In this document: positions 1-60,739 of the stretch, in pieces
Layout of the letters: the number at the start of each line of letters is the position of its first letter
Numbering within the stretch: position 1 is the stretch's first letter
Origin: a bacterium
GTDB taxonomy: Bacteria; UBP6; UBA1177
Direction: 5' to 3'
Assembly: GCA_016290135.1 (NCBI GenBank)
Contig: JAEESW010000012.1
Location: 1 to 60,739, forward strand
Length of the DNA stretch: 60,739 bases
Notes under the pieces: generated by a model
Told to the model about the DNA's origin: nothing
What the model saw: the letters and a program-made list of their open reading frames with translations, nothing else
Database searches by the model: none
Made by a program: the position numbers and the translations under genes

Positions 1-177
1 AGGTTTTGTGTCAGGCTCGTCATCGTCGTCTTCGTCATCGACAAATTCCTCATCATCCATAACATCCTCATCGCCGTCCGGCACAACCGCCGCGGAATCA
101 TCGTCAACAGGCGCTTTTGAACCGCCGCCGCACGAAATAAAAAGGAAAATCAGCATGATGGAGAAAAGAGTTTTCAT
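1..177 (-). CDS. Acidic-stalk lipoprotein, N-terminal part (cut by window edge)
   Basis: The minus strand from 177 reads MKTLFSIMLIFLFISCGGGS and then a run of Asp and Glu until the window ends, so only the first 59 residues are present. The start is supported by GTGAGGT a few bases upstream. The hydrophobic stretch ending in F-I-S-C is a lipobox, so Cys16 should be lipidated and the protein anchored in a membrane, probably the outer one because residue +2 is Gly. The acidic stretch resembles the flexible stalks of the other lipoproteins in this window. The functional domain lies outside, so no function can be given. Confidence 0.75.
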   Translation of the reverse strand, partial: MKTLFSIMLIFLFISCGGGSKAPVDDDSAAVVPDGDEDVMDDEEFVDDEDDDDEPDTKP

Positions 178-264
178 GACGGGACCTCACGAAAATTAAA
201 CAAAAACGGCAATATTATAGCGATATCAGAACAAAAAGAAAGAAAAAAATTCAATAAATTCGGC

Positions 265-2223
265 TTATTTCAGCATCTTGAGGTCGAGTCCGCCGGGATA
301 CATATAGCTTACGTCCATTCCCCAGCCGTAGACGATGATCCCGCATGAATCGGAGCATGTCAGGTGGTGGCGCATGAACCATGAATCGAGTTCGAAAATG
401 TAGTAGACTTTGTTGCTGCCGTAGACTGCACCCTGCATTTCGCCGTCCATCGCGGGTGTCGGAGTTTCACCGTCAAGCGTTATTTCGACTCCGGGATCTG
501 TGATGACTTCGACAAAATTGGCGTTTCCGCCGTCGGTATCGGTATCCTCGACCGAGTATGCGAAGAAGTAGTATTCATTCCTGAACTGTTCGACCGGCGG
601 GATTATCGTCATTGCAGGATCGCCGAAGCAGTATGAGTGCGAGGAACCCGGTCCGTCGTCGCGGCAGTCGGAGCTGATGTCTTCAGAACCGCTCAAATAC
701 TGCGTGACCTGAACGGGCTTGTCCGCTTCAACGAACGATGTTCCGGAAGTGAACCAGCTTCCGCCCTCGTCGATATGGTTAAGTTCATATTCGTAGAACT
801 GCCCTGCATTGAGCGTAAAGGTCTTTTCTGTGCCGCTTTTGAACTCTTCATCCTTGATTTTGACCGAAACATTCGTTCCGTCTTCCGCCGCTACGACCCT
901 GACAAAATCGCGGGCGTAACTTCTCGGTTTCGTTTTGACGACGGCATAGCGCGTTCCCCAGCGGTCGACTGGAAGAAGCTGGTGCTCAAGATGGTCGCAG
1001 TAACCTCTGTCTTTCGGGATATCGGCACATCCGTGGCCGCCGAAGACAGCTACAGGAGCGCACTTCGAATAAGGATTTTTGCACGATATTTTTGTGCCGG
1101 TGAAATCCGCCCCGTTGGATGTCGTGATGATATTCAGGACTTCGCCCTTGTTTATTTCGACAGTCATCGGAACTCCGGCCTGAGTACCCGGGATCTTCCC
1201 TGCAGGCGCGATGTTGGCGGTAGGCGTGATCTCGAGCTCGACCGTCATGTCGTAAGCGCCGATTATCGTGAAATAACCTGGTCCGTCGCCGTCAACGCCC
1301 GTTTCGTCAGGATAACTTGCGATAATGTAGTCGGAACCGAGCTTTGTCGAAGGAAGAACGAGCGAAGCGTCGTTCGAATGAAGGTTGTAGAACGGGTTGA
1401 ACTGATAGACGATTATCGGGAGATCAGATTTTATGTGGTAGCTGAGAAAACTTGCCGCCGTTCCGATGAGCATCCTGTCCTCTTTTTTCGGCGTAACGAC
1501 TATTGTTTCCTTCGGGTTTACCGTAATCACGAAAGATGAATCATGGTTTTTGCACTCCATGTCGTCATATTCGCTGCCGAGGAATGATTTCGTCACTTTG
1601 TAGCAGTATTCGAAACTCTCTATTTTTGTCTCCGTTCCGTCGTCCAGAGTCTTAAAGAATTCGATCGTAGCGGTTTTATCGGGATTTGAATTGGCAAGAG
1701 CGACCGAAAAAGAATCCTTGCTCGTTATCTTTTCGCTTTTTCTGCCGTTGTAGAGTTTCGCAGTGTAGAAATCGCAGCCAAGATAACTTACTCCGGCTGA
1801 AGAGCAGGCGTCTGCCTCACATTTTCCGTAAACGCAGGTCTTGCTCTCTCCGCACTTTTCGACCGGCACAGGATCGATACCGGATCCGTCTTCCTTGCAC
1901 TGGAAAACACTGTTAGGATCACTTGCGTCACATGTCTTAATTCCCGGGACACAGTTCGTGGGAACAGGCGGTTTCTCTTCATCCGGCTGCTCCTGATCTC
2001 CGTTGCCGGAATCTTCATCTGCATCAGCATCGGGAACAGCGTTGTCGCCGTCATTGTTCGGATTGCTTTCCGAATCCCCGGTTTCCTGATCTCCGCCGTC
2101 AGAGACCTCGCCGTTCTCTCCGTCGGGAAGAACAAGTTCCTCCTCATCGTCATCGGATACCGCGCATCCCGCAAATACGAGAGACAGGATACAAAACAGC
2201 AGAAAAGCACTCGATTTCTTCAT
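265..2223 (-). CDS. IgGFc-binding-like surface lipoprotein
   Basis: A 652-residue lipoprotein. The start at 2223 is chosen over an in-frame codon 33 bases upstream because AGAGGTGG precedes it and it begins a signal peptide ending in the lipobox L-V-F-A-G-C. Residues about 22-90 form an Asp/Glu/Gly/Asn stalk. A short Cys-rich segment follows (about residues 90-145). The rest resembles the IgGFc-binding N-terminal domain family (PF17517), including the stretch VFGGHGC...CDHLEHQLLP followed by VDRWGTRY. The family name comes from a mucin-like animal protein; in bacteria these are surface proteins of unknown binding partner, frequent in myxobacteria. Recognition is from motif memory, so the family call is likely but not proven. 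It is divergent from the following gene. Confidence 0.75.
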   Translation of the reverse strand: MKKSSAFLLFCILSLVFAGCAVSDDDEEELVLPDGENGEVSDGGDQETGDSESNPNNDGDNAVPDADADEDSGNGDQEQPDEEKPPVPTNCVPGIKTCDASDPNSVFQCKEDGSGIDPVPVEKCGESKTCVYGKCEADACSSAGVSYLGCDFYTAKLYNGRKSEKITSKDSFSVALANSNPDKTATIEFFKTLDDGTETKIESFEYCYKVTKSFLGSEYDDMECKNHDSSFVITVNPKETIVVTPKKEDRMLIGTAASFLSYHIKSDLPIIVYQFNPFYNLHSNDASLVLPSTKLGSDYIIASYPDETGVDGDGPGYFTIIGAYDMTVELEITPTANIAPAGKIPGTQAGVPMTVEINKGEVLNIITTSNGADFTGTKISCKNPYSKCAPVAVFGGHGCADIPKDRGYCDHLEHQLLPVDRWGTRYAVVKTKPRSYARDFVRVVAAEDGTNVSVKIKDEEFKSGTEKTFTLNAGQFYEYELNHIDEGGSWFTSGTSFVEADKPVQVTQYLSGSEDISSDCRDDGPGSSHSYCFGDPAMTIIPPVEQFRNEYYFFAYSVEDTDTDGGNANFVEVITDPGVEITLDGETPTPAMDGEMQGAVYGSNKVYYIFELDSWFMRHHLTCSDSCGIIVYGWGMDVSYMYPGGLDLKMLK

Positions 2224-2378
2224 GGATCCACCTCTAATATGTTTTATCGTCAACACAAAAGCACAGTAATTCTACATATCGCGGGGAAAAATCAATAAAT
2301 TTTCTTCCCGGCAATAAACTGACGGTCACGGAGTTATGACCACGCGGCTCCCTCTGCGCCGGCATCCTTGCTCTCCCC

Positions 2379-2406
2379 TTGATTATTTGAATTTTTTTCT
2401 TAAAAT
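2379..2406 (+). promoter_or_regulatory. Putative sigma-70 promoter for the LpoA-like/trmD operon
   Basis: TTGATT at 2379-2384 and TAAAAT at 2401-2406 are separated by 16 bases and lie just upstream of the ribosome binding site of the gene at 2432. A small hairpin (GGTCA at 2324-2328 with TGACC at 2337-2341) lies upstream. Assigned by pattern only. Confidence 0.45.
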
Positions 2407-2431
2407 AACGCGTTTTTAAGTGAGGTGACGC

Positions 2432-4501
2432 ATGAAGATCAGATTTTTTTCACTTTTTTTGATAGTTCTTTCAGCTTCGTTTCAGATAAGCTGCTCGACA
2501 TTGGAAATGGATGAAACTCCTGACAATCCTGAGTGGGAAGAAGTCGAAGCAAAATATAAATCGCTGGAATCAGAGGGAAATTTCTCAGGGATCGAGGCAT
2601 ACTCACAAGAACTTTCAGCCTTCGAATGGGCAAAATGGCAGACGAACCAGATAAAGTTCATGCTTGCTTCGGCTTTATACAACCAGAAGAAGTATACCGA
2701 GGCACTCAAAGTGCTCGGAGAATTGAAAAATGTCGCTCCGTTCACCCACAAGACGCATGTCATGGCAGGAAACGCCGCGCTTGCCGAAAAAGAATACAAC
2801 GATGCGCTGAAATGGATCTTCTCGGTCTATCTCAAACTCGACAAAGAGTCCAAACTCGCCGCTTCAAAAACTGTTTTTCTGGCATACATATATTCAAAAA
2901 GGTTCGATTCCGCGGCAAAATGGTACAAAGAACTCGATGACGAGAAAAAGGCCAACCTTCAGCCCGAATTCGACGCATGGTTGAATGAAAATGAGGAAAA
3001 CAGGCGTGCTTTCGACCTTGCTCTGAACGGAGAACAGGGATCTGAAACCGGGGAGAGCGAACAGCCGCAGAGTATCGAAGACATCATCCAGGATGCAGTT
3101 GCAAAGGAACCTGAAGCGGCAACACTGCAGGACGACGGATCTGCTGATATCGTCCCCGCCGCATTCGACGGGAGCTATGTCCCTGACTGGAACAAAGTGT
3201 GCGTCGCGCTTTCATCGAACGACAAGTGGAGCAAATACAATGAAGTCATCAAGACCTACCTGAACTGGCATTTCGGAAAATTCGACAAAAGCGGGATAAA
3301 GCCCGAATTCATCGAATACGAAAGCGAGAAATCGGTCGAAGACTTAATGAAAAAAGCTAAAGATATCAAGTGTTTTGCCGTCGCAGGTCCGTTTTTTGCC
3401 CATGAATTCGCCGAAACTTTCATAATGAAATCGTCGGAATATTCGATCCCCGTCATCTCCTACATCCCGTTCGGCACGCTCCCGGGATCGCTCCTCTTCA
3501 ATGTCCGCCAGACAAAAGACCTCGAAGCTGAAAACCTTGTGAGATACGCCGTCGGAAAAGAAAAAAGGAGATTCGCAATAGCATACATCGACGATCCGAA
3601 CGGCAGAGCGCTGCGCGACACATACTGGAGAGCCATCGAGGCAGCCGGCGGTCAGGTCACGGACATAATCGACATCTCACCAGCTGACAAAGCATACAAG
3701 GACGATGTCGAAAAAGTTGTCGGAAAGCAGGACAATTACGATGAGGCGATCCGCGGATTCAAGTGGAGGAACAAAGAAAAATTCACGACAGACGCCATTA
3801 TGAGCCGCGCCGTTGACAGTTTCATAAAAAGGATTCCGGGCAAATGCAGCTTCGACGTCCTCGCAGTCCTCACAGATCCGAAACAGACGGCAAGCCTTCT
3901 TCCCGCCTTCCCCTACCTCAACGTTGAGTTCGCATACTACCAGAAATACCTCAACAGGGCTGTCAACGCGAAAAAGCAGGAGCTCAGGAAAGACGGCTAC
4001 GACTGGGATATCCAGCAGATCCTCGTTCTGGGACCTTCCGAGATGATAAGCAGCCCGAAAAACATCGAAGAACTGGGCAAACTTATCGACGGAATGGTGA
4101 TCTTCGCACCGAGGTCGGATACGACTGAGAAAAACGAGAAATATTCAAAGATATCCAAGGTCTTCAAAGACAACAACAACCGTTCGCTCTACTTTGCGGA
4201 AACAATAGCGGCCGAAGTCGCGGACATCCTGCTCTCGGCTCTTGCGGCTTCGCAGAAAAGCGACATGGGAAACTTTGTCGAAGCGCTGAAAAACACTCAG
4301 TACACATCGCTCGTTTCGGGAAAAGCCGTCAAATTTGACGGAATGAACCGCATGACAGGAAGAAGCGAGATCCTTATCGGCAGGAACAAAGAGCCGTTTA
4401 TGACTCCTGAAGAGATCGAAGAGGAGATAAAACGCAAAGCCGAGGAAAAACTTAAAGAAGGAAAGCCGGGAGAGGCGGAAAATGAAGCGCCTGAAAATTG
4501 A
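2432..4501 (+). CDS. LpoA-like lipoprotein: TPR plus type 1 periplasmic-binding fold
   Basis: A 689-residue lipoprotein with a signal peptide ending in Q-I-S-C (Cys21) and a start preceded by GAGGTGA. Residues about 30-190 look like helical tetratricopeptide repeats. An acidic Gln/Glu linker follows (about 195-245). The C-terminal two thirds has the alternating pattern of a type 1 periplasmic-binding domain (for example CFAVAGPFFAHE and RFAIAYIDDPNGRALRDTYW). This architecture matches LpoA/YraM-type activators of penicillin-binding protein 1A and related branched-chain amino acid receptor-like proteins. A role in peptidoglycan synthesis is inferred, helped by a class A PBP at 53221 in the same window. 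The end overlaps trmD by 20 bases, so the two are co-transcribed. Confidence 0.65.
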   Translation: MKIRFFSLFLIVLSASFQISCSTLEMDETPDNPEWEEVEAKYKSLESEGNFSGIEAYSQELSAFEWAKWQTNQIKFMLASALYNQKKYTEALKVLGELKNVAPFTHKTHVMAGNAALAEKEYNDALKWIFSVYLKLDKESKLAASKTVFLAYIYSKRFDSAAKWYKELDDEKKANLQPEFDAWLNENEENRRAFDLALNGEQGSETGESEQPQSIEDIIQDAVAKEPEAATLQDDGSADIVPAAFDGSYVPDWNKVCVALSSNDKWSKYNEVIKTYLNWHFGKFDKSGIKPEFIEYESEKSVEDLMKKAKDIKCFAVAGPFFAHEFAETFIMKSSEYSIPVISYIPFGTLPGSLLFNVRQTKDLEAENLVRYAVGKEKRRFAIAYIDDPNGRALRDTYWRAIEAAGGQVTDIIDISPADKAYKDDVEKVVGKQDNYDEAIRGFKWRNKEKFTTDAIMSRAVDSFIKRIPGKCSFDVLAVLTDPKQTASLLPAFPYLNVEFAYYQKYLNRAVNAKKQELRKDGYDWDIQQILVLGPSEMISSPKNIEELGKLIDGMVIFAPRSDTTEKNEKYSKISKVFKDNNNRSLYFAETIAAEVADILLSALAASQKSDMGNFVEALKNTQYTSLVSGKAVKFDGMNRMTGRSEILIGRNKEPFMTPEEIEEEIKRKAEEKLKEGKPGEAENEAPEN

Positions 4502-5198
4502 TGTCCTGACACTTTTCCCCGAATTTTTCGAATCGCCTTTCTCTGTCAGCATGATGAAAAGAGCCGTTGACAACGGCATTATCGAACTTGGTCTGCATCA
4601 GATCCGCGATTTCGGCCTCGGGAACAGGCGTCAGGTAGACGATTCGCCCTACGGCGGCGGTGCGGGACTCATAATGAAACCTGAAGTGATCACCGCGGCG
4701 TGGGAAGCGCTTCCGAAGACTGAAAAAACTATCACGATCGTGATGTCGCCGAGAGGAAAACTTTTTGATCAGCAGAAAGCGGTAGAATTTTCGGAGACCG
4801 CCGAGCACCTGATCTTTGTCTGCGGTCACTACGAAGGGATCGACCAGCGTTTCATCGAAATTTCGGGCGCGGTAGAACTGTCTGTCGGCGACTATGTCCT
4901 CACCGGCGGAGAGACTGCGGCCCTTTCTGTCATCGATGCCGTGACGAGGCTCATCCCCGGCGTTCTGGGAAACGAGGAATCCTTCAAAAACGAGTCTTTC
5001 TCGCTTCCTCTGCTCGAACATGACCAGTACACTATGCCGCGTGTTTTCAGAGGTCTGGCGATACCGAAAGTCCTTACCGGCGGCAACCACGCGAAGATCG
5101 AAGCCTGGAGACTCAGGAACGCTTTGGCAAAAACAGCTGAAAACAGACCTGAGCTGCTTTCACAAATTCCACCTGAATTCTGGGAAGAAATGAAATGA
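4482..5198 (+). CDS. trmD: tRNA (guanine-N1)-methyltransferase
   Basis: TrmD uses S-adenosylmethionine to methylate N1 of G37 in tRNAs reading CNN-type codons, which prevents +1 frameshifting. The 238-residue length is normal. Family motifs are clear: the start MKRLKIDVLTLFPEFF, the Gly-rich GGGAGLIMKPE, GHYEGIDQRF, and LSVGDYVLTGGE in the trefoil-knot AdoMet site. GGAGAGG precedes the start, which lies inside the end of the upstream lipoprotein gene. The following methyltransferase begins at an ATGA overlap and rplS comes after it. The usual upstream partners rpsP and rimM are not here. Confidence 0.96.
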   Translation: MKRLKIDVLTLFPEFFESPFSVSMMKRAVDNGIIELGLHQIRDFGLGNRRQVDDSPYGGGAGLIMKPEVITAAWEALPKTEKTITIVMSPRGKLFDQQKAVEFSETAEHLIFVCGHYEGIDQRFIEISGAVELSVGDYVLTGGETAALSVIDAVTRLIPGVLGNEESFKNESFSLPLLEHDQYTMPRVFRGLAIPKVLTGGNHAKIEAWRLRNALAKTAENRPELLSQIPPEFWEEMK

Positions 5199-5749
5199 AA
5201 AATTTTTACATCGGACTGATCCACAGCCCCGTTCTCCGCAACGGAGCAGCCATCACGTCTTCAATAACGAACCTTGATCTGCACGACATCGCGAGAGTCT
5301 GCGCGACTTACGGCCTCGGCGGATACTTTGTGATCCACCCTGACGACAAAATGCGCTCGATCGCGGCGCAACTTGCCTCACACTGGACCGAAGGCGAAGG
5401 AAAAACTTACAATCCCGACCGCTTCAAAGCGCTGCAGGTAATGAAGATCGTTCCGAGTCTGGATGAAGCGAAAAAAAAGATCGAAGAAAAATGGGGAGTA
5501 AGACCTGTCACTGTCGGGACGACCGCAAGAAAAAAGGAAAAGGAAAAATCTGTCACGATAAACGGACTCAAAGAAGAAAAAAACAGACCTGTTCTGATAC
5601 TCTTCGGAACAGCCGGCGGAATGGAGGATAACTTCTTGAATTCATTGGACTTACTGCTTGAACCGATAGACCTCGGGACAGGCTACAACCACCTTAGCGT
5701 GAGAAGCGCAGTGTCGATTTTTATTGACAGATTGAGTAGAACTGACTAA
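5195..5749 (+). CDS. SPOUT-class RNA methyltransferase (PF09936-like)
   Basis: A 184-residue protein starting at an ATGA overlap with trmD. It begins with YIGLIHSPVLRNGAAITSSITNLDLHDIARVCATYG and contains LILFGTAGGM and LSVRSAVSIFIDRL, the pattern of the putative SAM-dependent RNA methyltransferase family often found next to, or fused with, TrmD in deltaproteobacteria and relatives. The target nucleotide is unknown to me. Its position between trmD and rplS suggests tRNA or rRNA modification. Here the two methyltransferases are separate but translationally coupled genes. Confidence 0.8.
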   Translation: MKNFYIGLIHSPVLRNGAAITSSITNLDLHDIARVCATYGLGGYFVIHPDDKMRSIAAQLASHWTEGEGKTYNPDRFKALQVMKIVPSLDEAKKKIEEKWGVRPVTVGTTARKKEKEKSVTINGLKEEKNRPVLILFGTAGGMEDNFLNSLDLLLEPIDLGTGYNHLSVRSAVSIFIDRLSRTD

Positions 5750-5782
5750 TATACCGCCGCGTTATTTTTGGAGGAGAAAAAA

Positions 5783-6142
5783 ATGACAACCAACATTATT
5801 CAAAAACTTGAAAATCAGCAGAAAAGAATCGATCATTACTATGTAAAACCGGGAGATAAAATCGAAGTTCACACCCGCATCATCGAAGGTGAAAAAGTTC
5901 GTATCCAGATCTTCAAAGGCGATGTCATCGCAATCAAAAACGGCAGAGACAACAACAGAACGACAATAACTGTCAGAAAGTTCTCCGGCGGTTACGGCGT
6001 TGAGAAGATATTCCCGCTTCACTCCCCGATGATCGAGAAGATAGAACTCGTAAACAGAGGTCTCGTCCGCAGAAGCAAACTTTACTATCAGAGACTTCGT
6101 AAAGGCAACGCAGCAAGAATCAAACCGAAAAACATCTGGTAG
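5783..6142 (+). CDS. rplS: 50S ribosomal protein L19
   Basis: L19 lies at the 30S-50S interface. The start at 5783 follows GGAGGAG; an in-frame TTG at 5768 sits inside the ribosome binding site and is not used. The 119-residue product shows typical L19 sequence: VKPGDKIEVHTRI, RIQIFKGDVIAIKNG, FPLHSPMIEKIELVNRG and RRSKLYYQR. The order trmD-(SPOUT)-rplS is the usual bacterial arrangement. Confidence 0.96.
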   Translation: MTTNIIQKLENQQKRIDHYYVKPGDKIEVHTRIIEGEKVRIQIFKGDVIAIKNGRDNNRTTITVRKFSGGYGVEKIFPLHSPMIEKIELVNRGLVRRSKLYYQRLRKGNAARIKPKNIW

Positions 6143-7137
6143 TGTTTTCGTTTTTATTCGCGTTATTTCTCGCAGTTTCAGCAGAAAATCCTGTTTGCCA
6201 GTCAAGATTCGATTTAGAAGAAGAACTTTATAGATCTGTTGCGCTCCATAGCGACGATATTTCCGTCAGACTGAGTTATCTCAAAAGATACGGTCCCTGC
6301 ATAACGCAGGAAGGCATCAATATCATTGAAGAAAGGAATATCGTCATTGTTGAAGAGCTCGATTGCGAGGCTCCGCTTGACGGGCTCGAATTTTTCTTCA
6401 GAAATAAAAAACTCTGCTCCCGCTCCGTCACTTTTTATCCTTCAAAAAAAGTTTTTACCGGAAAAAAGAGCGCTTCCCCCGTTTCTCTCCCCGAAAACTG
6501 GCGGCACATCGAAACAGCCGAAACCGTGCTTTTTTACGATTCGACCGCAAGATTCGGGGAAAACAGCGATACGACAGGGCAGATCCTGGCAAAGAGCGGT
6601 GACGGGATCTTCACGAACCATCTCGGGAAAGTGATCCATCCCGAATTTATCTATTCAAACGGAAATTGGGAAAAAGTTTTTCCTTTGAGGGAACTTTTTT
6701 ATCTGACTGTCGGGAAAAACGGCACTTTTGAAGTCAGGATCATAACGGAAAATTCCATCCCCTACGACAAAAAGGAGCTTTTCGAACTGCTCGGGCTCAA
6801 AGCCGATGCTCCGGAAGAGCCTTTTTTTGCTCCGAGCACCGTTTCTCTTAAAGGAAAAGGGCTCAAAGGGATCCGGATCCCGAAAACAGAATATCTGACT
6901 GACAGGGAAAGCGACCACGGGACATACAAGATCTCTCTGTATTACCCGGAGTTGCAGAAAAAGGAGAACGTGACGGTCAGAACAGAGAGTTATGAACTGC
7001 AGATCCTTTTTTCAGACGGCAGACTCGAAGCGGATCTCACGATCTTCGTGAAAAAACTGACTCCTGAAGAGGCTCTCAACATAAAGACGGTGCTGAACCG
7101 CGAGATCCCTGCATTTTTCGTTCAGACGGCGAAATGA
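6142..7137 (+). CDS. Secreted protein of unknown function
   Basis: A 331-residue protein with a short hydrophobic N-terminus (MFSFLFALFLAVSAEN) that looks like a cleavable signal peptide. The GTG start shares its first base with the last base of the rplS stop codon and has no clear Shine-Dalgarno sequence, so it is probably made by translational coupling. The body has a globular mix with several aromatic and beta-rich stretches (for example EFFFRNKKLCSRSVTFYP). I recognise no family. It ends at 7137 exactly where the convergent flippase gene ends. Confidence 0.65.
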   Translation: MFSFLFALFLAVSAENPVCQSRFDLEEELYRSVALHSDDISVRLSYLKRYGPCITQEGINIIEERNIVIVEELDCEAPLDGLEFFFRNKKLCSRSVTFYPSKKVFTGKKSASPVSLPENWRHIETAETVLFYDSTARFGENSDTTGQILAKSGDGIFTNHLGKVIHPEFIYSNGNWEKVFPLRELFYLTVGKNGTFEVRIITENSIPYDKKELFELLGLKADAPEEPFFAPSTVSLKGKGLKGIRIPKTEYLTDRESDHGTYKISLYYPELQKKENVTVRTESYELQILFSDGRLEADLTIFVKKLTPEEALNIKTVLNREIPAFFVQTAK

Positions 7138-8640
7138 TCATTTTGCGCCGGATATCCTTTTTCTGACTGTGACAATGAGACCGCGGAGAAGCGGTTCTTT
7201 GAGTATCACAACTGCCGCAAAGACCATGAGGAGCAGCGTCTTGAAAGCAAGAGAAAGGATCTTTCCTTCGACAGGCACGAATGAAGCCGCCGCCCAGAGG
7301 ATCATCGCGAGAGCAAAATAGAAAGCGCCGCTTTTCACACGGTAGGCGATCGGGAAATATTTCTGACCGATAAAATAGGAAGCCGTCATTACTACGAAAT
7401 TTGAGAAAAACGAAGCCCATGCGCACGCCATGAAACCGAATTTCGGCACGAAGAGCACTATAATCAGCACTGTTATGATGCAGGCCGCGAACGAAAAATA
7501 ACTTCCCCACTTCGTCCTGTCGGTGAGTTTGTACCAGATCGAAAGGTTTGAGTAGATCCCGAAGAAAAGTTCGCCCAGCATTACGATCGGGACTATCGCA
7601 AGACCTGCAAAATAGGCACTGCCGATGAGGTGCTTGAAAATATCAAGGTAGAAAGTTATCCCGAGGAAGGTAAAGAGCGAAAAAAGGAGGAAGTAGTGCA
7701 TCACATCGACATAGATCGAAGTGTCGTCACCTTTTTTGTAGCGGAAAGCAAAAGGTTCGTAGGCATATCTGAAGGCCTGCAGCGACATGACCATGACGAC
7801 AGTTATCTTGAAGCAGGCTCCGTAGATCCCGAGCTGTGAATTCGCCTCTACCGGATCCGAAAAGAGATACGGAAAAAGAATTTTGTCGGCTGTCTGATTG
7901 AAGATCCCGGCAATTCCGAAGAGGAGTATCGGAAAGGAATATCTGAAAATTTCCCGCATGAGTTTAGAATCGAAAGACCACTTGAAAAGAAAATCTGGGG
8001 AAAGAGCCAAAAGGGCGAAAAGCGACGAAACTACGTTTGAAACAAAGACATAGCGTATTTCAAGTCCCGGAGACCAGATCAGGTTGACAGCAGAAAAACC
8101 GTTTTTTGAGAGCCACGGCGCAGCAAGGAGGAAAAAGAGGTTGAGTCCGATATTTATCGCGATCGAGCCGAGTTTTATACCTGCGAACCTGAATGCGCGC
8201 TGCTGGTGCCTTAAATTCGCAAACGGAATGGCGGTAAAAGCATCCATCGCGACGATAACGGCAAGCATCATGACAAATTCCTTGTATCCGGCATAGCCCA
8301 TTGCAGCTGATATCGGCTTTAAAAACAGTGCGACCGCAAGGACGAAAAGCGATGAAGTCGCCGCAAGCGAAGTGAGGATCGTGCCGTAGACCTTTTTCGG
8401 ATCGGGATTTTTGTTGATGAATCTGAAAAAACCTGTCTCCATGCCGTAAGTCAGAATGACGAGCATGAGCGCCGTCCAGCCGTAAAGATTCGTCACAATG
8501 CCGTAATCGCTCGTCTGCGTCAGCACTCTCGTGTATACAGGGACAAGCATCCAGTTGAGAAAACGCCCGACAATGCTGGAAAGCCCGTATACTGCCGTTT
8601 CGCCCAAAAGTTTTTTCATTCTTGAACCGTTTGCACTCAT
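7138..8640 (-). CDS. Lipopolysaccharide/oligosaccharide flippase (MOP superfamily)
   Basis: A 500-residue polytopic membrane protein with about 12-14 hydrophobic segments. The N-terminus KKLLGETAVYGLSSIVGRFLNWMLVPVYTRVLT is typical of the polysaccharide biosynthesis/Wzx-like branch of the MOP flippases, which move undecaprenyl-linked oligosaccharides or related lipids across the inner membrane. The ATG at 8640 is preceded by GAGGGG; a second ATG seven codons in is possible. No glycosyltransferases lie next to it, so the substrate is unknown. Its stop codon abuts the stop of the convergent gene at 7137. Confidence 0.85.
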   Translation of the reverse strand: MSANGSRMKKLLGETAVYGLSSIVGRFLNWMLVPVYTRVLTQTSDYGIVTNLYGWTALMLVILTYGMETGFFRFINKNPDPKKVYGTILTSLAATSSLFVLAVALFLKPISAAMGYAGYKEFVMMLAVIVAMDAFTAIPFANLRHQQRAFRFAGIKLGSIAINIGLNLFFLLAAPWLSKNGFSAVNLIWSPGLEIRYVFVSNVVSSLFALLALSPDFLFKWSFDSKLMREIFRYSFPILLFGIAGIFNQTADKILFPYLFSDPVEANSQLGIYGACFKITVVMVMSLQAFRYAYEPFAFRYKKGDDTSIYVDVMHYFLLFSLFTFLGITFYLDIFKHLIGSAYFAGLAIVPIVMLGELFFGIYSNLSIWYKLTDRTKWGSYFSFAACIITVLIIVLFVPKFGFMACAWASFFSNFVVMTASYFIGQKYFPIAYRVKSGAFYFALAMILWAAASFVPVEGKILSLAFKTLLLMVFAAVVILKEPLLRGLIVTVRKRISGAK

Positions 8641-8718
8641 TTCAGCCCCTCAAAAATCAAAATCCGCGCGATTATAATTTTCGCAGAACCTTTTTCAAGC
8701 CATAAATCCTTACAAAAT

Positions 8719-8747
8719 TTGTTTTCTCCTCTCTTTTTCTTTAAAAT
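8719..8747 (+). promoter_or_regulatory. Putative promoter upstream of the YihY-like gene
   Basis: TTGTTT (8719-8724) and TAAAAT (8742-8747) are separated by 17 bases. The transcript would run through the dispersed repeat at 8763 before the YihY-like gene. The -35 match is weak. Confidence 0.3.
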
Positions 8748-8762
8748 CCCGCGGTTTTGATC

Positions 8763-8826
8763 CCCCTCTAAGTCAGAGGGGCGGTGCTTTAGCGGCGTGG
8801 GCGTATGTTGAAAAACCGGCACGCCC
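8763..8826 (+). repeat. Dispersed intergenic repeat, copy 1
   Basis: This stretch aligns with the reverse complement of 47369-47435 over about 48 bases at roughly four in five positions, including an exact GCTTTAGCG core, CTAAG and AGCGG-like blocks. It can fold: CCCTCT...AGAGGG at its left end, and GGCGTG (8794-8799) with CACGCC (8820-8825). Both copies are in intergenic DNA ahead of a start codon but in opposite orientation to the downstream gene. It looks like a REP-type or decayed mobile palindrome, family not known to me. Confidence 0.55.
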
Positions 8827-8847
8827 CGCAGTCTGCTTCGGGCAGTA

Positions 8848-9777
8848 ATGAAAGGGAAAAGTGCTTTGAACGACCTGAAGAAGAAATTTTTTGATACTGT
8901 TGAAAGGAACAGATTCCTGAAAATCATCTGGGAAACAGGATTCGGCTTTTACAGCGACGACTGCTTCACTTTCACCGCTGCGATAAGTTTCTATTTTCTT
9001 CTGAGTTTCATCCCCTTTCTCATCCTGCTCGGCGCATCTGTCGGCTACATTGTTGATTACATTAAAGATATTCAGCATCTGACATCAGAGCAGCTTATCT
9101 CCTACATCATGGATTCGCTCAATATGGCGATCCCGTTTTTGAGTGAAAAATATGTCTCTGGTCTTGTAGACATCGCAAATTACAAAGCCGGTCTCACAAC
9201 TGTCGGTCTTGTTTCGCTCGCGGTCTCGGCGACCCTCCTTTTTTCCACTCTGCACTACTCTTTTTTCAGGATATTCGGGGGAAAATCGATAAATTTCATC
9301 CTTTCGAGACTCATGGGGGCAGTCTTTCTGCTGACGTTAGCCATCGTCCTCTTTTTCGTCCACTACCTCACTACCCTTTTCCTCTCCTTCGCCGGGAACA
9401 TCGCCCACAAGATCCCGCTTCTGCAGGATATGATCGATGTCATCTCCAGCGGCCAGACATACAGTCTCGCCGTCTCGACAGTGATAATACTCCTCTTTTT
9501 CTGGATACTCATCAACTATTTCACATACGGGATAAAACTTTTGAAAAAGGCAGTCCTCTGCGGCGCGCTTCTTTTCAGCGTTTTATGGAATTCAGCGAAA
9601 TTATTATACAATTTTTACATCACAGAAATTTCCAACTTTTCTTTCATCTACGGTTCCGCCGCCTGGATAATCACAAGCATCCTTTGGGTCTATTACAGCG
9701 CACTGATACTGCTTCTCTGCATGGAATTCATAAAAACGCTCTCTGCACTCTACCCTGAACCGAAGAAACAGGGCTGA
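8848..9777 (+). CDS. YihY/BrkB-family inner-membrane protein
   Basis: A 309-residue protein with about six membrane segments. After a charged N-terminus comes FTFTAAISFYFLLSFIPFLILLGA, the hallmark of the YihY/BrkB family (PF03631, once misnamed ribonuclease BN). The function of the family is unsettled; transport or envelope roles have been proposed. The ATG at 8848 has no good Shine-Dalgarno sequence; an in-frame TTG at 8866 preceded by AAAGGG is an alternative. Its TGA stop abuts the stop of the convergent subtilisin gene. Confidence 0.85.
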   Translation: MKGKSALNDLKKKFFDTVERNRFLKIIWETGFGFYSDDCFTFTAAISFYFLLSFIPFLILLGASVGYIVDYIKDIQHLTSEQLISYIMDSLNMAIPFLSEKYVSGLVDIANYKAGLTTVGLVSLAVSATLLFSTLHYSFFRIFGGKSINFILSRLMGAVFLLTLAIVLFFVHYLTTLFLSFAGNIAHKIPLLQDMIDVISSGQTYSLAVSTVIILLFFWILINYFTYGIKLLKKAVLCGALLFSVLWNSAKLLYNFYITEISNFSFIYGSAAWIITSILWVYYSALILLLCMEFIKTLSALYPEPKKQG

Positions 9778-11244
9778 TCACCCGACGAATGTGAGAGCGC
9801 ATCCTTTTTCTGTTGTTTTTACCGGGAGCATCGAATCATCAGGGAATCCGTCGATGTCGCTTCCCATCTCGAGATCCTCCGGTTCGTAAGTCTCTTCCTC
9901 GGTCTCAGGCAGTCCGCCGCTGCATTCGTGCCTTTCGCAGAGCATTTTCAGCGCAGCGAGGGCATTTATCCTGCCATAGCCGTATTTCTCACTGAAACCG
10001 TTTTCATCATAATCTGCATCGGCACTGGAGACTTTGTCGGCTGTCTTCGTGATTATTTCATAGAGTTCATCGCGGCTGAGTTCAGGATAAGCGGAGATCA
10101 TAAGTCCGGCCACCGCTGCTGCGAGCGGGGAGGCACTGCTTGTTCCGCCGAAAGAGGAAGTATAGTCGCTCTGAGAATACCCAAACCAGCTTCTCGCGTC
10201 TATCGTCCAGATCCCGTCTTTTATCGTATCGAACGCAAAAGGATTCCAGACATAGTCGCCGTCCACATCGGAAGAAGGCGCCATGATGTCAAGATCCTTG
10301 CCGAAATCGCTGTAGCTCGACTTGTTCCCGTAGGCGTTCAGAGCCCCGACAGCTATAACATCTTCGTTTGCGGCATAACCGTCGAAAGTATCTTCCGCGC
10401 TGATATCCTCGTTCCCGTTTCCCGCGGCAAAAAATATGACGGTACCAAGCCCGTTCCTCTCCTTTTCACGGGCATATTTCACGATCTCCTTGATGACTTC
10501 CGGCATATCTTCCGCCCCGCCGTTGTCGGCCGGCCCCCAGCTGTTTGAAATTATCTGGACTCCCTGGTCCAGAACAAAATTGAAGGCTTTTGCCATATTT
10601 TCACCTTCGCCGAGTCTGGAGCCGGAACGCACGGGGACGATCCTGCATCCGGGGCATGCCCCTGACACACCGAGTCCATTGTCCTTCACAGCAGCTACGA
10701 CACCGGTGACACAAGTCCCGTGAGGCTCGTTGTCATCGGCATACGGATAGTCGTCACCGTCAACAAGATCCAAGCCTTTCAGATACTTTCCCGCCATATC
10801 GGGGTGGTGCAGGTCGAAAGCGTCATCGATTATCCCGACTTTGACACCTTTCCCGGGCGATATCCCCAGCCCTTCGAGATACTCCCATGCCGCAGCGACC
10901 TTCGCATCGTTGCCTGCTGTTCCCCGCTGTCCTGTGTTCAGCAAATGCCACTGATTTTCAAAAAAAGGATCCTCGCTCTTGTACTCGATATTCATTTTTT
11001 TATCAGGAAAGGCCTTCTTAACGATCGCAGATCTATCCAGGCAATTCAACAGCTTATCTTTATCATCAGAGTGAACTGCATAGAAACTCGTCCGCTTGAT
11101 TTTATAAAAATAAGTGATCCCGCAATCCTTAAAATCGCTCTTCAAAAATTTACGCGTTTCGTCTTTAAGCTGCACAAAAACGGCTTCTTCAGCAAAAATC
11201 ACCGAAAATACAAGCAAAAATGCTGTAAAAACGAGTTTTTTCAT
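9778..11244 (-). CDS. Secreted subtilisin-family serine protease (S8)
   Basis: The start at 11244 begins a signal peptide (MKKLVFTAFLLVFSVIFAEE) and is preceded by GGGGGA; the longer open frame upstream is not supported. The 488-residue protein has a propeptide-like segment (about 20-85) and a peptidase S8 domain with the full catalytic set: Asp140 in VGIIDDAF, His175 in PHGTCVTG, the oxyanion Asn275 in AAGNGN and Ser369 in GGTSSASP. A short acidic C-terminal tail follows. It should cleave proteins outside the cytoplasm. It is the last gene after the M20 amidohydrolase and tricorn-like protease on the same strand, a peptide-degradation cluster. Confidence 0.92.
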   Translation of the reverse strand: MKKLVFTAFLLVFSVIFAEEAVFVQLKDETRKFLKSDFKDCGITYFYKIKRTSFYAVHSDDKDKLLNCLDRSAIVKKAFPDKKMNIEYKSEDPFFENQWHLLNTGQRGTAGNDAKVAAAWEYLEGLGISPGKGVKVGIIDDAFDLHHPDMAGKYLKGLDLVDGDDYPYADDNEPHGTCVTGVVAAVKDNGLGVSGACPGCRIVPVRSGSRLGEGENMAKAFNFVLDQGVQIISNSWGPADNGGAEDMPEVIKEIVKYAREKERNGLGTVIFFAAGNGNEDISAEDTFDGYAANEDVIAVGALNAYGNKSSYSDFGKDLDIMAPSSDVDGDYVWNPFAFDTIKDGIWTIDARSWFGYSQSDYTSSFGGTSSASPLAAAVAGLMISAYPELSRDELYEIITKTADKVSSADADYDENGFSEKYGYGRINALAALKMLCERHECSGGLPETEEETYEPEDLEMGSDIDGFPDDSMLPVKTTEKGCALTFVG

Positions 11245-11260
11245 GGTCCCCCGGAACTGA

Positions 11261-12397
11261 TCAATTTTCCAGCATTTCAAGCATGAGTTTGAGTGCGACT
11301 TCAACTGCGCCGAAATCGGGAAAAAAGAGGTTTGAATGAAGCGAAACGGGCTCTGCATCGGGATCTCTGCGGCAGCCTGTCCAGAACATGATCCCGCTCC
11401 ATTTTTTCGTGAAATAGCCGAAATCTTCTCCTACGAGATCGCCTTTTTTGCAGATGCACCTGATGTTGTGCTTTTCAGCGGCAGCTTTAAGTTTCGTGAA
11501 TAATTCCGGCGTGTTGCGTACTTCGATATACTCGCCCAGAATCGTGAGTTTTGCGGTGCAGCCATAAGCCTCGGCGCATCTTTGAGCGGTCTCTTCGACT
11601 ATTTTCGTGCCTGCGCTCATCATTTCGGAAGTGAAAGAGCGCAGAGTTCCTTCGATCTTTGAATATCCGGAAACCACGTTTCTCGCCGTTCCCGAGACAA
11701 GTTTGCCGAAGTGGGCATGGAAAGTTTCGGTAGGATTTATGTTTTTGCGTATATCGTGCTCGACAACGGTCAGAAATTCAGCCGCTGCGGCAAGTGCGTC
11801 ATGACCGCGTTCCGGAAATGCGGCATGGGCTGTCTTTCCTTCGAAAACGACATCGACTTCGCGCGGAATGGCAAAAAGGACGTTATCGTTCGACGCGATC
11901 TCACCGACAAGAAAATCGTCGTTTACGTGGATCGCGTGCGCCGCTTCGATGTTGAAACTATCGAAAACGCCGCTTTCGATCATCTTTCTCGCCCCTCCTG
12001 CACCTTCTTCGCCCGGCTGGAAGACGAAAAGGATATTTTTTTCAGGCAGTTTTTCAGCAACTTCCGCCAAAATCCCACATAAAACAGTCATGTGGATGTC
12101 GTGACCGCAGGCGTGCATGACGCCGGGATTTTTGGAAACGATCTCGTGGTCGGGACTTTCATCGACTCTGATCGCGTCCATATCGGCGCGGAAAAGTTTG
12201 TAAGGTTTTTCTCCGCCGTTGTGATAGTCGATAACGATGGATGTCAGAAACGGGCGGTGGACTTTGAAAAGAGGCGAGCCTTTCGCAACTTCGTTAAAGA
12301 AACCGAGAATTATCTCCGCCGTTTTGAACTCGTTGAACGAAGGTTCCGGCGACTCATGCAGAGTCCTGCGGAGTTTTTTAAGTCTTTCGAGATCCAT
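11261..12397 (-). CDS. M20-family amidohydrolase (N-acyl amino acid/peptide hydrolase)
   Basis: A 378-residue cytoplasmic metallohydrolase. The order of motifs matches the M20D/amidohydrolase group: LRRTLHESPEPSFNE at the N-terminus, HACGHDIHM with metal-binding Cys and His residues, FQPGEEGAGGARKMI with the general-base and metal Glu pair, and AAHAIHV. These enzymes remove acyl, aminoacyl or related groups from amino acids. The exact substrate cannot be told. The start follows GGAG and sits directly after the stop of the tricorn-like gene, so the two are one operon. Confidence 0.88.
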   Translation of the reverse strand: MDLERLKKLRRTLHESPEPSFNEFKTAEIILGFFNEVAKGSPLFKVHRPFLTSIVIDYHNGGEKPYKLFRADMDAIRVDESPDHEIVSKNPGVMHACGHDIHMTVLCGILAEVAEKLPEKNILFVFQPGEEGAGGARKMIESGVFDSFNIEAAHAIHVNDDFLVGEIASNDNVLFAIPREVDVVFEGKTAHAAFPERGHDALAAAAEFLTVVEHDIRKNINPTETFHAHFGKLVSGTARNVVSGYSKIEGTLRSFTSEMMSAGTKIVEETAQRCAEAYGCTAKLTILGEYIEVRNTPELFTKLKAAAEKHNIRCICKKGDLVGEDFGYFTKKWSGIMFWTGCRRDPDAEPVSLHSNLFFPDFGAVEVALKLMLEMLEN

Positions 12398-15300
12398 TTA
12401 CTTCTCCTCGAGAAGGACCTGGACCGCCTTTTCCAACTGCGGATCGCGCCCTTCGATAATGTTGCTGGGAAGCATCGGGACTACAAAATCGGGGACGAGT
12501 TCGTTGTTTTCCAGATATTTTCCGTCGTTTGCGATGATACCTATCTGCGGGATACCGAAATACATTGACTCGTCAAGAAGAAGCGGCCACCAGACTGCCG
12601 TCGCAGTTCCGGCAACGGGCATTCCGACGATCTTTCCGAGTTTGAGTTCGCGGTAAGCGTAAGGGAACATGTGGGCATCGCTGTAGTTGCCTTCGTTGAC
12701 GAGAAGTATCGTCTTTTTCGTCCAGCGGTCCTGAGGATCGCCGCCGAAATTCTTAACTCCGCGGTGGCTGTACTGCGTGTACTTTTTGCCGCCGAAAAGG
12801 ACTGAAAGCTCGTCGTGGAGCCATCCGCCGCCGTTGAAGCGCGTGTCGATGACGATCCCTTCCGCGTTGTTGTAGCGGCCCATGATCTCGTCAAAAATAG
12901 CTTTGAAGCTTTCGCCGTTCATGCCTCTGATGTGGACATAACCAAGTTTTCCGCCCGAAAGTTTTTCAACAGCTTCGCGGTTCTTTTTGACCCAGCGTGT
13001 GTAAAGAAGCCCGAATTCGGCTCTGTAACCGATCGGTTTTACGACCTCTTCCCAATGCTCCGAGGTTTCAAGATTCCAGAACGATATCCTGACCTTTTTG
13101 TCCGGAGTGCGGTTGAGAAGTTTGTCGAAACTTTCGGCCGTTACCGCCATTCCGTTGATCTTTTCAATGATATTGCCTGCTTTGACTTTGCTTTCTGCCT
13201 TGTCAAGCGGTCCGCCTTTCATGATCTCTTCAATTTTTACGCCCTTCTTGTCAAAAGAATAGAAAATTCCGAGCCTTCCCGACGCATCGCCCATCGCCAT
13301 GTAGGGCATATATCCGCTTCCGGTGTGGGAAACGTTGAGTTCGCCCAGCATCTCGGAGAGAAGTTCGCTGAAATCGTAGTTGTTGTTGATAAAAGGAATG
13401 TACTTCGCGTATTCGGCTTTGTATTTCGCCCAATCCACGCCGTGAAGACCTGTGTCGTAGAACTTGTCGTTCATCGTTTTCCAGACATATTCAAGAAGAT
13501 ACGCATATTCCGAAGATTTTTTGACTGAAAATTCGGCTGCCGGAGCAACAGGTTTCGCCTTTCCGTCAGCGAGACCTATCTTTGTCGCCTTTCTCATAGC
13601 CAGAACAAAAAGCGAAGTCCCGTTTGCATCCATGTTGAGCGCAAAAGCGGGATCATCCCAGAACGCAAGGTTTCTCGGGTGCGGTATCGAAGTCAGGACT
13701 TTCTCTTTCTTTTCGCGGAGATCAAGTGCGATGATCCTGAATTCCGTCGGATCGAAAGTCATGTAGTAAAGTGTTTCGCCGTCTTTGGAGACTGTGTTCT
13801 CGACATAATTTCCTGGATTAAGCGAAACTTTCACTATCCTTTCTTCAATATCTTTCGTGTCGAATTCGACCGGTTCCTTTTTCTCGGCTGCAGACAGCAG
13901 GACAGGTTTCGGTGCGGCCGGGGCTGCATTTACGGCTGACGCGGCCTTTTTGTTTGCTTCAGCTTTTTTCTCGTCGGAGATCTCCTCTTTGGTCTTCATG
14001 AAGTTGTCAAGCCCCTTTTTATTGAGGAAGAATGTGTAGAGCTCCGTACCGCTTATCCACGAGATGAACTCACCGTTTCCGCTCCATTTCGGCAGAGCAT
14101 CGAAAGTTCCTGAATTTGAAATATTGACGACTTCTCCGCCCTTTGCGTCAACGATCCCGATCTCGCCGCTCCAGCGGTCTCTGTCGTTGAAGACGACTGC
14201 AAGGCGCGAACTGTCGGGAGACCATGAATACTGCTGGTCACCGTCGACATAAGAAACATTTTTTTCGCCGGGAAGAACGGTCGTGTGCGTATTTTTTTCG
14301 GTGTCGAAAACTACAAGTTCAGTCCTGTTTTTGAGGTATGCGATCTTTTTTCCGTCAGGCGACCAGTATGCCTGGAAAGCGTTGAAATCCCCTGAAATGA
14401 TCTCTTTTTCGCTGATCTTCGTCGAAGTCGCAAAGTAAGGCTCGTTTTCATCGTCCATGGATGTTTCGTAAACTTTCCAAGTGCCGTCTCTGAACGAAGA
14501 ATAGAGCAGTTTTCTGTTTTTCGGATGAAAGTTTACCCATCTTTCTTCATTCGGCGTGTCGGTGATCCTTTTCGTCGATCCCGTTTCGGTGTTTACGACA
14601 TAGATCTCGCCGCGAAGCACAAGGGCTGCCTCGCTTCCGTCGCTGTTCGGAGCGACTTCGTCAGCCGCGGAAAGCATCGAGCGCACCTCGCTCTCCTTTC
14701 TTTCTACTGTCGAGAATATTTCAAGTTTTACAGGCTCAGCGCCTTCTTTCAAAGTGTAGATCTGACCGTCGTAAGAGAAGCAGAGAGTGCCGTTTTTGCT
14801 TCTCGAAAGGAATCTCACCGGATGGGTGTCGAATTTCGTCACCTGCGTCTTCGCACCTGCGGCAGAGCGTTTCCAGATGTTGAAAGAGCCGCTCTCCTCG
14901 CTCAGGTAGTAGATCTCACCGCCATCTCCGAAAACAGGGTTTCTGTCCTCTCCGCCGAAATCTGTGAGTTTGTCGAATTTTTTCACGCTGGTATCGTATT
15001 CCCAGATGTCGCGGGCATTGCTTGAAACATGGTGCTTGCGCCAGTTGTCTTCGTAGCCTTTTTTATCGTGATATATGAATTTCGAGCCGTCGTCACTGAT
15101 TTTGAGATCCATGACAGGGAACGGAAGTTCAAGTTTTTCTTCACCGCCTTCTGCCGGAACGGAGTAGAGCTGCGGCATAGCTCTCGACGGGAAAAGCGAA
15201 CTTTCTTTCGTGCCGATCCTCGGAGAATAGAAGTAAATTCTCGAATCGTCGGGTGAAAAAGCCATCGGAACGTCGTTTGCGGAATGGAAAGTGAGCCTTT

Positions 15301-15706
15301 CAGCTTCTCCGCCGTTGCGCGAAATGACGTAGATATCGTGGTTTCCGTATCTGCTGCTTACAAAAGCGAGTTTTTTTCCGTCGTTCGACCAGACAGGCAT
15401 CGATTCAAAAGAGGGTGCGGAGGTCAAAGCACGCGCGAAACCGCCTTCAACAGGCACGATATAGACATCTCCCATGAATGCAAAAGCTATCTCGCTTCCG
15501 TCGGGAGAGATCGCCGGATAACGCATCCAGCCGAGCAGGTTGCCGTTCTCTTTTTGAGCATGCGGAAGCGCCGCCGTCCCGACACTGACTATTTTGTCAA
15601 CAGGTCTTTCCTTTTTTGTTTTGGCTTCTATTCCCAAAAAATTATCAAGCTGCTGACATGAAACAAATAAAAAAACGAATGAAATTAAAGCAAAAAACCT
15701 TTTCAT
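12398..15706 (-). CDS. Tricorn-like S41 protease lipoprotein
   Basis: A 1102-residue lipoprotein: signal peptide ending in L-F-V-S-C, then beta-propeller repeats (WSNDGKKLAFVSSRYGNHDIYVI, WSPDGKKIAYLKNR and similar) to about residue 700. A helical S41 segment, a PDZ domain (about 815-880, with LGIFYSFDKKGVKIEEI and KAGNIIEKINGMAV) and a tail-specific protease domain follow (GYVHIRGMNGESF, VIDTRFNGGGWLHD). Ser1009 in VNEGNYSDAHMFPYAYR is the likely nucleophile. Tricorn-type enzymes thread peptides through the propellers and cut them to short products. It is exported here, so it would work on peptides in the periplasm or at the surface. GGAGGT precedes the start. Confidence 0.9.
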   Translation of the reverse strand: MKRFFALISFVFLFVSCQQLDNFLGIEAKTKKERPVDKIVSVGTAALPHAQKENGNLLGWMRYPAISPDGSEIAFAFMGDVYIVPVEGGFARALTSAPSFESMPVWSNDGKKLAFVSSRYGNHDIYVISRNGGEAERLTFHSANDVPMAFSPDDSRIYFYSPRIGTKESSLFPSRAMPQLYSVPAEGGEEKLELPFPVMDLKISDDGSKFIYHDKKGYEDNWRKHHVSSNARDIWEYDTSVKKFDKLTDFGGEDRNPVFGDGGEIYYLSEESGSFNIWKRSAAGAKTQVTKFDTHPVRFLSRSKNGTLCFSYDGQIYTLKEGAEPVKLEIFSTVERKESEVRSMLSAADEVAPNSDGSEAALVLRGEIYVVNTETGSTKRITDTPNEERWVNFHPKNRKLLYSSFRDGTWKVYETSMDDENEPYFATSTKISEKEIISGDFNAFQAYWSPDGKKIAYLKNRTELVVFDTEKNTHTTVLPGEKNVSYVDGDQQYSWSPDSSRLAVVFNDRDRWSGEIGIVDAKGGEVVNISNSGTFDALPKWSGNGEFISWISGTELYTFFLNKKGLDNFMKTKEEISDEKKAEANKKAASAVNAAPAAPKPVLLSAAEKKEPVEFDTKDIEERIVKVSLNPGNYVENTVSKDGETLYYMTFDPTEFRIIALDLREKKEKVLTSIPHPRNLAFWDDPAFALNMDANGTSLFVLAMRKATKIGLADGKAKPVAPAAEFSVKKSSEYAYLLEYVWKTMNDKFYDTGLHGVDWAKYKAEYAKYIPFINNNYDFSELLSEMLGELNVSHTGSGYMPYMAMGDASGRLGIFYSFDKKGVKIEEIMKGGPLDKAESKVKAGNIIEKINGMAVTAESFDKLLNRTPDKKVRISFWNLETSEHWEEVVKPIGYRAEFGLLYTRWVKKNREAVEKLSGGKLGYVHIRGMNGESFKAIFDEIMGRYNNAEGIVIDTRFNGGGWLHDELSVLFGGKKYTQYSHRGVKNFGGDPQDRWTKKTILLVNEGNYSDAHMFPYAYRELKLGKIVGMPVAGTATAVWWPLLLDESMYFGIPQIGIIANDGKYLENNELVPDFVVPMLPSNIIEGRDPQLEKAVQVLLEEK

Positions 15707-15790
15707 AAGACCTCCGAAAAATCATAAGACCGCAGGTTTTTACAACGCAAAGCGGTTTCAGTCAAGGCAAAGAGCCGATTTTGGAAATTT

Positions 15791-17914
15791 TTATTTGAAC
15801 GCCGCTTTGAAGCGGTCTATATCCTCTTTCGTTCCGGCTGCGACAAGGACGTCTCCTGCTTCGAGGACTTTTGTCGGCGACATCGTCCCCTTCCCTGTCG
15901 ATTTTTCGCGCACGGCCAGGACAAGAATGTTGAAGTTCTCGCGCAGTCTGAGGTCGATGAGGTTGCGTCCCCACATCTTTTTGTTTGCAGGTATCGCTTC
16001 GATCCGGTATTCGTCTTCGAATTCTATGCTGTAGGGCTCGGTCCCTTCGGCGTGCTGGACTGTTTTGAGCATATTCGCCTTCGAAAGGATCTCACGGTGG
16101 TAGAAGTCGATAAGATCGTGCTCGTGGATGCAGCCTGCGACCTTGCCGTCGTCTGAAAGGACGGGAAGTTCGATGACTTCGCGCTTTATCATGAAGCGCA
16201 TCGCCTGCGAGAGCGGAGTATCAAGTTTTACTGTCGGGAAAGTCGTATCCAAAAGATCGCTTGCGAGGACCATCGTGCCGATCGCATCGTAATCGACTTT
16301 GTTGCTCGAGCTGAAAACGCCGTTTATCGCACCAAGATATTTGCCGGAATCGTCAACGACATAAGATTCGAAGCGCTCCATATCCCTCATTTTATCGAGG
16401 ATCTGCGGAAGTTCCTCGTCTTTGTGGACTATGACGCACTCTTTCCTGAGACAGAGCTGGACATGGTTTTCGTTCATGATCGAAGCCTCTTCGCTGTCGT
16501 CTATCGGGATACCCTCTTTGAAAAGCTGGTAGTTGTAGATCGAAAATTCGGTCATCCGCTTCGATATCATCGTTGCGACAACGGTGGAAAGCATGAGGGA
16601 TGGCAGCATATTGTAGTCGCGCGTGATCTCGAAAACGAGAAGCAGCGACGAGATCGGCTCCTGTGTCGCCGCCCCGAGCAGAGCGCCTATTCCGACAGAG
16701 GCGAAACTGAGACCTATCGAAGGATCGAGCCCCGGATAAAGCATCGGGATTATTTTTCCGAAACCAAGTCCGAAAATGTAGCCTACGAAAAGTATCGGCA
16801 GAAATATTCCGCCCGAAGCGCCGCTTGCAAACGCGATCGAAAGGAAAAGGAGCTTGAGCAGCGCGATACCGATGAGAAATGCAGGCGTGAAACCGTTTCC
16901 GGCAAGCATCATGTCCTTGCCGAGACCGAAGATCTCAGGCACGAAAGGCACTGTGAGCGCGAACGGCAGAAGAAGCAGCGGAATGTGGATATATTCGGGA
17001 AGTTTCGCCTTTACTTTGTCAAAAATGTTCGAATTGAAGTATGTGAGCTTGATGAGACCGACTCCTAAAAGCGCGTTGATGAGACCGAAAGTCGTGAAAA
17101 GAAAGATCTCCGTTCCCGAGCTTATCTCCGCGCTGAAACCGAGTGCAGCCGCCGGAAGGGCGGAGTGTCCCGGCATAAAATAGGAACCGAAGAAACTTGC
17201 AGTCGCCGCAGAAACTACGATAGGCGTCAAAGTTCCGATAGCGTAGTTTCCGAGAATGGTCTCGACCGCGAAAATAGTCCCTGCGATCGGCGCATCGAAT
17301 GCGACTGCGAGACCTGCAGCAGCACCGCAGCCCACAAAAAGTTTGATACGCGATATCGGCATGCTAAGGAACTGCCCTATCGTAGAACCCAGAGTCGAGC
17401 CTATCACGATTATCGGGCCTTCATTACCGAGCGGAATACCTGTTGCGATGGAAAGCGACGAAGTTATCATTTTGAAGATCGAAAGTCTGGGCGGCATTAT
17501 GCCGTTATTTTTTTTCAAAGTTTTGAGCAGAAATCCGAAGCCGGCTCCACCGCTCTCCTTGCAGATGTATCTGATTATGAATCCGCTGATGAATACACCT
17601 GTCAGCGGAAGAACGAACTTGTACCACATCGGCAGTTTCTTGAAGGCCTCGACCGCCGCGATCGTCGGAGCACCGATGAAAAGTTTTGAAAGCGAATCTA
17701 TCATCCAGTTGAAGCAGAGGAACGCGCATCCCGCGAGGATCCCGATGATTACAGCGGCAAAAATGAGGAATGTCCCCTCTTTGAGCTTCGCCTTCTCAAG
17801 AAAATTCTTGAATTTAAAAAAGGATATTTTTTTCACCCGCAGCTCCATCTCCGCCGGAACGATCCGCGGTGTTATACACATCAAAAGCAGAATTGCAAGG
17901 AGCAGCCGGAGCAC
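15791..17914 (-). CDS. CLC-family chloride channel/antiporter with CBS and TrkA-C domains
   Basis: A polytopic CLC protein. GIPLGNEGP carries the gating glutamate (Glu165 in the longest form) and GASGGIFLP matches the anion-binding GxFxP motif. A CBS pair (about 490-615) and a TrkA-C-like domain (about 625-705) lie in the C-terminal cytoplasmic tail and would sense nucleotides or other ligands. It moves chloride, possibly in exchange for protons. The longest frame starts at a GTG at 17914 without a Shine-Dalgarno sequence; ATG codons at residues 12 and 23 are also possible, so the true N-terminus is uncertain. Confidence 0.88.
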   Translation of the reverse strand: MLRLLLAILLLMCITPRIVPAEMELRVKKISFFKFKNFLEKAKLKEGTFLIFAAVIIGILAGCAFLCFNWMIDSLSKLFIGAPTIAAVEAFKKLPMWYKFVLPLTGVFISGFIIRYICKESGGAGFGFLLKTLKKNNGIMPPRLSIFKMITSSLSIATGIPLGNEGPIIVIGSTLGSTIGQFLSMPISRIKLFVGCGAAAGLAVAFDAPIAGTIFAVETILGNYAIGTLTPIVVSAATASFFGSYFMPGHSALPAAALGFSAEISSGTEIFLFTTFGLINALLGVGLIKLTYFNSNIFDKVKAKLPEYIHIPLLLLPFALTVPFVPEIFGLGKDMMLAGNGFTPAFLIGIALLKLLFLSIAFASGASGGIFLPILFVGYIFGLGFGKIIPMLYPGLDPSIGLSFASVGIGALLGAATQEPISSLLLVFEITRDYNMLPSLMLSTVVATMISKRMTEFSIYNYQLFKEGIPIDDSEEASIMNENHVQLCLRKECVIVHKDEELPQILDKMRDMERFESYVVDDSGKYLGAINGVFSSSNKVDYDAIGTMVLASDLLDTTFPTVKLDTPLSQAMRFMIKREVIELPVLSDDGKVAGCIHEHDLIDFYHREILSKANMLKTVQHAEGTEPYSIEFEDEYRIEAIPANKKMWGRNLIDLRLRENFNILVLAVREKSTGKGTMSPTKVLEAGDVLVAAGTKEDIDRFKAAFK

Positions 17915-18059
17915 GGCTTAGACAAACAGCTTTGAACAGCCGTCGGACTTGCAAGTTTCTATTCGAAATTTTGGCGACTTTACGCAAAAAAATCAGTTGC
18001 TTTTACGAAAAGCACCAAAGGATTTGTGATTGGCTGTGGCTAATCTTCAAACAGCCTGA

Positions 18060-18222
18060 TTATTTCCTGAGCAGCCTTGCGACCGCGACGTTTCCGCCTC
18101 CGATGACTGCGACATGACCGTTTGTCTGGAAATCTTCGGGATGTTGACCGGAAAGTCGATTCCCAAGCGTGTGCACGCCTTCATGCAAAATTTGTCAGGG
18201 CAATAACTGCCGATTACCACCC
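18060..18222 (-). pseudogene. Decayed fragment of a GltD-like FAD/NAD(P) oxidoreductase
   Basis: On the minus strand one frame reads YCPDKFCMKACTRLGIDFPV followed by NIPKI, like the N-terminal cysteine and VNIPxI region of glutamate-synthase-small-subunit-type flavoproteins. A second, shifted frame ends in HVAVIGGGNVAVARLLRK and a stop; VIGGGNVA is the dinucleotide-binding motif found much further along in the intact enzymes. The two pieces overlap within 160 bases with no start codon in a sensible place, which indicates internal deletion and frameshift. Seen directly: the motifs and frames. Inferred: the parent family. Confidence 0.55.
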
Positions 18223-18271
18223 GTCATCGGAACAGTTGTTCGTGTTGTAACCGTTCCGCTGTTGTCGGAGC

Positions 18272-18288
18272 GCGGGCGGCTCGCCCGC
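18272..18288. terminator. GC-rich hairpin after the LRR lipoprotein gene
   Basis: GCGGGCG (18272-18278) and CGCCCGC (18282-18288) form a perfect 7-bp stem with a 3-base loop. It lies 15 bases past the stop codon of the minus-strand gene ending at 18304. The minus-strand 3' side has no T-run, while the plus side has ATTTTGTT, so it is at best a weak terminator; it could instead protect the mRNA end. Confidence 0.4.
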
Positions 18289-18303
18289 ATTTTGTTGCAA
18301 CAT

Positions 18304-19761
18304 TTATTCACTAGTTCTTTCACAGCTTTCCAGCTGTTCATTCATGCCGCCGACATAAGTTCCACGCTCTTTCAACTCTTCAAGAGGTGAAAAATCTTTT
18401 ATACAGTTTTTGTCAACCCAAAGGCTTGTCAAGCCCTTTCTATTCCTGAATGCTTCGGCATTATCTATGTTATTTGATCCGACATCCAATCTTTTGAGTG
18501 CCGGAAACGATTCATTGTCTGCCAACCCCGATAAATCTGTAATATAATTATAATTCAAGTACAATTCTTTGAGAAATTTAAGGTTTTTCATAACCGGAAC
18601 TTTTGTGATTTTATTCATAGCAATATCTAAGAATTGGACATGTTCTAATCCATCAAGTTTCATAAGATCGTTATCGTTTAACTCATTATTGTCAAACCAC
18701 AAAGTGTCAAGAGAATCTAATCCGTTTAACTCTGGCAAATTGCTGATATTGTTGAAACTTAACTCAAGAGTCTGTAACTTTTTTAGATTGAGTATTTCTC
18801 CTGGAATTTCTTCAATTTGGTTTTCGCTCAATCCCAAATAAGTCAATTTTGTCAAATTTGTGACAGCAGGAATATCTTTTATTCTGTTATGTTTAACATT
18901 AAGCATGGTTAAATTTATCAAGTCTTTCAATGGTGAAATATCTTCAACATAGTTATTACGAAAAAACAATTCTTTCAAATTTGTTAAAAATTTCAAAGCT
19001 GTAATATCTTTTACTCTGTTGTGAACAAAAGAGAAAAATTCAAGTTTCTGTAAATTCTCTATATTTTCAGGTAAAAACTCAATCTGGTTGTTCCCTAAGT
19101 CTAAAGTCTTCAGGTTTACAAGTTGTTCCACAGGTGAAACCTCTTTTAATTTTGTTTCTTCTATATTAAGGGTTTCAAGGGTCGTGAGAAGTGAAATCGA
19201 GCCGTCAAGACATGTCATGCTGGTGGCATCAATTACGATTTTTTTTAATTTTTTCAGTTTGGAAAGCGGAGTATAATCATATATTTTGCCGGTTGAAATT
19301 TGAACAGATTCCAAATTTATCAGTTTTTCAATACCGCGAATATCTTTGACAGACAAAAAAGTGATTTCTTTGATTTTTTCCAAATCTTCTTCTGTTAGTT
19401 CATAATCCTCATCATATCCGAGATCTTCCTTGATTTGAGATTCGAGTTTCGAAGAAGCGAAAAAACCTTCATAAGGTCCTGCAGGAATTTTGTCATAGCA
19501 GCGTTTATAGCCGTTGATAGGCTCTGTTTTTTCAAAAATCTCCTCAGCAGGTTCATCATCTGAATCCGAATCTAAAACTTCATCAAAATCATCAACAATT
19601 TCAGAGCCTTGCGAGTCGGAATCATCATCAACGATTTCCGAATCCTGCAAATCGATGTCTTCATCCGGCAGAATGTCGGTGTCGTTTGATGAGTGCGAGG
19701 AAGAACAGGAAAAAACCAGAAAAACCAATAAAACAGCTAATAAATTCAATATTTTTTTCAC
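18304..19761 (-). CDS. Leucine-rich-repeat lipoprotein (internalin-like)
   Basis: A 485-residue lipoprotein with a GTG start preceded by GAGGTGAA. The signal peptide ends in V-F-S-C and is followed by SSSHSS and an Asp/Glu/Ser stalk to about residue 80. From about 105 to 460 run leucine-rich repeats of the 21-23 residue type with L..L.L..N.I..I periodicity (for example LKTLDLGNNQIEFLPENI). LRR lipoproteins of this kind mediate protein-protein contact at the surface; no partner is suggested by context. The gene is more AT-rich than its neighbours. Its first 30 residues closely resemble those of the next gene upstream, from which it is 8 bases away. Confidence 0.85.
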   Translation of the reverse strand: MKKILNLLAVLLVFLVFSCSSSHSSNDTDILPDEDIDLQDSEIVDDDSDSQGSEIVDDFDEVLDSDSDDEPAEEIFEKTEPINGYKRCYDKIPAGPYEGFFASSKLESQIKEDLGYDEDYELTEEDLEKIKEITFLSVKDIRGIEKLINLESVQISTGKIYDYTPLSKLKKLKKIVIDATSMTCLDGSISLLTTLETLNIEETKLKEVSPVEQLVNLKTLDLGNNQIEFLPENIENLQKLEFFSFVHNRVKDITALKFLTNLKELFFRNNYVEDISPLKDLINLTMLNVKHNRIKDIPAVTNLTKLTYLGLSENQIEEIPGEILNLKKLQTLELSFNNISNLPELNGLDSLDTLWFDNNELNDNDLMKLDGLEHVQFLDIAMNKITKVPVMKNLKFLKELYLNYNYITDLSGLADNESFPALKRLDVGSNNIDNAEAFRNRKGLTSLWVDKNCIKDFSPLEELKERGTYVGGMNEQLESCERTSE

Positions 19762-19769
19762 ATTTCACC

Positions 19770-21911
19770 TCAGTTTTTATTTTCCTTCACTTCAATTCTC
19801 GGCATTCCTCTCAAACTTGCACCGAATTTCTCGCGCAGCTCTTTTATGATTTTCGGGAAGTTGCCGTTCGCTTCGTAGAATTTGTCTCTGAAAAATATGC
19901 CGTCACGCGCAATCCCTTTATCAATCACCGTGGCGAACATCACGCTGTCACTGTCAAATGTCGAAGTCATTTCGTCGTATTCACATTCAAAATGCTCTTT
20001 GTGAAACGGGCAGCCGTACCATTCTTCCCATATTCTTTCGTGGTTTACTACCAAATTGGCGAAACTTTTCTCGGTTTTCCACTGTCTTTTTGACGAAAGA
20101 ATCAAATCTTTAAGCTGTGGTTCGCTTTTATCCAACGATTTTAAATAGTTATTGACTTGTGCAGCTGTCGGGCAGTAGCCGTGATTTCCGAATTGTCCGA
20201 GTTCCCTCTCCGTGATGGTGCAGAAATAAACTCCGTTTCCGTCAAATTTAGGCAGAACTTTTTCCTCTTCGATTTTTTCCAGAATTTCTGGCGTTACTTT
20301 CGATGCAACAGGTTTTAGCGGCAAGGATTTGCGGCTAAGTTCTTCTTCCGTTGCAGGTTCCAACGGACAAACATGATTTTCTTCACAATAACATTTCCAG
20401 TCACGCATTATTGCATCTGTGGCTGCAATTTCTTTCCATAAATGCCATTTCCCCCAAAAGACATTGTAGCCCATTATGCTGTCAGGTAATGTTGAAGTCG
20501 TTTTGTCTACAGGGCAATAAGTCTTTTTCTTATCAAAACGGTAAAAACAGCCGATGACATCAACTGTTCCATCTGATAAAGTGAAGAATTCCTGATAGGA
20601 AACCTTATTACCCTGCAACATATCCATTTCCCATCCAAAAGCAGAACCCCTATTTTTTTCTGTTTCATATTCCGTGTATTTTGGATTTTCTAAATCTTTC
20701 AGATCTACTTCGACGAATTTCGGTTTTCCATGAATATTGTAGACAACACGATATTCGTTTTCCAAGTCGATTCTAGGGCTGTGACCGAGCTCTTCATTGC
20801 CGGATTCATCCTTACGGTTGAGCTTGAAACACTCGTCAATATGTTTTGGATATTTGCTCAGGTCACAATAATAAAGTTCCCTGTTGTTTGTAATGAAAGT
20901 TAAGTGATCTCCGACGATATTGCCTTCACCGGCGTAGTTGTTGATTCCGGCGAGTTCATGCCAAACCCAATCTTTTGAGGAAGCATAAACTGTCTTTTGG
21001 CCTTTAAGGCGCAACAGAGCCCAGTTTTTCCCGGCAAAAGGCGGGTCTGAAAACTCATCTTTTAACCCGTAATTATCTCGAATCAGCTCATAAAAATAGC
21101 CTTTTTCCGTCCTTAACACGGAAACCGTAAAGACTTTATAACTGTCAGGATAATCAGCAGGATAGCGGTCGAAAACTTCTACAATGTATCTGTTTTCGTT
21201 GAACGACAGGTATCTTGACTGACCGACATTGGTATATTCATCTTTCTCAGGATCATATTCCACAATCAAGCCGCTGTGCAGGAACCGCATTCCGGCGACA
21301 CCATCATACATTCCGTGTGTCCAGAATACCCCCATGCCGACATCGAATTCGTTTACTGTCAGCAACCGGTCACAACTGCTGATAAAGGTGCTGAGTTCAG
21401 CTTTTGTTTTTGCATGCATATCCGGCAGTTTGCATGGCCATGGGTAGCATGAGCGTTCTTTTGTCTGGTTCGGATTTTTATCCTGTTCTTTCAAATAGGC
21501 TTGCTGCTCCTCCCAATTTTCCCATTCCCAGATGTTGCGGACACACTGCGGGTCGTTTTCGGTGGGAGTGTCGCAGCCCGGGCGGCAGAAAGTCGGCTTG
21601 CCGTTTGCATCTTTGAAGGGAAAGGGGGTTTTGATCGTGTTTTCGTTGTAGCGGAGATCGAGGCAGGCTACATCTTCGTCTGAATCAGCATCGGTAACAC
21701 TGTATGAATCCGCATCCAAATCCGGTGTTTCATCCGAATCTTCAATAAAATCCAAATCTTCTTCCGAATCGGTGTCGTCGTCGGCAATGGTTTCGGTGCC
21801 ATCGGAATCAGAATCAGGAATAATGTCGGAATCTGCGGAAGAGTGCGAGGATGAGCAGGAAAACAGCAGAAAAGCCAATAAAACAACCGATAAATTCAAA
21901 AACCTTTTCAT
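19770..21911 (-). CDS. Cys-containing acidic-stalk lipoprotein of unknown function
   Basis: A 713-residue lipoprotein with GGAGGT before the start. The signal peptide, lipobox L-F-S-C and SSSHSS are nearly the same as in the downstream LRR lipoprotein. The stalk (about 25-80) is almost all Asp, Ser and Glu. The remainder is large, aromatic and contains more than a dozen Cys scattered in pairs (for example CRPGCDTPTENDPQC and CYCEENHVC), suggesting disulfides in an exported protein. I recognise no domain. AT-rich base use matches the LRR gene, with which it forms an operon. Confidence 0.75.
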   Translation of the reverse strand: MKRFLNLSVVLLAFLLFSCSSSHSSADSDIIPDSDSDGTETIADDDTDSEEDLDFIEDSDETPDLDADSYSVTDADSDEDVACLDLRYNENTIKTPFPFKDANGKPTFCRPGCDTPTENDPQCVRNIWEWENWEEQQAYLKEQDKNPNQTKERSCYPWPCKLPDMHAKTKAELSTFISSCDRLLTVNEFDVGMGVFWTHGMYDGVAGMRFLHSGLIVEYDPEKDEYTNVGQSRYLSFNENRYIVEVFDRYPADYPDSYKVFTVSVLRTEKGYFYELIRDNYGLKDEFSDPPFAGKNWALLRLKGQKTVYASSKDWVWHELAGINNYAGEGNIVGDHLTFITNNRELYYCDLSKYPKHIDECFKLNRKDESGNEELGHSPRIDLENEYRVVYNIHGKPKFVEVDLKDLENPKYTEYETEKNRGSAFGWEMDMLQGNKVSYQEFFTLSDGTVDVIGCFYRFDKKKTYCPVDKTTSTLPDSIMGYNVFWGKWHLWKEIAATDAIMRDWKCYCEENHVCPLEPATEEELSRKSLPLKPVASKVTPEILEKIEEEKVLPKFDGNGVYFCTITERELGQFGNHGYCPTAAQVNNYLKSLDKSEPQLKDLILSSKRQWKTEKSFANLVVNHERIWEEWYGCPFHKEHFECEYDEMTSTFDSDSVMFATVIDKGIARDGIFFRDKFYEANGNFPKIIKELREKFGASLRGMPRIEVKENKN

Positions 21912-22073
21912 CTTTCGGGACCTCCGGAAACAATTTGTGTAACAAACAAGCTCATATTATAGTGGATATTCAAAATTTAACAAGCCGTTTTTTTGAAAAA
22001 ATGGTAAAAAATACAATGCTCGTCCACAAGACGTTTCATGAATCGTCTCTACAAGCGAAGGGGACTAAAAATA

Positions 22074-22101
22074 TTGATTTAAAATCAAAAAAGGGCATAA
22101 T
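22074..22101 (+). promoter_or_regulatory. Putative promoter of the glycolytic operon
   Basis: TTGATT (22074-22079) and CATAAT (22096-22101) are 16 bases apart, upstream of tpiA. The leader that follows is about 60 bases long and ends with the AGGAGG ribosome binding site. Confidence 0.5.
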
Positions 22102-22166
22102 TCTCACCTTGTCTGACGGCAGAGATACAAAAACTTCGTCTGCCGCTCGTTTTTTAGGAGGTCAAA

Positions 22167-22916
22167 ATGAGAAGAACGATAATCGCCGCAAACTGGAAAA
22201 TGAACAATCTTACCGGCGAGGTGAAAAACTTTTTCGCAGAGTTCGGCGAAACAGCTGTGAACTCGGAAAATGAAGTGATTATCGCGCCGGCTTATCCCTA
22301 TATCGCGCTTGCTTCCGCGCTTTCTGAAGGAAAAAACGTAACGATCGCGGCTCAGGATGTCTATCCGAAGGCTGAAGGGGCTTTCACCGGCATGGTCGGC
22401 GGAAAGATGCTTGCCGATCTGGGTGTTAAGGCTGTCATTATCGGTCACAGTGAGAGGAGACGGATCTTCGGAGAACCTCTCGAGCTTATCCGCGAAAAGG
22501 TGAAATTCGTGCAGGAAAACGGGCTGCACCTTGTCTTTTGCGTAGGCGAGACTCTGCCGGAAAGGGAAAACGGCTCGATGTTCGATGTGCTTAAAGAGCA
22601 GATCTGTTCAGCTTTTGACGATAATCTCACACTTGCTCCGGAAAAGATCACTGTCGCTTACGAACCTGTCTGGGCGATAGGAACAGGCGTCACTGCGACT
22701 CCGGAACAGGCGGCTGAAATGCACGCTTTCATCAGGAAGATAATGAAGGAAAGATACGGATATGAAGATTCACGCATCCTTTACGGAGGCAGCGTCAAAC
22801 CTGAAAACATCCGGGGACTTTTGAGCCACGAAGATATCGACGGAGCACTCGTCGGCGGTGCAAGCCTCAAGGCATCGTCTTTCATGAAACTTGTCAATTT
22901 CCAAACGGTGAAATAA
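22167..22916 (+). CDS. tpiA: Triosephosphate isomerase
   Basis: Interconverts dihydroxyacetone phosphate and glyceraldehyde 3-phosphate in glycolysis and gluconeogenesis. The 249-residue protein has the standard motifs: AANWKMN with the substrate Lys, IIGHSERR with the catalytic His, VAYEPVWAIGTG with the catalytic Glu, and YGGSVKPEN at the phosphate site. An AGGAGG precedes the start. It opens an operon with a YhaM-like exoribonuclease, gap and pgk, and its stop overlaps the next start by one base. Confidence 0.97.
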   Translation: MRRTIIAANWKMNNLTGEVKNFFAEFGETAVNSENEVIIAPAYPYIALASALSEGKNVTIAAQDVYPKAEGAFTGMVGGKMLADLGVKAVIIGHSERRRIFGEPLELIREKVKFVQENGLHLVFCVGETLPERENGSMFDVLKEQICSAFDDNLTLAPEKITVAYEPVWAIGTGVTATPEQAAEMHAFIRKIMKERYGYEDSRILYGGSVKPENIRGLLSHEDIDGALVGGASLKASSFMKLVNFQTVK

Positions 22917-23962
22917 TGAAAAACAGCAGACTTATGGTCGCCGATATCGAAGACGGCGATATCATAATCCCCGATTCCAAGTGCTTCTTTTTGGTCAAGA
23001 AATCTTCGGTCAAAGTGGGAAAGACCGGCAAAAAATACATCGATCTCGACCTTTTTGACGGAACTACGACAGTCGCAGGAAAGGTCTGGGACATCACCGA
23101 AGAGACCGGAGAGGCGGTCCAGGCAGGAAATGTCATCCAGGTGCTTACCGGAAAAGTCGGAAAATACCTTTCGAATATGCAGGTTACTGTGAACGACGCG
23201 GTGATCGTGCCGCCCGAAAAGATAGATTCGGAGTGCGCAGGGATCCTGCCGGAATCTTTCTACACTTTTGAAGAGCTCAAAAAACAGTGGGACGAGCTTA
23301 TGGAAGTCCTTGTTCCGAAGCACCGCGAACTTGTCAGAAAGTTCATGGAAAACGAGAAGATATGGCATCTCTTCACGACTATTCCCGGCGGCAGGAGCAT
23401 GCACCACGCATGCCGCAGAGGGCTTTGGGAACATTCGATCTCGGTCGCTCAGTCGGCGCTTGCGGTCTCTGACGTCTTCGATGAAAAATACGGCGTCGAT
23501 ATTTCGCTCGTCGTCCTCTCGTCGATGCTCCACGATGTCGGAAAGATCTTTGAATTTCAGATCAATCCGGCTACTTCGATGGTCGACAAATATTCAGACA
23601 GAGGCAAACTTTTAGGCCACATCTACATGGGCGCGACCTGGCTCGAAAAGCTCGTTTCAACGTGTTTCCCGGAAGACAGTGACCTTAAGATGGATCTTAT
23701 ACACATAATCCTGAGCCACCACGGACAGTATGAATTCGGTTCTCCGAAACGTCCCAAAACGCTCGAAGCCCTTATCGTTTCGACCTGTGACAACCTTGAT
23801 GCAAGTTGTGATGCGGTCAGATCGTGCTTCGGCGACAATATGGAAGGGAACTGGACGAAACCTGTCTACATGATGGACAGAGCGTTCTTCAGGCGCCAGG
23901 AAAACGGAGGCTCCGGTGAGGATGCTCCGGATGAAACGGAAGAACAGACTTTTAATAATTAA
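22916..23962 (+). CDS. YhaM-like 3'-5' exoribonuclease (OB fold plus HD domain)
   Basis: A 348-residue protein with an N-terminal OB-like region (about 10-105, KKYIDLDLFDGTTTVAGKVWD) and an HD phosphohydrolase domain: WEHSISVAQ, MLHDVGKI, ILSHHGQYEFGSPKRP and CDNLDA supply the metal-binding His and Asp residues. This is the YhaM/CBF1 layout, which in Firmicutes removes nucleotides from RNA 3' ends. Its start shares one base with the tpiA stop. Placement inside a glycolytic operon is unusual and could mean growth-linked expression; no direct metabolic link is shown. Confidence 0.82.
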   Translation: MKNSRLMVADIEDGDIIIPDSKCFFLVKKSSVKVGKTGKKYIDLDLFDGTTTVAGKVWDITEETGEAVQAGNVIQVLTGKVGKYLSNMQVTVNDAVIVPPEKIDSECAGILPESFYTFEELKKQWDELMEVLVPKHRELVRKFMENEKIWHLFTTIPGGRSMHHACRRGLWEHSISVAQSALAVSDVFDEKYGVDISLVVLSSMLHDVGKIFEFQINPATSMVDKYSDRGKLLGHIYMGATWLEKLVSTCFPEDSDLKMDLIHIILSHHGQYEFGSPKRPKTLEALIVSTCDNLDASCDAVRSCFGDNMEGNWTKPVYMMDRAFFRRQENGGSGEDAPDETEEQTFNN

Positions 23963-23979
23963 TTTTTTTGGAGGAAAAA

Positions 23980-24981
23980 ATGTCAAAAATTCGTGTTGCA
24001 ATCAACGGCTTCGGCAGAATCGGAAGAGCTGTTTTCAGAATCGCCGAAGGAAGCGAGGATGTCGAGATCGTCGTCATCAACGACCTTACCGATCCTAAGA
24101 CTCTGGCTCATCTTTTGAAATACGACTCTGTTCACGGCATTTGGGACAAAGAAGTCAAAGCCGGCGAATCTTCGATCACGGTAAACGGCCGCGAAGTCCA
24201 GATCCTGGCTGAAAAAGATCCCGAAAATCTCCCGTGGAGAGATATGAAGATCGACGCAGTGCTTGAGTGCACAGGCCGCTTCACGGCAAGAGAAAAGGCA
24301 AACCTGCACATCGAAGCGGGTGCAAGAAAAGTCCTCATCTCTGCTCCGGCAAAGGGCGAAGACATGACGATCGTATACGGCGTAAACGACTATCTCTACG
24401 ACAAAGAGAGACACAACATCGTTTCGAACGCAAGCTGCACCACGAACTGCCTTGCTCCGATAACCTACATCATGCACAAGCATTTCGGGATCAAACACGG
24501 TCTTATGACCACGATCCACTCCTACACGAACGACCAGCGCATCCTCGACCTTCCGCACAAGGATCTCCGCAGAGCAAGAGCGGGCGCAGTCAGCATGATC
24601 CCGACGACGACAGGCGCTGCAAAGGCAATCAGCCTCGTCATTCCTGAGCTCAAAGGCAAGCTTGACGGCATTTCGATAAGAGTCCCGACACCCAACGTAA
24701 GCCTTGTAGACGCGACTTTCGTTATCGAAAAGGAAACGACCGCTGAAGAGATCAACGCTCTTATGAAAGAGTACGCAGAAGGCCAGATGAAAGGCGTCCT
24801 CAGATACTGCGACGAGCCGCTCGTATCGCACGATTTCAACGGCGATCCGCACTCGTCTATCCTGGATTCGCTCAACACTGCCGTAATGCAGGGAAATATG
24901 GTCAAACTGCTCAGCTGGTACGACAATGAGTGGGGCTACAGCAACAGAATGTTCGACGTCCTCAGGAAACTTTTTGCTTAG
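23980..24981 (+). CDS. gap: Glyceraldehyde-3-phosphate dehydrogenase
   Basis: Oxidises glyceraldehyde 3-phosphate with NAD+ and phosphate to 1,3-bisphosphoglycerate. The start at 23980 follows GGAGGAAAA; an upstream in-frame TTG lies within that site. The 333-residue protein has INGFGRIGR (NAD binding), SNASCTTNCLAP with the catalytic Cys, and SWYDNEWGYSNRM near the end. It is separated from the YhaM-like gene by 17 bases and from pgk by 12. Confidence 0.97.
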   Translation: MSKIRVAINGFGRIGRAVFRIAEGSEDVEIVVINDLTDPKTLAHLLKYDSVHGIWDKEVKAGESSITVNGREVQILAEKDPENLPWRDMKIDAVLECTGRFTAREKANLHIEAGARKVLISAPAKGEDMTIVYGVNDYLYDKERHNIVSNASCTTNCLAPITYIMHKHFGIKHGLMTTIHSYTNDQRILDLPHKDLRRARAGAVSMIPTTTGAAKAISLVIPELKGKLDGISIRVPTPNVSLVDATFVIEKETTAEEINALMKEYAEGQMKGVLRYCDEPLVSHDFNGDPHSSILDSLNTAVMQGNMVKLLSWYDNEWGYSNRMFDVLRKLFA

Positions 24982-24993
24982 ACGGAGGATCTG

Positions 24994-26199
24994 ATGGGTT
25001 TTTTTGATACTCTCGGCATCAAGTGTGTGAACGAACTTGCGATCAGGGAAAAAAGGGTCTTCCTCAGGACAGATTTCAACTTCCCTGTAGACGAAGAGGG
25101 CAATATCGCCGATTTTGAAAGGATGGAAAAGTCCATCCCGACGATAAAGCACATTCTTGAGCACAATGCGCGCCTGATCATCGCTTCGCATTTCGGAAGA
25201 CCTGAGAGCGAAAAGGATATTCAGTATACCCTTGAGCCTTTTGCGGCAAAACTGGCGGAGATCCTCGAACAGGACATCTATTTCTTCGAGGACTGCGTCG
25301 GAATGGGAGCTATGCAGATGGTGAGAGATCTTAAGCCCGGTCAGATACTCGTGCTTGAAAATCTCAGATTCAACAGTGACGAAAAGAAGGGGTCGTCGGC
25401 TTTTGCGCGTGACCTCGCAAAAATGTGCGATGTCTATATAAACGATGCTTTCGGGGTCTGCCACAGAAAAGACACATCCATTGCCCTTCTTCCGCGTTTC
25501 GTCGATACGAAAGGTGCCGGTTTTGCTGTGAAACAGGAGATCGATGAGCTTTCGAAACTCATCGGTCTCGAGCACGGAAACGGCCTGTGCATCATGCTCG
25601 GCGGCTCCAATGTGAACGACAAGATCTCGCTTATCCGCCCGATGCTCGAAGTCGCCGACAAGATCATACTCGGAGGGCCTCTCGCATATATTTTCATGGC
25701 GGCGCAGGGTCTCAATGCCGGTGCAGCCTCTGTCGACGAAGAGAAGATCCCGCTCGCAAAGGAGATCTTGAAAAGCGCGAAAGTCAGAAAGGTCGAGATC
25801 GTGCTCCCGGTCGACCACACAGTTGCAGAAACTGTCAATTCGACCGAGCCTGTCGTATGCAAAAGCGGCTCTTTTCAGGAAGGGATGGAGCCTTTCGACA
25901 TCGGTCCCGAAACGGTCGGACTTTTTGCCGAAAAGATCGCAGAGTGCAAGCACCTTTTCTGGAGCGGCCCGCTCGGTGTATATGAAAGACCTCAGTTTTC
26001 AGCCGGCAGTCTGAAGCTTGCGGAAAGGATATCGAAACTCCCGATCCACAAAGTCGCAGCCGGCGGAGACACGGAGGAGATGCTCAGAAGGGCAGGACTT
26101 GCCGGTAAATTCGACTATCTTTTCACCGGAGGCACTGCGGCGCTTGAATTTCTTAAAAACGGCGGGATGATCCCGGGGCTTGAAGCTCTTAAAGGCTGA
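24994..26199 (+). CDS. pgk: Phosphoglycerate kinase
   Basis: Transfers phosphate from 1,3-bisphosphoglycerate to ADP. The 401-residue length fits the monofunctional enzyme. Motifs: RVFLRTDFNFPV, ASHFGRPE, LENLRF, YINDAFGVCHR, GGSNVNDKI (the usual GGxKVxDK with Asn where Lys is common), GGDTEEML and FTGGTAALEFL. GGAGGA precedes the start. Fourth gene of the tpiA operon. Confidence 0.96.
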   Translation: MGFFDTLGIKCVNELAIREKRVFLRTDFNFPVDEEGNIADFERMEKSIPTIKHILEHNARLIIASHFGRPESEKDIQYTLEPFAAKLAEILEQDIYFFEDCVGMGAMQMVRDLKPGQILVLENLRFNSDEKKGSSAFARDLAKMCDVYINDAFGVCHRKDTSIALLPRFVDTKGAGFAVKQEIDELSKLIGLEHGNGLCIMLGGSNVNDKISLIRPMLEVADKIILGGPLAYIFMAAQGLNAGAASVDEEKIPLAKEILKSAKVRKVEIVLPVDHTVAETVNSTEPVVCKSGSFQEGMEPFDIGPETVGLFAEKIAECKHLFWSGPLGVYERPQFSAGSLKLAERISKLPIHKVAAGGDTEEMLRRAGLAGKFDYLFTGGTAALEFLKNGGMIPGLEALKG

Positions 26200-26207
26200 G
26201 AGGCGGC

Positions 26208-26528
26208 ATGGCAAGACTTACGATGGCGACATCGGCTGATTTCAAGCCGAGACAGAAAAAACTGACGCAGACCGAAGCCGCGCAGATCGCGGAGAGCCGG
26301 AAGGTGAACCTGGGTTATGCTCAGGAGTGGCCGCGTCAGAAACTCAGGATATCCGATCTCTATCCCGACGAGCAGTTCATACGGGAGATCTCGATGCACG
26401 AGTATAAGTATTTTATTTTAATGGTTCTTCCGGTAATTGTCACGTCCGCTTTCGTTCTTGTCCACAGAAATAACCTATACAATGAATTTATTGCTTTTCT
26501 TGAGCCGTTTTTTTCAAAACTCTGGTAA
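26208..26528 (+). CDS. Small single-span membrane protein of unknown function
   Basis: A 106-residue protein beginning 8 bases after pgk with GAGAGGCGGC as ribosome binding site. The first 65 residues are polar and basic; residues about 68-85 (YFILMVLPVIVTSAFVLV) form one membrane segment, leaving a short C-terminal tail. I recognise no family. The tight spacing says it is co-expressed with the glycolytic genes. Confidence 0.7.
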   Translation: MARLTMATSADFKPRQKKLTQTEAAQIAESRKVNLGYAQEWPRQKLRISDLYPDEQFIREISMHEYKYFILMVLPVIVTSAFVLVHRNNLYNEFIAFLEPFFSKLW

Positions 26529-26618
26529 CATTCATTTCAACTGAAAATCTTGACTTGATTATTTCAAAATATACTCTCACGCGAAAATTTGCTGTTTTAA
26601 TAATTTATGGAGTTTGCA

Positions 26619-28307
26619 ATGACTAAAATCATCGAATGTGTTCCCAATTTTTCAGAAGGAAGAGATATGGCTGTGATCGACAAGATCACTGCTGAGATCA
26701 AGAAGGTGAGCGGTGTCAGACTGCTGGATGTCGATCCCGGATACGATACGAACAGAACGGTCGTCACGTTTGTCGGTGAGCCGGAAGCTGTGAAACAGGC
26801 CGCTTTTGCCGCTGTAAAAAAGAGTCACGAACTCATCGACATGCGTCACCACAAAGGCGCTCATCCCCGCTTCGGTGCATGTGATGTCTGCCCCGTTATT
26901 CCGGTCAGCGGCGTAACGATGGACGAATGTGTCGAAATCGCGCACGACCTCGGCAAAAGACTCGGTGAAGAACTCGACTATCCGGTTTATTTTTACGAAT
27001 ACGCAGCTACAAGCCCCGAGAGAAGGAACCTTGCGACAGTCCGTTCCGGCGAATACGAAGGACTTGAGGCAAAACTCAAAGATCCGAAGTGGAGACCCGA
27101 TTTCGGACCGGCGGAATTCCGTCCGACAAAAGGTGCTACCGCTGTTTCGGCGCGTGATTTCCTCATTGCCTACAACATCAACCTCAACACGACGAACGCG
27201 AAAAAGGCGAATGCTATCGCGCTCAGGCTCCGCGAGCAGGGATATCCCAAAAAAGATGCGGACGGAAATCCGGTACTGGATGAAAACGGCAAAAAAGTCA
27301 TGTGCCCCGGCATGTTCAAAAACTGCAAGGCTATCGGCTGGTATGTCGATGACTTCAAAAGGGCGCAGATCTCTATAAACCTTACGAATTACCACGTAAC
27401 CAACATGTTCCACGTTTTTGACGCCGCTTCGAAACTTGCGGAAGAGAAGGGGCTTCGTGTAACAGGCAGCGAGATAGTCGGCGTTCTTCCGAAAGAAGCT
27501 CTCATCGAAGCCGGTATCCACTACCTTGAAAAACAGGGAACATGCGCAGGTCAGAGCGAAGCCGAGCTCATTAAGATCGCAGAACAGTCTCTGGGACTCA
27601 GCGATGTAGTCAAATTCAAACCCGAAGAAAAGGTCATCGAATACATGGTCAAAGAGACAAAAGGACTTTCCGATATCACGGTAACCGAGTTCTCCGATCT
27701 TCTGGCGAGTGACGCTCCGGCTCCCGGCGGCGGTTCAGTCGCGGCTCTCTGCGGCTCATTGGCTGCTGCGCTTGGAAGCATGGTCGCAAACCTCACTTAC
27801 AACAAAAAAGGCTACAAAGAGCATAACGAAAAGATGAATACTGTCGCGAAAGACATGCAGGTAAGAAGAGCGGAACTTCTTCATCTCATCGACGAAGACA
27901 CCAACGCTTTCAACATCATGATGGCTGCGATGAAAGCTCAGAACGCGGCTAAAAAAGCTGGAAATCCCGATGAGATCGCAGCTGCAGACAAAAATATGGA
28001 CGAAGCAAACAAATACGCTATTTCAGTTCCGCTTCACGTTCTTGAGAAAACTTACGAGCTTCTTCCGAACCTCAAAACCGTCGGCGAATTCGGCAACATA
28101 AACGCTGCAAGCGATGCCGGAGTAGGTGCGCTGCTTGTTCAGGCAGGTGTCAAGGCGGCTGCTCTCAATGTCAAGATCAACCTCAAGAATTTCGCGAAGG
28201 ACGATCCTTTCTACGGCGAGACTTTCAATGCGATGAACAAAGTTCTCGAAGTCGTTGACAAGGAAGCTGAAGAGATCCTTGCGATCGTTGAGAAAAAAAT
28301 CAGTTAG
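26619..28307 (+). CDS. ftcD: Glutamate formimidoyltransferase / formimidotetrahydrofolate cyclodeaminase
   Basis: A 562-residue two-domain enzyme. Residues 1 to about 330 are the formiminotransferase (IIECVPNFSEGRD, RHHKGAHPRFGACDVCPVIPV), which moves the formimino group from formiminoglutamate to tetrahydrofolate. Residues about 345-560 are the cyclodeaminase (FSDLLASDAPAPGGGSVAAL), which releases ammonia to give methenyl-tetrahydrofolate. This is the end of one histidine degradation route. The start at 26619 is chosen because the ATG 12 bases upstream belongs to the ATGGAG ribosome binding site. TTGACT at 26550 may be its -35 element. No hut genes are nearby. Confidence 0.93.
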   Translation: MTKIIECVPNFSEGRDMAVIDKITAEIKKVSGVRLLDVDPGYDTNRTVVTFVGEPEAVKQAAFAAVKKSHELIDMRHHKGAHPRFGACDVCPVIPVSGVTMDECVEIAHDLGKRLGEELDYPVYFYEYAATSPERRNLATVRSGEYEGLEAKLKDPKWRPDFGPAEFRPTKGATAVSARDFLIAYNINLNTTNAKKANAIALRLREQGYPKKDADGNPVLDENGKKVMCPGMFKNCKAIGWYVDDFKRAQISINLTNYHVTNMFHVFDAASKLAEEKGLRVTGSEIVGVLPKEALIEAGIHYLEKQGTCAGQSEAELIKIAEQSLGLSDVVKFKPEEKVIEYMVKETKGLSDITVTEFSDLLASDAPAPGGGSVAALCGSLAAALGSMVANLTYNKKGYKEHNEKMNTVAKDMQVRRAELLHLIDEDTNAFNIMMAAMKAQNAAKKAGNPDEIAAADKNMDEANKYAISVPLHVLEKTYELLPNLKTVGEFGNINAASDAGVGALLVQAGVKAAALNVKINLKNFAKDDPFYGETFNAMNKVLEVVDKEAEEILAIVEKKIS

Positions 28308-28308
28308 C

Positions 28309-28956
28309 ATGAAACTCCACTCCGTTTTCACTTCGCTTCAGGGTGAAGGAAGATTTCAGGGCTATCCTTCCGATTTTATCAGGTTTTTCGGCTGCAACCT
28401 CAACTGTTCGTACTGCGACACGAAACAGGCTCTGTCAGGTGATTCATTTTACCTTGAAACGCCGGGATCTGTCGCGGAAAAACTCAACAGATCTGATATT
28501 TTCGATATCTGCGTCACAGGCGGCGAGCCCTTCTGCCAGCCGGATGAACTTCTTGAACTTCTGAAACTGCTCCGCGGCAAAAGAATATCAGTCGAGACCA
28601 ACGGAAGTTTCGAGCTTGAACCGCTCTACCGCAGATTTTCCGAGGCAGAAACAGATTCAGCTCTTTATTTTTCGACAGACTGGAAGACTCCGTCATCGGG
28701 GAATCCGCTTTTCGACGAGCGCAATATCGGTTTTTTGAAAAAAAGCGGGGCAGGGTGGATAAAATTTGTCGCTGGAAACACGGAAGATCTTGATTTTATT
28801 GATGAAAAACTTCCGCTTCTTGACGGCGTGGAAACATATCTGAGCCCGGTCTTCGAAAACGGCGGCGAGTGGTTCGCGGCGGTCGAAAAGTTCATAAAAG
28901 GCCGCAGAAATATCCGTCTGCAGCTCCAGCTTCACAAAATTCTGGGGATCGAATAG
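28309..28956 (+). CDS. queE: 7-carboxy-7-deazaguanine synthase (radical SAM)
   Basis: QueE rearranges carboxy-tetrahydropterin to 7-carboxy-7-deazaguanine in queuosine precursor synthesis. The start at 28309, one base after the ftcD stop, begins MKLHSVFTSLQGEGRFQGYPSDFIRFFGCN, the family N-terminus; upstream in-frame codons lie inside ftcD. The radical SAM cluster motif is C-x3-C-x2-C in FGCNLNCSYCDT, followed by VTGGEPF. Length 215 residues is normal. Other queuosine genes are not in the window; a folate-pterin link with ftcD is only suggestive. Confidence 0.9.
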   Translation: MKLHSVFTSLQGEGRFQGYPSDFIRFFGCNLNCSYCDTKQALSGDSFYLETPGSVAEKLNRSDIFDICVTGGEPFCQPDELLELLKLLRGKRISVETNGSFELEPLYRRFSEAETDSALYFSTDWKTPSSGNPLFDERNIGFLKKSGAGWIKFVAGNTEDLDFIDEKLPLLDGVETYLSPVFENGGEWFAAVEKFIKGRRNIRLQLQLHKILGIE

Positions 28957-28985
28957 CCTCTTTCCTGTGCGCTGACAAAAAAATA

Positions 28986-29014
28986 TTGACTTAGAAATTT
29001 AATTTTAGTTATAT
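28986..29014 (+). promoter_or_regulatory. Putative promoter of the coiled-coil protein gene
   Basis: TTGACT (28986-28991), a 17-base spacer and TTATAT (29009-29014) precede the gene starting at 29068. It resembles the TTGACT promoter at 60588. Confidence 0.55.
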
Positions 29015-29067
29015 GTCGTGCTTTTGTGTGCGGTGTTTCATTGAAAATCACATATTGGAGGAAAATT

Positions 29068-32000
29068 TTGAAAAGTCTGAAGATTTTGATGTCACTTTTT
29101 ATCGTCCTTATGACGAGTGCCGCTTTTGCGGGAACAGTTGCGGTATTTCCTATGGCTGCGGTCGAGGGTGACCGTCTTGCTGCCGAGGATATCGACACTT
29201 CGGTGGAAGAAGTCCTCGATGAGATAAAGGGCGCCGATGCTTCCATTTTTACCGATTCTATAGGCACTAAGGTCAAAAAGGCCCTTGCAAAATGCGGTGA
29301 GAACCTGGGCTGCCAGAAAAAATTCATCTCGAAGGCAAAACAGAAATCCGATTTTTATATTTTTTCCAAGATGAAATTCGTCAAAAAGAGCGGAAAAACG
29401 ATAGTCGAGACTTTCCTCATCGACGGAGAGGGCAACAATCTTGAAAAAGAGAAGGTGAACTTCGAGAAAGGCGCTTCGACTGAAAAGATAGCGTCGAAAC
29501 TTACGAAAGTCTGGACAAAAATGCTCTCGTCTCAGGTCACTGAAAAGAATGAACCCGAGGAGGAAGAGGAAGAACCTGTAAAACCGGCTAAAAAATCGAA
29601 TGCCGATTCCGCTATAAAAGAGGCGCTCGAAGCTTATGCGGAAGGCGATCTCAAAGCTGCGGACAAGGCGCTTGACGGCGCTGCGGACAGAGATGTCAAA
29701 GCGAAAGAACTCAGAAAGAGCATCACGGAGATCGCAAAATTCGTCCAGCGCGCAAACGCTGCGATAAAGGCTAAGAACTACGACGAAGCTATTCCGATAA
29801 TCGCAAAGGCGGAAAAACTCGACGAAGCGATCCTTGAACTCGGTTCAAGCTCAAAATACCGTGTTTACAGAAAGGATGCTGTCGAGAGAGTCGTATACTC
29901 CGATCCGAGCGAAAAGGATATCCGCACGGTCGATACTATCCATGCGAAATTTGAGAAACAGCGCGAAAAACTGAGAAAGGAAAGGGCGAAAGAGATCGCT
30001 GAGACCGATGCATGGCTCAATGCGAGGATCCTTGAAAGAGAAGCAAAACTCAAAAAATACGATGATGACTCCAAGGCTGCGAAACAGCAGAAGGACACTG
30101 AATACAAAGAGCTTTCGGAAAGGATCAAAGCTATGAAGTATCAGTGGGAGAAGGACGACAGCGAGATCGAACAGAAGATCGTCGAACTCGAGAACAAACT
30201 CACTCTTTTCGAGCAGAGGGAAAAAGGTGTAACGAAAGGTTCGAACGCTCTTTCGGCCCAGTACGAAAAGGAAATGGCAAAAGAGATGGCCGAAACCGAC
30301 AAGAAATACGGCGACATCCTCAAAAAGATGAAAGAGGAAAAGGAAGCTCGCTACAAAAAGCAGGCTGACGAACTTGAAGCCGGCAACAAAAAGACCGAGG
30401 CAGCGGTTCTCGCTCTTGAAGCAAAGAAAAAAGCGAACGAAGACAAGATCTCCGAACTTGACAAGAAAATGACCGGCGAGCAGGAAAAGTTCGACGAGAA
30501 CGAAAAGCAGATCATGTCCAAGAACGAAGAAGTCAGGATGAAAAACGAGGACGAGGACAGAAAATACAAAGTCGAAGTAGAGAAAGAATATCAGGCTAAG
30601 TTCGACGACCTCAACAAAAAACTTCAGGATTACGATGCTCAGGAATCTGAAGAGCGTGAAAAACTCAAAAAATACGATGCTGCGACTGAAGAATATATGT
30701 TCAAAAACGCAGAAGTAATGCAGAAGTATCAGGAAGATATCGAAAAGGAAAGGGCCGCGGCGGATGCTGAGTGCGCAAAGAACAGAGAGGCGGCTTCGGC
30801 AGATGCGGAAAAGGCTTTCACCGAAGAACTCGAAAAACTGAACAAGGAAAAGGCCGATATCGAAGCTAAGATCGCTGAAAAAGAGACTCCGGCTCTTAAA
30901 AAACAGCTTGATGCGGCCAACAAAAAGATCTCGAAACACGAAGGCGGAAAAGACGGCTTTGTCGCTAAGAAAATGGCGGCTGTCGAGCAGGCATGCGAAA
31001 ACAAGAGCATGGAGATCGACATGAAACTCGCCAAGAAGAGCGACGAACTCAACAAGGACAATACGAAATATCAGAAGAACCAGCAGGCCGAGAAGAAAAA
31101 AGCCGAAGCCAACTTCAAGGCTTTCCAGCAGAGAAAGGATGCTTTCAAAAAGAACATCGACAGCCAGATCGCAGCGGCTCAGAAAGACAGAGACCGCAAG
31201 ATCGAAGCCCGCGAGAAAGAGCGCAGCAAACAGTCCGAAACCTGGAACAAAGAGGCTGCTGCAAGACAGAAAGATCTCGACAACAAACAGCGGACTGACA
31301 AAAATGCTAAAGACCGCCTTGTCAAGGAAAACGAGGGTATCGATGCCAACATCGCTATAACCAACGCAAAGTGGGCTGACAAGAGAGACGATATCCAGGT
31401 AAAGAATCAGGAAGACAACCAGAAATACGAGAAGACCTGGCAGGAAAAATACGACAAGACCGATGAGGAATACAAAGCTAAGAAAGAAGCAATAGAGAAC
31501 AAGTATGCTCAGAAACAGGTCGATGACAAAGACGCTCAGAAAAGACAGAAAGAACAGTGGGAAGAGGAAGTCCAGAGACTTAACGATGAAAAACAGAAGA
31601 GAAAGGAAGAGCGTCAGGCTATCCTTGTAGCTGAACAGACCAAATGGAAAGAGAAAAACGAAAAATGGGACGAGGAAGAGGCTCAGAGAAAAGAGGAAAA
31701 GGCGCAGTTCTCGAAAGATCTGAAACAACTTGCGGCTGAAGACAAGAAGGAAGCTGTTGCAAAGAAGAAAGAAGCTGAGCAGAATTACGAGGATAAGACC
31801 AAAGAGATCGACGAAAAAGAGCTCGAACAGATCCGTGCTAAATTCAAAGACGAATACAAAGTCACGAAATCGAGAGAAGTCGTTGATGTCAAAGGATCGA
31901 CCGATATCTACAACCTCAAGGCGGATGCTTTTGCGAAGAGCGGCCTTCAGAAGCTCAACGAAAAGGATCTTATCGGTGCAAGAAGAGCGTTTGCGGAAGC

Positions 32001-32208
32001 TCTCAGGATCGACAGAAACAACCAGATCGCGCTCAACGGTATGAACTCGATCAATGTCACGGCTAAATCGATGTACTGGGAAGCTTACGGAAAAAGAGAG
32101 ACCGACAAGGCAAAAGCTAAAGAGATCTTCACGCTTCTCACAAAGACCTTGATGCCTTCAAACGAATTTTTCCTTAAAGCGAAAACGGCTCTTGAGGAGC
32201 TTCAGTAA
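29068..32208 (+). CDS. Large secreted coiled-coil protein with TPR-like ends
   Basis: A 1046-residue protein. I choose the TTG at 29068 because GGAGG sits 6-7 bases before it and a signal peptide (KSLKILMSLFIVLMTSAAFA) follows directly. Residues about 22-165 look like a TolB/CsgG-type N-terminal domain (GTVAVFPMAAVEGD, DFYIFSKMKFVKKSGKTIVETFLID). Two TPR-like helices follow (about 185-260). Then some 650 residues are almost wholly Lys/Glu/Asp/Gln/Ala with no Pro breaks, a very long predicted coiled coil. TPR-like sequence returns at the C-terminus (GARRAFAEALRIDRNNQIALNG). It could be a long periplasmic or envelope-spanning fibre. No known family is assigned. Confidence 0.75.
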   Translation: MKSLKILMSLFIVLMTSAAFAGTVAVFPMAAVEGDRLAAEDIDTSVEEVLDEIKGADASIFTDSIGTKVKKALAKCGENLGCQKKFISKAKQKSDFYIFSKMKFVKKSGKTIVETFLIDGEGNNLEKEKVNFEKGASTEKIASKLTKVWTKMLSSQVTEKNEPEEEEEEPVKPAKKSNADSAIKEALEAYAEGDLKAADKALDGAADRDVKAKELRKSITEIAKFVQRANAAIKAKNYDEAIPIIAKAEKLDEAILELGSSSKYRVYRKDAVERVVYSDPSEKDIRTVDTIHAKFEKQREKLRKERAKEIAETDAWLNARILEREAKLKKYDDDSKAAKQQKDTEYKELSERIKAMKYQWEKDDSEIEQKIVELENKLTLFEQREKGVTKGSNALSAQYEKEMAKEMAETDKKYGDILKKMKEEKEARYKKQADELEAGNKKTEAAVLALEAKKKANEDKISELDKKMTGEQEKFDENEKQIMSKNEEVRMKNEDEDRKYKVEVEKEYQAKFDDLNKKLQDYDAQESEEREKLKKYDAATEEYMFKNAEVMQKYQEDIEKERAAADAECAKNREAASADAEKAFTEELEKLNKEKADIEAKIAEKETPALKKQLDAANKKISKHEGGKDGFVAKKMAAVEQACENKSMEIDMKLAKKSDELNKDNTKYQKNQQAEKKKAEANFKAFQQRKDAFKKNIDSQIAAAQKDRDRKIEAREKERSKQSETWNKEAAARQKDLDNKQRTDKNAKDRLVKENEGIDANIAITNAKWADKRDDIQVKNQEDNQKYEKTWQEKYDKTDEEYKAKKEAIENKYAQKQVDDKDAQKRQKEQWEEEVQRLNDEKQKRKEERQAILVAEQTKWKEKNEKWDEEEAQRKEEKAQFSKDLKQLAAEDKKEAVAKKKEAEQNYEDKTKEIDEKELEQIRAKFKDEYKVTKSREVVDVKGSTDIYNLKADAFAKSGLQKLNEKDLIGARRAFAEALRIDRNNQIALNGMNSINVTAKSMYWEAYGKRETDKAKAKEIFTLLTKTLMPSNEFFLKAKTALEELQ

Positions 32209-32216
32209 TTTTGAAG

Positions 32217-32242
32217 AGCGGGCCGAAAGGTCCGCTTTTTTA
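32217..32242. terminator. Bidirectional intrinsic terminator
   Basis: AGCGGGCC (32217-32224), loop GAAA, GGTCCGCT (32229-32236) with one G-T pair, then a T-run. It ends the coiled-coil gene on the plus strand. The T-run overlaps the stop codon of the convergent tdk gene. Confidence 0.85.
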
Positions 32243-32821
32243 TTTGTCCCCTAAATTTCCTTCAGCCCAGTGCTTTCTGCAAAGTGCGACATAGCTTTCG
32301 TTGCCGCCGAGCATGACCTGCTCACCCTCTTTGACGACTTTGCCGTCAACGACTCTTGCGTTCATGATGGCTTTTTTCGAGCACCAGCAGACAGTCTTTA
32401 TCTCCTCGATCGTGTCGGCCATGGCGAGCAGACGTTCGCTCCCGGGAAAGAGATTGCCTGCAAAATCGGCGCGGAGACCGTAAGCGATGACGGGGATGTT
32501 GAGTTCGTCGACTACGCGGCAGAGCTGCATGACTTGAGCCGGTGTGAGGAACTGGGCTTCGTCGATGATCACGCAGTCGATCTTCGTTGAGTCGTTCATT
32601 ATGCTGACAGTTTCGAACGCATCGTCGTCCGGGCTTAAAATACAGGCCTTTTTCGCAAGTCCGACCCTGCTTTTGACGATGTCGATGCCGTCGCGCGTGT
32701 CGATCGAAGGCTTGAAAATGACGGCGTTCTGGTTCCTCTCGAAGTAATTGTATTCCACCATAAGCGCGTTCGAGGTTTTGCTCGCACCCATCGCGCCGTA
32801 TCTGAAGTAAAGTTTCGCCAT
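32240..32821 (-). CDS. tdk: Thymidine kinase (type II)
   Basis: Phosphorylates thymidine to dTMP in the salvage pathway. The 193-residue protein has the P-loop variant GAMGASKT, the Walker B-like VIIDEAQFL, and the lasso/zinc region with paired Cys (VCWCSKKA and ALCRKHW). GGAGAGGG precedes the start. Converges with the coiled-coil gene. Confidence 0.94.
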   Translation of the reverse strand: MAKLYFRYGAMGASKTSNALMVEYNYFERNQNAVIFKPSIDTRDGIDIVKSRVGLAKKACILSPDDDAFETVSIMNDSTKIDCVIIDEAQFLTPAQVMQLCRVVDELNIPVIAYGLRADFAGNLFPGSERLLAMADTIEEIKTVCWCSKKAIMNARVVDGKVVKEGEQVMLGGNESYVALCRKHWAEGNLGDK

Positions 32822-32888
32822 GATCCCTCTCCGTCGGAAAAATAACGGCAGATGTTAAAAAAAACGGAAAAAATGTAAATTTTTCGGA

Positions 32889-32916
32889 TTGACAAAGCAA
32901 AAGTTGAAATTATATT
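32889..32916 (+). promoter_or_regulatory. Putative promoter of nifS-iscU
   Basis: TTGACA (32889-32894), a 16-base spacer and TATATT (32911-32916) upstream of the cysteine desulfurase start at 32955. No inverted repeat resembling an IscR site is obvious between it and the gene. Confidence 0.6.
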
Positions 32917-32954
32917 AGCGTCCGTGAATTTATTGTTTTTTTAGAGGTTTTAGG

Positions 32955-34145
32955 ATGACACACAGAATATACTTCGACAACAGTGCGACAACGCCTGTCA
33001 GGAAAGAAGTCGTTGACGAGATCATGCCGTTTCTTACCGAACTCGGCGGCAATCCTTCGAGCAGACACTATGACGGCAGGATCGTCAGAACGGCAGTAGA
33101 GGCGGCAAGAGCGAAAGTCGCAGCTGCGATAAACGCTGATCCCGCTGAGATATACTTCAATTCGTGCGCAAGCGAAGGAAACAACACTGTTCTCCGCGGA
33201 TATATGCTTGGGCTTGGCAGAAACGCGAAGAAAAACCACATCATCACGACTTCGGTCGAGCATCCGAGCATTTTCAACACGGCCGCAGCACTCGAAAAAG
33301 AGGGCTTTGAAGTCACTTATCTGCCTGTCGACGGAAAGGGGAACCTCAGCCTTGATGACATCCGCGGCGCGATAAAGGAGAACACCGGCCTCATTTCGAC
33401 GATGTTCGTAAACAACGAGATCGGAAACATCTATCCGGTCGAAGAGATAGGAAAGATCGCGCATGAGCACAACATTCTTTTTCATGTCGATGCTGTTCAG
33501 GCAGTCGGCAAGATCCCGGTCGATGTCAAAAAGATCGGCTGCGATTTCCTTACGATTTCCGCTCATAAATTCTACGGTCTCAAAGGTGTCGGCGCTCTTT
33601 TTGTAAAGCGCGGAAGAGTCTTGAAAAACCTTCTTACAGGCGGACATCAGGAAAAGGGAAAGCGTCCCGGAACAGAAAATGTCGTCGGCATAGTCGGCAT
33701 GGGAAAGGCAATAGAGCTCGCTGTCGCAGAACTTGACACCGAGGCAAAGAGAATCGCCGCTCTCAGGGATCATCTTGAAAAGAGAGTCCTTGAAGAGATC
33801 CCCTACACGAGGGTCGTAGGTGATCCGTCGCACAGAGTACCGACGCTTTCAAACATTTCTTTCAGATTCGTTGAAGGCGAAGGTATCCTTCTCAAGCTTG
33901 ACACTGAAGGGATCTCGGTATCGACAGGTTCGGCGTGTTCGTCGAGCGACCTCAAGGCGAGCCATGTCATCACAGCTCTGAACGGCGATCCGGAAGAGGC
34001 TCATTCGAGCATCCGTTTTTCTTTGGGAAAACATTCGACTCTCGAAGATGTTGACTACACGGTGGAGACTTTGAAGAGCACGATCTCTCTTCTTCGCAGT
34101 TTTTCACCGATTTACGATGAATTTGTAAACTCAGACAAACATTAA
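32955..34145 (+). CDS. nifS: Cysteine desulfurase (NifS/IscS family)
   Basis: A pyridoxal phosphate enzyme that takes sulfur from cysteine for iron-sulfur cluster assembly. The 396-residue protein begins YFDNSATTPVRKEV, has SVEHPSIFNT, HVDAVQAVGKIPVDV, the PLP lysine in ISAHKFYGLKG and the sulfur-carrying cysteine in STGSACSSSD. It is followed 14 bases later by the scaffold gene. Whether it should be called NifS or IscS cannot be settled from motifs alone. Confidence 0.94.
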   Translation: MTHRIYFDNSATTPVRKEVVDEIMPFLTELGGNPSSRHYDGRIVRTAVEAARAKVAAAINADPAEIYFNSCASEGNNTVLRGYMLGLGRNAKKNHIITTSVEHPSIFNTAAALEKEGFEVTYLPVDGKGNLSLDDIRGAIKENTGLISTMFVNNEIGNIYPVEEIGKIAHEHNILFHVDAVQAVGKIPVDVKKIGCDFLTISAHKFYGLKGVGALFVKRGRVLKNLLTGGHQEKGKRPGTENVVGIVGMGKAIELAVAELDTEAKRIAALRDHLEKRVLEEIPYTRVVGDPSHRVPTLSNISFRFVEGEGILLKLDTEGISVSTGSACSSSDLKASHVITALNGDPEEAHSSIRFSLGKHSTLEDVDYTVETLKSTISLLRSFSPIYDEFVNSDKH

Positions 34146-34159
34146 GATAGGAGAAAATC

Positions 34160-34540
34160 ATGAATTACACAGAAAAAGTTATGGATCACTTCCTTCATCC
34201 GCGCAATGTCGGAAAAATCGAGAACCCGAACGCGATCGGCGAAGTCGGAAACCCGGCGTGCGGCGATATCATCAAAATTTTCCTCCGCATCAATCCTGAA
34301 GGGATAATCGAAGACATTTCCTTCGAGACTTTCGGCTGCGGCGCGGCTATCGCGACCTCATCGATGACGACCGAAATGGTCAAAGGAAAGCACATCGATG
34401 AAGCTCTCAAAGTCACGAGAGACATCGTTGCTGACGAGCTCGGCGGTCTTCCGGCGGAAAAAATGCACTGCTCAAACCTTGCTTCGGAAGCTCTCCACAA
34501 AGCGATCATGGAATACAAGGAAAAATACGGGCTCAAATAA
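34160..34540 (+). CDS. iscU: Iron-sulfur cluster scaffold protein (IscU/NifU N-terminal type)
   Basis: A 126-residue scaffold on which clusters are built from sulfur supplied by the adjacent desulfurase. The three cluster-binding cysteines and the assembly aspartate are present: NPACGDI, GCGAAIATSS and HCSNLASEALHKAI. TAGGAG precedes the start. With nifS it forms a minimal NIF-type pair; no iscA, hscAB or ferredoxin follows. Confidence 0.94.
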   Translation: MNYTEKVMDHFLHPRNVGKIENPNAIGEVGNPACGDIIKIFLRINPEGIIEDISFETFGCGAAIATSSMTTEMVKGKHIDEALKVTRDIVADELGGLPAEKMHCSNLASEALHKAIMEYKEKYGLK

Positions 34541-34548
34541 GCTTCTTG

Positions 34549-35673
34549 ATGAATTTTTTTAGAAGAATCTTTTTCCCAATCCTTTTTTTTACATTTATTT
34601 TTCCGCTTCATGCTTTTGATGTCGATGAACTGCTTGACGACGATGGTCTTTCGAACGGTTTCACCCACTTCCTGAGGATCGGGATAAAAACAGAGGTCTC
34701 TTCGTTCTCTCTCGAGGGTGATGCCGAAATTAAAAATAAGAACGACAAAGTCCTGAGTTCTGTCCAGGGGCGTTTCCAGATCTCCGCGCAGTCAGGCGGG
34801 ATCAAGGTCGGGAACAGAGTTTTCAAGGAGGATATGATAAAATTCTCTTCGGAGCTCATTCCGCTGAAAGTCGAAGGAAGGATGTTCCGGGGTGAGATCG
34901 AAGTTTACCTCAAAAACTCGAAACTCATTGTCGTGAACAAGCTCGACATCGAAGATTATGTCAAGGGCGTCATCAACAAAGAGGCGATCCCTTCATGGCC
35001 TGTCGAGGCGAAAAAGACGCAGGCGGTGTTGGCGAGGACTTTCGCGGTATATCAGAAAATGTTCAACCCGAGGAGCACCTATTTCGACCTTGCTCCGACA
35101 GTTCTTGACCAGGTCTACGACGGACTCGGAAAGGAGGATGTCTCTTCAGTCGAGGCGGTCGATGCTACGCGAGGCGAGGTGATAACGCTCGGGAGCAATC
35201 CTGCGAAAATATATTTTCATTCGACCTGCGGCGGCACTGTCTCAAGTTCTGCCGAGATCTGGAAAATGGATGAGCCTCATCTGCAGCAGCTTTCATGTCC
35301 TTACTGCTCAAAATCGTCGCTCTACCGCTGGACGAGAAAGATAAAACCGGCCGATCTTGCGAAAAAACTCGGTGTGAAGTCGGTAAAGTCGCTCAAAACG
35401 GTGCGCGGAAAGACAAGGGTCGAATCCGTTGTCATCGACGGAAAAAAGATGCCGGTCAACAAATTCCGCGAACTTGTCGGCTTTTCGGTGATCTGGTCTA
35501 ACGATTTCACAGTCTCGAACAGCGGCGGGACTTTTGTTTTTACAGGCAAAGGTGCGGGGCACGGTGTCGGCGTCTGCCAGTGGGGCATGGCGGGAATGGC
35601 CAAGCTCGGCAAGAACCACTACGAGATCCTGAAATTCTATCTCAAAGGGATCGAAATCAGAAAAATGTATTAG
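34549..35673 (+). CDS. SpoIID/LytB domain secreted protein
   Basis: A 374-residue protein with a signal peptide (MNFFRRIFFPILFFTFIFPLHA). The SpoIID pattern is clear: DIEDYVKGVINKEAIPSWPVEAKKTQAVLARTFA, STCGGTVSSSAEIW, and the C-terminal GKGAGHGVGVCQWGMAGMAKLGKNHYEIL. Proteins of this family bind or cleave denuded peptidoglycan glycan strands; SpoIID itself is a lytic transglycosylase with Glu as the catalytic residue, here probably in NKEAIP. The ATG at 34549 lies 8 bases after iscU without a strong Shine-Dalgarno sequence. It acts outside the inner membrane. Confidence 0.88.
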   Translation: MNFFRRIFFPILFFTFIFPLHAFDVDELLDDDGLSNGFTHFLRIGIKTEVSSFSLEGDAEIKNKNDKVLSSVQGRFQISAQSGGIKVGNRVFKEDMIKFSSELIPLKVEGRMFRGEIEVYLKNSKLIVVNKLDIEDYVKGVINKEAIPSWPVEAKKTQAVLARTFAVYQKMFNPRSTYFDLAPTVLDQVYDGLGKEDVSSVEAVDATRGEVITLGSNPAKIYFHSTCGGTVSSSAEIWKMDEPHLQQLSCPYCSKSSLYRWTRKIKPADLAKKLGVKSVKSLKTVRGKTRVESVVIDGKKMPVNKFRELVGFSVIWSNDFTVSNSGGTFVFTGKGAGHGVGVCQWGMAGMAKLGKNHYEILKFYLKGIEIRKMY

Positions 35674-35740
35674 GCGCCGCTGCCAAATCTTGACGTAACG
35701 TCGTTACGCCGTTTCGTCCTAACGATGGCCCTGGCGGCGC
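35674..35740. repeat. Nested palindromic element after the SpoIID gene
   Basis: An outer inverted pair GCGCCGC (35674-35680) and GCGGCGC (35734-35740) starts at the base after the stop codon. Inside is a perfect pair CGTAACG (35694-35700) and CGTTACG (35702-35708) with one base between them. It could be a terminator-like structure or a mobile palindrome; there is no clean T-run directly after it. Confidence 0.5.
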
Positions 35741-35753
35741 GGCAACAAGACTC

Positions 35754-35781
35754 TTGCCTTTTTCAGTTTTTTTCTTAAAAT
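35754..35781 (+). promoter_or_regulatory. Putative promoter of the Cys-repeat lipoprotein
   Basis: TTGCCT (35754-35759), a 16-base spacer and TAAAAT (35776-35781). The start codon is at 35819. Confidence 0.4.
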
Positions 35782-35818
35782 CCCTCCGTTGTTGATTTTT
35801 TGACCAGAGGAGTTTTAA

Positions 35819-37297
35819 ATGAGAAAATTTTTAACGGTTTCAATCCTTGTTTTTTGCATTGCAACGCTTGTTTCGTGCGGCAGCGGGTCGGGCAGCGGCG
35901 ATGACGATTATGCGGGAGTCCAGAGGTGCGGAAACGGCAGGATCGAAGATGGGGAAACATGTGACGGCGATGTGGCTTGCTGGAAAGCAGGGCATTTCTG
36001 GCCGGAGGGTAAGGCTGTATGTAAATCCAACTGTTCAGGTTACGATACAAGCAAATGCGTTCCGAGAGATCCTTCCGACAAGTGCGGAAACTTTGAGAAA
36101 GACAGCGGAGAAGCTTGTGAACAGGGTGAAACTAAACCCTGCACTGATCTTCAGGCGGGATTCACCGAAGGCGATGCGATCTGCAGAAGAGACTGCCGCG
36201 GATGGGAAACGATGAACTGTTCCAAAGGCGGAAAGAACAAACCCTGCTCGCTGATCCTCAACTGCGTAAAAGGCTGTGCCGGAGACGCCAACTGCATCGA
36301 AGAATGCAAAAAGAGCGGAACAGACGAAGGACTTGTCAAATATGAGGACCTCGAGAAATGTGCTGCGGCATGCGGCGGTGTCACGGATGACAGCTGCCTC
36401 AGCCAAAACTGCTACGATGCTTATTATACATGCAATCCAACACAGAGATGCGGCAACAAAGTGCTTGACGAAGGTGAGGTCTGCGAAAACAAAGAGACTA
36501 AGCCGTGTCAGGAGCTCAATACTGCTGACCAGGAGTATCAGCCGATAAACGACGCTGTCTGCAATTCAGAGTGCACAGGCTGGGACACTTATTCCTGCGT
36601 CGATATCAATGCGCTCACCTGCTATCAGGTCTACGAATGCACGCAGGAATGCAGCGATTCGAACTGCGAAGCTGATTGTATGGATAAAACATGGCCGGCG
36701 GCTAAAAACATATACGACACGATGATGACCTGTCTCGAACAGAATTGTCCGGTAGTCACAGACGAGTGCATCAACGAGTTCTGCAAGTTCCAGACAGATG
36801 CATGCAAAACCCACCTCACCTGCGGAAACGGTGTCGTCGACAATTATGAAATATGCGATCCCAAGGATGGCAACAATGCTTTCGTCGATTGCGGTGAAAT
36901 AAAGGATTCAAACGGCGAAGCGATGTATGAAGCCGGAACAGGCAGCGCTTTCTGCAATAAAAACTGCACGGAATACGGTGTGACCTTGTGCCACAAGTTC
37001 TGCAGCTGCTCAGAGATCAAGACCTGTATCGAGACTGAGTGCGGCGGCTACCCGAAGAGCAACGCTGAAAACACCGACGCAAAGATAAAATGTATGGAAA
37101 CATGCGAAAGCTGGGGCAACAAGATCGGAGAAGAAGAGGCTTCAGGCTACAGAATGCTCATCGAAAGCTGCTGCGAGCAGGATCAGCAGGGCAATACCGG
37201 CGCATGCGGATGGGATTCAAGCACATGTATACAGCAGGCTCCGTCTCAGGCAAACGCAACTTGCGGGAGCGGTGACGATCCCAAGTGTCCGTACTAA
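35819..37297 (+). CDS. Myxococcal-type cysteine-repeat lipoprotein
   Basis: A 492-residue lipoprotein: signal peptide, lipobox L-V-S-C (Cys20), a short Gly/Ser/Asp linker, then modules that begin RCGNGRIEDGETCDG, KCGNFEKDSGEACE, RCGNKVLDEGEVCE and TCGNGVVDNYEICD. These CGNG...GExC units with later Cys pairs match the DUF4215/myxococcal disulfide-repeat class. Between them lie Cys-rich segments of a second type (CVKGCAGDANCIEECKK and similar, C-x3-C-x4-C-x3-C). Many disulfides are expected in the exported protein. Function is unknown; such repeats are common on myxobacterial surfaces. GAGGAG precedes the start. Confidence 0.85.
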   Translation: MRKFLTVSILVFCIATLVSCGSGSGSGDDDYAGVQRCGNGRIEDGETCDGDVACWKAGHFWPEGKAVCKSNCSGYDTSKCVPRDPSDKCGNFEKDSGEACEQGETKPCTDLQAGFTEGDAICRRDCRGWETMNCSKGGKNKPCSLILNCVKGCAGDANCIEECKKSGTDEGLVKYEDLEKCAAACGGVTDDSCLSQNCYDAYYTCNPTQRCGNKVLDEGEVCENKETKPCQELNTADQEYQPINDAVCNSECTGWDTYSCVDINALTCYQVYECTQECSDSNCEADCMDKTWPAAKNIYDTMMTCLEQNCPVVTDECINEFCKFQTDACKTHLTCGNGVVDNYEICDPKDGNNAFVDCGEIKDSNGEAMYEAGTGSAFCNKNCTEYGVTLCHKFCSCSEIKTCIETECGGYPKSNAENTDAKIKCMETCESWGNKIGEEEASGYRMLIESCCEQDQQGNTGACGWDSSTCIQQAPSQANATCGSGDDPKCPY

Positions 37298-37301
37298 AAA
37301 A

Positions 37302-38003
37302 TCAGGAAAGTTTTGATTCCGCGAACTGAAGTTCTTCCGGAGTATCGATCTCATACCAAGTCATATCATCGGAATTTATGATCGAAGGATAAAATCCGTC
37401 ATCGACAAGCTGCTGAATGACCATCTCGACGACAGCTTTTTCTTTTGCCGTTTCAGCTGTTTTGGTTGCAGCAATGCGGTATTGCTGCCAGAAATCCTTT
37501 GTTATGAATGACATCCCGATGTAGCCGGCATTCCACAGAGTCAGTTTTTTCGATATTTTTTCGACTTTGCCGCTTTCGTTGATGAAGACTTTCATGTCGT
37601 CATCGGAAAGTTTTCTGCAGGTGTCGGCAAAGATCGCATAATCCTTCACCCTGCCAAGTTCTCCGGCTGTTCTTTCAGCAAAAGAAACGGGGTAGATGTG
37701 GTCGACATTCATGATAAGTGTGTCTTTGTCGAAAAATCTTTCTGCTGCAAGGAGCGAATAGAGATTCTGTTCCTTGTATCTTGTGTTTTCGATCAAGGTG
37801 ACATCGTCAAAGTTCTTTGAGCAGAACTCTTTCATTTCGGGGAAGTGGTATCCGCCGATGACGATGGTCCTTTCGGGCTTGAAAATACGTGTCCATTCAT
37901 ACTGGTACTGAAGCATCGTTTTGCCGCAGACCGGAACGAGCGCTTTAGGAAGTCCTTTTCCTAAACGCGAGCCGAGCCCGGCCGCCAGAATGATTATCTG
38001 CAT
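37302..38003 (-). CDS. Sugar/alcohol-phosphate nucleotidyltransferase (LicC-like)
   Basis: A 233-residue nucleotidyltransferase. The N-terminus MQIIILAAGLGSRLGKGLPKALVPVCGK is the NTP-binding signature, and MNVDHIYP supplies the metal-binding Asp. The small size and sequence are like phosphocholine or inositol-phosphate cytidylyltransferases rather than the larger glucose-1-phosphate enzymes; the substrate is not certain. It overlaps the upstream HAD gene by 10 bases, so the two probably act in one pathway for a surface polymer or phospholipid head group. Confidence 0.78.
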   Translation of the reverse strand: MQIIILAAGLGSRLGKGLPKALVPVCGKTMLQYQYEWTRIFKPERTIVIGGYHFPEMKEFCSKNFDDVTLIENTRYKEQNLYSLLAAERFFDKDTLIMNVDHIYPVSFAERTAGELGRVKDYAIFADTCRKLSDDDMKVFINESGKVEKISKKLTLWNAGYIGMSFITKDFWQQYRIAATKTAETAKEKAVVEMVIQQLVDDGFYPSIINSDDMTWYEIDTPEELQFAESKLS

Positions 38004-38659
38004 TGTTTATACTCCTTGAACATGTCAAAAATCTGTGAAATCTTGTCCACGCACGTGATATTCGGAAATTTTTCGAGAAACTCTTCTCTGGTCCTTATAG
38101 CGATCCTGCCGATGAAAGGGATCTCCAGCTCTTTCGCGACATCTCCGTCGTGGAGCGAATCCCCGACAAAGATCATATCGTCCTTGGCGATATCAAAGTG
38201 CTGCACGACATAATTCAAGTGGTCGCGTCCTTTTGCAAAACCGTCACGGTATCCGAGGATTTCGTCAAAAACAAATTCCGGCTGAGCAGCAAAGTAACGC
38301 TGGACGAAATCAAAGTAGTTGTTTGAGGAAACTATTGTCTTTATCCCGATCTTTCTGAGGTTCTTGATCGCTTCGACAGTGTCTTCGTCCGGACGCATAT
38401 TGAAAAAGACATCCAGCTTGCGTCTTTCGAATTCTTTCTGAACTTCAAAATTCCTCGGATCCTTTGGAAACATGACTTCAAGCTGGCATTTAAAGGGGAT
38501 GCCGCTTGTCGTGATGTAGTTCCGCCGCGCCTGAGGAAAAGGAACGCCGTAATCCCGCTCGATCAGCTCTCCCGCGAGGTCTGCAAAACCTTCCATCGTG
38601 TTTATGAGAGTGCCGTCGAGGTCGAAAAGAATGATTTTAGGAAAAGCATAAGATCGCAT
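37994..38659 (-). CDS. HAD-superfamily phosphatase
   Basis: A HAD hydrolase of about 221 residues. IILFDLDGTLINT carries the nucleophile and acid Asp, IVSSNN is motif II, and FAKGRDHLNYV then MIFVGDSLHDGDVAKEL give motifs III and IV. The start at 38659 is preferred because the fold begins directly after it and AAAGG precedes it; the frame is open to 38740 with two other ATG codons. Paired with the nucleotidyltransferase; the phosphate ester it hydrolyses is unknown. Confidence 0.82.
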   Translation of the reverse strand: MRSYAFPKIILFDLDGTLINTMEGFADLAGELIERDYGVPFPQARRNYITTSGIPFKCQLEVMFPKDPRNFEVQKEFERRKLDVFFNMRPDEDTVEAIKNLRKIGIKTIVSSNNYFDFVQRYFAAQPEFVFDEILGYRDGFAKGRDHLNYVVQHFDIAKDDMIFVGDSLHDGDVAKELEIPFIGRIAIRTREEFLEKFPNITCVDKISQIFDMFKEYKQCR

Positions 38660-38780
38660 GCGAGCCTTTGCAATAAGCCAGTAAAACCGCCGCATTATAG
38701 TGAATGCCGGCATTATGTCAAAAAGAGATTTTTGAGACACCGTGAATAATGTCCCTGTGTCTTGGGATAGGTGCAGATGA

Positions 38781-40892
38781 TCACTCTACGCCGAGCATTT
38801 TAAGGAAGAAACCGATCTCCATTGCAGATTCTTTGATACGTGCCTGCATCGATTTGCCCTGACCGTGGCCTGCTTTAGTCTCGACCCAGAGGAAAATCGG
38901 GTTGTCGGATTTGTTTTCGTGCTGAAGGGCAGCCGCCATCTTCTTTGCATGCATCGGATGGACGCGTGAATCGTGTTCGCCTGCCGTGAGAAGGACTGCC
39001 GGGAAGGAGCCGCCTTTCTTGATATTCTGGTAAGGCGAATATTTGAGGATGTAGTCAAACTGCTCTTTGTTGTCGCTTGAGCCGTATTCGCTCACCCAGT
39101 ATCTTCCGATGAGGAATTTGTGGAAGCGGAGCATGTCGAGCAGCGGGACTGCGACTACAGCCGCTTTGAAAAGGTCGCCGAACTGCGTGACCATTGCTCC
39201 GGTGAGAAGTCCGCCGTTGCTGCCGCCCCAGATAGCGAGTTTTTGGGGGTTGGTGTATTTCTCATCGGCAAGATATTTCATTGCATAAGCGAAATCATCG
39301 AAAGTGTTCTGCTTCTTGTCGAGCATTCCCGCTCTGTGCCATTTTTCGCCGTATTCGCCGCCGCCGCGGATGTTTGCGATCGCCATGATGCCGCCCGTTT
39401 CGATCCAGACTGCGTTCACAGCAGAAAAATACATCGGGTAATTTACGTTGAAACCGCCGTAGCCGCGGAGGAAAGTGTGGTTCTTGCCGTTTTTCTCAAG
39501 TCCTTTCTTGTAGATTATGAACATCGGGATCTTTGTGCCGTCTTTCGAGGTGTAGAAGACCTGTTCGGTGACGATGTCGTCAGTTTTTACCGGCACTTCA
39601 GCCTGCCAGAGCTTCTTCATGCCCGTTTCTTCGGTGTATTCGTAGATCGAAGGCGGGAAGGCGAAGGATGAGAACGCGACATAAATCTCTTTGTTGACCG
39701 GATCTGAGATGAATTCCGCGCTTCCGAGAGCGGGAAGGGGGATCTCTCTCTCGTTTTTGCCGTCAAGATCGTAAATGCTGAGTTTGCTTGCAACATCGTG
39801 CATCTTTGAAACGACGATGCGGCCGTTTGAGATAGAGAAAAATTCGATGACGTCCTTTTCGTGTTCCGGAACAGCCGTCGTCCACTCGAGCGTTTCGCAG
39901 TTCAGTTTCTCGATCTTCCAGTTGAGGGCGTTGTCCTTGTCTGTTTTGAGGAAAGCGTATCCGCCGTAGACTTCGCCTTCGTAGATGTTGTCGTAGTTGT
40001 CAACGACTTTCTTTGTCTCTTTCGTTTTTGTGTTGTAAAGCGCGAGTTTCGCCTTTCCGCTTGATCCCTGGTATTCGGTGAGAAGCAGCCAGAGCCCTTT
40101 TTCATCGAGCGAACTGACAAGGATAGCCTCTTTTATCGAGCTTTTTGCGATGATCTCGTCCTTTTCGGCATCGGTGCCGATCTTGTGGAAGCGGACGCTC
40201 TGTTCGGTGTCGATCTCTCCGGCGTGGTTCCCGTCAAGCTTTCTCGTGTAGTAGAAACCGCTTTCATCGGGAAGCCAGCCGACTGAAGCATAGCGGCAGC
40301 CGTCGATCGGTTTGTCCGCTTCAGCACCAGAATCGGTGTCGAGAAGGTGAAGAACAGACTGTTCCGAGCCGTTTTCACTGAGGCCGTAAGCAATGTATTT
40401 TCCGTTAGGCGAAGCGTACCACCAGTCCATCGCAGTCGTTCCGTTCTTATCGATCGTGTTCGGGTCAATGAGCTCTTTTTTCGTTCCGTCTGCAAGCTGC
40501 ATCATGAGGACAGGCTGGTTCTGAAGGCCTGTCTGATAGCGGAAGAACAGCTTGTTCCCGCGTTTTACCGGCGGCAGCATTTTGTCGTAATTCCAGACTT
40601 CGCCGAGTCTTTTTTCGATTTTCGGAGTCTGCGCCCACGAAAAGATCGTTTTTTCAGTCAGTTCGTTCTGAGCCGCCGTCCATTTCTGGACATCTTCCGA
40701 GTCGTTGTTTTCAAGATGGCGGTAGTAGTCCTCGACTTTCGTGCCGAAGTAGTCGTCAGTCACAAGTTCGCGTTTCGTTTCGGGATAGTTCCATTTCATT
40801 TCTTCCTTTTTTGCGGATGCTTCAGTGTCCTTTTTCGAGCATCCGACGAAAATTGTCAATAAAATCAAAGTGATGAGTGTTAGTTTCTTCAT
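38781..40892 (-). CDS. Prolyl oligopeptidase family lipoprotein (S9A)
   Basis: A 703-residue protein with a lipobox signal peptide (I-F-V-G-C) and a start preceded by AGGAGG. The N-terminal propeller runs to about residue 430; the C-terminal alpha/beta hydrolase carries Ser558 in GGSNGGLL, Asp641 in GEHDSRVHP and His676 in KAGHGQGK, the expected triad. These enzymes cut short peptides after proline. Being lipid-anchored outside the inner membrane, it would act on imported or external oligopeptides, together with the tricorn-like and subtilisin enzymes in this window. Confidence 0.93.
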   Translation of the reverse strand: MKKLTLITLILLTIFVGCSKKDTEASAKKEEMKWNYPETKRELVTDDYFGTKVEDYYRHLENNDSEDVQKWTAAQNELTEKTIFSWAQTPKIEKRLGEVWNYDKMLPPVKRGNKLFFRYQTGLQNQPVLMMQLADGTKKELIDPNTIDKNGTTAMDWWYASPNGKYIAYGLSENGSEQSVLHLLDTDSGAEADKPIDGCRYASVGWLPDESGFYYTRKLDGNHAGEIDTEQSVRFHKIGTDAEKDEIIAKSSIKEAILVSSLDEKGLWLLLTEYQGSSGKAKLALYNTKTKETKKVVDNYDNIYEGEVYGGYAFLKTDKDNALNWKIEKLNCETLEWTTAVPEHEKDVIEFFSISNGRIVVSKMHDVASKLSIYDLDGKNEREIPLPALGSAEFISDPVNKEIYVAFSSFAFPPSIYEYTEETGMKKLWQAEVPVKTDDIVTEQVFYTSKDGTKIPMFIIYKKGLEKNGKNHTFLRGYGGFNVNYPMYFSAVNAVWIETGGIMAIANIRGGGEYGEKWHRAGMLDKKQNTFDDFAYAMKYLADEKYTNPQKLAIWGGSNGGLLTGAMVTQFGDLFKAAVVAVPLLDMLRFHKFLIGRYWVSEYGSSDNKEQFDYILKYSPYQNIKKGGSFPAVLLTAGEHDSRVHPMHAKKMAAALQHENKSDNPIFLWVETKAGHGQGKSMQARIKESAMEIGFFLKMLGVE

Positions 40893-40957
40893 TTTTGCCT
40901 CCTAACAGAAAAAACGGGGAATTTTAGGGAAAAAAAGGGAAAAAACAAGATTCAGGA

Positions 40958-42520
40958 TTAATTTTTAGGATCGCATGCAACCCACTCGTCGCCGGAGATG
41001 TCACCGCCGTAGTGAGGAGCGGCTTTGTAGCTGTAAAGGGTCGCGGTGCCGTTGACTGAGATCGTTGTAGCACCTGTCGTCCAGCTGATAGCTGAAATTG
41101 TGACGTTGCCTATGCCGAAAGCGTGGTCACAGCTTCTTTCGCCGCCACTGTTGGTCTCGCTGACGAAAATACGGGCTTCAGTCGTCCATTCGCCGAGACC
41201 TAAAGTGTAATCGCCGGGTTCGGTGACAGTCGTTACGAAGTGGACTGTCGGTGAGTGGGAGTTCCCGTCATTTTTATAAGTCTGGATGAGGGTTATGTTT
41301 TTCTCTTCAGGAACGTCTTTGAAAGGAGCGATCTTTGCATAAGAGAGCAGCTGACCTGTCGGATCTACGATAGGAGTATTGTTGTTCCCGAATGTTCCGG
41401 TAGCAAAAGCTGCTTCAAGTGCATTGGAATAAAGTATTTCAGTTTCACCGTCAGCGTGGAGATAGCTGAACGTGCCGTTGATAGTGACCTGACCGTAAGG
41501 AATGTTGTAATTTTCATCGTTCTTCATTCCGCAGATCTCTTCTTCTGCAAGGCAGTTCGTGTAGTAGCAGTAGTAGTTGCCGTTGCAGTTGTGTTCTTTG
41601 CCGCAGTATTCAAGGTCGTTATACTGTGTCCTTGCGACTGCCGTGCTGTTGCTATAACATTCGCCGGGGCAGTTTTCATCGTTCTCGGCGCAGGTGTCGA
41701 AGCAAGTGTAAATATCAGCGCAGGTCTCTGTTTTGCCTGAATGGTCTTCAGCAGTGACGACGCCAGTTTCGATCTCGAGGCAGGCACCTCCCTGAACAGG
41801 GGAAGAAACATCGTTGACGATCGTTGATTCAACGAGTTTTGCCGTGATCGTAGCACTCATTCCGAAAGTGTCGGGATCGTATTCGCTGACAACTATCGCT
41901 CCTTCTTCCTGGAAGAATGTCTTTTCGTTTTCGCTGCCGGGGTTCTGTGTTACAACGAGACATTCGCTGCAGGTCGAGTAATTGCTGTTTGCTTCCGAAG
42001 AAAGATCGTAGGTCGCGACTGCAACGCCGTTATAAAATCCGACAGTCAGAAGCCTGCCGCTTGCAACTCCGTAGTAGTATCCTTCGTAGTAGGGCGAGAA
42101 AGATTCCGGGTTGAGAGAGATGCCGGTGCATACGATCTCAGGGTCTGTCGGGTCTGTCGGATCGGTCGGATCGGTCGGGTCTGTCGGATCGGTCGGATTC
42201 GTCGGATCGGTCGGATTCGTCGGATCGTCCGTCGGGTCTGTCGGATCGTCGGTCGGATCTGTCGGATCGTCGGTCGGGTCAGTCGGGTCTGTCGGATCGG
42301 TCGGATCGTCGGTCGGGTCTGTCGGATCGTCGGTCGGATTCGTCTGATCGTCTGTCGGGTTCGTCTGATCGTCTGTCGGATTCGTCTGATCGTCCGTGTC
42401 TGCATCTTCATCGTTGTTCTGAGGATCGGTATCATTTCCGTAAACAGAATCTTCAGAATTTCCGCAACCTGCGAAGATAAAAAGTGAACATAAAACAAAG
42501 CATAATAAAAGTTTTTTCAT
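40958..42520 (-). CDS. Lipoprotein with Pro-Thr-Asp repeat stalk
   Basis: A 520-residue lipoprotein. The start at 42520 follows GGAGAAGG and begins a signal peptide ending in I-F-A-G-C (Cys19). Residues 43-124 consist of TNPTDDQ, PTDPTDD and PTDPTDP units, a stiff, acidic, Pro-rich stalk like a cell-wall spacer. The rest has beta-rich sequence and a Cys-rich part (CADIYTCFDTCAENDENCPGECY) resembling the second Cys motif type in the protein at 35819. Function unknown; probably surface displayed. The repeat DNA may vary in length between strains. Confidence 0.8.
   Translation of the reverse strand: MKKLLLCFVLCSLFIFAGCGNSEDSVYGNDTDPQNNDEDADTDDQTNPTDDQTNPTDDQTNPTDDPTDPTDDPTDPTDPTDPTDDPTDPTDDPTDPTDDPTNPTDPTNPTDPTDPTDPTDPTDPTDPEIVCTGISLNPESFSPYYEGYYYGVASGRLLTVGFYNGVAVATYDLSSEANSNYSTCSECLVVTQNPGSENEKTFFQEEGAIVVSEYDPDTFGMSATITAKLVESTIVNDVSSPVQGGACLEIETGVVTAEDHSGKTETCADIYTCFDTCAENDENCPGECYSNSTAVARTQYNDLEYCGKEHNCNGNYYCYYTNCLAEEEICGMKNDENYNIPYGQVTINGTFSYLHADGETEILYSNALEAAFATGTFGNNNTPIVDPTGQLLSYAKIAPFKDVPEEKNITLIQTYKNDGNSHSPTVHFVTTVTEPGDYTLGLGEWTTEARIFVSETNSGGERSCDHAFGIGNVTISAISWTTGATTISVNGTATLYSYKAAPHYGGDISGDEWVACDPKN
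42149..42394 (-). repeat. Coding tandem repeat (Pro-Thr-Asp units)
   Basis: About 246 bases of irregular tandem repeats built from 9-base (Pro-Thr-Asp) and related units in the stalk of the lipoprotein gene. Every unit is a multiple of three, so gain or loss changes stalk length without breaking the frame. Confidence 0.85.
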
Positions 42521-42627
42521 GACCTTCTCCATAAAAATGTGTAATCACCAACAAAAACGCATAATTATAGTAATAAATAGGAAAAATGCAAAAAAAATCA
42601 TACGGAATTAAAGAACAGGATCCGCTA

Positions 42628-43113
42628 TTACAGCATGTAGACGTCGGTGATCATTATCGGCTCAACGGGAACATCGTCGTAAACTTTTACAGACTGGGTC
42701 GCGACATCGGAGATCGCGTCAACGACATCAATGCCTTCGATGACTTCGCCGAACGCCGCATACTGTCCGTCGAGGAAATCGCAGTCGGTGTTGCAGATGA
42801 AGAACTGGCTCGACGCGCTGTTGGGATCACTTGTCCTCGCCATCGAGATCGCATATTTTTTGTGAAGGACCTGCGGGCTTCTTTCAAGTTTTATCGGATC
42901 GAGCATAGCGGCTTTTTCCATCATGAACTTGTTCATTCCGCCGCCCTGGATCATGAAATCCTTGATGACTCTGTGGAAAATGAGCTTGTTGTAGTATTTC
43001 GCTTCGATGTGCTTGATGAAGTTCGCGACAGTTATAGGCATTTCGTTGCCGTAGAGCGCGATGACCATTTTTCCTTTCGTCGTTTCGATGACAGCCTTGT
43101 TCGTAACTTCCAT
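42628..43113 (-). CDS. Cyclophilin-type peptidyl-prolyl isomerase
   Basis: A 161-residue cytoplasmic cyclophilin (no signal peptide). The start at 43113 follows TTGGAGGAAA; the four-codon upstream extension contains that site. Family motifs: FHRVIKDFMIQGGG with the catalytic Arg, MARTSDPNSASSQFFI, and YAAFGEVIEGIDVVDAI. It speeds cis-trans isomerisation of peptidyl-proline bonds in protein folding. Confidence 0.93.
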   Translation of the reverse strand: MEVTNKAVIETTKGKMVIALYGNEMPITVANFIKHIEAKYYNKLIFHRVIKDFMIQGGGMNKFMMEKAAMLDPIKLERSPQVLHKKYAISMARTSDPNSASSQFFICNTDCDFLDGQYAAFGEVIEGIDVVDAISDVATQSVKVYDDVPVEPIMITDVYML

Positions 43114-43258
43114 TGTTTCCTCCAAAATTAAAGAATAAAACCGTGGGATTATTATCTAACGGGACAACTTTTTCAACTTAATCCCCGGTTATTCTTGAAA
43201 TAAAGTTTTTATCTGCTAAGTTGACCCGATAATTTTCGTTTATTTTTAGGAGGTTGAT

Positions 43259-44611
43259 ATGAATTTCAGAAAATTTGACGGCAATTTTGACAACATTGAT
43301 TTTCTCAGTCTGCTTATGCTCGACATCAACGGATCGATCAGGCATGTTACGCTCCCCAAAGGTTATATTTCGGAAAAGATCTTTGAAAAAGGAATCGGTT
43401 TTGATGCTTCAAATTTCGGTTACGCAAAAGTCGACAAGTCCGACATGGTCGCAAAACCGGATCTTTCGACAGCTTTTGTGGAAGAGAAGGAAGGACATGT
43501 CATCGCGCATGTTTTCTGTGACGTTTATCTGACGACGGGCGAGCCTTTTGACCAGTATCCGCGCAATATCGCGAAAAAGACGGCCGCGTACCTCAGGGAA
43601 GAGAAGATCGCCGACGATGCGAAAGTCCTTATCGAACTTGAGTTCCACGCTTTTGACGATGTCCGCTATTCCAGTGAATATTCGCACAGTTTCTATGAAG
43701 TCCAGAGCCAGGAAGGGATCGGCCCGGACTACAGCGATGCTCCGCGTTTCGGGATCCAGCAGGGCTACCACAGGCTTACTCCGGCAGACAAATACTTCAA
43801 TATGAGGAACGATATCGTAGCGGCTATGGAAGCGCTCGGTATCCCGGTCAAGTACCATCATCACGAAGTAAGCGCGTCCCAGCTCGAGATCGAGCTCAAC
43901 TTCATCAGCCTTACAGAAGCCGGCGACAAAGTTTCACTGGCTAAATGGATCATCGTCAACGTTGCGCGCGAACACGGTATCTTCGTGACATTCATGCCGA
44001 AACCTGTCTACAACATCGCAGGAAACGGAATGCACGTCCATCAGTTCCTTGTCAAAAACGGCAAATCGTTCTTTGCAGGCAACGGAATGCACGGCCTTTC
44101 GAAGAAAGCCCTCAACTATACCGCAGGTATCCTTGACCACAGTCTCACAGGATCGCTCCTCGCTTTCTCGAATCCGAGCACGAACTCCTACAAACGCCTT
44201 GTCCCGGGCTTTGAAGCTCCGATCAGCGCGACATTTGCAAAAGGCTCTCGTGAAGCATCGATCAGGATCCCGGGATACCTTGCAAAAGGCGAAGAGAGGA
44301 TCGAATACAGGACCGGTGACGCGACTGCGAACATCTACTATTTCCTGAGCGCGATGATCCTTGCGGGTGCCGACGGCATCAAAAAAGGGCGCGATCCGCT
44401 CGAGACGAACTATCACGACAAGGACAACGGCAAAATGTTCCCGCTTAACCTCAACGCTGTTCTTGACGGTCTCGCAGCCGACAACGAATATCTTCTTCCG
44501 GCGTTCCCGAAGGCTTTGATCGACCTTTGGATCAAGGCTAAAAAGGCCGAAGCGCGCTATGTCTACAACGCTCCGACACCTCAGGAATACGAACTTTACT
44601 TCAATATCTGA
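43259..44611 (+). CDS. glnA: Glutamine synthetase (type I)
   Basis: Makes glutamine from glutamate, ammonia and ATP. The 450-residue protein begins with the beta-grasp domain (FLSLLMLDINGSIRHVTLP) and has metal/glutamate site motifs ELEFHAFD, HHHEVSASQLEIE, NGMHVHQFL, and PGFEAPISATFAKGSREASIRIP. AGGAGG precedes the start. No P-II or regulatory gene is adjacent. It is convergent with the flavoprotein gene. Confidence 0.94.
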   Translation: MNFRKFDGNFDNIDFLSLLMLDINGSIRHVTLPKGYISEKIFEKGIGFDASNFGYAKVDKSDMVAKPDLSTAFVEEKEGHVIAHVFCDVYLTTGEPFDQYPRNIAKKTAAYLREEKIADDAKVLIELEFHAFDDVRYSSEYSHSFYEVQSQEGIGPDYSDAPRFGIQQGYHRLTPADKYFNMRNDIVAAMEALGIPVKYHHHEVSASQLEIELNFISLTEAGDKVSLAKWIIVNVAREHGIFVTFMPKPVYNIAGNGMHVHQFLVKNGKSFFAGNGMHGLSKKALNYTAGILDHSLTGSLLAFSNPSTNSYKRLVPGFEAPISATFAKGSREASIRIPGYLAKGEERIEYRTGDATANIYYFLSAMILAGADGIKKGRDPLETNYHDKDNGKMFPLNLNAVLDGLAADNEYLLPAFPKALIDLWIKAKKAEARYVYNAPTPQEYELYFNI

Positions 44612-44653
44612 CAGTTTTTTCCAAAATTTTCCCGGGACAGATCTGTCTTCCGG

Positions 44654-46192
44654 TCACAGTGACGCGATCTTCATGGCGGTCTTTATGCCGTCGGCTGCAC
44701 TCGAGACTATCCCGCCTGAGTAGCCGCTTCCTTCTCCGCAGATGTAGAGATTCGCAAAAGGAGCCGATGTGAAATCTTCATTCCTGAGGCACTTTATCGG
44801 AGCCGAGGTCTTGCTTTCGAAGCCCATGGCCGTCCCGTTTTCAAAGCAGTCGAGTTTTCTGCAGAATATTTCCAGTCCCTTTTTGAGCCTGCCGTAGACG
44901 CTTTCCGGGAAAAATCTGCTCATATCTGCAGCCGCGATGCCGAAAGGAAAGCTCGTTTCGGGAAGAACGGCCGTTTTTCTGCCGCGGATGATGTCTGAGA
45001 TCCTTGCCGCGGGAACATCGAACGACCGCCGGTAGTCGAAGAATCTGTGTTCCATCTCTTCAAGAATGTCGAGAGCGGCTCCGGCCGTGATCTCTCTTTT
45101 TGCGGATTCTTCAAGCGAGAATGGCGTGACGACGGCGCTGTTGGCGAATTTTCCGTCTCTTGCGAAATCTGACATGCCGTTTACGACGCTCGAGATGCTG
45201 TCAGGCGCAGACTGGACTATCTTTCCTCCGGGACACATGCAGAATGTGAAAGCATGGCCCGGACTGCAGTCGGCCGTCAGATGGTATTCCGCCGCTTTCA
45301 CGCCGGGGAGAGAGCGTTTGCGCCACATCGAAAAGTTCAGTTCCTCCTGAATGTGCTCGACACGGAATCCTATCGCAAAAGGTTTCGGCGCGAACAAGAC
45401 TCCGGCCGAAATGAGGAGCCGGTAGAGCCTGAACGAGCTGTGACCGTTGGCAAAGATGAAAAAATCACCGTCGATCGTGCCTGAATGCCTTCCTGTGATG
45501 CCGACAGAAGTGATCCTTTCACCGCTTCTCTTTATTTCGGAGACTTCACTTCCGAAGAAGACTCTGCCTCCGAGTCCCTTGAATTTGTCAATGAGGGCGG
45601 GAATTATTTTTTTAAGATTGTCGCTCCCGATATGCGGATATGTTTCGTAAGCGATCTCTTCCGGAGCTCCGGCTTTTATGAACTCTTCAAAAATAAAGTT
45701 TTTTTCAAGTGTGATCGATTTCGTCCTGCTTGTGAGTTTGCCGTCGCTGAATGTCCCTGCACCGCCTTCACCGAAGCAGTATCCGCCGAGATCATCGAAA
45801 ACGCCGGTCTTTTCAAACTGTGCGATCCTTTCCGCTCTTTCGCTGACTTCGCACCCTTTTTCGACGACGGTCACAGAGAATCCTGCGCTCTGAAGGAGTA
45901 TCGCCGCGAAGATCCCTGCCGGTCCGCAGCCTGTGACGACGACCTTTCTGTCTGTCCCGCGTCTGTCGGGGATCAGCAGTTTTTCGATAACGGGTTCGTT
46001 CCCCGAAAGACGGTCGGAAATCACGCCGATCTTTGTCAGAAAGTGGATATCCCGCTTGTTTCTTGCGTCAAGGCTCCTTTTTATGATGTGAAAAGAGATG
46101 TCTTCGCTGCCGATTTCCTGCGAAACGAGTTTTTTCAGCAGTTTTTCCGAGTAGTCCGTCGGAAGTTTCAAGGTTATTTCTGCGTAACCCAT
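44654..46192 (-). CDS. FAD-dependent dehydrogenase (COG2509 type)
   Basis: A 512-residue flavoprotein of the uncharacterised COG2509 group. After an N-terminal domain of about 70 residues comes the FAD-binding VVTGCGPAGIFAAILLQSAGFSVTVVEKG, then GGAGTFSDGKL, GSDNLKKIIP and, near the end, ICGEGSGYSGGIVSSAADGI. The physiological substrate is not known. It lies directly downstream of the TPR gene (4 bases between stop and start), so the two are co-transcribed. Confidence 0.85.
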   Translation of the reverse strand: MGYAEITLKLPTDYSEKLLKKLVSQEIGSEDISFHIIKRSLDARNKRDIHFLTKIGVISDRLSGNEPVIEKLLIPDRRGTDRKVVVTGCGPAGIFAAILLQSAGFSVTVVEKGCEVSERAERIAQFEKTGVFDDLGGYCFGEGGAGTFSDGKLTSRTKSITLEKNFIFEEFIKAGAPEEIAYETYPHIGSDNLKKIIPALIDKFKGLGGRVFFGSEVSEIKRSGERITSVGITGRHSGTIDGDFFIFANGHSSFRLYRLLISAGVLFAPKPFAIGFRVEHIQEELNFSMWRKRSLPGVKAAEYHLTADCSPGHAFTFCMCPGGKIVQSAPDSISSVVNGMSDFARDGKFANSAVVTPFSLEESAKREITAGAALDILEEMEHRFFDYRRSFDVPAARISDIIRGRKTAVLPETSFPFGIAAADMSRFFPESVYGRLKKGLEIFCRKLDCFENGTAMGFESKTSAPIKCLRNEDFTSAPFANLYICGEGSGYSGGIVSSAADGIKTAMKIASL

Positions 46193-46196
46193 CGGA

Positions 46197-47240
46197 TCAT
46201 AATTCCAAGTGGTCGAATATCTTGATCTTCGAGTCTGTGTTTTCGATCTTGCTGTCGAGTTTGTCGCGGATCTGGTCGTCCATTTTTAGGACGGAAAGTG
46301 CTTCTACATCGTCTGGAGCGTATTTCAGGACCTTATAGTAGTATATGTTCCTGTAGATGAGATTGTTCTGCTTTGCGTAGATGTTAGCGATGAGCTTGAA
46401 TATTTTCACGCAGTTGTCGATATTCCCCATCTTTTTGTAGACAAAAGCCTGACGTTTGAGGAAGTTGACATTTTCCGGATCTTTCGCGATCAGTTTTTTC
46501 AATAAGACAAGGACACTTTCATACTGTCCCATCTCGATCCTTGCCTCTATCAGCTCTCCGAGGATGAGATCATCGTTTTTGTGCATCGAATAGAGCATCA
46601 TCAGGCACGCCTCAAGGTCTCTGACGTTGCTTGCCTCTCCGCGCCGGTGGCTTTCCCGGATCGACATCAGGATATCCTCCGCTTCGGCCGTCATATCTTC
46701 GTGTATCATGATGCTCGAAAGGTTGAGGAGGTCGCGTACCGTCGCCTTGTTCATCTCCTTTATCGTGTTGAGGAGATAGATCGCAGTCATGCGGTCACCT
46801 TTTTTGATGTAATAGTTCACAGCTGCGCGGTATTTGTCGGCAGCGTCGGAAAATTTGCCTTTGCGCATGTCGATATCCGCGCTGAACTTGTTGAGCAGGC
46901 CGTTGTCCGGAGCGACATTGAGCCCCATTTTGATGTAGCTCGCCGCGAGATCCAGATGCTTGATGTTAAGTTCGCGCTGAGCCATGCCGAGGTATACGTC
47001 GACAGCTTTGTCGATCTTGTTTTTATAGCGGTATATTTCAGCAAGCTGAATGTAATTTTCCGCTTTATAGGGATTTTTTTCTATTTCAGAGAGAAGTTTT
47101 GAAGCCTTTGCATCGCTCAGAATATCGGAAACATCAGTGTTCGCGAGTTTTCCGATACTTTTGAGCGTGTCAGCCGAAAAAATCTCACCAACATCCTTCT
47201 TCAGGAAGCTGACTATTTTATTAAAAACTTTAGGTGTCAT
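46197..47240 (-). CDS. Tetratricopeptide-repeat protein
   Basis: A 347-residue soluble protein of repeated helix pairs (for example NYIQLAEIYRYKNKIDKAVDVYLGMAQRE and YESVLVLLKKLIAKDPENVNFLKRQAFVYKKMG). No signal peptide. GAGGTC precedes the start. TPR proteins scaffold protein complexes; no partner can be named, though the flavoprotein gene follows in the same operon. Confidence 0.82.
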   Translation of the reverse strand: MTPKVFNKIVSFLKKDVGEIFSADTLKSIGKLANTDVSDILSDAKASKLLSEIEKNPYKAENYIQLAEIYRYKNKIDKAVDVYLGMAQRELNIKHLDLAASYIKMGLNVAPDNGLLNKFSADIDMRKGKFSDAADKYRAAVNYYIKKGDRMTAIYLLNTIKEMNKATVRDLLNLSSIMIHEDMTAEAEDILMSIRESHRRGEASNVRDLEACLMMLYSMHKNDDLILGELIEARIEMGQYESVLVLLKKLIAKDPENVNFLKRQAFVYKKMGNIDNCVKIFKLIANIYAKQNNLIYRNIYYYKVLKYAPDDVEALSVLKMDDQIRDKLDSKIENTDSKIKIFDHLEL

Positions 47241-47368
47241 AAGACCTCAACACAACCAACGGCGGTATAATATGCTTTTGCGTTAATAAGTCAATGGTCG
47301 GACAAATTTTGATTGTCGCTTGTCTTTAACTGCTTCCATAAGTGGAGCCGGCTGCGACAGAAGAGGAA

Positions 47369-47435
47369 CTCGCGGCGGCAAAAAATGCACACACACCCTC
47401 GTCGCTAAAGCGCCGCTCCTTCTAGCTTAGCGGGA
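47369..47435 (-). repeat. Dispersed intergenic repeat, copy 2
   Basis: On the minus strand this aligns with 8763-8826, sharing CCCnCTAAG, AGAnGG, GCGG and GCTTTAGCG blocks in the same order. The right half diverges between the two copies. Confidence 0.55.
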
Positions 47436-47495
47436 GATTTTGAGAGATCATGCGCTGTGATCTGTGACTAAAGCAAAACAGCATTAAAAATTTTT

Positions 47496-47523
47496 TTGAT
47501 TTTTGTATTTTTGATGGTAAATA
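47496..47523 (+). promoter_or_regulatory. Putative promoter of the rimP-nusA-infB operon
   Basis: TTGATT (47496-47501), 16 bases, TAAATA (47518-47523). It would give a leader of about 70 bases before the rimP ATG at 47600. Confidence 0.45.
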
Positions 47524-47599
47524 GCGGCGTGAGGTTCTTTTGTCTCATTTCTCTGCATGTGTTTTCGCAGTTTTTAATCCAAAGAGTGAGGTTGTTAAA

Positions 47600-48079
47600 A
47601 TGTGGAGTGGCAGAGCTAAAGATATTTTTTTAAAATTGGAGCCGTTGGCGAACAAGATGGGATTCAAGATCGTGGAGCTTGATCTGCCGACGGGTCAGAA
47701 CGGTGTTTTCAGGGTCTATTTGGACACTCTTTCGCCCGAAACGCGCATTTCGCTTGACGAGTGCGGACGTTTCAGTCCGATCGTGAGCGATTTCCTTGAT
47801 GCGGAGGATCCGTTTCCTTTCCGCTACTACCTTGAAGTAAGCTCTCCTGGTCTCGACAGGCCGGTGAGAAGGTGGGACGATCTGCACGACGAGATAGGAA
47901 AAACGCTGAAGATCAAACTTTCGGAACTTGTCGAAGGAAGAAAACGCTTTACCGGAGAACTCGTTTCGATCGATGACGAAAAGGAAGAGTTCGTCGTCCG
48001 CGCCGAAGACGGAACGGAACTTAAGATAGCAAAAGGATTCGTCAGAAAAATAAATGAAGTTTGGAATGGAGAAAAGTAA
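47600..48079 (+). CDS. rimP: Ribosome maturation factor RimP
   Basis: RimP assists 30S subunit assembly. The family-like sequence begins after the ATG at 47600, preceded by GTGAGG; motifs GFKIVELDLPTGQNGVFRVYLD and YYLEVSSPGLDRPV are diagnostic. The 159-residue length is normal. An upstream TTG (47540) also has a GTGAGG, which would add 20 residues foreign to the family. First gene of the rimP-nusA-ylxR-infB-rbfA operon; its stop overlaps the nusA start by one base. Confidence 0.92.
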   Translation: MWSGRAKDIFLKLEPLANKMGFKIVELDLPTGQNGVFRVYLDTLSPETRISLDECGRFSPIVSDFLDAEDPFPFRYYLEVSSPGLDRPVRRWDDLHDEIGKTLKIKLSELVEGRKRFTGELVSIDDEKEEFVVRAEDGTELKIAKGFVRKINEVWNGEK

Positions 48080-49656
48080 TGGATTTTAATTTGAAGGAAT
48101 TGATCGACCAGCTGGTCAAAATGAAAGGTATCAAAAGGGAACTTATCATCGACATCGTGAAAGAGGCTCTTTACCGCGCCGTCCAGAAAAAGCTCGGAAC
48201 GGAAGCCGATATCGACATCATGTACGATGACGAGACGGGCACTCTTGAAGCTTACTATTTCAGGCTCGTCACCGACAGAGTCGAGGATCCTCTCCTCGAC
48301 ATTTCGCTTGATGAAGCCCGCAAGATCGATCCGGAAGCGACTCTCGGAGACACGCTCGGGATCAAAATGGAAGCCGATGAACTGGGCAGGATCGCGGCAC
48401 AGGTCGCTAAACAGGTCATCCTTCAGAAAATAAAGACTCTTGAAGGCGACATCATCTACGACGAGTTCAAGAACAGGCAGTCGGAGATCATCACAGGAAC
48501 GGTCAGACGTTTCGAAAAGACCGGCATAATCGTCGATATCGGCAAAACGGAGGCTTATCTTCCGTACACTCAGCAGATCCCGTCCGACAGATTCAAAACT
48601 GGCGACAGGATCAAGGCGTTCATCCTTGAAGTCAAGAAACCGGCTTCAGGGCAGAGCTGCAACATCCTTCTCAGCCGTATAAACACGATGTTCCTCATCA
48701 AACTTTTCGAACTTGAAGTTCCTGAGATCGCCGAGAAGATAGTCAAGATCGAAGGTGTCGCACGTGATCCCGGCCACCGTTCAAAGATCAGCGTCAGGTC
48801 GATCGACCACGATGTCGATCCGGTCGGCGCATGCGTCGGCATGAAAGGTTCGCGTATCCAGAACGTCGTCCACGAACTCAGCGGGGAAAAGATCGACATT
48901 ATCCCGTGGGACGAAGATTCTGTAAAATATATCTGCAACACTCTTTCGCCTGTCGAAGTCTCCCAGATCATCATTGACGACGACGAGCACAGCATGGATG
49001 TCATCGTTCCCGACGACCAGCTTTCGGTAGCGATCGGCCGCGGCGGTGAGAATGTCCGTCTTGCAAGCCAGCTCACAGGCTGGAGCATCGATATCCAGAG
49101 CGAGAGCCAGATGCAGATGATGCTTGAAGAAGCCAAGAGAAGGCTCCTCTTCATCGACGGTATCGACGAAAGCATCGCCGATTCGCTCATCAAACTCGGC
49201 TACACCACTTTGGAAGACCTCACGACAGTTGCTCCCGAAGTTTTGGCTGAACTTCCCGACATTTCGGTCGAAAAGGCTGAATCGATCATCGATCAGGCCA
49301 ACATGATGCTTGAAAAAGGCATGGGCGTCATCAATATCGACGACGAACTTGAAAAGAAACTCGATGTTCCGACGACGACTCTCAAGTGCATCAACGAAGA
49401 ACTCGGTCAGTTCCTTGCCGAAAGAGGCTATCTCACCCTTGCAGACATTCAGAGCGAGCCCGATACCGAATCTTTCGCCAAGAACGCGGAACTCAGCATA
49501 AGAAGAGCGCGTCAGATCCGCTACAGCCTGCAGATCCACATCGACGAACTCAACGGCAAAAAACGCGACAAAGTCGGCAGAGTAACACCGGATTCCTTCT
49601 TCGATTTCTCGAAACTTGAAGAAGGCGGCGAGGACGATAAGGAAAATAAGGAGTAG
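48079..49656 (+). CDS. nusA: Transcription termination/antitermination factor NusA
   Basis: Binds RNA polymerase and modulates pausing, termination and antitermination. The 525-residue protein has the polymerase-binding N-domain (about 1-125), an S1 domain (about 130-200, ITGTVRRFEKTGIIVDIG), two KH domains (about 225-345, with GACVGMKGSRIQNVV and VAIGRGGENVRLA) and two C-terminal helix-hairpin-helix repeats (LLFIDGIDESIADSLIKLG and the region around LAERGYLTLADI). Long C-terminal repeats are typical of proteobacterial-type NusA. Confidence 0.96.
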   Translation: MDFNLKELIDQLVKMKGIKRELIIDIVKEALYRAVQKKLGTEADIDIMYDDETGTLEAYYFRLVTDRVEDPLLDISLDEARKIDPEATLGDTLGIKMEADELGRIAAQVAKQVILQKIKTLEGDIIYDEFKNRQSEIITGTVRRFEKTGIIVDIGKTEAYLPYTQQIPSDRFKTGDRIKAFILEVKKPASGQSCNILLSRINTMFLIKLFELEVPEIAEKIVKIEGVARDPGHRSKISVRSIDHDVDPVGACVGMKGSRIQNVVHELSGEKIDIIPWDEDSVKYICNTLSPVEVSQIIIDDDEHSMDVIVPDDQLSVAIGRGGENVRLASQLTGWSIDIQSESQMQMMLEEAKRRLLFIDGIDESIADSLIKLGYTTLEDLTTVAPEVLAELPDISVEKAESIIDQANMMLEKGMGVINIDDELEKKLDVPTTTLKCINEELGQFLAERGYLTLADIQSEPDTESFAKNAELSIRRARQIRYSLQIHIDELNGKKRDKVGRVTPDSFFDFSKLEEGGEDDKENKE

Positions 49657-49657
49657 C

Positions 49658-50233
49658 ATGACCGAAAGAAGTTGTGTTTTCTGCGGCGGCAAGGCCGGGA
49701 AGGAAGATCTTTTGCGATGGGTGAATGCTGGCGGGACGCTTGTTCCCGACTGGACTCAGAAGCTTGAGGGGCGTTCTGTCTACACCCATTTCGACAAATG
49801 TTGTCTTCTTGGGATCTACGGTTCGAAAAAGGCGCTCTCCTCTTTCGAAAACTGCTCTGCCTTCGGTGTCCCGCAGGATAAGATCATCGATTTCGTCCGG
49901 ATGCAGGCCGAAAAGTCGTTCGACTACTATTTTGCGATATGCCGCAGGAGCGGAGTCCTGCTCAAAGGTCAGAACCTGATCTGCGACGAGGCGGGAAAGG
50001 GGATGATCTTCTCGGCACTTCTCTTCGCAGCCGACGCATCGGAAAAAACAGAGGCCGAACTTGAAAAGAAGACCGGACTTAAAGGTGTTAAAACGATTCT
50101 TTCAAAAGATGTTTTAGGAAAAAAATTCGACGGCAGAGCTGTTTCGGTAATTGCGCTGAAACCTGCAAAGCAGTCGGAAAAACTTATGTTTTATATGAAT
50201 TTACTGAATAATTTCACTTCGGGGGATATTTAA
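49658..50233 (+). CDS. YlxR (DUF448) domain fused to an L7Ae-like domain
   Basis: A 191-residue protein. The start at 49658 follows AAGGAG; upstream in-frame codons lie within nusA. The N-terminus RSCVFCGGKAGKEDLLRWVN and GRSVYTHFDKCC is the YlxR/RnpM nucleic-acid-binding domain; the C-terminal half (about 95-180, SGVLLKGQNLICDEAGKGMIFSALLFAADASEK) fits an L7Ae/L30e-like RNA-binding fold. In Gram-positives these are usually two genes (ylxR, ylxQ) in this same operon position. RnpM has been reported to act on RNase P. The L7Ae-like call is inferred from position and pattern. Confidence 0.82.
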   Translation: MTERSCVFCGGKAGKEDLLRWVNAGGTLVPDWTQKLEGRSVYTHFDKCCLLGIYGSKKALSSFENCSAFGVPQDKIIDFVRMQAEKSFDYYFAICRRSGVLLKGQNLICDEAGKGMIFSALLFAADASEKTEAELEKKTGLKGVKTILSKDVLGKKFDGRAVSVIALKPAKQSEKLMFYMNLLNNFTSGDI

Positions 50234-52857
50234 TGCGTATCAGTGAATTGGCAAGAGAACTCGGTATAGAGAACAAAGTCCTCATCGAGTACCTCAAAGA
50301 AGCGACAGGAAAAGAATACAAAACTGCAAACAAAGTCGAGGATCACCATGAAGCAATGGTGAGAGAAAAATTCCAGACAGCCAAAAAAGAAGAGCCGGAA
50401 CCTCAGGCACCGCGGCCGAAAGCGATACTCCGCAAAAAAGGAGAAAGGAGTTTCATTCCGTCGGATGAACGTTCTGCTGTGCAGCAGGAAGAGGTGAAAG
50501 AGCCTGAAAAGCCGGCTGAGGATCTTAAGGTCAATGAAGAAAAAGTTGAGGAAACTCCTGCTGTCGCAGCGGAAGAGGCAGCCCCCGAAACTCCCGCCGG
50601 ACAGGAAGAGGTGAAAGAGCCGGAAGAGGTCAGGGAAGAACCGGAATCGCCTGAAGAGAAGATAGTCAGCGTTGAAGACGAGATCAGAAAGATCGCGGCT
50701 GCCGAGCACGGCGAAGAAGACGAGGCCCCGGAAGAGGAGAGAAGGCCTCAGCACAAAAGGGAAGAGGAAAAATCCGAAGAGGAAGAGGACGATTATTCCG
50801 GCGACTTCAGAAACAAGAACAAGAAGAGGAAAGTCGTCATTCCCGAGTCAGATGCTCCGGTCGCTCAGAACACGGGTATGCAGCAGCGTCACAGCGGCAA
50901 AAAGAAAAACGTGAGCCGCGGTGGCGGAGACGATTCTGTCCATCTGGTCGTCACAGGCAAGCTCAGAGGCGCGGATATCTCGCAGTTCTTCGGTGATGAC
51001 CGCGAAAGCAGCTACGGCGGCGGATTCCAGGATTTCAGAAAGAAAAAGAAAGACAAGAAAAAGGCCAAACAGCAGCCGGTTGTCGCGCCGAATCCGACAA
51101 AGGCCATAAAAAAGATACTCAAGATCGAAGATTCCATCCAGGTCGCCGAACTTGCGAGAAGAATGGGCGTCAAGGCGGCGCAGCTTCTTTCAAAGCTCAT
51201 GGCTATGGGTGAAATGTTCGGCATAAACGACAAGATCCCTTACGACACGGCGCAGTTCCTTGCGGAAGAATTCGGATTTACCGCTGAAAACGTCGCTCTC
51301 AGCGAGGAATCGTTCATCGAAGTCACTGAAAGCAAGCCTGAAAACATGGTCCCGCGTCCTCCGGTAGTCACCGTCATGGGACACGTCGACCACGGCAAAA
51401 CGAAACTTCTTGATGCGATCAGGCACACGAATGTCGTCGACCGCGAGGCAGGCGGCATCACTCAGCATATCGGTGCTTACTCGGTCGAGATCGAAGGCGG
51501 GAAGATCACTTTCCTCGATACCCCGGGTCACGAGGCTTTCACGGCGATGAGAAGCAGAGGAGCCCAGGCGACAGACGTCGTTATCCTTATCGTTGCGGCC
51601 GATGACGGTGTTATGCCGCAGACAGTCGAGGCTATAAACCACGCGAAGGCGGCGAACGTTCCGATAATCGTCGCGATCAACAAAATCGACAAGCCGACGG
51701 CAAATCCGGCGAAAGTCAAAAATGAACTCCTCAAATACGAGATCGTCGCAGAGGAGCTGGGCGGCGAAAACCTTTTCGTCGAAATTTCGGCTAAACAGAG
51801 AATAAACATCGAAGGGCTTCTCGAGGCTGTCCTTCTTCAGGTCGAAATGATGGATCTCAAGGCCGATCCTACGAAACCTGCTGAAGGTATCGTCATCGAA
51901 TCGAGGATGGATCTCGGCAAAGGCCCCGTTGCGACGGTTCTCGTCAAGGACGGAACGCTGAAGATCGGCGACATGGTCGTTACAGGCGCGTCTATCGGCT
52001 TCGTCAGAAGTATGATGGACTGGACAGGAAAGCGCGTCAAAGAGGCGAGCCCGTCGATGGCTGTCGAGATAACCGGTCTCGATACGGTTCCGCCTGCAGG
52101 CGAAAAACTTTACGTCTTCAAAGATGAAAGAAAGGCGAAAGGCCTGGTCGAACTCAGGATCAACAAGATGCGCGAGAAGAAAAACGTCGAAAAGGCGACT
52201 CCTTCGATCGAAGAGTTCTTCGCTGCAGAGCAGGAAGAGGTCAAGGATCTCAACGTCATCGTAAAAGGCGATGTCGACGGTTCGGTAGAGGCTATTATCG
52301 CTTCGCTCAACAAGATAGAGCACAAAAAAATGAAGATAAAAGTCATCCACTCCGGTGTCGGCGGCATCAACGAAAACGACGTCCTGCTTGCAAGCGCGTC
52401 CCAGGGACTTATCATCGGTTTCAACGTCCGTGTCGACAACAAGGCTAAGCAGCTTGCTGCGGCTGAAGGAGTAAGCATCCAGATCTTCTCCATCATCTAC
52501 GAGCTTATCGATGCAATCAAGGCGGCAATGTCGGGTATGCTGGCTCCCATCATCAAAGAGGAGTTCATCGGCAAACTCGAAGTCAGAGAGATATTCAAAG
52601 TCGGCAAAGTCGGCACTATCGCAGGCTGCATGGTCACGGAAGGAAGAGTCGTCAAGGCTTCCAAAGTCAAGCTCGTCCGCGACAATGTCGTTATCTACAG
52701 CGGCAGGCTCGGCACTCTCAAACGCTTCAAGGACGATGTCAAAGAGGTCAAGAGCGGTTACGAATGCGGCGCGACGATCGACAGTTACAACGACATCAAG
52801 ATCGGCGATGTCATCGAATGTTACATTGACAAAGAATTCAGAGACGAGGTCGTTTAA
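50233..52857 (+). CDS. infB: Translation initiation factor IF-2
   Basis: The GTPase that places initiator tRNA on the 30S subunit. The 874-residue protein starts with an IF2-N domain (RISELARELGIENKVLIEYLKE), a long Glu/Lys/Pro-rich linker (about 50-280), a second IF2-N domain, and the G domain with VMGHVDHGKTKLLDA, GGITQHIGAY, DTPGHEAF, NKIDKP and SAK. Domains II-IV complete the protein. One-base overlaps join it to ylxR and rbfA. Confidence 0.97.
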   Translation: MRISELARELGIENKVLIEYLKEATGKEYKTANKVEDHHEAMVREKFQTAKKEEPEPQAPRPKAILRKKGERSFIPSDERSAVQQEEVKEPEKPAEDLKVNEEKVEETPAVAAEEAAPETPAGQEEVKEPEEVREEPESPEEKIVSVEDEIRKIAAAEHGEEDEAPEEERRPQHKREEEKSEEEEDDYSGDFRNKNKKRKVVIPESDAPVAQNTGMQQRHSGKKKNVSRGGGDDSVHLVVTGKLRGADISQFFGDDRESSYGGGFQDFRKKKKDKKKAKQQPVVAPNPTKAIKKILKIEDSIQVAELARRMGVKAAQLLSKLMAMGEMFGINDKIPYDTAQFLAEEFGFTAENVALSEESFIEVTESKPENMVPRPPVVTVMGHVDHGKTKLLDAIRHTNVVDREAGGITQHIGAYSVEIEGGKITFLDTPGHEAFTAMRSRGAQATDVVILIVAADDGVMPQTVEAINHAKAANVPIIVAINKIDKPTANPAKVKNELLKYEIVAEELGGENLFVEISAKQRINIEGLLEAVLLQVEMMDLKADPTKPAEGIVIESRMDLGKGPVATVLVKDGTLKIGDMVVTGASIGFVRSMMDWTGKRVKEASPSMAVEITGLDTVPPAGEKLYVFKDERKAKGLVELRINKMREKKNVEKATPSIEEFFAAEQEEVKDLNVIVKGDVDGSVEAIIASLNKIEHKKMKIKVIHSGVGGINENDVLLASASQGLIIGFNVRVDNKAKQLAAAEGVSIQIFSIIYELIDAIKAAMSGMLAPIIKEEFIGKLEVREIFKVGKVGTIAGCMVTEGRVVKASKVKLVRDNVVIYSGRLGTLKRFKDDVKEVKSGYECGATIDSYNDIKIGDVIECYIDKEFRDEVV

Positions 52858-53204
52858 TGGCAGGCGCGATAAGGCAGGGCAGGGTTGCCGAAACTATAAA
52901 AAGGTTCGTCAGCACGATGGTCTACAGTGATTTCGGCGGCACTCCGGCCGACATGATAACGATAACCCATGTCTCGGTCCTGCCGGATCTGAGGTCGGCG
53001 AAGATCTACTATTCGACTTTCAAACCCGAAAATGTTCCGGACATTCAGGAGTATCTTGACGCAAACCTCAAGAACATCCGCTTCAAACTCGCATCCCACC
53101 TGAGCAGGCTCAAAGTCGTTCCCGAAATAAAGTTCGTCTATGATGATTCGGTCGACCGCGAGATAAGGCTGGAAAAGATCTTTGAAGCAATAAAGAAAGA
53201 CTGA
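52857..53204 (+). CDS. rbfA: Ribosome-binding factor A
   Basis: Helps mature the 16S rRNA 5' end and the 30S subunit. The 115-residue protein begins RQGRVAETIKRFVSTMVYS and contains ITHVSVLPDLRSAKIYYSTF and ASHLSRLKVVPEIKFVYDDSVDREIRLEKI, the KH-like RbfA pattern. Start overlaps the infB stop. The usual followers truB and rpsO are absent; a penicillin-binding protein gene comes next. Confidence 0.95.
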   Translation: MAGAIRQGRVAETIKRFVSTMVYSDFGGTPADMITITHVSVLPDLRSAKIYYSTFKPENVPDIQEYLDANLKNIRFKLASHLSRLKVVPEIKFVYDDSVDREIRLEKIFEAIKKD

Positions 53205-53220
53205 TTTTTTGGAGTGATAA

Positions 53221-55809
53221 ATGGCTCAGAAGAGATCTGGTTCAAAACCATCTAAGTCACGTAAAATATTGAGAATAACTTTGATAGTTGCGGCTGCTTT
53301 CGTTGTTGTGTGCGCGGTAATTGCCGTTTCTGTCTATTTCAAATTCAAAGCCGAGATCCCGGCACTCAACACGGTGAGCGACTACAAACCTGATGCCGGC
53401 ACGAAAGTCTATTCCTACGACGGAGAGCTCATTGCCGAGTTTTACCACGAAAACAGAAGGATAATCATTCCTTACGACAAGATCCCCGAAAAACTGCGTC
53501 TCGCCTTTGTTGCAGGCGAAGATTCATCGTTCTACACCCATCACGGCATTGATCCGTTCGGCATCGTCCGCGCGGCGTTCAAATACATGACTACCGGCAT
53601 CAAGCAGGGCGGAAGTACGATAACGCAGCAGCTTTCGAAGTCGTTCGTCGGAACAGAAAGGACTTTCAGCCGTAAGATCAAGGACATGATCCTTGCGATG
53701 GAACTTGAGAAGCACCTTTCAAAAGAGGAGATACTCTATCTTTACTTGAATGAAGTCTACCTGGGAAGCGGTGCATACGGAGTCGAGGCGGCTTCGCGGA
53801 AATATTTCAGCAAGCATGTCTGGGAGCTCGAGATCGACGAGATGGCGATCCTTGCCGGACTTCCGAAATTTCCCTCTGCAGCTTCTCCCATTCTCAATCC
53901 CGACAAAGCCCTCCGTCGCAGGAACTACGTTTTGAAGAGGATGTTCGAAGACAAATACATCACCAAGGCGGAATACGACGCAGCTTTGGAAAAACCGATA
54001 AAAACGAACGTCCAGAAAGAGCTTTTCCTCGACAAAGCGCCGTATTTCAGCGAAAAAGTGCGCAGATACCTGCTTGACAAATACGGCTTCGACAAACTTT
54101 ACAAAGAGGGCCTTACTGTCCAGACAACAGTCGATATGCGCGCCACCCGCTATGCACACGAGGCTATCTTCTACGGCATCCGCGAACTTTCGAAACGTCA
54201 GGGATACGCGAGAGGAGAGGAGGACAGCTACAAAAAAGGGGAGAAATTCGGCGGCGAAGTGACAAACCCGCTCTATTCGATAAATCTCAAAAAAGATCTC
54301 GATACCTATTTGAAACGGCATGAAAAGGTCTTCGGAAAGATCACGGAAGAAACGATAAAAAGCGGCATTTACTATCAGGGCGTCGTTATTGAAACAGCTG
54401 AAAAAAGTGCGCTCGTTCAGGTCGGCGAAGTCAAGCGCAATATATATCTCGAAGACTTGGGCTGGGCGCGTCCGTGGAGCCCGACAGGTTCATATGCTGT
54501 CGTAAAATCGGTCAAGGATGTCTTCAGACCGGGAGATGTCATTCTCGTCAGAGCGACAGACAAAGCGGGAACGCGTGACCAGTTCGATTTCCGCAACTAT
54601 TCGAAAGAACTCGGGAAAGACTTCTATTTTGTTCTTGAGCAGATCCCCTCGTCTCAGGCGGCGATAATCGTGAAAGACCCTTATTCCGGCTATGTCAAGG
54701 CGCTTATGGGCGGTTACGACTTCGAGATCAGCGAATTCGACCGCACGACACAGGCATGCCGTCAGCCCGGAAGCTCGATAAAACCGATCTTCTACACACT
54801 GGCTCTTGAAAAACGGGGCGGCAGATCCCCGCTTCTCACCCCTGCATCAATGGTGCTTGACGCCCCCGTCACTGTTACCGACACCAATTTCAAGCCGGCG
54901 AACTTTGAAAACACTTTCAAAGGCGAAGTTACGGTCTGGGAAGCGCTCATTCATTCGATGAACACTCCTGCAATCAGAGTCCTGCAGAAGCTCGGGCTGC
55001 GCGATGCGATAGACGGCGCGAAGGCTTTGGGCATCAAAAGCGAGATCAAGCCTGAGTTCGGCAGCATGCTCGGTTCAAGCTGTCTCACGATAGACGAACT
55101 TACCGACGCCTACGGACACTTCCCCAACATGGGACGCGCTCCGCATACGACCTACATCAGAAAGATCTACGACAAAAACGGCAGTGTTCTGGAGGACAAC
55201 ACCGTTTTCTACGATCCCTACATCTCCGCTCCGTCAAAGGTCGAACGCCTGCTCTATTTTGCAAAAAGAGAGGAAAATCAGGCTCTTACGCCTCAGACAG
55301 CATACATCACCAACAAGATCCTTGAAGACGTCGTCAACCGCGGAACAGCGGCGAGCGTCAGAGGATTCAACCACTACAAGTGCAAAAAGAGCAACCTCGA
55401 CGAAGAGGAAGAAGGCGAGGAAGGCGTATGCAGCCGTCACGTCGCGGGAAAAACAGGAACGACAAACGACTATTTCGACGCTTGGTTCATCGGATATTCG
55501 CCCAATTTCGTGGCAGGCGTATGGGTCGGCAATGACCAGCACGGCCGTCCGCTCGGCAGAGTCGAAACAGGCTCAAAGACTGCGCTTCCGATCTGGCGTG
55601 ACTTCATGGAACGGTATCTCAAGAACTTCCCGCCGACAGATTACGAGATCCCGGCAGGCGTCGTAGGCAGGAACATCGATCCGAAAACAGGTCTCGTTTC
55701 CGATAAAGACGGCGTCAGAATGTATTTCCACTCCGGCAGCGAACCGAACAAGACCGTCGAAGAAAAAGATGTCCTTGACCCGACCCAGGGCGCGGAAGAT
55801 ATCTTCTAA
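53221..55809 (+). CDS. Class A penicillin-binding protein (PBP1A type)
   Basis: A bifunctional peptidoglycan synthase of 862 residues. A basic N-terminus and one membrane segment (about 18-42) anchor it. The glycosyltransferase 51 domain has Glu100 in VAGEDSSFYTHHGIDPFG, GGSTITQQLSK and YLNEVYLGSGAYGVEAA. The transpeptidase domain has Ser518 in the SxxK box of RQPGSSIKPIFY, the SMN motif in HSMNTPAIRVL, and AGKTGTTNDYFDAWFIGY. It polymerises and cross-links glycan in the periplasm. GGAG precedes the start, 16 bases after rbfA. The LpoA-like lipoprotein at 2432 could be its activator, by family analogy only. Confidence 0.95.
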   Translation: MAQKRSGSKPSKSRKILRITLIVAAAFVVVCAVIAVSVYFKFKAEIPALNTVSDYKPDAGTKVYSYDGELIAEFYHENRRIIIPYDKIPEKLRLAFVAGEDSSFYTHHGIDPFGIVRAAFKYMTTGIKQGGSTITQQLSKSFVGTERTFSRKIKDMILAMELEKHLSKEEILYLYLNEVYLGSGAYGVEAASRKYFSKHVWELEIDEMAILAGLPKFPSAASPILNPDKALRRRNYVLKRMFEDKYITKAEYDAALEKPIKTNVQKELFLDKAPYFSEKVRRYLLDKYGFDKLYKEGLTVQTTVDMRATRYAHEAIFYGIRELSKRQGYARGEEDSYKKGEKFGGEVTNPLYSINLKKDLDTYLKRHEKVFGKITEETIKSGIYYQGVVIETAEKSALVQVGEVKRNIYLEDLGWARPWSPTGSYAVVKSVKDVFRPGDVILVRATDKAGTRDQFDFRNYSKELGKDFYFVLEQIPSSQAAIIVKDPYSGYVKALMGGYDFEISEFDRTTQACRQPGSSIKPIFYTLALEKRGGRSPLLTPASMVLDAPVTVTDTNFKPANFENTFKGEVTVWEALIHSMNTPAIRVLQKLGLRDAIDGAKALGIKSEIKPEFGSMLGSSCLTIDELTDAYGHFPNMGRAPHTTYIRKIYDKNGSVLEDNTVFYDPYISAPSKVERLLYFAKREENQALTPQTAYITNKILEDVVNRGTAASVRGFNHYKCKKSNLDEEEEGEEGVCSRHVAGKTGTTNDYFDAWFIGYSPNFVAGVWVGNDQHGRPLGRVETGSKTALPIWRDFMERYLKNFPPTDYEIPAGVVGRNIDPKTGLVSDKDGVRMYFHSGSEPNKTVEEKDVLDPTQGAEDIF

Positions 55810-55864
55810 ACACCAGCCGGACCTGCAAAAATCGGATATTTTTTAGTTTTTCTGCTCAAAAAAA

Positions 55865-55892
55865 TTGCTTTTTCATTAAAAATGTCTATAAT
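55865..55892 (+). promoter_or_regulatory. Promoter of rpmB
   Basis: TTGCTT (55865-55870), a 16-base spacer and a perfect TATAAT (55887-55892), about 45 bases before the rpmB start codon. Confidence 0.7.
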
Positions 55893-55936
55893 ACCCGCGT
55901 TTTTTTTGTTGTTGTTTTAATTTTATGGAGAAAATC

Positions 55937-56128
55937 ATGTCACGCAAATGTGAAATATGCGGCAAAAAACCGATGTTCGGTCACAATGTAAGCCACTCGA
56001 ACAACAGAACCCAGAAGATTCAGAATCCGAACATTCAGAAAGTTAAAATAGTTGAGAACGGCACCGTAAAAACGGTCACCGTATGCTCGCGCTGCCTTCG
56101 TTCCGGAAAGGTTCAGAAAGCCGTCTAA
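55937..56128 (+). CDS. rpmB: 50S ribosomal protein L28
   Basis: A 63-residue L28. It begins SRKCEICGKKPMFGHNVSHSNNRT, a typical start, and keeps Cys pairs (CEIC and CSRC) that suggest a zinc-binding form. The start at 55937 follows ATGGAGAAAA; the four-codon upstream extension is part of the ribosome binding site. It is monocistronic. Confidence 0.95.
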   Translation: MSRKCEICGKKPMFGHNVSHSNNRTQKIQNPNIQKVKIVENGTVKTVTVCSRCLRSGKVQKAV

Positions 56129-56165
56129 CTAGTTCTATTCTGGTTCCCGCCAAAATTCTTTCAAG

Positions 56166-56371
56166 CCGAATTTAAACAATAGGATTTTTGTATGCTTCGG
56201 CGGCGGCTCGAGGTTTGGCCGTTCAGTTTTTCCTCGACTTTTTTCACTAAATAGTTGGGTTCGACTTCGAGAGCTGAGGCAAAGATCTCTTGAAAACTCA
56301 CCCCATTGTTTTGTGAAACTGTGCGCTGATTAGCATCGCGGATTGAGAGTGCTTAGTTTGATGTTCAAAAT
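56166..56371 (-). CDS. Possible short ORF or gene remnant downstream of the GTPase operon
   Basis: A minus-strand frame open for about 69 codons, overlapping the end of the 263-residue gene and starting at best with a TTG at 56371. Its first part reads like protein (NNGVSFQEIFASALEVEPNY, then LVKKVEEKLNG); the last part is Arg/Ser-rich and looks like shifted reading. No Shine-Dalgarno sequence stands out. It may be a decayed C-terminal fragment or a small gene with a non-ATG start. No family is recognised. Confidence 0.3.
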
Positions 56372-57156
56372 TTTTTACCGATTTTTTTTATTAAGTCGGT
56401 TAAGAAATATGATTGATGTGGGACCCCCTGTGCGGGAGTGCGAGTGCCTACATAATCACTCACCATCGTTGGTTGAACAATTTCTTGTTTAACCAGATAG
56501 CGTTTTTTTTCGGTTTCATGGGAGAAATAGAAATCGTTTTTTAAGTGAAAAATTTCTTTCAAATCATCACTTTTGTCTTGAGAATTGTTGACTTTGACAA
56601 CAAGGGAATCTTCAATTTTTTCAGAATCATTAGAATTACACTTACAATGTGATGCCGCATCTAAAAATTTCCAGAAATTTTTGCCGTCAATATAGTATCC
56701 GAAAATTTCATCTTTTGTATCGGGAATCAAGGAGTCTGCAAGTAGTTCTGCAATAGTTTTTTCATCTTCATTTTTGAAATAGGAATAGAATTTCTTGAAA
56801 GTTTCTTTTTCCTTTTCTTCAAAGGTGAAGGCTATGTTTATAATAAAATTTTTGCCAAGATCTTTGTTTCTGTCGTCGGCATAATTATATTTTAAACGCT
56901 TGGATTCCAGTTCTTCGTCAGTGTAAGAATACTTTAAACGCTTGTATAACAAAATAAAACATCCAGGATCAATCTTGCAGTATTTGGAAATATTGCCAAC
57001 GACATTATCGATGTAACCTGTTTCAAAGATTTTTAATATGGGAGAATCCTGAAGATCTTCCGGACGAAAATCATTCTGAAATTGAGACTTATCGAAGTAG
57101 CCGTAATGAAAACCGGGTGCTGATCTGTTGTAACTCGCATAAATATGAGTTTTCAT
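56365..57156 (-). CDS. Unknown third component of the GTPase operon
   Basis: A 263-residue soluble protein of no family I recognise. It starts MKTHIYASYNRSAPGFHYGY and has a middle rich in Lys, Glu, Phe and Tyr (FTFEEKEKETFKKFYSYF) plus a CKC pair. AAGGAG precedes the ATG. It follows the small GTPase by only 2 bases, so it is translated with it. In published GTPase-centred conflict operons the partner proteins often carry an N-terminal domain with a short SxxxxPGF-like start; that resemblance is slight and speculative. Strongly AT-rich, like the two GTPase genes. Confidence 0.65.
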   Translation of the reverse strand: MKTHIYASYNRSAPGFHYGYFDKSQFQNDFRPEDLQDSPILKIFETGYIDNVVGNISKYCKIDPGCFILLYKRLKYSYTDEELESKRLKYNYADDRNKDLGKNFIINIAFTFEEKEKETFKKFYSYFKNEDEKTIAELLADSLIPDTKDEIFGYYIDGKNFWKFLDAASHCKCNSNDSEKIEDSLVVKVNNSQDKSDDLKEIFHLKNDFYFSHETEKKRYLVKQEIVQPTMVSDYVGTRTPAQGVPHQSYFLTDLIKKIGKKF

Positions 57157-57158
57157 TT

Positions 57159-58229
57159 TTACTCCTTAAATCCTAACGGATCTTGAAAAATTTCGAAACC
57201 ATCGCCTTCGGTTTTGAGATTTTTTATGATTTTTTTCTTTTGTTCCATAAAATCATATAAAGAAGCAGCTCCGCCGAAGAATTCTGTAAAAAAACATACA
57301 AACCAAGATTCTTCCTTTTTTGCTTTTTCTGCGACACTCAACAGATACGCCAGAGAATAGAGGATGGGTTGTTCACAATACAAGGGAGAGTATTTGTTGT
57401 CTTCCTTTTTGGGAGCTTTGAAAATATATATGGGATTTGCCGGTATTCCTGCGGCGTTTTCTTTTATTTCTCCATTTTCATCGGTTTCAAAACGGCTGAA
57501 TTCAATTCCTTTCGGGCCAAAAGAAAGGATTGGAGTTATTGCAACTTCAAAAATCTTCCGATATTTGTCTGACACAAAATCGAAAACTTTTTTATAGGCG
57601 GCATGTATTTTCTCATTTACAAGATTCATTTTTCCGGCATTGTAATATTTTTCACATTTAAGAGGGACAAACATTATCATAATTGGAAAAGTCTGGTCGT
57701 TTACATCGCTACTAAAAGATTTTTGCAGCATTTCTGCAATAGCATCACAGAAATTTCTCTTATTATTGTATCTGCCTACAGAATCGCTTTTGTTGTCACG
57801 AGTTTGCTCCATGAGAAAAGGGGTGTCAATTGTAATCATAATGATGCGGCTTTTTTTCATTATCTCGCTGACATCTCCGCGATTGTTTTTTATCCATTCT
57901 CCCGGATAATCGATAAAGTTCAGATTGATAAGGCTTTTTCCCTTCTGTAACTTCTTTAATTGAATTGAGATATTGTATTCATTTATTTCTGAAGTGCCGC
58001 TATAGTCTGCGGTATCTTCAGAGAAAGTTCTTCCTTTATCTACGAGATTAAAAGAATCTTTTATTTCATTTAGCTTGTCTTCCAGAATAGGAGATGTCGC
58101 ATCAGAAGAAAAAATAGATAAATCCTGCTTAAATACTTCCCCGAAGCAATCTTTCATCGCTGCAATAACGCTTGTTTTTCCGCAGCGTTTTCCCCCGAAC
58201 ATCATAACATTGACTTTTACTTCTTCCAT
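57159..58229 (-). CDS. P-loop GTPase (TRAFAC-like, possibly DO-GTPase type)
   Basis: A 356-residue predicted GTPase. The P-loop is GGKRCGKTS (residues 12-20), followed by a Switch II-type DYPGEW (Asp107-Gly110) after a beta-strand LINLNFI. A classical NKxD is not obvious; FVPLKCEKYY at about 200 is a candidate equivalent. The protein has no membrane segment. GGGAGGT lies just before the ATG and the gap to the upstream large GTPase is 12 bases. The layout resembles the double-GTPase family seen in bacterial conflict systems, but I cannot confirm that without a profile search. Confidence 0.75.
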   Translation of the reverse strand: MEEVKVNVMMFGGKRCGKTSVIAAMKDCFGEVFKQDLSIFSSDATSPILEDKLNEIKDSFNLVDKGRTFSEDTADYSGTSEINEYNISIQLKKLQKGKSLINLNFIDYPGEWIKNNRGDVSEIMKKSRIIMITIDTPFLMEQTRDNKSDSVGRYNNKRNFCDAIAEMLQKSFSSDVNDQTFPIMIMFVPLKCEKYYNAGKMNLVNEKIHAAYKKVFDFVSDKYRKIFEVAITPILSFGPKGIEFSRFETDENGEIKENAAGIPANPIYIFKAPKKEDNKYSPLYCEQPILYSLAYLLSVAEKAKKEESWFVCFFTEFFGGAASLYDFMEQKKKIIKNLKTEGDGFEIFQDPLGFKE

Positions 58230-58241
58230 AATTTTACCTCC

Positions 58242-60512
58242 CTAGTCTTGCGATATTATAAAAGATTTTTGATTGTCGTTCTCTTTCAGCAGTGACACGA
58301 GTTCGTTCCACTGCTTTGCCACTGTTACAAGGCCGCTTTTTGCTTCGTATTCATCTTTCCAGATCAGATGCATCCAGTCTTCATAAAGGTAACGCCACTG
58401 AGTTTGTGTCTCGTCGTTTCCTCCGGCGTATGTTAGTCTGTCGTAGAGGTCTTTTATTGCGGCAAACATTGAAAGATTTGGAACAATGTTTAGAGCAGAG
58501 ATCTGATGATCTATATTTTCCTTTATTGTAGACGCACACTCCTGAAGCAAATCGATAATTTCATGTGCTACGGCTTCTTTGTCGGAAAGCGGATTGTAAA
58601 TTGTTGGAATAGTACCCGAGAGTGCCGAATCTATCGGATCAAGCTGGTTGCGGATCTCATGAATCAGAAATCCTTGAACATTTATTGAATACTCATTGAA
58701 TTTCATCAAAGCGTCGGCCAGAATCGGATATTTTTCTTCAGCATTAGTCTTTTCAAGGAATCGTGTTATCCACTCAGAAGAAGATGTCTGATCGCTAAAA
58801 GGTTCGATTAAAGAGAGATTGCCGAGATCTGGATCTGATAAAATATGGAGAACTTCCTTTTTCATGTTTTCGATTACGCTGTTCAGCACGTTGTTGAGTT
58901 CATTGAAGTCGTCAATGATTTTTATACGCATAATATTGGTCGAATCTTCATATACATTCAGCTGATTTTTATTTCCGTTGCAGAGCATTTCTATTATTTC
59001 TTCTTTTGATGGGATACACTTTGTCGTTATGTTTTTGAGTTTTTTGTTGCTTGCTTCTTCAAATTCTATGCAAGGTTGATTGCGTAGTTCGTTATATTTA
59101 ATGAGGAAAAGGTCTCTGAGTTTATTCAGCAATCTTGCATTGGTTTTTCCAATTTTACTGTAGAACTGGCGTTTCATATCTTCCGAAGCGGAATTTGCCA
59201 AGGCTTTTTCGGTGCCATTACAGATCTGATGGTATGCTGAATATGAATTTTCACCCAACTTATTGAGTTTTTCTATCAGCATCCTGTCAACAGCTTCGAT
59301 TCTTGAAGCCAACTGCTCCAAAACGGGAACAAGTAGCTTTTTTTCAACTTCATCATCTGAGAAGCAGTCTACATCCAGAACTTTTGCGACAGGATAATCG
59401 CCTCTTTCTGCCAGCCTGACTATATCGGGAATAAAAGCTGAGTTCTTACCTTTCCCTGAATTTACACGGTTTATAACCCAAAAGAGCATTTCTTTGGAAT
59501 ATTCTGGGGTTACTCTTGCCGAAATCTTTTTTATAACATCTATTTCGTCACTGCTTATCCGTGGACGGTATGCATCGGGTCTAAACATAAAAATGATGGC
59601 ATCACTGTCGTTTTCAACCGTGTCAAGCATTTTTTCTTCCGTTGCAAGAGAGGTCGTGCCGATTCCTATTGTATCGACGAGTTCGATTTTTCCTGTGTCG
59701 GAGTGGGGAAAACTGCACATTATATCGGCAAATTTGACTCCTAAATAGAGGAAATATTTTTCAGATGGATTCCCATTTTTGTATTGAGCAACATAACGCT
59801 CTATTTCTGATTCGGAAACGGTTTTTTGTTCTCCTAAATAGGGTGAATAATTGGAATAGTGTTCTACATATTTTGATAAGTGCTCGAGGATAGATTTGCT
59901 TTCGACATCATCCATAAGAATGGTGCTACGAATGGATGATATGTCTATATTCGGTATCTCACTCGCTGAATTTATCCTTTTTATGTCGCTTTTTGAACCG
60001 TTATTTATTTTATCTATATATTTGTTGACGTTTCCGACCATTTCGGATTCATTGAAGAAATTGATCGTTGCGATAATCTTACTGCCTGAACAGTTATGAA
60101 TGACAGATTTCGTTCCAGTGCAGTCAGATCCGTCAGAAGCTGGAATAATATCCCCGTTCAATCCGCTGATTCTCTGCATTACAAGGCTTTTTCCCTGTCC
60201 GGCTCTGCCGACAAAACTGATGTTGAGATTATCACGACCTAGACGCTTTATCAGCAGATCCAGTTTTTCCACATACTTGTTGAAAGCGGAGTGAAAATCT
60301 TCGGTGGAAATAGCTGTGATTCCATTGATTATTTCCTGATTACCTTGTATTGCGGCAAACTTTTCCGGGTTGTTGCGGAGCATTGATTTGAATCTATCAA
60401 ACTCAGCGACATCTTCTTTAATTTTGCTGTAACGTTCTTTTTGTTCCTTCAAAATTTTGATTTTGCTTTTTCTTAAAGCAATGATCTGGTCGATTTTTGC
60501 AGAAATGTTCAT
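58242..60512 (-). CDS. Dynamin-like large GTPase
   Basis: A 756-residue protein. An N-terminal coiled coil (about 1-95) leads into a GTPase domain with P-loop GRAGQGKS (102-109), the G2 Thr in DCTGTKS (around 132), Switch II DTIGIG (280-285) and WVINRVNSGKG (around 345-355) in place of NKxD. From about 400 to the end it is helical with conserved-looking hydrophobic heptads, as in dynamin-like or septin-like mechano-GTPases. No membrane segment. TAGGAGA precedes the start. First gene of a three-gene operon. Several bacterial dynamin-like proteins protect against phage or membrane damage; that role here is inference. AT-rich compared with the rpmB side. Confidence 0.82.
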   Translation of the reverse strand: MNISAKIDQIIALRKSKIKILKEQKERYSKIKEDVAEFDRFKSMLRNNPEKFAAIQGNQEIINGITAISTEDFHSAFNKYVEKLDLLIKRLGRDNLNISFVGRAGQGKSLVMQRISGLNGDIIPASDGSDCTGTKSVIHNCSGSKIIATINFFNESEMVGNVNKYIDKINNGSKSDIKRINSASEIPNIDISSIRSTILMDDVESKSILEHLSKYVEHYSNYSPYLGEQKTVSESEIERYVAQYKNGNPSEKYFLYLGVKFADIMCSFPHSDTGKIELVDTIGIGTTSLATEEKMLDTVENDSDAIIFMFRPDAYRPRISSDEIDVIKKISARVTPEYSKEMLFWVINRVNSGKGKNSAFIPDIVRLAERGDYPVAKVLDVDCFSDDEVEKKLLVPVLEQLASRIEAVDRMLIEKLNKLGENSYSAYHQICNGTEKALANSASEDMKRQFYSKIGKTNARLLNKLRDLFLIKYNELRNQPCIEFEEASNKKLKNITTKCIPSKEEIIEMLCNGNKNQLNVYEDSTNIMRIKIIDDFNELNNVLNSVIENMKKEVLHILSDPDLGNLSLIEPFSDQTSSSEWITRFLEKTNAEEKYPILADALMKFNEYSINVQGFLIHEIRNQLDPIDSALSGTIPTIYNPLSDKEAVAHEIIDLLQECASTIKENIDHQISALNIVPNLSMFAAIKDLYDRLTYAGGNDETQTQWRYLYEDWMHLIWKDEYEAKSGLVTVAKQWNELVSLLKENDNQKSFIISQD

Positions 60513-60587
60513 CTTTTTTCTCCTAAAAATGTTGATGGAAAGTTCCCCAAATTATTAAAAAATTCTGAATTTTTTCGGCTGAAAAAC

Positions 60588-60615
60588 TTGACTTAAAGTT
60601 TAAATTAGATATAAT
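60588..60615 (+). promoter_or_regulatory. Consensus promoter facing the heptamer repeat
   Basis: TTGACT (60588-60593), a 16-base spacer and a perfect TATAAT (60610-60615), divergent from the GTPase operon. Transcription would begin around 60621, exactly where ATGGATTCC and the heptamer array start. The gene it serves, if any, lies beyond the window. Confidence 0.7.
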
Positions 60616-60623
60616 TGAACATG

Positions 60624-60728
60624 GATTCCTGATTCCTGATTCCTGATTCCTGATTCCTGATTCCTGATTCCTGATTCCTGATTCCTGATTCCTGATTCCT
60701 GATTCCTGATTCCTGATTCCTGATTCCT
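60624..60728 (+). repeat. Simple sequence repeat, 15 x GATTCCT
   Basis: Fifteen perfect head-to-tail copies of the 7-base unit GATTCCT, 105 bases, then GATAATTTTAT. Every plus-strand frame meets TGA within 21 bases, so the tract is not translated on that strand. The minus strand (AGGAATC units) is stop-free, but with the present copy number it has no start codon in the window. Copy-number changes would alter 5' leader length or promoter spacing. Confidence 0.95.
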
Positions 60729-60739
60729 GATAATTTTAT

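Follow-up and report, generated by a model that had tools for sequence, protein, structure and literature searches.

The stretch of DNA analysed here, called the window, is one entire contig (G000:C16, 60739 bp) of the genome (2.47 Mb, 98% complete) of a gut-type bacterium, and it carries an operon of three genes, designated A, B, and C (Table 1), which are all encoded on the minus strand and are separated by gaps of 12 nt (A-B) and 2 nt (B-C). The GC contents of these genes (A 0.387, B 0.356, C 0.333) and their GC3 values (A 0.40, B 0.34, C 0.33) are far below those of the remaining long ORFs in the window (0.485±0.034 and 0.568±0.061, respectively), the sole other comparably AT-rich gene being that of a leucine-rich-repeat lipoprotein (18304-19761). 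Both the arrangement and the deviating composition agree with an earlier note on this DNA, which had described three minus-strand genes with gaps of 2 and 12 bases, more AT-rich than their neighbours, and the coordinates are the same. The lipoprotein gene belongs to a second AT-rich minus-strand pair (18304-21911), together with a gene for a 713-aa lipoprotein without known family, and this pair was possibly acquired like the operon itself. The window further encodes a 1060-aa coiled-coil-like protein without Pfam family (29026-32208), in a region with a very strong AT skew (0.48-0.54 from 30 to 32 kb). On the left side of the operon, the DNA common to the congeners stops at ~56192-56238, past rpmB, while its right flank is absent because the contig breaks at 60739 beside the (GATTCCT)n array, which probably broke the assembly at this end. 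A promoter and terminator scan gave no signal above chance level.

Table 1. Features of the operon and its flanks (positions in the window).
Feature	Position	Strand	Description
Penicillin-binding protein gene	53221-55809		Flanking gene
rpmB	~55925-56128	plus	Encodes ribosomal protein L28; borders the variable locus on the left
Dispersed element copy	56309..56331	minus	Just downstream of C; consensus ~TCCGCAACGCTGATCAGCGCACGGTTTCACAAAAYAAGGG
Gene C	56365..57156	minus	263 aa; predicted alpha/beta protein without known family
Gene B	57159..58229	minus	356 aa; DO-GTPase2-family GTPase as judged from PF19993 and motifs
Gene A	58242..60512	minus	756 aa; dynamin-superfamily large GTPase as judged from motifs, profiles, and fold; predicted helical N-terminal region, G domain (residues ~90-380), and long helical region towards the C-terminus
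Heptamer array (GATTCCT)15.4	60624..60731		Upstream of A; contig end 8 bases further

Protein A contains a P-loop (G1, GRAGQGKS) and a G3/Switch II motif (DTIG), and the G4 position is occupied by an invariant N, usually as N-R/Q, in the alignment of its homologues, the numbering of which leaves out the initial Met. The key motif residues of both A and B are invariant or near-invariant across distant homologues. The window protein itself has no Pfam match above the cut-off, Dynamin_N (PF00350) included; among its homologues, 18 of 20 match Dynamin_N at E<1 (best E 2.4e-10), and the family profile recovers mitofusin-1 (4e-5). The predicted structure (pLDDT 76) shows the G domain and the long helical remainder listed in Table 1, and a Foldseek search with this model returns SynDLP (E 4e-9), BDLP (5e-8), a bacterial dynamin pair (5owv/5oxf), and IniA, all with a probability of 1.00, with LeoA also among the fold matches. 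Global TM-scores with known dynamins are low (~0.25), and the agreement concerns the kinds of domains and their order rather than the overall pose. As judged from profile and predicted fold, A should be regarded as a GTPase of the dynamin superfamily.

The sequence of B assigns it to the DO-GTPase2 family: it scores 29.4 bits against PF19993 (cut-off 27), all 17 B homologues in the alignment match the same model at E<1, and no second DO-GTPase2 match occurs in the genome. Its motifs are GGKRCGKTS (G1), DYPGEW (G3), and the G4-like PLKCEKY, of which G1 (GKT/S) and G3 (DxxG) are conserved in the family, and a zinc-ribbon match was not found with Pfam. The earlier note had read P-loops and Switch II motifs in two of the genes and had called their products a dynamin-like protein and a second GTPase lacking NKxD. 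The motifs are indeed present (GRAGQGKS/DTIG in A, GGKRCGKTS/DYPG in B), and both assignments are upheld, that of A by fold and profile and that of B by the DO-GTPase2 profile; the case of B being devoid of a GTPase fold, which the note had allowed for, does not apply to this GTPase-family protein (PF19993). NKxD is missing as described, but the G4 position is not simply lost, since the B homologues share an invariant P-x-KCE-x-Y there.

The third position of the operon is occupied by either of two families, C in Firmicutes and this genus and C' in cyanobacteria and Actinobacteria. A profile comparison between them is not significant (probability 2%, E 0.023), with the aligned stretch lying at the same position in both, and each of them has a small domain whose first strand follows the pattern xIYVxS. 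Of 22 third proteins, 17 have a clear C-terminal transmembrane segment, two have a weak, Ala-rich one, and three have none. Firmicutes C homologues end in a hydrophobic segment; C of the window has no transmembrane segment, and both copies of the genus lack it and terminate instead in a short, cationic, amphipathic-looking tail (YFLTDLIKKIGKKF in the window). The predicted structure of C is an alpha/beta fold (pLDDT 70) without fold match among solved or viral structures, and the profile searches assign the protein to no family (with NCBIfam likewise giving nothing useful), as had already been remarked in the earlier note. At one locus (L042:4599-6982), a single A-B pair is followed by two third-position genes in tandem, of which the first encodes a long repetitive acidic C-terminal extension.

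A view on other genomes shows that the three genes stay together elsewhere, a point on which the earlier note had asked for a check. An A homologue is present at 30 loci; at 25 of them the next gene downstream, on the same strand, is B, and at 24 of these 25 B is itself followed immediately by a third gene. The order A-B-third gene is thus present in 24/30 A-bearing loci, which are spread over four lineages (Cyanobacteria, an actinobacterium, rumen Firmicutes, and this genus). B is missing from the A-bearing loci L044, L045, L047, L048, and L050, and the A proteins of L048 and L050 are distant paralogues. B homologues are found in rumen Selenomonadaceae, Clostridia, an actinobacterium, a Nostoc plasmid, and many cyanobacteria, the cyanobacterial label of the B-carrying genomes being derived from the Nostoc match among other signs. 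The distance matrices of A and B co-vary strongly (Mantel r 0.95, 17 loci, 0/5000 permutations), also within the cyanobacteria alone (r 0.86, 2/5000 permutations). The trio is thus a recurring module. It is uncommon overall, with a B of its kind in 5/386 genomes spread over the tree, and common in cyanobacteria (24/59 genomes); one cyanobacterial genus carries A in all seven sampled genomes, with an in-frame stop codon in some. No relatives of the module were found in phage records and viral contigs.

Within its own genus, the module is present in one of the 14 other genomes (G009) and absent from the remaining 13. Five congeners show an empty site, in which rpmB is directly followed by an ABC-ATPase gene, and the G009 copy sits at a different site, between tgt and AbiEii/AbiEi/ORF6N genes. 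The copies of the window and G009 are 92.3% identical over 4228 bp, with dS values of 0.246 (A) and 0.196 (B) as compared to 0.93 for the core penicillin-binding protein gene beside the site. Patchy presence, the empty site, differing insertion sites, low dS, and foreign composition strongly support a horizontal transfer of the module as a unit, which confirms the transfer claimed by the earlier note; the conserved core genes that this note had named as contrary evidence are not what is found, as 13/14 congeners lack the module. The dN/dS ratios between the two copies (A 0.105, B 0.048, C 0.217) are low and show that selection maintains all three proteins. C is the fastest-diverging of the three, with a different tail in each of the two copies. 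These features of C and the foreign composition might also be expected of a decaying passenger without function, an explanation which we consider scarcely credible and largely refuted by the selection test, as dN/dS is 0.05-0.22 and the frames are intact in both copies.

The two copies further share their flanking repeats. A similar heptamer array also precedes A in G009 (L076:2773-2852), with 11 units compared to 15 in the window, and the dispersed element TCCGCAACGCTGATCAGCGCACGGTTTCACAAAAYAAGGG is also located downstream of C in G009. Counted with <=3 mismatches, this element occurs once in the present genome, beside the operon, 13 times in G009, and nine times in G014. Shared array and dispersed element fit a transfer from a G009-like relative. 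The element contains a 12-bp palindrome and is often located just 3' of variable genes (ORF6N, YhcG, AbiE), sometimes 1-2 kb from another copy of equal orientation, as in cassette arrays (L076:7106, 8755; L100-L107). It is not claimed to be an integron attC site, as the core-site motif was not seen.

The interval between rpmB and the ABC gene represents a variable insertion hotspot of the genus (window 56192 onward, L071, L068, L109). In G012 it is occupied by AT-rich genes of glycosyltransferase type, and in G002 by type III CRISPR genes (Cmr1, Csx1-type CARF-HEPN). The ABC gene of the present genome lies on contig C39, where a HerA-type ATPase and the nuclease YhcG (PADLOC PDC-S02) are encoded ahead of it. 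Provided that the two contigs adjoin as the corresponding regions do in the congeners, HerA and YhcG belong to the same island as the operon, a linkage drawn from synteny. A PADLOC match to MzaA in L074 was disregarded, since the protein is probably a housekeeping sigma factor, encoded beside a primase-like gene. The G009 genome additionally contains a row of genes (L050:3823-11201, contig 9) in which a distant A paralogue (754 aa) is accompanied by three dynamin-like GTPases (573, 859, and 258 aa) that match PADLOC LeoA/LeoBC (1e-13 to 1e-17), forming an Eleos-like four-GTPase cluster.

The hotspot neighbours HerA, YhcG, AbiE, and type III CRISPR genes point to a possible role of the module in defence or stress, as suggested in the earlier note. 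The proximity to known defence genes, which this note had proposed to check, is accordingly seen in part, with AbiE in G009, HerA/YhcG, and the type III CRISPR system in G002, but most distant loci are devoid of a defence island, and no consistent defence neighbours were seen at the cyanobacterial and Selenomonadaceae loci. The presence of A in all seven genomes of one cyanobacterial genus would also suit a housekeeping role. Membrane remodelling is a general activity of dynamins, and the module may instead be an accessory machine of membrane maintenance, in which A would reshape or mend membranes during physiological stress, with B as its regulator and C as its anchor, and which spreads because of its benefit in some habitats. 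Its frequency in cyanobacteria, which have internal membranes and many dynamin-like proteins (PMC5827413), and the lack of steady defence neighbours there would suit this explanation, whereas the very patchy occurrence in the genus, the recent transfer, the variable hotspot beside defence genes, and the plasmid copy in Nostoc argue against it, and we regard it as rather unlikely, though the strongest of the alternatives.

The unity of the module, the families of A and B, the usual single membrane segment of the third protein, the transfer, and the purifying selection are established here; we infer a physical complex, an order of recruitment, a polymerisation on the membrane, and a trigger. The third protein would tether the complex to the cytoplasmic membrane at its inner face, normally via one C-terminal transmembrane segment and in the case of the window C probably via the amphipathic tail or its partners. 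B would serve as a GTP-dependent switch that senses or licenses, and A, once released, may polymerise on the membrane and seal, remodel, or block it when a phage infects the cell or the envelope is damaged. Among tested proteins, B. subtilis DynA comes closest to such an outcome: it forms clusters at the membrane and delays phage lysis (PMC8844932). We consider it about an even chance that the operon encodes such a horizontally mobile membrane module of three proteins, in which C docks, B switches, and A is the membrane effector under phage or envelope stress. The conserved order A-B-third gene in 24/30 loci, the co-variation of A and B, their family assignments, the transmembrane segments, low dN/dS, the low dS of A and B, the empty site and the hotspot, the DynA precedent, the defence-type neighbours, and the distant A paralogue among three dynamin-like proteins matching PADLOC Eleos models are counted in its favour; the window C without transmembrane segment, the missing steady defence neighbours in cyanobacteria and Selenomonadaceae, and the lack of phage or viral relatives are counted against it. 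More tentatively, and with somewhat less confidence, the module may represent an undescribed class of membrane-acting immune or stress machines, in which a DO-GTPase switch and an anchored docking protein control a dynamin-like effector and the family of the third protein is swapped between phyla.

The published DO-GTPase systems are defined by a DO-GTPase together with GAP1 (N, M, and C domains); they contain two DO-GTPase paralogues in 38% and zinc-ribbon fusions in 60% of cases, a GASH or FNIII component, and variable effectors, and hardly occur in cyanobacteria (Kaur et al. 2020, PMC7159879). The module resembles them in the DO-GTPase as a switch, the third gene downstream, the mobile neighbourhoods, and the frequent membrane-spanning component, but differs in that no GAP1, GASH, or FNIII component and no zinc ribbon were found, and by its one DO-GTPase, its constant dynamin-like partner, and its frequency in cyanobacteria. 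A profile search found no GAP1-M in eight carrier genomes, and therefore the module is not regarded as a member of the DO-GTPase/GAP1 systems, although B itself falls into their GTPase family; neither C nor its relatives match GAP1 domains, and GASH or FNIII occur neither among the operon genes of the window nor among the Pfam matches shown for the family alignments. A divergent member of these systems, in which C would be a reduced GAP1 and A the variable effector, could be proposed from the score of B above the DO-GTPase2 cut-off, the position of C, downstream of the DO-GTPase where GAP1 is typically found, and the membrane-spanning parts often present in the published systems (PMC7159879), but is improbable in view of the missing GAP1 matches in any third protein, the single DO-GTPase without zinc ribbon match, the constancy of the dynamin, and the common occurrence in cyanobacteria, where GAP1 systems are nearly absent (PMC7159879). 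Apart from the module, adjacent pairs of DO-GTPase2 matches were observed in cyanobacterial genomes without GAP1-M (G135:C70:21673-24098; G145:C10:55918-57334), which represent a further arrangement of two GTPases.

Eleos/LeoABC systems likewise consist of dynamin-family GTPases encoded in operons on mobile islands, and their LeoBC model is weakly matched in the A family (14/20 homologues). The operon content differs, and when the window was tested with the PADLOC Eleos models, A matched only LeoBC at an insignificant level (E 0.062) and B and C matched none. These weak matches and the presence of LeoA among the fold matches might suggest a LeoABC-like vesicle-release or secretion system, with the dynamin shedding membrane vesicles; we regard this as very improbable, because the module has no dynamin pair, shows no LeoA plus LeoBC architecture, and contains no cargo genes.

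Among the bacterial dynamins, SynDLP, BDLP, the 5owv/5oxf pair, and IniA (the top fold matches) and DynA (compared from the literature only) share with the predicted A a large GTPase with a G domain and a long helical region, but A of the window is too remote in sequence for the Dynamin_N cut-off, and its partners are a DO-GTPase and an anchored protein instead of a second dynamin. Nearly all dynamins surveyed in a cyanobacterial review have an extended INALL P-loop, which the A family lacks (PMC5827413). The same review describes an 'HSR1 clade' of dynamins with a small GTPase gene downstream, which resembles the cyanobacterial A-B pairs and may overlap with them, but is described from cyanobacteria only, without a third gene or an assignment to the DO-GTPases (PMC5827413). 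No description of a dynamin paired with a DO-GTPase was found in the literature searched, and dynamins are nowhere mentioned in the DO-GTPase paper (PMC7159879), in accordance with the earlier note, whose authoring model could not name the pairing.

The module joins two fields of GTPase research that have been described apart, the bacterial dynamins, for which few regulators are known, and the DO-GTPases, whose effectors have only been guessed, and would extend DO-GTPase modules to cyanobacteria, which are said to nearly lack GAP1 systems. As a fixed operon in four lineages, it offers a testable set for the gating of a dynamin by a DO-GTPase and its recruitment by an anchored protein, and if the proposed working is true, it may protect cell membranes under attack. 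The cytosolic dynamin Drp1 is recruited by the tail-anchored receptors Fis1 and Mff, which have one C-terminal membrane segment, and the likeness of this arrangement to the module would be an analogy of working only.
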